Source of the DNA: a virus
Reading direction: 5' to 3' (one strand)
Virus record (IMG/VR): IMGVR_UViG_3300027418_000041
Span: 1 to 27,337 of that record
DNA: 27,337 nucleotides
The first letter of the stretch is position 1; each line of letters starts with the position of its first letter. The translations under genes and the position numbers were made by a program. Below the pieces are notes generated by a model. It searched no databases, was not told the DNA's origin, and was given only the letters and a program-made list of their open reading frames with translations. Positions 1 to 27,337 of the stretch are shown here, piece by piece.

Positions 1-375
1 TTGACCACCATTCCAGTTGACATACATAGCGGTGGCATTATCACCGTTGTATGCGTTAAACTGGTCACCACCCGTTATACGAATGTTATAATTATTATCT
101 GAAGCGTATGTTCTAAATACAGCAGCAGTAGGACCAAGATTAGCAACCTGTTTTAATGTACCAGAAGAATTCTTTTGATAGAAAGCAAATACTCCACCGT
201 ATTCATAGAATGAAATTACATCAGCTGCCGTAACATCAAGAGTATTATAGGCTGTCGGATAGCCACGGCAAATCATTCCGTGATAGTTATCTGCATATCC
301 TTTTATTAAACCGTAGTTTGAACTATTATATACAGAAAGTATTCCGTTTACGTTCGTGCTTAAAAGATTTGCCAT
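1..375 (-). CDS. Appendage/tail-associated protein, C-terminus outside window
   Basis: The reading frame is open from the ATG at 373-375 to the window edge: 125 codons, no stop. It starts MANLLSTNVNGILSVY and continues with a Gly/Asn/Tyr-rich, beta-strand-like composition and no signal peptide. Its opening resembles that of the giant fibre just upstream, which also has a Leu-Ser start followed by a Gly-Ile-Leu motif. The start lies 1 nt beyond the stop of that fibre gene, so the two are probably co-transcribed and translationally coupled. I infer a further fibre or receptor-binding subunit from position and composition only; no named domain is visible in the fragment. Confidence 0.6.
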   Translation of the reverse strand, partial: MANLLSTNVNGILSVYNSSNYGLIKGYADNYHGMICRGYPTAYNTLDVTAADVISFYEYGGVFAFYQKNSSGTLKQVANLGPTAAVFRTYASDNNYNIRITGGDQFNAYNGDNATAMYVNWNGGQ

Positions 376-376
376 A

Positions 377-3300
377 TTATTTGTTCTCTAATTTTTGGAT
401 ACGCTCCGATAACTCCTTAACCGTTTGCAAAAGTAAGACCGACAGTCTCGTGTAGTTTAGTGACTCAGGCTGTCCCTCGTCATTGTAATGTACAACCTCA
501 GGGAATAGTTCTGCTACCTCTTCGGCAATCAAACCAATCTCTTGAGTTTGAGTTCCTATCTTATTATATCGTACAGGACGAAGTGCATAAACCTTATCTG
601 TTACAGGCTCAAGGTCAACGATGTTTTCCTTGTAACGTCTTGCCGATGTCTCTGAGAATGTTCCTTGTACCTCTACATCGTATTGGAAAGTAACGCTTCC
701 TGCTGCGATGATTTGTGGGTCAGGAGAAGATGTGCTCCAGTAGTTTGCGGTTGCGTGGTTACCCCAGCCGTAGGCTGTGTTCCAGTTTGTAGAGTTACCT
801 CCCGTGGCTGTAATTACACCGTTTACTTGGAGCGCAGTAGATGGACTCGTAGTACCAATACCAACTCTTGCTGAACCCTGAGTAGCAGAAGCATCTGTGT
901 CAATAGTAACTACAGAATGTGAAAGGCTGGTGGCAGAAGCGCTACTTATATTATTCAGCAAGAAATGTATCCTACCCGAAGCATTGCCACCTTGTCCGTG
1001 ATTATCGGTTCTTTCAAAAACAATTGCTGACTTTTTATATGCGTCATTATTATATGTTGTCTCAGAATAACCAAAATGAATTCCAGCAAAATCTCCAGTA
1101 CCGATTGGCCCTCCAAATGACGCTACAATTTTACTACCGTTTACGTCTAGCTTTTTCTGTGGGGTCGTAGTACCAATACCTACGTTATTAGAATCTCCTC
1201 TAAGCGTTATTCCGGTACCCTGTCTTGTACTAAGTGCAATACCATAGTACCCGACCATACCAAATGCACTCTCTCCGCCAAATGTAGCGGCTGAGAATTT
1301 TAAGTATCCGTGAACAGCATAATTTTGGTCTAAGTTAATTTGGTTACCACTATCTACAGTTATTGACCCAGTAGTTCTAAGTGAACCACCAACGTCTAGT
1401 TTGTAAGAAGGGCTAGTAGTACCGATACCTACATTTCCAGTGCTACCCGCAATGCGAACGCTTTGAAAGAAACTTGTTCCATTGTGACTCCAGAAATCTA
1501 TTCCTTGGGCAGAGCCACCAGCGCCCGATGCAATACCAAGACCCACACCACTTTGATGGAATATCCCATAGTCAACTGTTGGGATTGAGCCTGCTATTCC
1601 AATTTTTATAGAGTCACCGTGAAATGATGGCGCTCTAAAAGATGTTGGTGCATAAACATATCCTGACTCACCGTAGTAAATCTGCAATGCTTGATAGTTT
1701 CCAGCACCAGCGTTTGTATGTGTGTTAAATGTATAAGCTAATCCATTTGTTCCCTGTACTGATGACCAAGCACGAGAGAAGAATGTCATAGTGGTGTAGT
1801 CGTTCGTCTGGTAGTGCGAACCATAGTTTGTTATTCCATCCGGAACATTGTATCCACCACCAAGGCCTAGTTGAAGTGATGTGCTAGCACCTCTAGCAGT
1901 AACCGTAGCTAATGTGTCAGACTCCCCAGTAATAAAGCCGTAGTTCTCTACATCCTGAATAGATGCCATCTGAGCAAGGTCAACACTATTACCATTGCTG
2001 ATAGTAAGAGTTTTTTCTCCTTGACTCCAGTCAAGTGTTTGTGAGTCTGTCTCTGAGGTGAGATAGCCTTGAGCTTGAACCCAAGATTCAGTAGCAATGT
2101 TATTACTATTATGCTTTAACTTACTGCTAGAAAGGAATGCAATACCATCGTCAGCATCATTCTCTGATGAAATAACAAGCACAGAGCCAGCGTGACCCCC
2201 AGTATTTGTGGTGTGCTGAATGTAGGCTCTATCGCTAAAATCAGTAGTTCCTTCTTTATCAAAACCAGTAAAGTCAATAGTTCTTGCCTGATTGCTAGTA
2301 GTAGCTGTTCCAGTCAAGAAAATATTTCCGTGGATATATGTATTGTCGTAAGATGTAATTCCGCCATTTACATAAAGGTGACCAAGGGCGTTAGTATTTG
2401 CTGCAAGCGTATTGTCTACCTCCTCAATCTTGAATCCAGAAAACTCAGCAGTGCCATCGTGGCCTTCATATAGATAGTTAAGAAGAACACCAACTTGAGC
2501 ATAACGTGTATCGGAAGCCCAAGTATACTGCGCACCGCTTCCCGAAGGGCCAATGTTCATTGTGTACTCGGTCCATTCTGTTGGTGGCACACCAGACCAA
2601 AAGTAAGGATTACCCCAGCCTCCGTTGTTATTTTGTACTAAGTCGTAGTTGGCTTGAGTAAGTGAAGCATAACAATAAGGATTTCCTTCTACTGACCTAA
2701 ACCAAACAGAAATCCTATATGTTTTAGTAATATCTACAGGAGTCCAACCTCTTTGTCTAACACCTTGCCAAGCACCATTGTTTCTAATTGCAGTACTACC
2801 AATAGGAGCATCACTTAGTCCAGTTATATAATCAAGACCGGGCCAAGTGTTACCACCATCAGCGTGATGCCAGTTTCTTGTTAGATACTTACCATCAGCA
2901 GTCCAAGAACCAAAAATTGTAGCACCATAACCATCATTTATGCTTGAAGTATTTGCACGGAGGAATGACGTATATGTTGTGCCGTCTACGTGAAGCTTGT
3001 GTAATGGATTGGTAGTCCCAACACCTAAATTACCGTTAGAAGCCCATACACCTTTATAGAAACCGTTACCTTCAATATAATGAGCACCACTAGCTCTAAA
3101 ATAAGCATTAGGTGTACTATCGTATGCTATGTAGTTACTTGTATTAACAAAGTATAAAGTGCTATTTGAACCATTATCAATAAACGCAGTTCCAGCAACG
3201 TGAAGCTTTTGAGATGGACTAGTAGTGCCAATGCCTACGTTGCCTCCTAATGGGTTGATTGATATTGGGTATGTAGCAAGAGTAGCATTGAAGTACGATG

Positions 3301-6300
3301 ATTGCATATAGACAGTCGAGTTTGTCAACTGTCCTATAAACAAAGAGTCACCTCCCCCACCAAGTAGATTTATTTGCGACTGAGGACGCAAATCCGTTGC
3401 CGTTAATGAAGCAGCACGAACGTCAGTTGCTACTGTAAATGGACTACTTGGACTAGTAGTACCAATACCTACGTTGCCGTTTCGTAATATATCTAAATAT
3501 CCATTGTTAAAACTCTCGTTCCATAATCTAAATAAATACGTGCTATCCGAACCAATGTATGTTACGTTCCCACTTCCAGAACGTGAAAAACCAAATTGTG
3601 CGGACGCACCTTGTCCTTCAAATACCGGGTAATTGTTTACATTTTTTATCGGGCTATTTATTGCATTTGCAAGTATTGTGTCACCGGTTGATGTTAAAGA
3701 ACCAACCACGTGTAATTTATAATCCGGTGTTGTAGTACCAATACCTACGTTACCGGATGCATTAAGTGTAAAAGTTTCAGCACCTACAGAATATTGATAC
3801 CATCTGAATGAACCGTCCAGCTGATGGTTTAAGTGAATGCCCTTTGCGGGGTCATTATTAGTTATTAAAGCTATAGTAGCAAGACTTCCAGAACTTGTAA
3901 GCCCAAGAGTTGCACGGCTACCTGCTATTTTAAGTATGGGACTTCCAAAAGCATAATCAGAAAAGTCCGTAGTACCAATGCCTACGTTGCCGCCTCCAGT
4001 AAATAGCACATTCCCACTACTATTGGCATTAAGGTATAAATCAGCTGCACCATTAGAAGAATTAAAAGCTGCTACCTGATTAGAAGAAAGTCTTAAATAG
4101 CTATCATCTCCGGTATATGTAATTCTGGCTCCCCAACCAATACCACTTCTAATATGAAGAAAGTCTGAAGGACTTTGAGTATTAATGCCTACGTTGCCTC
4201 CGCTAGTGATGCGAACTTTTTCAGCGCCATCGGCTTCAAATGCGATACCATCATTACCATATAACTTCAGCGTAGAAGAATCCCTGTAAATCTGAGCATT
4301 AGAGTCATAGAACCATAATCTTGTGGCTGATTCTAATACAAACCTATTACTTTGACCGTAAGCACTACCATTTACATACCCATTTACAAAAAGTGAATTA
4401 CCTGTATTTCCTCCATCTACGTGAAGTTTATAACTTGGACTAGTAGTACCAATACCAAAATTTCCTGAGTTTAGATATGAATCAGCGCCATTGTATCCAA
4501 CTCTAAAGTAAACGGCTCCAGCATCATTAGTTGCCTCGTTTGTTGTGAACTCCCAACCCCAGCCTCTTGCGTGGTCACTAGTTGTGATTCTATTACTTAG
4601 ATATCCAGTTTGCGCTGCATTAAATACAGTGAATCCAGATATCTGTGAACTACCAGCAATCAGCCTTAGGTATCCGTTATTCTGAATGGTTGCTTCACCA
4701 TTGATTACAATGTTTCCATTCGTAGTAGCACCTCTAGCGGTAACCGTAGCCAATGTATCTGACTCAGCAGTAATGAAACCAGCGTCCTCAATGTCAGAGA
4801 CGGAAGCCATTTGGCTTAGGTCTACCGTATTGCCGTTGCTAATGGTAAGCAGTTTCTCTGCTTGATTCCACTCAAGTTCTTGTGAGTCTGTCTCTGAGGT
4901 TAGGTATCCTTGAGCTGCTACCCATACTCTAGTTGCAAGTACATCACCATTCCAGGTTGCGTTTCCAGAAGTTGAAAGACGAACTTCTTTTCCAGAGTCT
5001 CCTTGTACTTGAAGAACTGAATCGTTTGTGTGAATACCGCCTATAATAGTACCGCTACGATATGCAGCTAATGCCCATACACCCTCAGCAGCGTTTACTG
5101 AAAATCTTTCATTGCTTGCTGGTATTATACCAATACCAAAGTTTCCACCTGCTGTAAATCTTGCTACCTCAGTATTATTTGTAGTAAATCCAAAAAAGTG
5201 GTTTGTTTGTGTTCCAATATAACCGCCTGTACCATCAGAATAAAAGTGGGATTTAACACTTGCTCCATTATTTGCTGTGTAAACTATTCCACCGCCTCCA
5301 GTTGACTTTCCTTGAACTTCAAGGGTAGTCCAAGCTGCACCAACTGCTTGAGGACTATCAGTACCAATGCCTACGTTGCCGTCTTTCCAAAATGTAGAAT
5401 AATGTGTGCCATCGTATAGACGTAAATAGTTTCCATTTGATGTAGAGAGCTTCTGAAAAAAAGCATAAGTACCGGAATCAGGCTGAAGAATAAGCAGTGG
5501 GTCTGCTCCTCCAGCTCTTATATTTCCATATACATCTAGTTTATATGTTGGATTAGTAGTACCAATACCTACGTTACCTGTTCCTCCTTGTGCAGCAATA
5601 TGCATATAAACGCTTCCATTGCTGCGACCAAACTGAATATTTGGAACAGCCCCACCAATGTTACCATCATAGTCACCGCCAATAAGGAAATTATTATAGG
5701 TTGGGTATCTGAATGCCATATATCCAGACTGACCAGAAACAAAGTCATTGTTAAACTCTACACGTCCACCAAATTCAATTGGGTTTCCGTTGTTGTCTAC
5801 TTTGTTTGATGGTCTTTTAACTCTAATGTTAGAGTCTGTAGAGTTTCCTCTTGTTACAACAGTATCTAACGTATCAGACTCGGCAGTCAAGTAACTACCC
5901 TGCGCTTGGAATGGTAAAGCAGAAAGGTCTACTGATTCGTTGTACGCATTCCCTTCACCACTAAATACAAGGCTTGTGTCTACAACCCTTACATCTGAGA
6001 TATAGTTGTTCTCGTATGATGTTAGATATCCTGCTGATGCGTGGTTACCCCATCCGTAGGCTGTGTCCCAGTTGGAAGAACTTCCAGTGGTTGTTGATAT
6101 AGTACCGCCAACGCTAAGGCTTCCGCTAAATCCACCATTTTGAGTATATACACCCTCTCCCCCGACCGAAACAATTTCAATAGGGATGTCTTCTGCTTCG
6201 GATGATGATGCTAAAAGTTCTGAACCTGCAGATACTCTAAATACTTCAGACAGTGCCGTATACCCAAGAAGCTCTTGATAATAACAGGCTATTTGGTGTT

Positions 6301-7354
6301 CAGTTGATGAAAGGTCAGCAAACAGAGCCTCAATATAATAGTCCTCATTACCTCCATCTGGGACTTGAATTATACGAACAGCGGTTATGTAGTTTGCTTG
6401 TCCGTATTTTTCTACTTTGATACTAGCATCGCTAGACCAGTTTTTATATGCGTCAATTACAAATGTGTGTGGACTATTGCTCCCTCCGGTATACGATATA
6501 GCAATTCTAGCACCTCCACGGGCTATTTTCGCAAGCCTATACCAGCCTCCAGACGGAGGAACTGTTCTACTGACATTTTCGTAACTAACAAATCTATTGT
6601 CGGACTCGGTCTCAGTATAATATCTATCATCGTGGTCGTGAGATGGAAGAGATGTAAGGTACCCTTGCTGACCCACCCAAGTCTCCGTAGCGTAGCCCGT
6701 AAGGTCTGTAGTGACCGTCTGCCAAGTGCCATCAGCACGCAAGAACTTTCCAGTATCATCAAAACCCGAAGCAGGAACAAAACCGTTAGAGCCGGGAATA
6801 ATAACCTCATCGCCACCAACGACCTCAGAAGTCGCCTGAGTGAATACATTGTGCGTGTGGGAAGTAAGAGAATAGAGACCTGCGTGGTTACCCCACCCGT
6901 AAGCCGTGTCCCAGTTGCTTGAGTTGTTAATAGTGGTATACCAAGACGAACCCGTATAAATAGGGTCAGACTCCGTATAAGAGGTTAAGAAGTTCGGAGA
7001 CCAGTTAACCCAAGCACTTCCGTTCCAAGACAGCAACTGACCTACAGCCGTTGTGCCGATTGTTACATCACCAAGAGCGCCAATAGACGATGCGCTATTT
7101 AAAAACGATGGGGTCTTGTTATACCACACATTAACACCGGGGTCTCCACCAATGGGCTGACCATAAGCTAAAATCTGGTCTGCGGTTGGATTTGTGATAA
7201 CGACATCACTTAGTGCGTCAAGGCTGCCAATGGTGGCCGTGTCTAAGTAGTCAGTACCCGCAACGGCTTTTACAATCTTTCCGTCTGCGTCTACCTTCAG
7301 GATTCCAGAAGATAGCGTGCTTAATGTAATATCGCTAAAAAACTTTTGTGACAT
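377..7354 (-). CDS. Giant tail fibre with C-terminal S74 intramolecular chaperone
   Basis: This 2325-residue protein is the largest in the window. Its last 90 residues match the Peptidase_S74 family: a Ser-Ala-Arg-Arg-Tyr-Lys-Glu-Asn-Ile start (Ser about 2237, Lys about 2242), a conserved IAEEV segment and a C-terminal heptad-like helix. In that family the domain drives trimerisation of beta-helical fibres and then cuts itself off using a Ser/Lys dyad. The body carries 13 copies of a GNVGIGTTSPSYKLHVDG-like repeat, three of an NWDTAYGWGNHA motif and a duplicated module of about 55 residues. The N-terminal part is presumed to attach to the virion. A terminator and a TAnnTTTG box precede the gene. 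It is most likely the main host-recognition fibre. Confidence 0.9.
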   Translation of the reverse strand: MSQKFFSDITLSTLSSGILKVDADGKIVKAVAGTDYLDTATIGSLDALSDVVITNPTADQILAYGQPIGGDPGVNVWYNKTPSFLNSASSIGALGDVTIGTTAVGQLLSWNGSAWVNWSPNFLTSYTESDPIYTGSSWYTTINNSSNWDTAYGWGNHAGLYSLTSHTHNVFTQATSEVVGGDEVIIPGSNGFVPASGFDDTGKFLRADGTWQTVTTDLTGYATETWVGQQGYLTSLPSHDHDDRYYTETESDNRFVSYENVSRTVPPSGGWYRLAKIARGGARIAISYTGGSNSPHTFVIDAYKNWSSDASIKVEKYGQANYITAVRIIQVPDGGNEDYYIEALFADLSSTEHQIACYYQELLGYTALSEVFRVSAGSELLASSSEAEDIPIEIVSVGGEGVYTQNGGFSGSLSVGGTISTTTGSSSNWDTAYGWGNHASAGYLTSYENNYISDVRVVDTSLVFSGEGNAYNESVDLSALPFQAQGSYLTAESDTLDTVVTRGNSTDSNIRVKRPSNKVDNNGNPIEFGGRVEFNNDFVSGQSGYMAFRYPTYNNFLIGGDYDGNIGGAVPNIQFGRSNGSVYMHIAAQGGTGNVGIGTTNPTYKLDVYGNIRAGGADPLLILQPDSGTYAFFQKLSTSNGNYLRLYDGTHYSTFWKDGNVGIGTDSPQAVGAAWTTLEVQGKSTGGGGIVYTANNGASVKSHFYSDGTGGYIGTQTNHFFGFTTNNTEVARFTAGGNFGIGIIPASNERFSVNAAEGVWALAAYRSGTIIGGIHTNDSVLQVQGDSGKEVRLSTSGNATWNGDVLATRVWVAAQGYLTSETDSQELEWNQAEKLLTISNGNTVDLSQMASVSDIEDAGFITAESDTLATVTARGATTNGNIVINGEATIQNNGYLRLIAGSSQISGFTVFNAAQTGYLSNRITTSDHARGWGWEFTTNEATNDAGAVYFRVGYNGADSYLNSGNFGIGTTSPSYKLHVDGGNTGNSLFVNGYVNGSAYGQSNRFVLESATRLWFYDSNAQIYRDSSTLKLYGNDGIAFEADGAEKVRITSGGNVGINTQSPSDFLHIRSGIGWGARITYTGDDSYLRLSSNQVAAFNSSNGAADLYLNANSSGNVLFTGGGNVGIGTTDFSDYAFGSPILKIAGSRATLGLTSSGSLATIALITNNDPAKGIHLNHQLDGSFRWYQYSVGAETFTLNASGNVGIGTTTPDYKLHVVGSLTSTGDTILANAINSPIKNVNNYPVFEGQGASAQFGFSRSGSGNVTYIGSDSTYLFRLWNESFNNGYLDILRNGNVGIGTTSPSSPFTVATDVRAASLTATDLRPQSQINLLGGGGDSLFIGQLTNSTVYMQSSYFNATLATYPISINPLGGNVGIGTTSPSQKLHVAGTAFIDNGSNSTLYFVNTSNYIAYDSTPNAYFRASGAHYIEGNGFYKGVWASNGNLGVGTTNPLHKLHVDGTTYTSFLRANTSSINDGYGATIFGSWTADGKYLTRNWHHADGGNTWPGLDYITGLSDAPIGSTAIRNNGAWQGVRQRGWTPVDITKTYRISVWFRSVEGNPYCYASLTQANYDLVQNNNGGWGNPYFWSGVPPTEWTEYTMNIGPSGSGAQYTWASDTRYAQVGVLLNYLYEGHDGTAEFSGFKIEEVDNTLAANTNALGHLYVNGGITSYDNTYIHGNIFLTGTATTSNQARTIDFTGFDKEGTTDFSDRAYIQHTTNTGGHAGSVLVISSENDADDGIAFLSSSKLKHNSNNIATESWVQAQGYLTSETDSQTLDWSQGEKTLTISNGNSVDLAQMASIQDVENYGFITGESDTLATVTARGASTSLQLGLGGGYNVPDGITNYGSHYQTNDYTTMTFFSRAWSSVQGTNGLAYTFNTHTNAGAGNYQALQIYYGESGYVYAPTSFRAPSFHGDSIKIGIAGSIPTVDYGIFHQSGVGLGIASGAGGSAQGIDFWSHNGTSFFQSVRIAGSTGNVGIGTTSPSYKLDVGGSLRTTGSITVDSGNQINLDQNYAVHGYLKFSAATFGGESAFGMVGYYGIALSTRQGTGITLRGDSNNVGIGTTTPQKKLDVNGSKIVASFGGPIGTGDFAGIHFGYSETTYNNDAYKKSAIVFERTDNHGQGGNASGRIHFLLNNISSASATSLSHSVVTIDTDASATQGSARVGIGTTSPSTALQVNGVITATGGNSTNWNTAYGWGNHATANYWSTSSPDPQIIAAGSVTFQYDVEVQGTFSETSARRYKENIVDLEPVTDKVYALRPVRYNKIGTQTQEIGLIAEEVAELFPEVVHYNDEGQPESLNYTRLSVLLLQTVKELSERIQKLENK
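1913..2074 (-). repeat. Fibre-internal module, copy 1
   Basis: Within the giant fibre gene this segment encodes a module running from YLTSETDSQ through TISNGNSVDLAQMAS to GESDTLATVTARG. A second copy lies at about 4752-4917. Protein identity is high, while the DNA differs mainly at third positions. This suggests an older duplication kept under protein-level selection. It probably marks the joint between two beta-helical blocks of the fibre (inference). Confidence 0.7.
4752..4917 (-). repeat. Fibre-internal module, copy 2
   Basis: This is the second copy of the module at 1913-2074. It runs from YLTSETDSQ through TISNGNTVDLSQMAS to AESDTLATVTARG. A shorter, diverged relative (ESDTLDTVVTRG) lies further towards the N-terminus, near 5825-5885. 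Together these divide the fibre into blocks, each holding several GNVGIGTTSP repeats. Confidence 0.65.
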
Positions 7355-7371
7355 GGCCCTATTCTATTTGT

Positions 7372-7379
7372 CAAAAATA
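7372..7379 (-). promoter_or_regulatory. Possible -7 box (TATTTTTG) of the giant fibre gene
   Basis: On the - strand TATTTTTG matches the Bacteroidota -7 consensus TAnnTTTG exactly and lies 17 nt before the fibre ATG. I see no TTG at the expected -33 distance. Its position between a terminator and the gene start supports a real promoter, but A/T-rich boxes like this also occur by chance. Confidence 0.4.
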
Positions 7380-7381
7380 CG

Positions 7382-7416
7382 AAAAAGAAAGGGGGCGTGA
7401 CATAAGCCAGCCCCCT
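7382..7416 (-). terminator. Rho-independent terminator after the 396-residue fibre gene
   Basis: Read on the - strand, GGGGGC (complement of 7410-7415) pairs with GCCCCC (complement of 7391-7396) around a 13-nt loop. The stem is followed at once by TTTCTTTTT. This is a textbook intrinsic terminator between the 396-residue gene and the giant fibre gene. It would let the two be expressed at different levels. Confidence 0.85.
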
Positions 7417-7441
7417 CCTCAGTTAGTTAAAATTCACTCCA

Positions 7442-8632
7442 TCAGGGTGATTGAGTCAAGCCCTCATAAACGAGTGAGTCACCATTCAGCTTAGCAGCAG
7501 AAAGGATAGCAATGTAATCACCTTCGGTTACGGAGTTCGCAAACGAAATGGTCACAGTTGAAGTGCTGGGGCGAGAAGTGTCAACGAATACGGTCTCAAA
7601 ATTCGTTGAGTCCACGACCTGAACCATAATTCTCTGCGTGTTGTAGTCGTGAGTGATGGTATAAGCATTACCAGTCTTGGAAACAGAATCCTGTGATGAA
7701 TCAAGTGTGAACCACTTAGGAGCGCCAAGAAGGTCGGCAATGGTGTTTACGTTGGCTTTTTTAACGATGCCAGTCTCTCCCGATGCATTTTCATACATAT
7801 AGAAGAAGTCTGTACCATCGGGGGTCATTGTGTCAACCGTACCGATGTGGAGCTTCTGGTCTACAGTAGAGAAGTAGTCGTTTGTTTCATTCCAGATGAA
7901 CGATACATTGGTATCTGTTCCACGCTCAACTTCAAAACCTGCGTTCTGCGTAGCTGCTTCAGTCTCGTCAGAGTTCAACTTGATGATTGAATCACCGATG
8001 TTAACCTCATTGGAGTTTACGCTAGTTGTAGTGCCATTAACGGTAAGATTACCTGAGATAACAACCTCAGCACCTCCGAAGGTAATGGTCTCATCATCAT
8101 TTAAATCTACCGTGCGAGTGATGTTTGGTTGCTCAAGCTGGTCAGCGCCCCACATCAACAACTTATACTGAGTCAAGTTGCCAGCATTCTTCAACTGTAC
8201 ATCATTGGCATTTACCGTGATACCCGTACCGGCACCAACAGCAAACGTGCGAGATGCGTCAATAGCACCACCACCGGTCAAACCGGCACCTGCCGTAAGG
8301 TCAATGGTATCGTGCGCTACGTTTCTTGTGTGAAGTAAGTCAAGCTGTACGTCATCGCTGTTTACAACAATACCAGTTCCAGCACCAACCGTGAGGGTTA
8401 CCGAACCCCCAGAGCCACCGCCAGTAAGACCAGCGCCAGCAATAACCTCCTGAATGTCACCCTTGGTATCAACCCAATCGGTGCCATTATAGAAGTACAT
8501 TGTGTTGTCAGTCGTATTGTAGTAAATCTGACCAGCAACAGGAGACGATGGAGCGCCTGCTAAGTTGTGTACCCTAGCATTCTGGAGTTCCAGTTTGCCA
8601 AGGTTAATAGAAGATAGATAATTAATAGCCAT
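7442..8632 (-). CDS. Tail fibre / appendage protein
   Basis: This 396-residue protein has the repetitive Gly/Thr/Val-rich make-up of phage fibres. The motif GAGLTGGG followed by AGTGI.VN..DVQL occurs twice (about residues 65-100 and 112-150). A block around residues 195-245 (GNLTVNGTTTSVNSNEVNIG, then FEVERGT) is familiar from fibre proteins of many marine phages. The start YYNTTDNTMYFYNGTDW is also typical of fibre N-terminal regions. The gene lies 6 nt after the 108-residue gene and ends before the terminator at 7382-7416. There is no S74 domain. I infer a fibre or a connector that carries the giant fibre. Confidence 0.8.
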   Translation of the reverse strand: MAINYLSSINLGKLELQNARVHNLAGAPSSPVAGQIYYNTTDNTMYFYNGTDWVDTKGDIQEVIAGAGLTGGGSGGSVTLTVGAGTGIVVNSDDVQLDLLHTRNVAHDTIDLTAGAGLTGGGAIDASRTFAVGAGTGITVNANDVQLKNAGNLTQYKLLMWGADQLEQPNITRTVDLNDDETITFGGAEVVISGNLTVNGTTTSVNSNEVNIGDSIIKLNSDETEAATQNAGFEVERGTDTNVSFIWNETNDYFSTVDQKLHIGTVDTMTPDGTDFFYMYENASGETGIVKKANVNTIADLLGAPKWFTLDSSQDSVSKTGNAYTITHDYNTQRIMVQVVDSTNFETVFVDTSRPSTSTVTISFANSVTEGDYIAILSAAKLNGDSLVYEGLTQSP

Positions 8633-8638
8633 ATCTCA

Positions 8639-8965
8639 TTAGTTAAAGTATGCCTTGCCACTAAAGGCCCCGACAAAGGTTAATCGCACAGCGTTTGATG
8701 ATAAATATTCAACCTCTCCAATTACCACAGTATCCGCTGAATCAACAACAGTAACTGATGGCTTTTTATTGAGGCTATGTGTAACTTCCCAAACTGATTC
8801 AGGAGTAGATTGAGTATATACAAAATGAGAATCACCTTTACCGGAAACAATTCCAGCAACAGACACAGATGACGTTGGTTGAGAAACAACAGAAATGCCG
8901 CTCGCTACTTGATTACTAACATCAAGATTTACCTGTTCGCCATTTACGATAGAGATGTTTGTCAT
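8639..8965 (-). CDS. Small tail/appendage-associated protein (108 aa)
   Basis: I choose the ATG at 8963-8965 because it overlaps the stop of the preceding gene as ATGA, the usual coupling here. An in-frame ATG 42 nt upstream would force a 46-nt overlap. The protein (start MTNISIVNGEQ) has alternating hydrophobic/polar residues suggesting a beta-sandwich. It contains a WEVTHSLNKKPSVTVVDSAD segment, a pattern common in phage tail-fibre and baseplate proteins of the 'WxVxHNLxxxPsVtvvD' type. It sits between the 119-residue gene and the 396-residue fibre, so it probably belongs to the appendage. Confidence 0.65.
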   Translation of the reverse strand: MTNISIVNGEQVNLDVSNQVASGISVVSQPTSSVSVAGIVSGKGDSHFVYTQSTPESVWEVTHSLNKKPSVTVVDSADTVVIGEVEYLSSNAVRLTFVGAFSGKAYFN

Positions 8966-9321
8966 GTCGCTACGTCCTCGTTGATTTTGAATATTCCATA
9001 AACCCAAGTACGAACAACATTTCCAACCTTACTCTGGAGGTCATATACATATAGACCCGCCGGTTTTGTTTCCATCACGTCATATTGACAGGTGATTGTG
9101 ACAACATTTGCGGGGTCTACATCAAACGTAAAATCACTTGTAGCAATAATATCTGCCGCTGATGTGTCGGTCTCTTTTACCGCCATACGAAATGCATGGT
9201 TATCTACAGGCATATCGTCTCCATTGACATCTGTAAATGTCAAAGAAATAGTAAATGTGTCACCCTTTCTACAGGTGATATCTACTCGCTTTGCAATATC
9301 TAAGTTTACGCTAACTGCCAT
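8962..9321 (-). CDS. Small beta-rich tail/baseplate-type protein (119 aa)
   Basis: The sequence KGDTFTISLTFTDVNGDDMPVD followed by beta strands resembles the N-terminal domain of baseplate or upper-appendage proteins of siphophages (BppU-N-like). That match is by pattern only. It is the first gene after the portal in transcription order and overlaps the next gene by 4 nt (ATGA). A perfect -7 box ends only 4 nt before its ATG, so a transcript from it would have almost no leader. The role is inferred from the neighbourhood. Confidence 0.6.
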   Translation of the reverse strand: MAVSVNLDIAKRVDITCRKGDTFTISLTFTDVNGDDMPVDNHAFRMAVKETDTSAADIIATSDFTFDVDPANVVTITCQYDVMETKPAGLYVYDLQSKVGNVVRTWVYGIFKINEDVAT

Positions 9322-9325
9322 GCTA

Positions 9326-9333
9326 CAAAGATA
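9326..9333 (-). promoter_or_regulatory. Possible -7 box (TATCTTTG), near-leaderless
   Basis: On the - strand TATCTTTGTAGC is followed directly by the ATG of the 119-residue gene. The same 12 bases occur upstream of the M15 peptidase gene (17885-17896), and TATCTTTGTG precedes the 100-residue gene (15365-15372). The repetition suggests a shared late-promoter element. No clear -33 TTG is seen. Confidence 0.45.
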
Positions 9334-9340
9334 CTTTTAT

Positions 9341-11776
9341 TTAGGAGGCTAAAATTTGACTAATCATGTCTGACTCTCCTTGAAGTTCACCACGACTTCC
9401 TTGACGCTGAGAAATAAGTTTAGACTGTTCAACAGCTTGCTTCTTTAATCTTTCGTCTTTTCTATCTTCTTTTAATCCCTCCAATTCCTGCTTATTTCCG
9501 GATTGAATTTGCTGCTCGGTTATTCCATATTTACCCTTGAGGTCTTCTAGTTGCATCTTTAACTGATACTCCAACTGTAATAATTGAGCTTGAGATTGAG
9601 CCTCCAATTGAATCTTTTGAGCCTCCAATTGAGCTTGCAACTGGCTTTCTTGCATTTTAGCTTGAGACGTTGCTTGAGCCACTTGTGCATTTGCTTGAGC
9701 TTGCATTTGTGAATTAGCTTGAGCCATCTCTTGCTGTTGTTTAATACGCTTTTTGCGTCTAACAACCAACAACTGCTCAGCTTGATTAACATCTTTCAGT
9801 CTACGGATAGCAATAGCATCTTCTAAGTCGATTTCTTTTTGCAACAAGGATTGTTGAATATTTGCTTCCAAGTATGCTTTATCTACATCTTCCATTTCGG
9901 TAACAACCTGTACTCCAAAGTTATACATTGGCAACTCGGAGAAAGAAGAGATAATACCCATATTAGTGCTACCAATTGCCTTTTCATATGTGCGATATAA
10001 TACGCTTTCTATTGGTAAAATCTGTAAGCACCTAACAATATCTTCACATACTTTCTTGAAAAGAACCATAGAAGCATTAGTGATATCGTAAACAGCATTG
10101 TTTGACGCTTCAATAGCCTGCTGTCTTACTCCAACTAATTGCTCGCCCTTAGGTGTTGAACCATCAACTACTTCGTTAAGACCTGTAGCATCTCGAATCA
10201 TTCTAAGATAATGATTGTATAAGGAAATCAATTCATTAATGTTCCTGATACCATTCTCCAATGAACGAACGGGAGGATTTTGAAAACCACCTTCTGGATT
10301 TTTAGAACGGTAGTAGAACACACCAGTCTGTTCGTATATATCTTGGATATCAAGTGGGTTAAGTTCTCCGCCGCGACCAAGTTGCACATTCTCAAGTCCT
10401 TCGATATCAATAAGTAGGCCGTCAGGTTTCGCCTTTGCAATAGCTTGTTGAATCTTTAGGTGTGTCAATTGTAGTTGGTCAGCAAAACTAATTACGCTAG
10501 ATACCATAGATTTAGGCATCATTCTACGCATGTTTGTTGCTACAACAGAATAAGAAAGACGGGCTCTTGTAAGGTCGTGCACATTCTTAGGAATGTTCTT
10601 TTTAAGACCATAATCGAAGATGTATTCAGTCCCGATAATATACTTACCACCATAAACGGTAGTCGTGTCCATTTTATATGGCTTTCTATCGTAAACACTA
10701 TCTCTAGAAGGCTCGTATTTAAATCCTTTATGGTAGAATCCTACGTTTCCGAATCTAGACTCCTTCTCTTCAAAATAAATACAATCAACGGATAAGAATT
10801 CAAAATCTAGAATTTCAATAACATATTCATCATACCCAAACATCGAACGTTGTAAGTTCTTATCGTAATAAGATTGAGTAATCTTATTGGGATTATTGTT
10901 GAACTTGTACTGAACCATCTTAGCCATCTTCTCGTACTCCTCCTCTGAGAATTGGTCTCCAGCTACTCTTTTGAGGTCCATGATTGTCATTCGCTTAACA
11001 TGACCACCATAAATAAGGTCGGAAAAGTTTGGGTCCTCTGTATAGCTATGAATAAAATATGATGGGTCTACATATTCCTCAGTGATTCCATAGTTTGGGT
11101 CATTGTCTCTCTTTACGACAGCCATTCCCAAAGCAACTAAATCATCTACATTTCTTCTGTAAATCTTATCTCCGAAGTCATTCCAAGAGAGAGTTAATTC
11201 GGTAGCAAGCTGAGTGGCAATCTCGCTTGAGATTTTAATATTTGTATCTAAGAATATTTCAGCTTCCTCTGCACTGTCCGGTAACGCATTTACATCAAAA
11301 CCAGTTGAAATTCCGAGCTGTTCAATCTGAGACAGTAATGGCTTTAAATCAACTCCAGCCTTTACTTCAGCTTTTTTCTTTTCCTTTTCAGATATAGACA
11401 AGGGGTCTACGGCTTCAATATTTGGATATGGACGCTTAGATAGAATCTTGTTTACTACAATCTTAACGAACTTGGGTACAATAGGAACCGGAGACCAGTC
11501 AATATTTAATAACGACCCATCGCCGTTGTTAGGGTCGAGAGAGTTTAGGATTTGCTTATAGATAGAAGTGTCTTGCGTACCATTAGCATAATCTCTGTTG
11601 CGTTCAAACTCCTTTAACCGCTTTCGGAATAAGCTTCCTTCATCGTCTGCGCTGCCCCATTGCGTTTCAATAGCCTTTGCGTACTTTAAGCCGTAAGCCT
11701 TAGTTTGCTTGACGTCCCATGTAGCCAACGGGTCCGGGAAGTTACCAGAGGGTTTTAATTCTTTACCCTGATTCAT
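9341..11776 (-). CDS. Portal protein
   Basis: This 811-residue protein directly follows the large terminase in transcription order and has the size of a portal of the larger tailed phages. The middle contains signatures I associate with this family: RMMPKSMVSSVISFADQLQ (about 400-420), then DIYEQTGVFYYRSKNPEGG and RDATGLNEVVDGSTPKGEQL. From about residue 660 the sequence becomes a Gln/Ala/Leu-rich heptad region (MQAQANAQVAQATSQ and similar) lasting about 80 residues, predicted as a long coiled coil, then a charged tail. Portals form the dodecameric DNA channel at a capsid vertex. The Q-rich coil is longer than in most portals and could form the barrel or contact ejection proteins (inference). 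Confidence 0.85.
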   Translation of the reverse strand: MNQGKELKPSGNFPDPLATWDVKQTKAYGLKYAKAIETQWGSADDEGSLFRKRLKEFERNRDYANGTQDTSIYKQILNSLDPNNGDGSLLNIDWSPVPIVPKFVKIVVNKILSKRPYPNIEAVDPLSISEKEKKKAEVKAGVDLKPLLSQIEQLGISTGFDVNALPDSAEEAEIFLDTNIKISSEIATQLATELTLSWNDFGDKIYRRNVDDLVALGMAVVKRDNDPNYGITEEYVDPSYFIHSYTEDPNFSDLIYGGHVKRMTIMDLKRVAGDQFSEEEYEKMAKMVQYKFNNNPNKITQSYYDKNLQRSMFGYDEYVIEILDFEFLSVDCIYFEEKESRFGNVGFYHKGFKYEPSRDSVYDRKPYKMDTTTVYGGKYIIGTEYIFDYGLKKNIPKNVHDLTRARLSYSVVATNMRRMMPKSMVSSVISFADQLQLTHLKIQQAIAKAKPDGLLIDIEGLENVQLGRGGELNPLDIQDIYEQTGVFYYRSKNPEGGFQNPPVRSLENGIRNINELISLYNHYLRMIRDATGLNEVVDGSTPKGEQLVGVRQQAIEASNNAVYDITNASMVLFKKVCEDIVRCLQILPIESVLYRTYEKAIGSTNMGIISSFSELPMYNFGVQVVTEMEDVDKAYLEANIQQSLLQKEIDLEDAIAIRRLKDVNQAEQLLVVRRKKRIKQQQEMAQANSQMQAQANAQVAQATSQAKMQESQLQAQLEAQKIQLEAQSQAQLLQLEYQLKMQLEDLKGKYGITEQQIQSGNKQELEGLKEDRKDERLKKQAVEQSKLISQRQGSRGELQGESDMISQILAS

Positions 11777-11812
11777 AAACGCTTAGTTTAAATAATAGCA
11801 CGCTTGCAACTG

Positions 11813-11820
11813 CAAATATA
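11813..11820 (-). promoter_or_regulatory. Possible -7 box (TATATTTG) of the portal gene
   Basis: In the 58-nt gap between the terminase stop and the portal ATG, the - strand reads TATATTTG, an exact TAnnTTTG match. It lies 36 nt before the start codon. I see no matching -33 TTG. A promoter here would allow extra portal expression. Confidence 0.4.
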
Positions 11821-11834
11821 ACTATAATAAAAAC

Positions 11835-13958
11835 TTAGATATTATGGCGGTAGCGTCTGAAGAATACTTTGTCTGAGAAGTCTGCTTGCTTTCGGGTCTG
11901 CATAACTGTTTGAGCCCCAAGAAGAGCTAAACCGGAGCTAATTGTTAAGTCAAACTTTGTACGGTCATCTATCTTATATCCAATCCAATCCTCAAGAGTT
12001 CTATCAAAATACATTCTGCCATACTCACCAGTATCAGCGTTAAATCCTATGTGTTCATGTATATGAGATTCAATTGCTTGAGCGTGAGCCTGAATGAATT
12101 CCTGAGAGTTTGATGGAACACCTTTAGTTCTGACATTACCCTTTTGATTTGGCGGTGTTAAATGCTGGGGTCTATCCATAATGTAATTATCGTAACCTCT
12201 TGATTCAAAGTATCTTACAATTCCATACTTGTTGTTTTCCACAAGTAATGGATATCCGTAATATACTGAGGCCATCAAGATATCTTCGTAGAATACACGG
12301 GCAAGCGGTGGTCGCTCTGCGTATTCAGCAATAAACATATTAGATGGATAGTTCATATTGAACTTATTAAATAAATGACACGCTCCCTTCGAGCCGCGAC
12401 CATCCATTGTAGAATCAATATCGTAAGAGTCAACTCCACCTACCCCTACGTGCTTATTTGCCGGGCTACGTTTCCCCTGCTCTATAACGTATTTATTTGA
12501 TTCTTCGAACGGCATTAGCCACGATATATACCATTTACCGTTTTCATCTGGAGCGAACATAACTTTTGTGTCTTGTTGTCCATTCGCCCAAATGAAGTTT
12601 CCACGTACAACAGGGCTGGGATATAACGTTGAATTGTGCTCCTTTTGTTCGTAAACCTTAGAGATGTTAAAGTGTGACGTTTTAGTTGAGTCACGGAACG
12701 CCTCCTCTTCTGTCCATGGAAACTGACGAATGACCTCGTTCAGTTCATATGGGTCTCCCATCAAAGCCTTTCTTTCGTTTGATAAATATGTTTTAGCTCC
12801 AATCTTAGTGAAGTCGCCCTCCATTGTCATTACAGCGGTCTTCGGATTTTCTACGATTGGGTTACCATATAAATCAAAAAAACCCTCAAGGGCTTCATAT
12901 GCTGGTATAAAGATTCTATATAAACCACTCTTAGTCCTTCCGTTTTCGTTTCTTTTTGTTGGGTCTGAATCGTTATATAACTTCCTGAAGTTTGCTCCAC
13001 CCTTGTCAAGCGGGTTAACCGTAGAACCAACAATTGCTTTTCCTACAATCTTCTTACCTACTAAAAGACATGTTCTGTGAATACGCCACAACTCATTTAC
13101 ATCAATTGGATTTTCATACTTTCCTGCTTCATCCAAGAATAAAATATGCAGTTTTTCACCGTCATAGGCGTTGTTTACTGTGTTTTTCCAATTGATTACC
13201 GTATCTAATGCTTCCCCTTTGCTAGATATCTTGTTAGACTTAGTGATACGCTTTGATGGTTCACGGAAAGCTAACTCCATACGGGGATTTGTTGTACCGT
13301 CTTGGATTGGCTTAAAAAAGAATGGATAGCTGCGGAACATGGGGAAAATCTTCTTCATGAATACGTTTTCCTGAGCATCCTTACCGGTCTTAGATATTAC
13401 GCCTAATAACTTGTCTGATACCTGAGTTCCTTCGTCAGATAATATAGATGCGGACATATTTGTATATCCTGAACGTCTACACTTAACGTAAACTTGACCT
13501 ACACTCCTAGGGTCCGCCTCACACGCCGCAAAGTGAATGAACAGCCTACGCTGAAATTCAAGATAACTAGCATAACCGATATCCATCTTGCTCCACTGGA
13601 GTAGCATATAGTGGTGACCAGTTATATATGTTGGCACTCCGTTATTATAGAACCATAGACCTTCACGCCTGCATTTGAATTGTAATTCAATATATTTTGT
13701 GTGTTTTTCTCTGAACTCCTTAGGCATCTCTGACCACTCATCCATAGAGCGCATCCTATCTATCTCCTTAGGAACTAGTTCGCGTTGCCAGCGTTGCTCT
13801 TCGATAGGTTTGTCGTAGAATAATATCTCCTCTTTTGGTGGTTGAACCGGAAGCTGTATAAAGAGTCCAGATATCTCTATTATATCTCCCTCGGTGTTGT
13901 TGGGGCAGATATTGATAACAGAATCATCGTATCCCTTAATGTCTTTTAATCCAGCCAT
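11835..13958 (-). CDS. terL: Terminase large subunit
   Basis: This is the DNA-packaging motor ATPase and nuclease, 707 residues. An early HHYMLLQW patch lies near residue 115. A Walker A-like loop VKCRRSGYTN is at about 158-167; Arg replaces the usual Gly-rich loop, as is common in terminases. Walker B is HILFLDEA at about 271-278 (Asp276, Glu277), with a coupling motif VGSTVN near 310. The C-terminal RNase H-like nuclease shows Asp510 (VGVGGVD), Glu574 (LLVEN) and Asp670 (KFDLTIS) as likely metal ligands. Its ATG shares an A with the preceding gene's stop (TAATG), so translation is coupled. The protein cuts concatemeric DNA and pumps it through the portal. Confidence 0.95.
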   Translation of the reverse strand: MAGLKDIKGYDDSVINICPNNTEGDIIEISGLFIQLPVQPPKEEILFYDKPIEEQRWQRELVPKEIDRMRSMDEWSEMPKEFREKHTKYIELQFKCRREGLWFYNNGVPTYITGHHYMLLQWSKMDIGYASYLEFQRRLFIHFAACEADPRSVGQVYVKCRRSGYTNMSASILSDEGTQVSDKLLGVISKTGKDAQENVFMKKIFPMFRSYPFFFKPIQDGTTNPRMELAFREPSKRITKSNKISSKGEALDTVINWKNTVNNAYDGEKLHILFLDEAGKYENPIDVNELWRIHRTCLLVGKKIVGKAIVGSTVNPLDKGGANFRKLYNDSDPTKRNENGRTKSGLYRIFIPAYEALEGFFDLYGNPIVENPKTAVMTMEGDFTKIGAKTYLSNERKALMGDPYELNEVIRQFPWTEEEAFRDSTKTSHFNISKVYEQKEHNSTLYPSPVVRGNFIWANGQQDTKVMFAPDENGKWYISWLMPFEESNKYVIEQGKRSPANKHVGVGGVDSYDIDSTMDGRGSKGACHLFNKFNMNYPSNMFIAEYAERPPLARVFYEDILMASVYYGYPLLVENNKYGIVRYFESRGYDNYIMDRPQHLTPPNQKGNVRTKGVPSNSQEFIQAHAQAIESHIHEHIGFNADTGEYGRMYFDRTLEDWIGYKIDDRTKFDLTISSGLALLGAQTVMQTRKQADFSDKVFFRRYRHNI

Positions 13959-14251
13959 TACTTAGAGAATCTTTCAGCGAATCCACCAGAAAAGTCTGAT
14001 TGGTCGTCAATTGACTTACTGTCTTCCAAATCCTTAATCATTTGCTCAAGACGTTGTCTTTCCTGTAATAACTCACGAGCATCAATAACGGCTTGCTTGA
14101 TTGACTGCAATTCCGCTTTGCGCTGAGAACCGGTTAGGTCAATATCTACCGGCTTTTTTATTTCTTCAATGATATTATCTATTGCCGACTCTGTAGACGT
14201 TAATAATCTACGAGCTGCATCAATTGTAGTAAATTTACCTTTTCTCGACAT
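13958..14251 (-). CDS. Candidate small terminase subunit (97 aa, helical)
   Basis: The ATG at 14249-14251 gives 97 residues (MSRKGKFTTIDAARRLL). A TTG two codons upstream is possible but less likely. The protein is almost entirely helical: an N-terminal stretch that could be a small DNA-binding bundle, then heptads (LLQERQRLEQMIKDLEDSK) and an acidic, Gly/Phe-containing tail. It lies immediately before terL with a TAATG overlap, the usual place for a small terminase. There is no sequence motif that proves it. An alternative is a packaging or scaffold accessory protein. Confidence 0.5.
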   Translation of the reverse strand: MSRKGKFTTIDAARRLLTSTESAIDNIIEEIKKPVDIDLTGSQRKAELQSIKQAVIDARELLQERQRLEQMIKDLEDSKSIDDQSDFSGGFAERFSK

Positions 14252-14810
14252 AAACAAGGTCTCTTAAAAGCATACGGTACATAGTCTCACCCTCTACTTC
14301 TACCTCATAATCGGAGTTTTTAGAGAATCCTACTACGTCACCTATCTGAAGACCGAGTTCCTTAGTGCCTTCAGATTCAAAAGCAAGAATGCCTTTGGTG
14401 TCGCTTTTCTTTTCTAATTCAACTATAATTAAACTTGAGGTTTGTTTAGGCTCTTCTTTTTCTATTTTTCGTAGGAATACCCACTCACCTAATGGACAAA
14501 CTTGTCCATCTGAACTTTTATACGCTAAAGCGTGGTTTGCGTATTCACCTTTAGGGTCATACATTACAATATACTTGTCATCACCAAGCTGCAATGACGT
14601 ATTCATAATAACATGATGGTGAAAGTACAGCGTATCTCCAACCTTAGCTCCAGTCTCTTGTCTAGCTGGAACACCTACTATCTCTCCAGAAGTGTGTCTA
14701 TTGCCGAATTCATCAAACTTAGAAGCTAAGTATAACTCCTTTCCGGCAATCTTAATTGTATCCTTCGTTTTATTCGGCAGGTATACAATAAAATGATTTA
14801 AAGGTTTCAT
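14235..14810 (-). CDS. GroES-like co-chaperonin with two GroES-type domains
   Basis: The start MKPLNHFIVYLPNKTKDTIKI, then GEIVGVP (about 42-48) and KVGDTLYF (56-63), follow the GroES order: N-terminal strand, G-E-V-x-x-V-G, K-V-G-D-x-V-x-F. A second set follows at 125-191: SLIIVELEKKSDTKGI, then LQIGDVVGFSK and a final hydrophobic strand LLRDLVYVEK, like the C-terminus of GroES. At 191 residues it is about twice the usual size, recalling the tandem Cpn20 of plastids. Phage co-chaperonins (T4 gp31 type) cap host GroEL to fold the capsid protein. It is encoded two genes before terL, which fits a role in virion assembly. Family assignment is by eye. Confidence 0.65.
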   Translation of the reverse strand: MKPLNHFIVYLPNKTKDTIKIAGKELYLASKFDEFGNRHTSGEIVGVPARQETGAKVGDTLYFHHHVIMNTSLQLGDDKYIVMYDPKGEYANHALAYKSSDGQVCPLGEWVFLRKIEKEEPKQTSSLIIVELEKKSDTKGILAFESEGTKELGLQIGDVVGFSKNSDYEVEVEGETMYRMLLRDLVYVEKR

Positions 14811-15043
14811 TCAAAATTGCAGTCATATTCAATTGTAACAGGCATATCCTCAATGCGCTTCCACAACATGGTAGACTCCTCATTCTGGATGTAAATATTG
14901 TAGCTCTTAACACCGTGCTTTGTTAAAGCGCGCTCATCAAACTCAATAGCTGATACTTCTGACTGACCAGCTCTCATTCCTACAAAATAGGCGAGGGCGT
15001 CTTTCGGGTTCTGACCGATAATGATTTTTCTAATAATGTTCAT
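14807..15043 (-). CDS. Unknown small protein (78 aa)
   Basis: I do not recognise this protein. It starts MNIIRKIIIGQNPKDALAYF and looks like a small alpha/beta fold without Cys clusters or membrane segments. It overlaps the co-chaperonin start by 4 nt (ATGA) and lies 1 nt after the 100-residue gene, so it is part of the late operon. The N-terminal KIIIGQNPKDALAYFVG pattern suggests a short beta strand followed by a helix. Confidence 0.6.
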   Translation of the reverse strand: MNIIRKIIIGQNPKDALAYFVGMRAGQSEVSAIEFDERALTKHGVKSYNIYIQNEESTMLWKRIEDMPVTIEYDCNFE

Positions 15044-15044
15044 T

Positions 15045-15347
15045 TTAATTGATATTTGAGCCTCTATCCATCAGATTAATCCAGTAATTGATGTTGTTTG
15101 ACTTATTAATCTCTTTGCTTATTGAAGTATAAAGATGTTCTGAAATTTCGTCCAACTCATCTATGTCATCTAAATCCGTTGAAAAAGAAAGTTCTAAGGC
15201 TGTGTTTTTTTCATCTATTTCAACAAACCTTCCAGCACATAGCATGTAGAAGACCTCACCTTCTGGGTCATTCTCTACTATATACTGTCTAATCTCATCG
15301 AACTTTTCTTTGAGACCTAAGTAAAATTCTCTTCTATCTTCGTCCAT
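15045..15347 (-). CDS. Unknown acidic protein (100 aa)
   Basis: This is an acidic, mostly helical protein (start MDEDRREFYLGLKEKFDEIR) with a Cys-containing strand near residue 35 and an Asp/Glu-rich central segment (DLDDIDELDEISEHLY). No known domain is visible. A TATCTTTG box lies 18-25 nt before its ATG, so it may begin its own transcription unit running towards the terminase genes. Confidence 0.6.
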   Translation of the reverse strand: MDEDRREFYLGLKEKFDEIRQYIVENDPEGEVFYMLCAGRFVEIDEKNTALELSFSTDLDDIDELDEISEHLYTSISKEINKSNNINYWINLMDRGSNIN

Positions 15348-15364
15348 TGTGTATTCAATTTACA

Positions 15365-15372
15365 CAAAGATA
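15365..15372 (-). promoter_or_regulatory. Possible -7 box (TATCTTTG)
   Basis: This is an exact TAnnTTTG match on the - strand in the 29-nt gap before the 100-residue gene. It has the same core as the boxes at 9326-9333 and 17889-17896. There is no clear -33 element. Confidence 0.45.
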
Positions 15373-15376
15373 CGAA

Positions 15377-15610
15377 TTAGTGCTTTGAGCGATTTCTCTT
15401 TGCGGACATCATCTTTTTCTCAGCATGGTCATAGTCTAGACCGTCGCCATTACCGTATGTTCCAGCTTGACGATTAATACGTTTAAGCTCAACGCGATAC
15501 GCTTTCTGCTCTTTAGAGCGGTTGTATTTACGTTGATACTCACGACGCTTTTCCGCTGCTTCAGGATGCTCCTCGTAGTACTGCGCTGTTCTTCCTTTTT
15601 TAGCTTTCAC
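15377..15610 (-). CDS. Small very basic protein (77 aa)
   Basis: The sequence MKAKKGRTAQYYEEHPEAAE is followed by a long Lys/Arg-rich helix and a GTYGNGDGLDYDH motif near the C-terminus. Small basic proteins with this GNGDG..DH pattern are common in marine phages, but I know of no assigned function. The gene overlaps the preceding one by 11 nt and shares its MKAKK start. The charge suggests nucleic-acid binding or a packaged virion protein (inference). Confidence 0.65.
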   Translation of the reverse strand: MKAKKGRTAQYYEEHPEAAEKRREYQRKYNRSKEQKAYRVELKRINRQAGTYGNGDGLDYDHAEKKMMSAKRNRSKH

Positions 15611-16070
15611 GTTTAATCTTCTTTTCTTGTTCTAGCATCTGCTTAGTAGGTTTCTTCCCGCTACCCTTTCTAGCTCTAATGTTATCCCAAAGACCCATCT
15701 CTGAGTATGTGCCATCAGCACGCTTAATCATTTTCTTCTTGGCTTTTACTACGCCTCCTTTTTTAAAATTGGATTCACCAACAGCATAAGCCTCTGGCGC
15801 CCAGTTCAAAGCTGAAACAACATATTTGCCCGCATTTTGGAGAAGTGATGGTGATTTTTTTGCTAATTTAAAAACTGGTTTTGCAGCCGAACTTGTACCA
15901 ACAAACATCAATTCCGGATAGGCAGGTTCAATGCCCCCACTAGCTCTCTTCTTCCATCGTTCATGCGCCATTCTCTTGGCGTTCTCTTGTGCTGCTCTCA
16001 TCTGTTCAGGTGAAGACATATACTCAAGAAGCCCTTTAGGTGGGTCTACGTCTTTCTTCTTAGCCTTCAT
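15600..16070 (-). CDS. Basic virion-type protein (156 aa) with MKAKK start
   Basis: The protein starts MKAKKKDVDPPKGLLEYMSS and ends with a basic block (KKMIKRADGTYSEMGLWDNI, then RKGSGKKPTKQMLEQEKKIK). The middle (about 50-105) is more hydrophobic, with Ala/Gly/Pro. I have seen this basic C-terminal pattern in phages of marine Bacteroidota without a defined role. The VDPPK motif recurs in the 152-residue protein at 16904-17362. It overlaps small genes on both sides. A minor structural protein is plausible. Confidence 0.65.
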   Translation of the reverse strand: MKAKKKDVDPPKGLLEYMSSPEQMRAAQENAKRMAHERWKKRASGGIEPAYPELMFVGTSSAAKPVFKLAKKSPSLLQNAGKYVVSALNWAPEAYAVGESNFKKGGVVKAKKKMIKRADGTYSEMGLWDNIRARKGSGKKPTKQMLEQEKKIKRES

Positions 16071-16176
16071 TACTCAACCTCTTTAACAGTTCAAGATTAG
16101 CCTTCTGCATATTGGCCCACTTAACTCCATTGCTGAAGCTAGGGCGCTTATTCTGCCGTTTGTGTGATTGTGCCAT
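16060..16176 (-). CDS. Putative 38-aa basic micro-protein
   Basis: An ATG at 16174-16176 opens a frame MAQSHKRQNKRPSFSNGVKW continuing to LLKRLSNEG and a TAA at 16060-16062. It overlaps the end of the 66-residue gene by 29 nt and the next gene's start by 11 nt, so it fills an otherwise empty gap in a tightly packed operon. The product is basic and partly helical. Length and overlap alone support it. Confidence 0.45.
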   Translation of the reverse strand: MAQSHKRQNKRPSFSNGVKWANMQKANLELLKRLSNEG

Positions 16177-16348
16177 CTTCTAGGTTGTTTATATATCGGA
16201 CTAGGTCCTTAATGGAGTAATAGAACACCACATTGGTTGCATCCCCGTTGAAGTAATCATTGGAGTGCTCACGCTTGAACGCCGCCCACATCTCCTTATA
16301 CGGATTGTAGTGGAATAGGAAATCTTGAAAGTGTTCTGGCCTACCCAT
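16148..16348 (-). CDS. Unknown small protein (66 aa)
   Basis: The 66-residue product (MGRPEHFQDFLFHYNPYKEM) is rich in aromatic residues and has no recognised motif. Its ATG shares an A with the stop of the 46-residue gene (TAATG), a coupling arrangement typical of this operon. Confidence 0.6.
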   Translation of the reverse strand: MGRPEHFQDFLFHYNPYKEMWAAFKREHSNDYFNGDATNVVFYYSIKDLVRYINNLEDGTITQTAE

Positions 16349-16488
16349 TAATCCTCTTCTTCATAAGAAGCGCAAATCTCGTAAGACATAGGCTTAGTGC
16401 CAGCTGTAGCCTTCTTAATCATAGCAACAGCTTCCTCTAGACTAGCGCCTTTAACCTCTACTTCAGAAACCTTTTTTACTGCTTTCAT
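16348..16488 (-). CDS. Unknown 46-aa protein
   Basis: An ATG at 16486-16488 opens MKAVKKVSEVEVKGASLEEA and ends with an acidic tail after 46 codons. The TAA overlaps the next ATG as TAATG. The sequence suggests a strand-helix fold with a central amphipathic helix. It shares the MKA.K beginning with three neighbours. It is the first - strand gene beyond the divergent + strand gene at 16565. Confidence 0.55.
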   Translation of the reverse strand: MKAVKKVSEVEVKGASLEEAVAMIKKATAGTKPMSYEICASYEEED

Positions 16489-16508
16489 AATATTTTTTAA
16501 AAAAGTAC

Positions 16509-16540
16509 TTGACAAAGGGATACCTAATGTTGTATACTTG
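16509..16540 (+). promoter_or_regulatory. Promoter of the secreted-protein gene
   Basis: TTGACA (16509-16514) is followed after the usual 21-nt TTG-to-box distance by TATACTTG (16533-16540), 7 of 8 to TAnnTTTG. The first 11 bases, TTGACAAAGGG, are shared with the promoter of the large RNA at 19104. The predicted start is near 16546, leaving a short A-rich leader before the ATG at 16565. Confidence 0.75.
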
Positions 16541-16564
16541 TTACAGAAACAAAATTAAATAAAA

Positions 16565-16903
16565 ATGAAAAGCATCTTTATCGCAACCATCTTAGCCCTC
16601 ACCCTTAGCGCAACAGCTCAAGAGGTTCCTAGCATCCCTTATCAAGGAACGGTAGAGGCTCTCTGCTACAACGGAGTATCTTTCACAGCTGTTGGTTTCT
16701 ATGGAAACGAAGAGAGCTACGAAGAGGCTATTGATTACGCACTCACCGGCAAAATCGTCAACTCTGAGAAGTACAATGACTATGTCTACTCTTATATCGA
16801 GCTAGAAAACGACGTAATAGCGGTATGGTTCCTGCACAATGACGACAGAAACCTTACACACCTATTCTTCTACAATGAATCAGAACTCGAAGGAGTAGAT
16901 TGA
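16565..16903 (+). CDS. Secreted/periplasmic small protein, moron-like
   Basis: The 112-residue product begins with a clear Sec signal peptide: MKS, a hydrophobic core IFIATILALTLS, then an ATAQ cleavage region (mature start about residue 20). The mature part is acidic and Tyr-rich, with one Cys and no lipobox. It is the only + strand gene inside the - strand late module. It has its own early-type promoter and its stop abuts the convergent neighbour with no gap. Independent expression of a secreted product inside the structural cluster is the classic layout of a moron. An envelope-modifying or superinfection-exclusion role is inference; no family is recognised. Confidence 0.75.
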   Translation: MKSIFIATILALTLSATAQEVPSIPYQGTVEALCYNGVSFTAVGFYGNEESYEEAIDYALTGKIVNSEKYNDYVYSYIELENDVIAVWFLHNDDRNLTHLFFYNESELEGVD

Positions 16904-17362
16904 TTAGTAGCCAAACCCGGGCGCTTTTCTCGTCCCAACAGAATACTCACCCCCAGATTCCATTCTGAACTGTTTCGCTCTTTGGAGTAGTTCGTTTGCG
17001 AGTTTGGGGTTTGATTTTTTAACGCCCTCCCACATTGTCTTGACGTCTTCACCAGTTCCTTTACGACCGGAAACGTTACGCTCATTGAGTGCTTGAGCTA
17101 AGAAAGGCTGGCCTTCACCCATATAGTAGTCTTCAGCCTTAGCGTACTTAGGTTTGGGTGGGTCTACCATCTTTCCGCCATCCTTGAACTTATTTTTAAG
17201 TTTCATGAACCGCTCTTCATACTTAGTGCGCTGAGCCTCGCCACCCACTGGAGATGTAATCTCATTCTTCTTCTTGCGCATCATCTCTTTGAATGCCTTC
17301 ATTTCCTCTGGGGTTTGAGGCATTGTAGAGTATTTCTTATTGGGGTCCTTATTAGCTTTCAT
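16904..17362 (-). CDS. Basic virion-type protein (152 aa)
   Basis: The start is MKANKDPNKKYSTMPQTPEE. A Lys/Arg-rich helix (about 22-62) is followed by GGKMVDPPKPKYAKAEDYYM and a Gly/Lys-rich C-terminal half. The MKA.K start and VDPPK motif are shared with the 156-residue protein at 15600-16070. There is no enzyme motif. Its start overlaps the end of the M15 peptidase gene by 11 nt. I infer a small structural or DNA-associated virion protein. Confidence 0.6.
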   Translation of the reverse strand: MKANKDPNKKYSTMPQTPEEMKAFKEMMRKKKNEITSPVGGEAQRTKYEERFMKLKNKFKDGGKMVDPPKPKYAKAEDYYMGEGQPFLAQALNERNVSGRKGTGEDVKTMWEGVKKSNPKLANELLQRAKQFRMESGGEYSVGTRKAPGFGY

Positions 17363-17870
17363 AATTTAGATATTTGGTCTTACCATCCACACGGATAGCT
17401 TTTAAGATTTGTTTTCTGTTTGCTCCTTTACGGTATCCTACGTGGACCCAATCAGGGTTCTCTTTGCTCCCGAATTCCCAGATTAGCTGGTCAAATTCAA
17501 GGTTATCCTTAATATAATCGAATACTTGACGGTTGCTTACACCATTACCACGATAGTCTTGGTCTAAATCTAAAGCTTTTCCCTTGCAGTGGTCAGAGCT
17601 AGCACTTCCTTTAATAGCTTTATTAAGCGCTTCACCTCTATATCCGGAAGAAATATACAAAGGCACACCGAAATGCTCTCTCACCTTGTCGAATACCTCC
17701 GCACATACAACCTTTAGGTTCTCCAGATGCTCTTCTGTAGGCGTGTTGTCTAAACCTCTGCGCTTAGCCGTGTCAGAGGCCGTCAACTCACTTAGTGAAA
17801 CGTATTTACTAACCTTCATATGCCTTATTCTAGCTCCGTCAGGATGCGTGTCAAAATAATCAAAGTACAT
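17352..17870 (-). CDS. M15-family peptidase, candidate endolysin
   Basis: This is a Zn-dependent peptidase of the Peptidase_M15_3 type. It shows ISSGYRG (73-79), SSDHCKGKALDLD with ligands His94 and Asp101 (91-103), Glu132 in LIWEFG and the final ligand His143 in DWVHVGY. Such enzymes cleave D-Ala-containing or cross-bridge bonds in peptidoglycan. The length (172 aa) is usual for a single-domain phage lysin. There is no signal peptide or membrane segment, so export would need a holin. The ATG at 17870 has AAAGG upstream; the internal Met18 (17819), which begins a family-typical MKVSKYVSLSEL, is an alternative start. It is the first gene of the late operon, behind a TATCTTTG box. Confidence 0.85.
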   Translation of the reverse strand: MYFDYFDTHPDGARIRHMKVSKYVSLSELTASDTAKRRGLDNTPTEEHLENLKVVCAEVFDKVREHFGVPLYISSGYRGEALNKAIKGSASSDHCKGKALDLDQDYRGNGVSNRQVFDYIKDNLEFDQLIWEFGSKENPDWVHVGYRKGANRKQILKAIRVDGKTKYLNYES

Positions 17871-17888
17871 ACTATTACCTTTGCGCTA

Positions 17889-17896
17889 CAAAGATA
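17889..17896 (-). promoter_or_regulatory. Possible -7 box (TATCTTTG) heading the late operon
   Basis: The - strand reads TATCTTTGTAGC 18 nt before the M15 peptidase ATG, identical over 12 bases to the sequence before the 119-residue gene (9322-9333). It lies in the 39-nt divergent gap between the two modules. This is where the main late promoter would be expected, although no -33 TTG is visible. Confidence 0.5.
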
Positions 17897-17909
17897 ATTA
17901 AATTACAAT

Positions 17910-18407
17910 ATGGGAGATTCTCCACGCATGCCTTACACGAAGGAACAACGTAGTAAACGCAAGAAAGGCGCAAAACTAACGGAAATAGCGTACAACAAAT
18001 ACAAAAACTCAGAAAGGAACTACTTAAAGCTCCTGTATCACGTACTGCTTGATGCAGAATACAACCATAACATATCACAGAAACAGCTAATGATGCTTTT
18101 TTACTGCTATGACTTAGAATTCTTCACTCTATCATACGCACAGAAGAACTACAACATAACCTCTAAAAAGCACGACTTCTACAAACGAATCTTCCAGCCA
18201 CTACATAAAGCCGGACTTATCTATAAATACTTCGAAGAACAGCAAGCTGGACTACCGAAAGAGATACAGAGCAACTATGAAGCACGATGGGCACTAACAA
18301 ACAGAGCTAGGAACATAGTAACAGCATACTACAAGAAGATAGAAGGTAGAATGCCGATATTTATAGATAGAGACAGATTTGAAATAGTGCACGGGAAGGT
18401 GGAGTAA
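17910..18407 (+). CDS. Putative winged-helix DNA-binding protein
   Basis: The 165-residue protein has a basic N-terminus (YTKEQRSKRKKGAKL), a helical core and a region FYKRIFQPLHKAGLIYKYFE followed by WALTNRARNIVTAYYKKIEG. The L.K.GLI strand and LT..AR.IV..YY helix resemble the wing and dimer helix of MarR-like winged-helix proteins. It is divergent from the late operon and just upstream of the RNA-rich region, a natural place for a late or early switch regulator. An A/T-rich leader precedes the ATG. DNA binding and regulation are inference. Confidence 0.55.
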   Translation: MGDSPRMPYTKEQRSKRKKGAKLTEIAYNKYKNSERNYLKLLYHVLLDAEYNHNISQKQLMMLFYCYDLEFFTLSYAQKNYNITSKKHDFYKRIFQPLHKAGLIYKYFEEQQAGLPKEIQSNYEARWALTNRARNIVTAYYKKIEGRMPIFIDRDRFEIVHGKVE

Positions 18408-18411
18408 CCAC

Positions 18412-18442
18412 TTGATTTTATCAAAAAAAAGCACTAACTTTG
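18412..18442 (+). promoter_or_regulatory. Promoter of the pseudoknot RNA
   Basis: TTG at 18412-18414 is followed after 20 nt by TAACTTTG (18435-18442), an exact match to the TAnnTTTG -7 consensus. The predicted start near 18447 coincides with the first base of the GTGAC strand that closes the downstream RNA fold. The promoter starts 4 nt after the stop of the preceding gene. Confidence 0.8.
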
Positions 18443-18446
18443 CTAA

Positions 18447-18557
18447 GTGACAAAGAAACAATGTCCACATCTGGACACCACTCGTCTCTAAAACCATATC
18501 AAAGCAGCGGAAAAGCGGAGGCTCCCAAAGCCCTCCGCCACGAGGGAGCTGCGTCAC
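18447..18557 (+). ncRNA. Compact structured RNA with H-type pseudoknot
   Basis: The fold can be read directly. GTGAC (18447-18451) closes with GTCAC (18553-18557). Inside lies a perfect 6-bp hairpin TGTCCA/TGGACA (18462-18477, loop CATC). A second branch is closed by GCAGC (18504-18508)/GCTGC (18548-18552), which abuts the closing stem and could stack on it. Within that branch GCGGAGG (18515-18521) pairs with CCTCCGC (18532-18538), and its loop bases CTCCC (18522-18526) can pair with GGGAG (18544-18548), an H-type pseudoknot (one base is shared with the outer stem). There is no ORF. The promoter places the 5' end at the closing stem. Function unknown: it may be a discrete small RNA or the 5' domain of a longer one. 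Confidence 0.75.
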
Positions 18558-18943
18558 ATAAAGACGATTAAATCACCGTTACACAATCTGGGATAGCTAT
18601 ACTCAAAAACGATGTTATAGCTGTTCCGGGGTTATTATTGCTATACAGTCACTTACACAGCTTATACGCTTGAAAAATGTTAGGTGTTACTCGTATAGTG
18701 GGGATTCTACGTTATAAAATCCAATACGAAACACAAACCGAAATGGGATTGTAGACCCATGCCCCCCTCCGAAAATCGATTTGATTGGAAACTTTTTGGC
18801 TTTTTTGGAGCGGACTAGTTTCTCCTACTAGTTTGGTAGGATATCCTTCTTAAAGCGGATGTTGACCCGATGACCGAACTCGTTCCGAAAACGAGAAACA
18901 AGTAGAGGAGCAACAAACCCCCGGCATACCCGCCTTAGGTATC
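18558..18943 (+). ncRNA. Non-coding stretch with successive strong hairpins
   Basis: No credible ORF. Helices visible on the + strand include a 15-bp uninterrupted stem 18587-18601/18616-18630 with several G-U pairs; a three-part 15-bp stem GTGTT-CGTAT-GGATT (18684-18706) with AATCC, ATACG and AACAC (18718-18734); ATGGG/CCCAT (18743-18760); and CTCCGAAAA/TTTTTGGAG (18767-18775/18802-18810). Further on are competing hairpins at 18814-18841, CTCGTT/AACGAG (18879-18895) and ATACC/GGTAT (18926-18942). The G-U pairs favour a + strand RNA over a DNA-level structure. It may be the continuation of the transcript from 18447. No clear terminator is visible. Confidence 0.6.
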
Positions 18944-19103
18944 TTGGTTCCCCCTGATTACATTACCTCCCCAACTCTTGCCCCGGCTGAGAGCGATGAT
19001 GCTCCGCCATTATTGTTACCCGCGCGCGAGGATTCTCAGGTTGTGGTAAATGAAATTTTTCTCTCTCATTATCAGCGAGTTACAAATTATTTTATACAAA
19101 CAC
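18944..19103 (+). other. Remainder of the gene-free region before the large RNA
   Basis: A short frame can be opened here from a TTG, but it runs through the next promoter and has no supporting features, so I do not call a gene. One small hairpin is visible: GGC..GAGC pairing with GCTC.GCC around 18984-19007. The 3' half becomes A/T-rich towards the promoter at 19104. Confidence 0.5.
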
Positions 19104-19135
19104 TTGACAAAGGGTATTTGAGTTTTATAACTTAG
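19104..19135 (+). promoter_or_regulatory. Promoter of the large structured RNA
   Basis: TTGACA (19104-19109) and TAACTTAG (19128-19135) are separated by 21 nt from TTG to box. TAACTTAG is 7 of 8 to TAnnTTTG and identical to the -7 box at 24342-24349. The predicted start at about 19138-19141 coincides with the first paired base of the RNA. Confidence 0.8.
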
Positions 19136-19137
19136 CA

Positions 19138-19613
19138 GAGCCAACCACCGGAAGACGTGCCACCGAGTACGTAGGTTGGGCTCCCGAGGCAACGAGACAC
19201 GAAAGGAGCAAAGGTCTTTGAAATACGACTCTGAGGAAAGTAACTAAGGAGTGGCTGATGGTAACCGAGAGGAGTACCGAAGCAGAACGAGGTGTCGAGT
19301 GCTAGTGTGTCTAGCGAATGATGCCGGGAAGATGAGTGGCTCAGGTCACCGATGCTGAGGGAAAGGTAGGGGAAGCGGTTGCGAGTTAGAGTGAGTACTT
19401 AGAGTTTAAGCGGTTCGGACTAAGAGGCGGAATTGAAAAGTCTATTGGTAAGTTGACATAGCAGAGAGTAGGGCATAGATACACTATGGTACCTGATGGT
19501 AGTGAGTCAATGAGATAGAAAGAGTAGGTAAACGCCCGAGGTGGAAAAACTGACATAAAAGCGACAAAGGAGGTGGTGATGACACGTAAAGGGGTTCGTG
19601 ACCCCTCACCTCC
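19138..19613 (+). ncRNA. Large structured non-coding RNA candidate (about 476 nt)
   Basis: The sequence is purine-rich, has stops in all frames and contains at least ten helices. H1: GAGCC-AACC (19138-19146) with GGTTGGGCTC (19174-19183). H2: 19194-19198/19214-19218. H3: ACTCT/GGAGT (19228-19232/19248-19252). H4: GCT..GGTA/TACC..AGC (19254-19283). H5: GGTGTC/GATGCC plus TGCTAG/CTAGCG (19291-19325). H6: CTCAG/CTGAG plus inner pairs (19340-19359). H7: CTTAG/CTAAG (19398-19424). H8: TCTATT/GATAGA plus GTTGAC/GTCAAT (19441-19519) enclosing CATAG/CTATG (19474-19488). H9: GGAGGTG..GGGGT/ACCCC.CACCTCC (19569-19613), closing the 3' end. Several G-U pairs fix the + orientation. It resembles in style the large phage RNAs ROOL and GOLLD, but I do not recognise it as either. 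Confidence 0.75.
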
Positions 19614-19640
19614 ACTAGTTTAACTTAAATCCATCATCCT

Positions 19641-19841
19641 ATGGTATTTATCCCTGCAAAAGAGTCGGACTACTTGAAATTGTCTTGTACGACTCGCAAG
19701 AGCGGTTCCCGTTCTTCTCGTGGTGCTGCTCACTTCGCTATCGAGCGTGGTTTATCAGTAGCCAAAAAGAAAGTTGCTGAAATCCTCCCACGTATTACTG
19801 AGGAGTATAGCAACACCCGTTTAGTTTATGTGTGTAAGTAA
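19641..19841 (+). CDS. Unknown basic small protein (66 aa)
   Basis: The product (start MVFIPAKESDYLKLSCTTRK) is basic and Ser/Arg-rich at the front, then a helix (SVAKKKVAEILPRITEEY). No family recognised. It starts 28 nt after the last helix of the large RNA, behind a TTTAACTTAAATCC leader, so it may be translated from read-through of that transcript. Confidence 0.55.
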   Translation: MVFIPAKESDYLKLSCTTRKSGSRSSRGAAHFAIERGLSVAKKKVAEILPRITEEYSNTRLVYVCK

Positions 19842-19853
19842 TCTAATTAAATT

Positions 19854-20120
19854 ATGAAAGAACTCATCGAATTGCTAGAAGAGAGAGGCTTGTGGAACTA
19901 CGGAGATGCAAAGCCTTGCAAAATCTACATCAACCAAGCGTACCGAGAAGGTGTGGTAGTGGTTGGTGACAAGAACTCCTACCACGTAGCATACAAGATG
20001 CCTAACGGACGTATGTATGCAAAGAATGTAGATGAGGATACCGCATCTAGAATCTTGAACATCGAAATGAAACTATCAGTTAAGGAAGACGGCACAACAT
20101 TATCAGCCTTCGGGTTCTAA
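19854..20120 (+). CDS. Unknown small protein (88 aa)
   Basis: It starts with an amphipathic helix (MKELIELLEERGLWNYGDAK) followed by a beta-rich part (REGVVVVGDKNSYHVAYKMP). There is no catalytic motif. An AATTAAATT leader precedes the ATG. It lies 12 nt after the previous stop and is presumably in the same operon. Confidence 0.6.
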   Translation: MKELIELLEERGLWNYGDAKPCKIYINQAYREGVVVVGDKNSYHVAYKMPNGRMYAKNVDEDTASRILNIEMKLSVKEDGTTLSAFGF

Positions 20121-20141
20121 TTAATCTAAATCAATTTAAAA

Positions 20142-20723
20142 ATGGAAACAACTATCAAGAAATTCAGAAAGGGTCAACGTGTAATCTACAACCCAACAAA
20201 AGGCTCAACATATGCTCCTAGCGGTTGGAGAGAGGGCATTCACGCAACTATCGTTGATTCAAAGAACTTATTAGTTCAGTTCGATGAGAACGTTTATGGA
20301 CACACGGGTGATGATACAGGTGATGCTAAATTAAGAGTTCCTGAGGGAACGGGTTGGTATGTTAATGCAGAACAATTGACTATCATCCCGAAGGTCAAAC
20401 AACCGAAGAAACAAGTCGACCCGTTGGCTGAGTTCTTCGATATCCTATCAGCCTTACCGGAAGATGAACTCAAAGACTTGCTAGGAGAGGCCAAAAGCCG
20501 TCAGCATAAAGTAGATGCTGAGAAGTACTACAAGTTTAAAGACGGCTTGACTTTAGATACTAGCGTGGCCAATGACAACCCACTCTATATCCGTTGCGGA
20601 CTAGCATCTAGCCCTGAGATGAGGTTCCGAGAAATAGGAATAGGTAATCACGGGACACTAGTTATGGAAGACGGCACTCGTATAGCGATAGGTCACAGTG
20701 ACTACTTAATCTTTGAAAAATAA
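20142..20723 (+). CDS. Unknown protein with N-terminal SH3-like segment (193 aa)
   Basis: Residues 8-70 (FRKGQRVIYNPTKG, then ATIVDSKNLLVQFDENVYG) look like a small SH3-type beta barrel of the 'KGDRVRY' kind that also opens the truncated gene at 27276. A Pro/Lys linker (KVKQPKKQVDPLAEFF), a helix with ALPEDELKDLLGEA and a C-terminal beta-rich part follow. No enzymatic residues stand out. It may bind nucleic acid or protein (inference). The leader is an A/T-rich TTTAAAA without SD. Confidence 0.6.
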   Translation: METTIKKFRKGQRVIYNPTKGSTYAPSGWREGIHATIVDSKNLLVQFDENVYGHTGDDTGDAKLRVPEGTGWYVNAEQLTIIPKVKQPKKQVDPLAEFFDILSALPEDELKDLLGEAKSRQHKVDAEKYYKFKDGLTLDTSVANDNPLYIRCGLASSPEMRFREIGIGNHGTLVMEDGTRIAIGHSDYLIFEK

Positions 20724-20767
20724 TCTCAATAACCCTTTTAGTTTAGTTTAATTTAAATCAGTTCAAA

Positions 20768-21670
20768 ATGGAAATCAATGAATTCGGTCAATTAGTTGAC
20801 ACTCACAACTCTCTAGTTTCAGCACGTACAACGGCTCAGTTGCTAGATAATTTCGGCCTCAATTGGGTCGTAGAGAAACAACCACTACTCTTGCCCTCAG
20901 GTAGCAAGAGCGGTCTATTCGGTATCGTTCGCAAGGACACGGATACGTGCTTCACTTCGGCCTCTGAGCAGTATGAGGTGTTCCAAAACGATGAACTAGC
21001 AGACCTTGTTCAGGAGGTAGGCCACGTTATGGGTGTAGACGTCGCCAAGGGAGGTATGTTCAACGGAGGAGGCAAGGTGTTCTTGCAACTACCTTTTTCT
21101 GACAAGCAGATTGGTGGCGATACTATCAAGCGTTACGCTACTGCGCTGAACTCACACGACGGAACAACGGCTCTGAAGTGGGGTGCTACCAACGTGACTA
21201 TCTCGTGTGCTAACACGTTCAATGCCGCGTCCAAATCAATGGAGAATAGCGTACGTCACTACAAGAATATGCGCCAAGCCGTTGAGGCTTCTCTACGTGC
21301 CGTCAAGGGTATCCAAGAGCAAGATGAGACGTTGTTTGAGCGGTTCTCTCGTATGGCTGACAAGAAGGCTACGCCTAGCGATGTTAAGCGTGTCATTCAG
21401 GCTGTGACAGGTGTAGATGTAGCGATGAGTGTTAAGGAGGCAGAGAACGCCTACTCTACACGTCTACGTAACCAAGCGCAAGACCTGACCACGTCTATCA
21501 CTCGTGAGATGTCTTACAAGGGTGACAATTTATGGGGCTTGTTCTCAGGTGTGACTCACTACACGACTCACAAAGCCGGGCGTGTAAATAGCCGAGAGGT
21601 ATCCAAGATGGCGGGTGCCTTGCAGAAGACTGACCAAAAGGTCTTCGACCTAGTTGATGCTCTAGTATAA
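20768..21670 (+). CDS. DUF932-family phage/plasmid-like protein
   Basis: The 300-residue protein matches the DUF932 (TIGR03299) pattern: N-terminal ARTTAQLLDNFGLNWVVEKQ, FGIVRKDTDTCFTSASEQYEVFQNDE (about 50-77), GGKVFLQLPF (about 100) and a central ALNSHDGTTALKWG followed by ISCANTF (about 127-152). A helical C-terminal half follows, with YSTRLRNQAQDLTTSITREM and a LWGLFSGVTHYTTHK segment. The family is widespread on phages and plasmids and has no firmly known biochemical role; a link to DNA metabolism or plasmid maintenance is often assumed. Length is usual. Codon choice looks more GC-rich than in its neighbours. A tRNA-like minihelix follows 7 nt after its stop. Confidence 0.85.
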   Translation: MEINEFGQLVDTHNSLVSARTTAQLLDNFGLNWVVEKQPLLLPSGSKSGLFGIVRKDTDTCFTSASEQYEVFQNDELADLVQEVGHVMGVDVAKGGMFNGGGKVFLQLPFSDKQIGGDTIKRYATALNSHDGTTALKWGATNVTISCANTFNAASKSMENSVRHYKNMRQAVEASLRAVKGIQEQDETLFERFSRMADKKATPSDVKRVIQAVTGVDVAMSVKEAENAYSTRLRNQAQDLTTSITREMSYKGDNLWGLFSGVTHYTTHKAGRVNSREVSKMAGALQKTDQKVFDLVDALV

Positions 21671-21677
21671 GCATCGA

Positions 21678-21720
21678 AGGGGAATGGTTCAAGAGGGGGG
21701 TTCGACTCCCCCCTCCCCTA
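21678..21720 (+). ncRNA. tRNA-like acceptor/T-arm minihelix
   Basis: AGGGGA (21678-21683) pairs with TCCCCT (21714-21719). Immediately inside, GGGGGG (21695-21700) pairs with CCCCCC (21708-21713) around the loop TTCGACT (21701-21707), exactly a T loop. The two stems abut on the 3' side, giving a 12-bp stack as in a tRNA acceptor/T half. A720 would be the discriminator, and the next bases CTA match those after the real tRNA-Arg in this window. D and anticodon arms are replaced by an 11-nt connector. Such minihelices are known substrates of RNase P and tRNase Z, so it may be an mRNA processing site. Alternatives: a tRNA remnant or attachment-site fragment. Confidence 0.65.
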
Positions 21721-21741
21721 CTAAACTTAAATGTAATTAAA

Positions 21742-21912
21742 ATGAAAGACAATCTCATTAATATTAACTATTGGATGGATAAATTACTGAAGGCAAGTAA
21801 TGATGCAGAACGAGAGAGTGCTACTGAGAACATTAAATATTTTCAGAATAGGCACAAGGAAGTATATGGTTCTATTCCCACTATATGGGAAATGAGTTAC
21901 GGAGAAGAGTAA
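21742..21912 (+). CDS. Unknown 56-aa protein
   Basis: An ATG behind a TAATTAAA leader opens MKDNLININYWMDKLLKASN and ends MSYGEE before TAA. The product is charged, mostly helical and has no membrane segment. It is the first gene after the minihelix. No family recognised. Confidence 0.6.
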   Translation: MKDNLININYWMDKLLKASNDAERESATENIKYFQNRHKEVYGSIPTIWEMSYGEE

Positions 21913-21941
21913 AGTTTAATTAAAATTAAAACGTTGTAGTT

Positions 21942-22193
21942 ATGATGAGCAAAGAAGAAGCACTCTACAAAGTAGTAGCAGACCTGAAGCACCGACTTGC
22001 TATGGTCAAGGAAGATGCCGATGTAATTCGGAAGTTTATACACGAGCAAGGTCTTGAGTTTCATTTTGAACGCTCAAGCGAAACGGCAGATGAATGTTGG
22101 GCTAACCTGAACAACATTGAAATAGCTTGTGACTTGAACAACTATGAGTCCTTGAAGTGGACATCATATAATAAAGTTGAATCAATTAAATAA
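21942..22193 (+). CDS. Unknown helical protein (83 aa)
   Basis: The start is MMSKEEALYKVVADLKHRLA; the protein is predicted to be mostly helical, with Cys near residues 52 and 63 that do not form a zinc motif. The leader is TTTAATTAAAATTAAAA, typical of this operon. The second Met (21945) is an equally good start. Function unknown. Confidence 0.6.
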   Translation: MMSKEEALYKVVADLKHRLAMVKEDADVIRKFIHEQGLEFHFERSSETADECWANLNNIEIACDLNNYESLKWTSYNKVESIK

Positions 22194-22199
22194 AATTGA

Positions 22200-22472
22200 A
22201 TGGAGACATATCTTAAATTCTTGAATGACCCCAACCCTCCAACGCATTTGGCGGAGGATGAGTTATGGGAGTACTATGGTGGAGATTCCTATGGAGACAT
22301 CTCTTACTATGCCTTCTTACTATGTAAGTGGGGCGAAGCATCTAATTGGACTACGGCTATGGTTCTAGCAGATAAGTGGTCTGATTGGGACAGGCACTTC
22401 AACGGCCTTACCGAAGAGATGAGCGGTTACAACTCATTGCTTTATTGGTTAGAAAATGTTAAACCTAATTGA
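22200..22472 (+). CDS. Unknown acidic Trp/Tyr-rich protein (90 aa)
   Basis: The start is METYLKFLNDPNPPTHLAED. It is acidic with six Trp and many Tyr (LWEYYGGDSYGDISYYAFLL, then EASNWTTAMVLADKWSDWDR), so probably a compact helical domain. No Cys cluster. The ATG lies 7 nt after the previous stop. The composition recalls small phage proteins that act by binding host proteins, but that is speculation. Confidence 0.6.
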   Translation: METYLKFLNDPNPPTHLAEDELWEYYGGDSYGDISYYAFLLCKWGEASNWTTAMVLADKWSDWDRHFNGLTEEMSGYNSLLYWLENVKPN

Positions 22473-22479
22473 ATTTAAA

Positions 22480-22779
22480 ATGAGAACAAACTTATCAATG
22501 GCTTTTGCTAAACTGCGTAAGCAAGGATACTTCGCTAAGCAGAACTTTATGTGCTGTCAATCCTGTGGGTGGGCAGAGTTGAGTGATGCCCAAGCCCAAA
22601 AAGCGGTGTTCTACAACAACCAAGACTATCGTGACTTCCGCAATGGTGGAGACATCTATCTCTCTTGGAGCGGAAATGGTTACGAGATTAAGTCAACACT
22701 TGAGTCCTTCGGGCTTCGTGTGGATTGGAATGGTGAGAGTTCTAAGCGAATTGTAATAGACGGAAGTTCATTAATATGA
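22480..22779 (+). CDS. DUF6891-like protein (99 aa)
   Basis: I prefer the ATG at 22480, which follows a TTGAATTTAAAA leader, over an upstream ATG at 22456 inside the previous gene. The pattern AFAKLRKQGYFAKQNFMCCQ, SCGWAEL, then AVFYNNQDYRDF and IYLSWSGNG, matches what I recall of DUF6891, a family of small bacterial and phage proteins of unknown role. The CC..CG cluster (about residues 23-28) may bind a metal. It is followed by an ATGA-coupled gene. Confidence 0.6.
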   Translation: MRTNLSMAFAKLRKQGYFAKQNFMCCQSCGWAELSDAQAQKAVFYNNQDYRDFRNGGDIYLSWSGNGYEIKSTLESFGLRVDWNGESSKRIVIDGSSLI

Positions 22780-22973
22780 TACTCTTTGAATACCACGAAT
22801 CAGACGATGACGATGCATCTATCTACGGCTTGACCTTCGAAGAGGTAAACGATTGGATACAAGACCACAACGAGTACTACGAAACCAACTACCAAACTAT
22901 TCAGGAGTTTAATGATGGTGAGACGTACCGGGAGTTTATTGTAAGTGAAATGGAAAACGCAAATCTAAATTAA
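22776..22973 (+). CDS. Unknown very acidic protein (65 aa)
   Basis: The ATG overlaps the previous stop (ATGA). The product starts MILFEYHESDDDDASIYGLT and is strongly acidic throughout, with Tyr/Asn-rich helices (YYETNYQTIQEF). Small acidic phage proteins can mimic DNA or bind host enzymes, but no known inhibitor family is recognised. Confidence 0.6.
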   Translation: MILFEYHESDDDDASIYGLTFEEVNDWIQDHNEYYETNYQTIQEFNDGETYREFIVSEMENANLN

Positions 22974-22987
22974 ATATGGCTTAACGA

Positions 22988-23104
22988 ATGACTTGGTACA
23001 CGTCAAGCAGTTTAACTGAATCGGAACTAGATAAATTTAATTGGAACAACTATGCAGATTACAACGCTGTCTACGAGACAACTGAAACTATTGGAGACCC
23101 TTAA
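22988..23104 (+). CDS. Putative 38-aa micro-protein
   Basis: A frame MTWYTSSSLTESELDKFNWN ending ETTEIGDP-like before TAA fills the gap between two genes and overlaps the start of the next by 53 nt in another frame. It lacks the usual A/T leader directly before the ATG. Existence is uncertain; it is supported only by position. Confidence 0.35.
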   Translation: MTWYTSSSLTESELDKFNWNNYADYNAVYETTETIGDP

Positions 23105-23255
23105 CGACGAACAACTCAGTGAATTGCTCACCGCATTTGTGGAGAGCCTGATGAGCCGTCGTTATGTCTTTACATTCGAGGGCACGGAGTTTTGGCTAGG
23201 CCAACGGACAGCCTTCTATGAGTATGTTCACACTCACCAAAAGGATTCTCTATGA
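23052..23255 (+). CDS. Unknown helical protein (67 aa)
   Basis: The start is MQITTLSTRQLKLLETLNDE, followed by helix LSELLTAFVESLMSRRYVF and a short C-terminal beta/helix part. A TAAATTTAATTGG leader lies upstream. Its stop overlaps the next start (ATGA), so translation of the glucosaminidase-like gene is probably coupled to it. No family recognised. Confidence 0.55.
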   Translation: MQITTLSTRQLKLLETLNDEQLSELLTAFVESLMSRRYVFTFEGTEFWLGQRTAFYEYVHTHQKDSL

Positions 23256-23791
23256 TTTACACCTTCGACAAAAACTCACTTGAGTTTAAAAAAGTCAGAT
23301 ACGTCAACGTAGCCAAACGTTACGTCTTGCCTTTGCTAATAATCATTCCGCTTTTATCGATATCGATAGTAAGCCAACACGAGTACGAAGACGTTGTCTA
23401 TGTGCAGGTAGATAAGAAGACATTCAATGAGGAGAATTTAAAGCAGATGATTTATAATATGAATCTGAAGTTCCCTCACATAGCAATGGCTCAAGCCATT
23501 CTAGAATCAAATAACTTTAAGAGCAACATCTTCAATTCGAACAACAATCTGTTCGGTATGAAGGAGGCACGTGTTCGAGTTAATCTAGCAACCGGAACTA
23601 AACACGGACACGCCACATACGACACGTGGGAACATAGCGTCCTTGATTACGCATTCTGGGTAGCGTCATACGCTCGCAAATGCAGAACGGAACAAGAGTT
23701 CTACACGTTGCTATCTAAGTACGCTGAAGACCGAGACTACGAAACCAAACTAAAGCGTATAGTCAGTGCTAACAAATTAAAACGCAATTAA
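23252..23791 (+). CDS. Membrane-anchored glucosaminidase-like protein
   Basis: The 179-residue protein has a basic N-terminus and one membrane segment (VLPLLIIIPLLSISIV, about 25-40) acting as a signal anchor. The extracytoplasmic part then shows the glucosaminidase (GH73-like) pattern: AMAQAILESNN with the putative catalytic Glu85, NLFGMK (99-104), HATYDTWEHSVLDYAFW (120-136) and a final YAEDRDYETKL. Such enzymes cut peptidoglycan glycan strands. It lacks the usual release region and lies in the presumed early module, away from the M15 lysin. It may act on the host wall early in infection or help lysis from the periplasmic side of the inner membrane (inference). Confidence 0.8.
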   Translation: MIYTFDKNSLEFKKVRYVNVAKRYVLPLLIIIPLLSISIVSQHEYEDVVYVQVDKKTFNEENLKQMIYNMNLKFPHIAMAQAILESNNFKSNIFNSNNNLFGMKEARVRVNLATGTKHGHATYDTWEHSVLDYAFWVASYARKCRTEQEFYTLLSKYAEDRDYETKLKRIVSANKLKRN

Positions 23792-23794
23792 ATT

Positions 23795-24145
23795 ATGCAA
23801 AACAAACGAATAGCAGTAATTATTGATGCATCTAATCAAAGCGTAGTCAAGAAGATGATATCCGCTGACGATAGTTACGACTTCATCAGGAAGGAACTTG
23901 GAACTGAGTACGCAGAGAAACAGCCAATACTGACTAGTGGTATTGATTTGTGGTTCGATGAAGATGATATCTACAAGTTCAATAAAACAATCTTTGTGAA
24001 GTCAAACAAGAAGCCGTTCTTTATGTGTGGCGGGAAAGCTGTCCTGATGAAAGATGATGGCTTCGGGCCAATCGGTTTCAGCAGTATTAAAGAGATAAAC
24101 TCTAAATTAAACTCAGTTAAACTTAAATTTGAATTCGATGACTAG
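23795..24145 (+). CDS. Unknown protein (116 aa), possibly DUF3846-like
   Basis: The start is MQNKRIAVIIDASNQSVVKK. A segment PILTSGIDLWFDEDDIYKFN followed by FMCGGKAVLMKDDGFGPIGF resembles the small phage proteins of DUF3846, but only loosely. No active-site motif. It starts 3 nt after the glucosaminidase-like stop, behind AATTAAATT, and overlaps the next small gene by 8 nt. Confidence 0.5.
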   Translation: MQNKRIAVIIDASNQSVVKKMISADDSYDFIRKELGTEYAEKQPILTSGIDLWFDEDDIYKFNKTIFVKSNKKPFFMCGGKAVLMKDDGFGPIGFSSIKEINSKLNSVKLKFEFDD

Positions 24146-24308
24146 ACAAAACAAGAAGAGGGCAATAGCCATTTATGAGGCGATACATATCTTCTCTGCG
24201 CTGTTCCTTTGTATGGGTTTCTTTCGTGGTGACTACATTTCTTGTGTGTCTTCATTAATTTTTATTGCTGTAAATCAGGGACTTGCACAAAGACTTAAAC
24301 TTTTTTGA
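24138..24308 (+). CDS. Small membrane protein (56 aa)
   Basis: An ATG at 24138 overlapping the previous stop opens MTRQNKKRAIAIYEAIHIFS and continues with two hydrophobic stretches (about 13-28 and 34-48) separated by a short RGD-containing turn. Both termini carry positive charge. Two-helix proteins of this size may be holins; it follows a cell-wall hydrolase by one gene. The assignment is tentative. Confidence 0.5.
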   Translation: MTRQNKKRAIAIYEAIHIFSALFLCMGFFRGDYISCVSSLIFIAVNQGLAQRLKLF

Positions 24309-24318
24309 GCCGTTCCTC

Positions 24319-24349
24319 TTGACATAGGCATCTTAATCATGTAACTTAG
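24319..24349 (+). promoter_or_regulatory. Promoter inside the right-hand module
   Basis: TTGACA (24319-24324) and TAACTTAG (24342-24349), TTG-to-box distance 20 nt, the same -7 box as the large-RNA promoter. The predicted start near 24354 leaves only about 7 nt before the ATG at 24361, so the first message would be almost leaderless. Confidence 0.75.
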
Positions 24350-24360
24350 CCCCACACAAT

Positions 24361-24510
24361 ATGAATCTGAACTTCTCAGAAGAAACGGAAAGGAACACTA
24401 TAGAGTACCTGTCCCATAGAGTAGAAGCCCTTGAGAAGGAGTTGAAACTCACCAAAGAAAGTCTTGCCGAACTACGAAAAATGTATGTGAAAGCAATCAT
24501 TACAATGTAA
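24361..24510 (+). CDS. Unknown coiled-coil protein (49 aa)
   Basis: The frame MNLNFSEETERNTIEYLSHR continues with heptads (VEALEKELKLTKESLAELRK) and ends ITM before TAA. It is directly behind the promoter at 24319-24349 with a leader of only a few bases. Probably a small coiled-coil oligomer. Function unknown. Confidence 0.6.
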   Translation: MNLNFSEETERNTIEYLSHRVEALEKELKLTKESLAELRKMYVKAIITM

Positions 24511-24545
24511 ATATTTTGTATATTTGACCATCTAATTAAATAAAA

Positions 24546-25073
24546 ATGAACACTTACCAATTTAAGAAAACAAACATCAAGGGTAAAGATTATGTTGAAG
24601 TAAATCAACGTGTAATCGCCTTTAGAAAGCTGTCCGAGTATACTGGCTACTCACTAGAAACTGAACTTGTTTCAGTTGATTCAGAAACATGTATTGTAAA
24701 AGCAATAATTAAAAATCCTGAAGGAAACACTATAGCAACCGGTTATGCGCAAGAGGATAAAGCAAGTTCTAATATCAACCGAACTTCTTACGTAGAGAAC
24801 TGCGAAACATCTGCTGTAGGTCGCGCACTTGGTTTCTTAGGTATTGGTATCGAAACATCAATCGCTACTGCTGATGAGGTTGCAATGGCCATAGCAAAAC
24901 AAGATGCACAGCCCGCTCAAACAGCAAGTAAAGATGATGACATCTTCACTAAATGCATTAACCACATCAAAACATCGTCTAATAAGAAAGAAGCATATGA
25001 CCAAGTAATTGCTAAGTATGGTTCTACATTTACGGATAACCAAAAATCCGCTTTATCTAAGTTCGTACGATGA
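24546..25073 (+). CDS. Candidate single-strand DNA-annealing / recombination protein
   Basis: The 175-residue product has a strand-rich N-terminal part (GYSLETELVSVDSETCIVKA, then TIATGYAQED) and a signature NRTSYVENCETSAVGRALGF followed by LGIGIETSIATADEVAMAI (about 79-118). The 'TS.VENCETSAIGRAL' signature occurs in many phage proteins next to replication genes, often described as Erf/Rad52-like annealing proteins; I infer that role from the pattern. A disordered Gln/Ala linker and a C-terminal helical domain (KKEAYDQVIAKYGSTFTDNQ) follow. The next gene, ATGA-coupled, is DnaA-like, which fits a DNA replication/recombination block. Confidence 0.6.
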   Translation: MNTYQFKKTNIKGKDYVEVNQRVIAFRKLSEYTGYSLETELVSVDSETCIVKAIIKNPEGNTIATGYAQEDKASSNINRTSYVENCETSAVGRALGFLGIGIETSIATADEVAMAIAKQDAQPAQTASKDDDIFTKCINHIKTSSNKKEAYDQVIAKYGSTFTDNQKSALSKFVR

Positions 25074-25360
25074 AAAAACTACCTGCCTCATTCAAGCCAA
25101 TTGTTGAAGCATCAGTAGAGTACTTCGGTGTAAACCCGATAACAAAGACACGCAGACATAGGGTAGTAACAGCTCGAATGATAATTACAAATTATCTAAT
25201 GAGAAACGAAGGTGTATCAAACGCTGTAGTCTGTGATGTATTTGACATTCCGCACTCACTAGTAATCTATTATCTAAATAGACACGAAGACCTGATGGTA
25301 TCTGATGATACATACAAGAATAGTTACTTAAACTTCAAACGCTTTTTGTTCAATCCTTAA
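25070..25360 (+). CDS. Free-standing DnaA domain IV-like protein
   Basis: The 96-residue protein resembles only the C-terminal DNA-binding domain of DnaA: VEASVEYFGVN, then TARMIITNYLMRNEGVSN (helix with the usual RQ.AMYL position), FDIPHSLVIYYLNRHEDLM in the place of the DnaA-box-reading 'DHSTVIHA' helix-turn-helix, and a final DDTYKNSYLNFKRFL. It lacks the AAA+ ATPase. It could bind DnaA boxes at a phage origin, recruit or compete with host DnaA, or act as a repressor (inference). It overlaps the annealing-protein gene by 4 nt. Confidence 0.75.
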   Translation: MKKLPASFKPIVEASVEYFGVNPITKTRRHRVVTARMIITNYLMRNEGVSNAVVCDVFDIPHSLVIYYLNRHEDLMVSDDTYKNSYLNFKRFLFNP

Positions 25361-25370
25361 TTTAAATCAA

Positions 25371-25619
25371 ATGCAAAACCAAAAGAAAGATGAAATGGTT
25401 GGGTATGTAGAAACCCCCCAAGTAAACCTTCGATTTTCTTTGACAGCTCAAGACCTTGAGACAATCAAACGTCACATGACTGAAAAAGGCCGTGCATTCC
25501 TGACCGTTCGTTCAGGCGTTGCTAAAGAGTCAAAGAAACCATACACTATTTTGAGTGTTTGGAATCCAGACCAACAGGCCGAAACCAAGGTTACTCCGTC
25601 ATCTGAACTTGCGTTCTAA
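25371..25619 (+). CDS. Unknown protein (82 aa), replication block
   Basis: The product (start MQNQKKDEMVGYVETPQVNL) has a beta-rich core: LRFSLTAQDLETIKRHM, then GRAFLTVRSGVAKESKKPYT. It ends SSELAF; a short terminal hydrophobic-Phe motif recalls SSB tails, but the acidic residues before it are few. The leader TTTAAATCAAATG is typical here. Its position after the DnaA-like gene suggests a DNA-metabolism role. No family recognised. Confidence 0.55.
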   Translation: MQNQKKDEMVGYVETPQVNLRFSLTAQDLETIKRHMTEKGRAFLTVRSGVAKESKKPYTILSVWNPDQQAETKVTPSSELAF

Positions 25620-25952
25620 ATGATGAGAGCCGTGGCGTACGCCATGTGCATGGAATGGGGAATGACTCCTTTACGGGATGAGTTCCCCATTTTTTTCGCC
25701 TCAAAGGGGGATAGAGAGTTATCTTTTCTATTACTTGAGTCGGAAGCAGATGGTAAGTACATAAAGTTCTATCCAACCCCGAAGTCTGTAGAAGAAATAG
25801 ATGGTGTGATGATGTACATTAATGGAAAACCCGGCGACAACCTTATAGTGTTCAAACCAAAACCATTAATTGAATCGCTCACATCCGGAAGACTGCTCGG
25901 AGAGGATGTCGTTGATAAAATCGTATACAAAAATAGAATTGACTTAGAATAA
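25620..25952 (+). CDS. Unknown protein (110 aa)
   Basis: The start MMRAVAYAMCMEWGMTPLRD immediately follows the previous stop (TAAATG). An alpha/beta protein with a beta-rich centre (LSFLLLESEADGKYIKFYPT) and a C-terminal helix. No catalytic motif seen. Its stop overlaps the next ATG (TAATG). Confidence 0.55.
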   Translation: MMRAVAYAMCMEWGMTPLRDEFPIFFASKGDRELSFLLLESEADGKYIKFYPTPKSVEEIDGVMMYINGKPGDNLIVFKPKPLIESLTSGRLLGEDVVDKIVYKNRIDLE

Positions 25953-26068
25953 TGGATGGATATATTTCTCCTTATGGATGGCTTGCTATTTCTGCATTAG
26001 TTTTTTGCATAGGAGTAGCTATTGGTTTTATATTAGCTGACATAATTAACGACACGAGTGAGCGGTAA
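25952..26068 (+). CDS. Single-span membrane micro-protein (38 aa)
   Basis: The ATG shares an A with the preceding stop. MDGYISPYGWLAISALVFCI continues into one long hydrophobic helix (about 9-31) and a short charged tail (DIINDTSER). A single-span small membrane protein; a role in lysis or as an envelope antagonist is possible but unsupported. Confidence 0.5.
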   Translation: MDGYISPYGWLAISALVFCIGVAIGFILADIINDTSER

Positions 26069-26300
26069 ACCAATATATTATGCTACACTATTAATCTCTT
26101 ATAAGAAGAAAAGAGAAGTGTACAGGAAAGAAGAATGGGCTGTCACTACTTATACATCAGCATCTGATATAATGAGATACGATAAAAAAACAATGGAATC
26201 ATTATCAGATAGGCTGTATGGCTCTATATATAAGGGTGAACGTAGCATAATTGTATTGAGTATAAAAGACAAAAAAACAATAGGCTTGACTAATAGTTGA
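26058..26300 (+). CDS. Unknown basic protein (80 aa), GTG start
   Basis: A GTG at 26058 opens MSGKPIYYATLLISYKKKRE; it overlaps the membrane micro-protein by 11 nt. The protein is basic and beta-rich (YATLLISY..., SIIVLSIKDKK), suggesting a small nucleic-acid-binding or antitoxin-like fold, with no specific match. It ends 5 nt before the tRNA gene, so tRNA and message are likely on one transcript. Confidence 0.5.
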   Translation: MSGKPIYYATLLISYKKKREVYRKEEWAVTTYTSASDIMRYDKKTMESLSDRLYGSIYKGERSIIVLSIKDKKTIGLTNS

Positions 26301-26305
26301 ACCAT

Positions 26306-26378
26306 GCCCTTGTAGCTCAATGGATAGAGCAACGCACTTCTAATGCGTAGGCTGCTGGTTCGAGTCCAGCCGAGGGTA
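26306..26378 (+). tRNA. tRNA-Arg (anticodon TCT)
   Basis: A complete cloverleaf: acceptor GCCCTTG/CGAGGGT (G-U at the first pair, U-G at the sixth), D stem GCTC/GAGC with an AATGGATA loop, anticodon stem ACGCA/TGCGT with loop CTTCTAA (anticodon TCT), variable AGGCT, T stem GCTGG/CCAGC with loop TTCGAGT, discriminator A. CCA is not encoded (CTA follows), so host nucleotidyltransferase would add it. It reads AGA codons. Confidence 0.95.
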
Positions 26379-26395
26379 CTAGGAGAGGTAGTTTG

Positions 26396-26446
26396 GGAGG
26401 GCTGTGGATTTAATGGATGATGGAAGCGGCTCCCCCCCCTCCTTTT
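26396..26446 (+). other. Possible weak hairpin and C-tract after the tRNA
   Basis: GGAGGG (26396-26401) can pair with CCCTCC (26437-26442), followed by TTTT. The loop is about 35 nt and an 8-C run lies just before the 3' arm. It could end or stabilise the tRNA-containing transcript, but the long loop makes this weak. Nothing else is visible in 26379-26468 apart from the A-rich leader of the next gene. Confidence 0.3.
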
Positions 26447-26468
26447 AAAAAATAATTAAAATAAAAAT

Positions 26469-26675
26469 ATGCCTACTTACAAGCATAAAGAAACGGGTGA
26501 ATTGAAAGTGTTTAATAGAACCCGTACGTACATCAACAATGACGGCTCAAAGTATGAAGTTGATGTCACTTCAGGAGAAAACCTAACCGAAAGTTGGGAC
26601 TTCGTATCTCCTGATGGGAACTATGATAGCGTTGTCACTAAAAAGTCTCCAACTGATGGATACGGCCTCCGTTAG
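26469..26675 (+). CDS. Unknown small protein (68 aa)
   Basis: The start MPTYKHKETGELKVFNRTRT follows an AATTAAAATAAAAAT leader. A small beta-rich protein (YEVDVTSGENLTESWDFVSP) without recognised motif. It overlaps the next start by 20 nt. Confidence 0.55.
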   Translation: MPTYKHKETGELKVFNRTRTYINNDGSKYEVDVTSGENLTESWDFVSPDGNYDSVVTKKSPTDGYGLR

Positions 26676-26817
26676 CCCTATGGCTAAAGCAATACGGATG
26701 AGGCTATCTCATGGTGAATTCGCTTTGACACAAGCACGTCAAATGTTAGCTCTTACTGACATTACGCAAGACGGTTCGTATTGGGAAAAGGTAATTGAAA
26801 TACTTTCTAGGAAATGA
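26656..26817 (+). CDS. Unknown 53-aa protein
   Basis: I choose the ATG at 26656 (MDTASVSPMAKAIRMRLSHG), overlapping the preceding stop by 20 nt; an earlier in-frame ATG at 26614 would overlap it by 62 nt, and Met9 at 26680 is another option. The protein is helical and basic. Its stop overlaps the following ATG (ATGA). Confidence 0.5.
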   Translation: MDTASVSPMAKAIRMRLSHGEFALTQARQMLALTDITQDGSYWEKVIEILSRK

Positions 26818-26966
26818 GAGAGCAGTTTATGCGGATAGCACTAGCTAGATTACGGAAACACTATCCGTTTTACCCGCAAAGAATAGCTGTCGCGGCACGT
26901 ATGTATCGTGATTGGCTTGACAAGCAATCATTATTAAGCAAGGATGACATTGACAGCATCAACTGA
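26814..26966 (+). CDS. Unknown 50-aa protein
   Basis: An ATGA overlap with the preceding gene opens MREQFMRIALARLRKHYPFY, continuing to DKQSLLSKDDIDSIN before TGA. Basic, helical, no recognised family. It overlaps the next gene by 23 nt. Confidence 0.5.
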   Translation: MREQFMRIALARLRKHYPFYPQRIAVAARMYRDWLDKQSLLSKDDIDSIN

Positions 26967-27162
26967 AACAAAGGTTTGTATTACTTGTAAGAACGAACTC
27001 AACATTCGTTTATTCTACAAACAAACAACACGAAAAGGAAAGACTACATATCGTGGTAAATGTTCTATCTGCTATTCCATCCATCGTAAAGAAAAAGGTT
27101 GGGATGCTAAGTACTACGCAAAGTGTAAAATAGAAACCTTTAACACCAGCGATGTCAAGTAA
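26944..27162 (+). CDS. Zinc-binding treble-clef-like protein
   Basis: The 72-residue protein has two CxxC pairs, Cys12/Cys15 (VCITCKNELN) and Cys40/Cys43 (YRGKCSICYS), separated by a FYKQ..RKGKTTYR segment. This is the zinc knuckle seen at the front of phage HNH and endonuclease VII-type proteins, but the catalytic HNH part is missing. It may be a stand-alone zinc protein or a truncated nuclease. Its last codons are repeated as non-coding DNA 120 nt downstream (27239-27268). Confidence 0.65.
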   Translation: MTLTASTETKVCITCKNELNIRLFYKQTTRKGKTTYRGKCSICYSIHRKEKGWDAKYYAKCKIETFNTSDVK

Positions 27163-27268
27163 ACTGCACAAGATGCTTGACCGCCAAATGGCTCAATAGA
27201 AGAGCCAATACGGCTCAAAGTGTAAAGTAAATGAGCCACAAAGTGTAAAATGATAACCTTTAACACCA
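27119..27268 (+). repeat. 30-nt direct repeat at exact 120-nt spacing
   Basis: The 30-nt segment 27119-27148 recurs at 27239-27268 with three mismatches; both read CAAAGTGTAAAAT, a variable part, then AACCTTTAACACCA. A shortened third copy (CAAAGTGTAAA) is at 27216-27226. The first copy encodes the end of the zinc protein; the second is the leader of the gene at 27276. Between them lie hairpins TGGCTC/GAGCCA (27189-27207) and GGCTC/GAGCC (27212-27237). This explains the gene-free stretch 27163-27275. Confidence 0.75.
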
Positions 27269-27275
27269 AAGAGAA

Positions 27276-27337
27276 ATGAAAAACAAAATGGCAAAATTTA
27301 AGAAAGGCGACCGAGTTCGCTACATTAGAGAAGTTGG
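27276..27337 (+). CDS. SH3-like small protein, truncated by window end
   Basis: The frame MKNKMAKFKKGDRVRYIREV is open to the window end. The KFKKGDRVRYI motif marks a small SH3-like barrel, similar to the start of the 193-residue protein at 20142. The second ATG (27288, MAKFKKG) is an alternative start. The leader contains the second copy of the 30-nt repeat. Confidence 0.6.
   Translation, partial: MKNKMAKFKKGDRVRYIREV

Follow-up and report, generated by a model that had tools for sequence, protein, structure and literature searches.

The non-coding RNA at 19138–19613 of the window (the whole stretch of viral DNA analysed, 27,337 nt) most likely serves as the leader of an early operon, and not as a free-standing RNA that forms particles. 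With moderate confidence, we read the sequence as a structured 5′ leader resembling that of an rRNA (rrn) operon, in which tRNA mimics would act as processing punctuation for RNase P and RNase Z. The most constant part of the leader is a 3′ tRNA-like module (TLS1) that had gone unrecognised in the initial annotation. The features concerned are listed below; L numbers are our labels for related loci.

19053–19083 (+): upstream element AAATTTTTCTC..T.ATT.TCA, conserved in L008, L009, L053, L011 and L006
19104–19135 (+): promoter of the Bacteroidota TTG / TAnnTTTG type, TTGACA at 19104–19109 and TAACTTAG at 19128–19135; read from the sequence, conserved in relatives
19138–19617 (+): non-coding structured leader including the 3′ tRNA-like structure and ACTA flank; no ORF, position-conserved leaders in relatives, blocks in common with L153
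19138–19183 (+): 5′ hairpin GAGCCAACC / GGUUGGGCUC; its CCAACC/GGUUGG stem is also found at L153 2427–2464
19213–19224 (+): boxA-like GGTCTTTGAAAT, also in the leaders of L153, L105/L126 and L151/L152
19291–19325 (+): two-part stem; equal plan with changed helices at L153 2579–2609 (read from the sequence)
19441–19519 (+): two-part stem, outer arm paired in L153
19569–19613 (+): TLS1, tRNA-like element with no anticodon arm, followed by ACTA; identified by covariation among eight TLS1 sequences, a sub-threshold tmRNA match and a scan control
19641–19841 (+): first early gene, 66 aa; the leaders of L079, L011, L153, L154 and others are followed by homologues
20768–21670 (+): DUF932 protein gene (PF06067, E 2e-26)
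21678–21719 (+): TLS2, a second anticodon-less mimic, followed by ACTA; found by the mimic scan, with equivalents in L153, L079 and L011 at other gene boundaries
26306–26379 (+): genuine tRNA-Arg (TCT) with 3′ flank ACTAGG and no encoded CCA (ARAGORN; Rfam tRNA, 72.4 bits)

Relatives of the window

The 27-kb virus record that makes up the window is a fragment; its relatives are all metagenomic, none cultured; searches for related stretches may omit records close to the window's own genome. Its terminase belongs to phrog_6681, by which 135 related IMG/VR stretches were found. Among the named relatives are Flavobacterium phage elemo and Cellulophaga phi38:1, with identities below 60%. The 66-aa first early gene, for which neither Pfam nor PHROG gave a match, was used as a query and led to the further loci L079/L148, L153, L151/L152 and L154/L155. 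The closest relative of the RNA is L153, whose leader has blocks such as AGGCAACGAGACAC, TCTTTGAAATA, GGTACYTGATGGTAG and GAAAAACYGACATAAA in common with that of the window.

Comparison of the RNA itself with phage records by blastn gave no match, and the L153 RNA gave only a 29-nt match to Microbacterium phages, probably to a tRNA-type 3′ end. The exact 3′-end pattern of the leader had no match in IMG/VR, and a protein search there with the DUF932 gene confirmed no relative. In the stretches read of MW202828, Flavobacterium phage elemoF and Cellulophaga phage phi38:1 there was no clear mimic, only genuine tRNAs and a small number of sites that are weak or doubtful, so that these records yielded no isolate for experiments. 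L158, picked up by a pattern match, was rejected as a leader relative, as its sequence reads as coding DNA, and matches to the pattern GGAGCGCCTTGGCGCAT were mostly unrelated, apart from the L079/L142 and L011/L086 lineages.

A non-coding leader behind a Bacteroidota-type promoter

Relatives in IMG/VR carry a non-coding leader of ~235–595 nt (~480 in the window) in the same position: a Bacteroidota-type promoter precedes it, and it ends 20–40 nt before the first early gene. The initial annotation had placed a promoter just upstream of the RNA, and this is borne out: TTGACA and TAACTTAG lie there, the latter one mismatch from the Bacteroidota TAnnTTTG element, and the region, common to L008, L009, L053, L011 and L006, is the best-conserved DNA around the RNA. 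The promoters of L053 and L011 have the exact TACGTTTG. A strict sigma-70 scan left the leader promoter unflagged; transcription starts are those inferred from the promoters. The RNA is purine-rich, as had been noted (64% purine), and is free of ORFs of at least 60 aa on both strands. No terminator-like site was found between the leader and the gene at 19641.

The element upstream of the promoter occurs at 42 distinct viral sites in Bacteroidota phage contigs (the window plus L087–L139), and at 14 of these a TAnnTTTG follows within 130 nt, against a background of 6%. None of 26 Flavobacterium genomes has a site of this type; it is possibly a phage-specific promoter element. Further upstream, between a 165-aa gene and the promoter, ~640 nt (18408–19052) are without a convincing gene and contain terminator-like hairpins. 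L008 and L079 also have a long non-coding stretch at this place, a possible origin or transcription boundary.

Within the leader, a boxA-like TCTTTGAAAT/TCTTTCACAT is found in four lineages. The pattern [CG]NTCTTT[GC]ANAT, present in four leaders, has 18 sites per 1.23 Mb strand searched (0.0018 per 120 nt), and the resulting enrichment is somewhat inflated because the pattern was set after the leaders had been seen. In Flavobacterium 16S leaders, ACACGTTC[AC]TAGACATATTG comes after a TAnnTTTG promoter; L105 carries ACACGTTCTTTGAAATGTTGG. The match to rRNA leaders is suggestive only, because other lineages (leaders of the L008, L011, L053, L079 and L154 types) have no clear copy. For the rrn antitermination complex of E. 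coli, boxA has been described as necessary and sufficient (PMC10250234). Like rRNA operon leaders and lambdoid nut sites, the phage leader has a strong promoter, after which come a boxA-like sequence and untranslated RNA with structure (PMC10250234), but phage early genes lie downstream and boxA was seen in some lineages only; no boxB or N-like protein was identified for it.

A fast-changing leader body

The folding energy of the RNA is ordinary. Its minimum free energy was −131 compared with −126 ± 5 for shuffled sequences (z −0.97), and 15 of 100 shuffles were equally good; a second run gave z −0.85 for the window and −0.15 to −3.8 for relatives. An energy equal to that of shuffles, here z about −0.9, had been named in the initial annotation as evidence against a structured RNA, and the case for structure therefore rests on the comparison of relatives. 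What stands of the proposed large structured RNA with its own promoter is a non-coding RNA that has relatives with covarying stems and no Rfam match; unusual stability is no part of it.

Three of the stems described initially are supported. The stem at 19291–19325 has the same layout at L153 2579–2609 with another inner stem (GCUAG/CUAGC versus GGGAGG/CCCUCC; read from the sequence). In the outer arm of that at 19441–19519, all six pairs are kept in L153, five of them changed on both sides, and the closing stem at 19569–19613 is real, forming the acceptor and T-arm of the tRNA-like structure. The full count of at least ten helices is not established, because many other predicted helices are not kept in the sequence alignment with L153.

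L008, L009, L053 and L011 form a separate subtype, with double changes in 33 of 133 predicted pairs among the four sequences and a three-way junction around a CUUG loop, which can also be read in L079. L079 and L154 in turn have a common 5′ hairpin with ACAUAAGAAGGCCGA, the closing stem of which is fully changed (GAGUCA/UGACUC and CGAACA/UGUUCG). The body thus varies strongly in sequence and length and differs by subtype, and we therefore regard these RNAs as a mosaic family of fast-changing leaders and not as one ornate fold.

This bears on the earlier suggestion of an RNA cage. GOLLD and ROOL are large phage-encoded non-coding RNAs of unknown function with a tRNA nearby (PMC12286853), and the size, phage context and several stems of the leader, together with a tRNA nearby, recall them. 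An independent ornate RNA that forms multimers as they do is nevertheless very unlikely: the leader is smaller, its folding energy is ordinary, its body is not conserved in sequence or length, and its constant part is the 3′ tRNA mimic. The covariance models of GOLLD (RF02032) and ROOL (RF03087) gave no match, even at E ≤ 10, when run on the window and on L008, L011, L153 and L154. No Rfam family matched the leader RNA at the gathering score.

A tRNA mimic at the leader 3′ end

Eight distinct leader sequences end in a TLS1-type mimic. It consists of 11–12 stacked pairs, from acceptor and T-arm, closed by a 7-nt loop (TTCGNNN), and of a D-like part that is a short hairpin or loop; there is no anticodon arm. 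In the window, the acceptor is GGAGGTG/CACCTCC, the T-arm AGGGG-TTCGTGA-CCCCT and the D-like part GTGATGACAC. The acceptors differ between lineages: GGAGGUG/CACCUCC (window), GGGGCG/CGCCCC (L153), GGGGGCG/CGCCCUC (L008, L053, L011), GGUGGCG/CGUCACC (L079), GCCACAC/GUGUGGC (L151) and GGGUGAG/CUCACCC (L154). Across the eight elements 97.5% of cells were paired, compared with 69% for shuffles (maximum 81%; none of 2000 reached the observed value), and for 15 elements together 98.7% compared with 62% (maximum 72%); the counts come from a hand-set alignment of 10 core pairs and, since the shuffles ignore relatedness, serve as support and not as a probability. A mimic scan of reversed sequences from all loci (~1.8 Mb) gave 0–2 distinct matches per loop class, whereas in the real sequences it picked up the mimics along with a set of genuine tRNAs and some sites that are doubtful. 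With ~12 stacked pairs, a 7-nt T-type loop and covariation, the element has a tRNA-like acceptor and T-arm. It is no tRNA, having neither an anticodon arm nor a full cloverleaf; ARAGORN detected only the tRNA-Arg in the window and no tRNA in L008, L009, L053, L011, L006, L079 or L151–L155. At T-loop position 58, most TLS1 copies carry a base other than A.

The Rfam tmRNA model (RF00023) scored 18.6 bits, below its cut-off of 47, and covered only 19572–19617, aligning the acceptor and T-arm. The tRNA-like domain of tmRNA, itself an RNase P-processed RNA, likewise has an acceptor and T-arm, a reduced D part and no anticodon arm. The mimic differs in that it has no tag ORF and no G3-U70, its 5′ acceptor strand adjoining the T-arm at the RNA 3′ end. 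G3-U70 is absent from all 15 elements, where pair 3 is A-T, G-C, T-A or C-G. The weak tmRNA similarity and missing anticodon arm would also fit functionless remnants of decayed tRNA or tmRNA genes. We consider this highly improbable, because decay would not preserve pairing, and the elements show compensatory changes across lineages at a constant position.

Two other readings of the mimic were rejected. An attP site was dismissed, as the element has both strands of the acceptor and occurs more than once in the genome; a PreQ1-like match in L153 (23.3 bits, cut-off 39) lies on the TLS T-arm and was put down to chance. Other Bacteroidota phages have similarly built but doubtful tRNA-like elements, at L101 10418 and L118 11381(−), which may be decayed tRNAs. 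At L105 1785–2140 (with an equivalent in L126), a same-position leader, which has a boxA-like sequence and resembles L151 in its 5′ domain, ends in a plain CCCCTC-TTCG-GAGGGG hairpin with no tRNA mimic.

Mimics at other gene boundaries

TLS2 (AGGGGA..TCCCCT; T-arm GGGGGG-TTCGACT-CCCCCC) begins 7 nt past the DUF932 stop codon, ahead of the next gene. Its equivalents in the L153, L079/L148 and L011/L086 lineages each follow a different upstream gene, 7–9 nt after the stop; the range over all lineages is 7–13 nt. In the window, L153, L079 and L011 lineages, elements of this type, which were chosen partly by pairing, have linkers with TGGT (10–11 nt in the last three) and loops TTCGACT/TTCGATT, the features that a tRNA elbow needs. 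Further mimics are present in L014, L037 and the L154 record. A mascRNA match at TLS2 was sub-threshold (12.1 bits, cut-off 42.5). The mimics encode no CCA, and an encoded CCA is favoured by bacterial RNase P. The ACTA flank follows TLS1, TLS2 and most other mimics, and is also found behind several CCA-less phage tRNA genes, including that for tRNA-Arg. The mimic thus recurs with the gene boundary and not with one gene, which suggests a processing mark.

The elements lie immediately behind stop codons and ahead of first genes and form GC-rich 12-bp stacks, which would also suit hairpins that act in cis and stay uncut by RNase P and RNase Z, stabilising the mRNA or tuning translation as an exonuclease barrier or a binding site for a tRNA-binding protein. 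We hold this to be unlikely: a plain hairpin would suffice, and nothing in this reading accounts for a T-loop of tRNA type, a D-like loop or the 3′ flank of a tRNA. Still less probable is action in trans, with a stable RNA (the mimics or the leader) occupying RNase P, tRNA-modifying enzymes or defence enzymes of the infected host. The strong promoter, several mimics per genome and large structured body would fit such a role, but the mimics sit at gene borders inside the operon. With no anticodon arm they would not be decoys for anticodon nucleases, and the absence of G3-U70 from the 15 elements argues against a tmRNA-like alanine identity.

A possible processing scheme for the early operon

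Sequence comparison shows the region in the order promoter, leader start (boxA-like in some lineages), fast-changing structured body, 3′ mimic and first early gene, with a second mimic after a later early gene. On the reading as an rrn-like leader punctuated by mimics, host RNase P would cut on the 5′ side of each mimic and RNase Z on the 3′ side, as for the phage's own CCA-less tRNA, separating the leader from the early mRNA and splitting the polycistronic message at chosen gene boundaries. We infer such cutting because the features kept (the acceptor and T stack, T-type loop and flank) are those of tRNA, and RNase P processes pre-tmRNA, phage M3 RNA and C4 RNA (PMC11143913). More weakly, the boxA-like element might recruit NusB-S10 of the host and, by boxA-driven antitermination, keep polymerase from stopping within the long leader, which is untranslated.

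We lean towards this scheme on the strength of the leaders at the same place, TLS1 covariation, the scan control, TLS2 after the stops of different genes, the ACTA flank, boxA and the finding of no terminator-like site. T-loop position 58 being mostly other than A in TLS1, the mimic-free L105/L126 leader, the leader types with no clear boxA, the lack of CCA and the use of pairing in choosing TLS2 count against it and keep our preference a measured one. A bolder version, which we put forward tentatively, is that the early operon of this phage clade might be a counterfeit stable-RNA operon, with an rrn-type promoter and boxA, a leader, and mimics as intergenic scissors for RNase P and RNase Z.

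M3 RNA, antisense C4 RNA and an RNase P-cut polycistronic mRNA are likewise non-tRNA phage or operon RNAs with a tRNA-like fold as the presumed RNase P site (PMC11143913). The present case differs from these in that its anticodon-less mimics are repeated, covary, and lie at gene borders within the early operon of a Bacteroidota phage. If correct, the scheme would add an undescribed structured-RNA family and an undescribed mode of mRNA processing, in which minimal tRNA mimics serve phages as portable signals for cleavage and so set RNA ends in polycistronic transcripts. It would be a bacterial-virus version of tRNA punctuation. In mitochondrial tRNA punctuation and at the 3′ end of MALAT1/mascRNA, cutting by RNase P and RNase Z at tRNAs or tRNA-like elements defines RNA ends; those systems are eukaryotic or organellar. 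The role of tRNAs as cleavage signals in polycistronic transcripts is known in organelles, and we know of no description in the literature of such a role for tRNA mimics in tailed phages. The mimics would also offer minimal substrates of natural origin for the RNase P of Bacteroidota, and the family a fast-evolving phage RNA with a conserved part that structure reveals when searching by sequence fails.

Elsewhere in the window, a 2325-aa ORF (377–7354) with repeated VGIGTTxPxxKL segments is tail-fibre or spike-like, and its C-terminus, judged by eye, resembles the intramolecular chaperone type.
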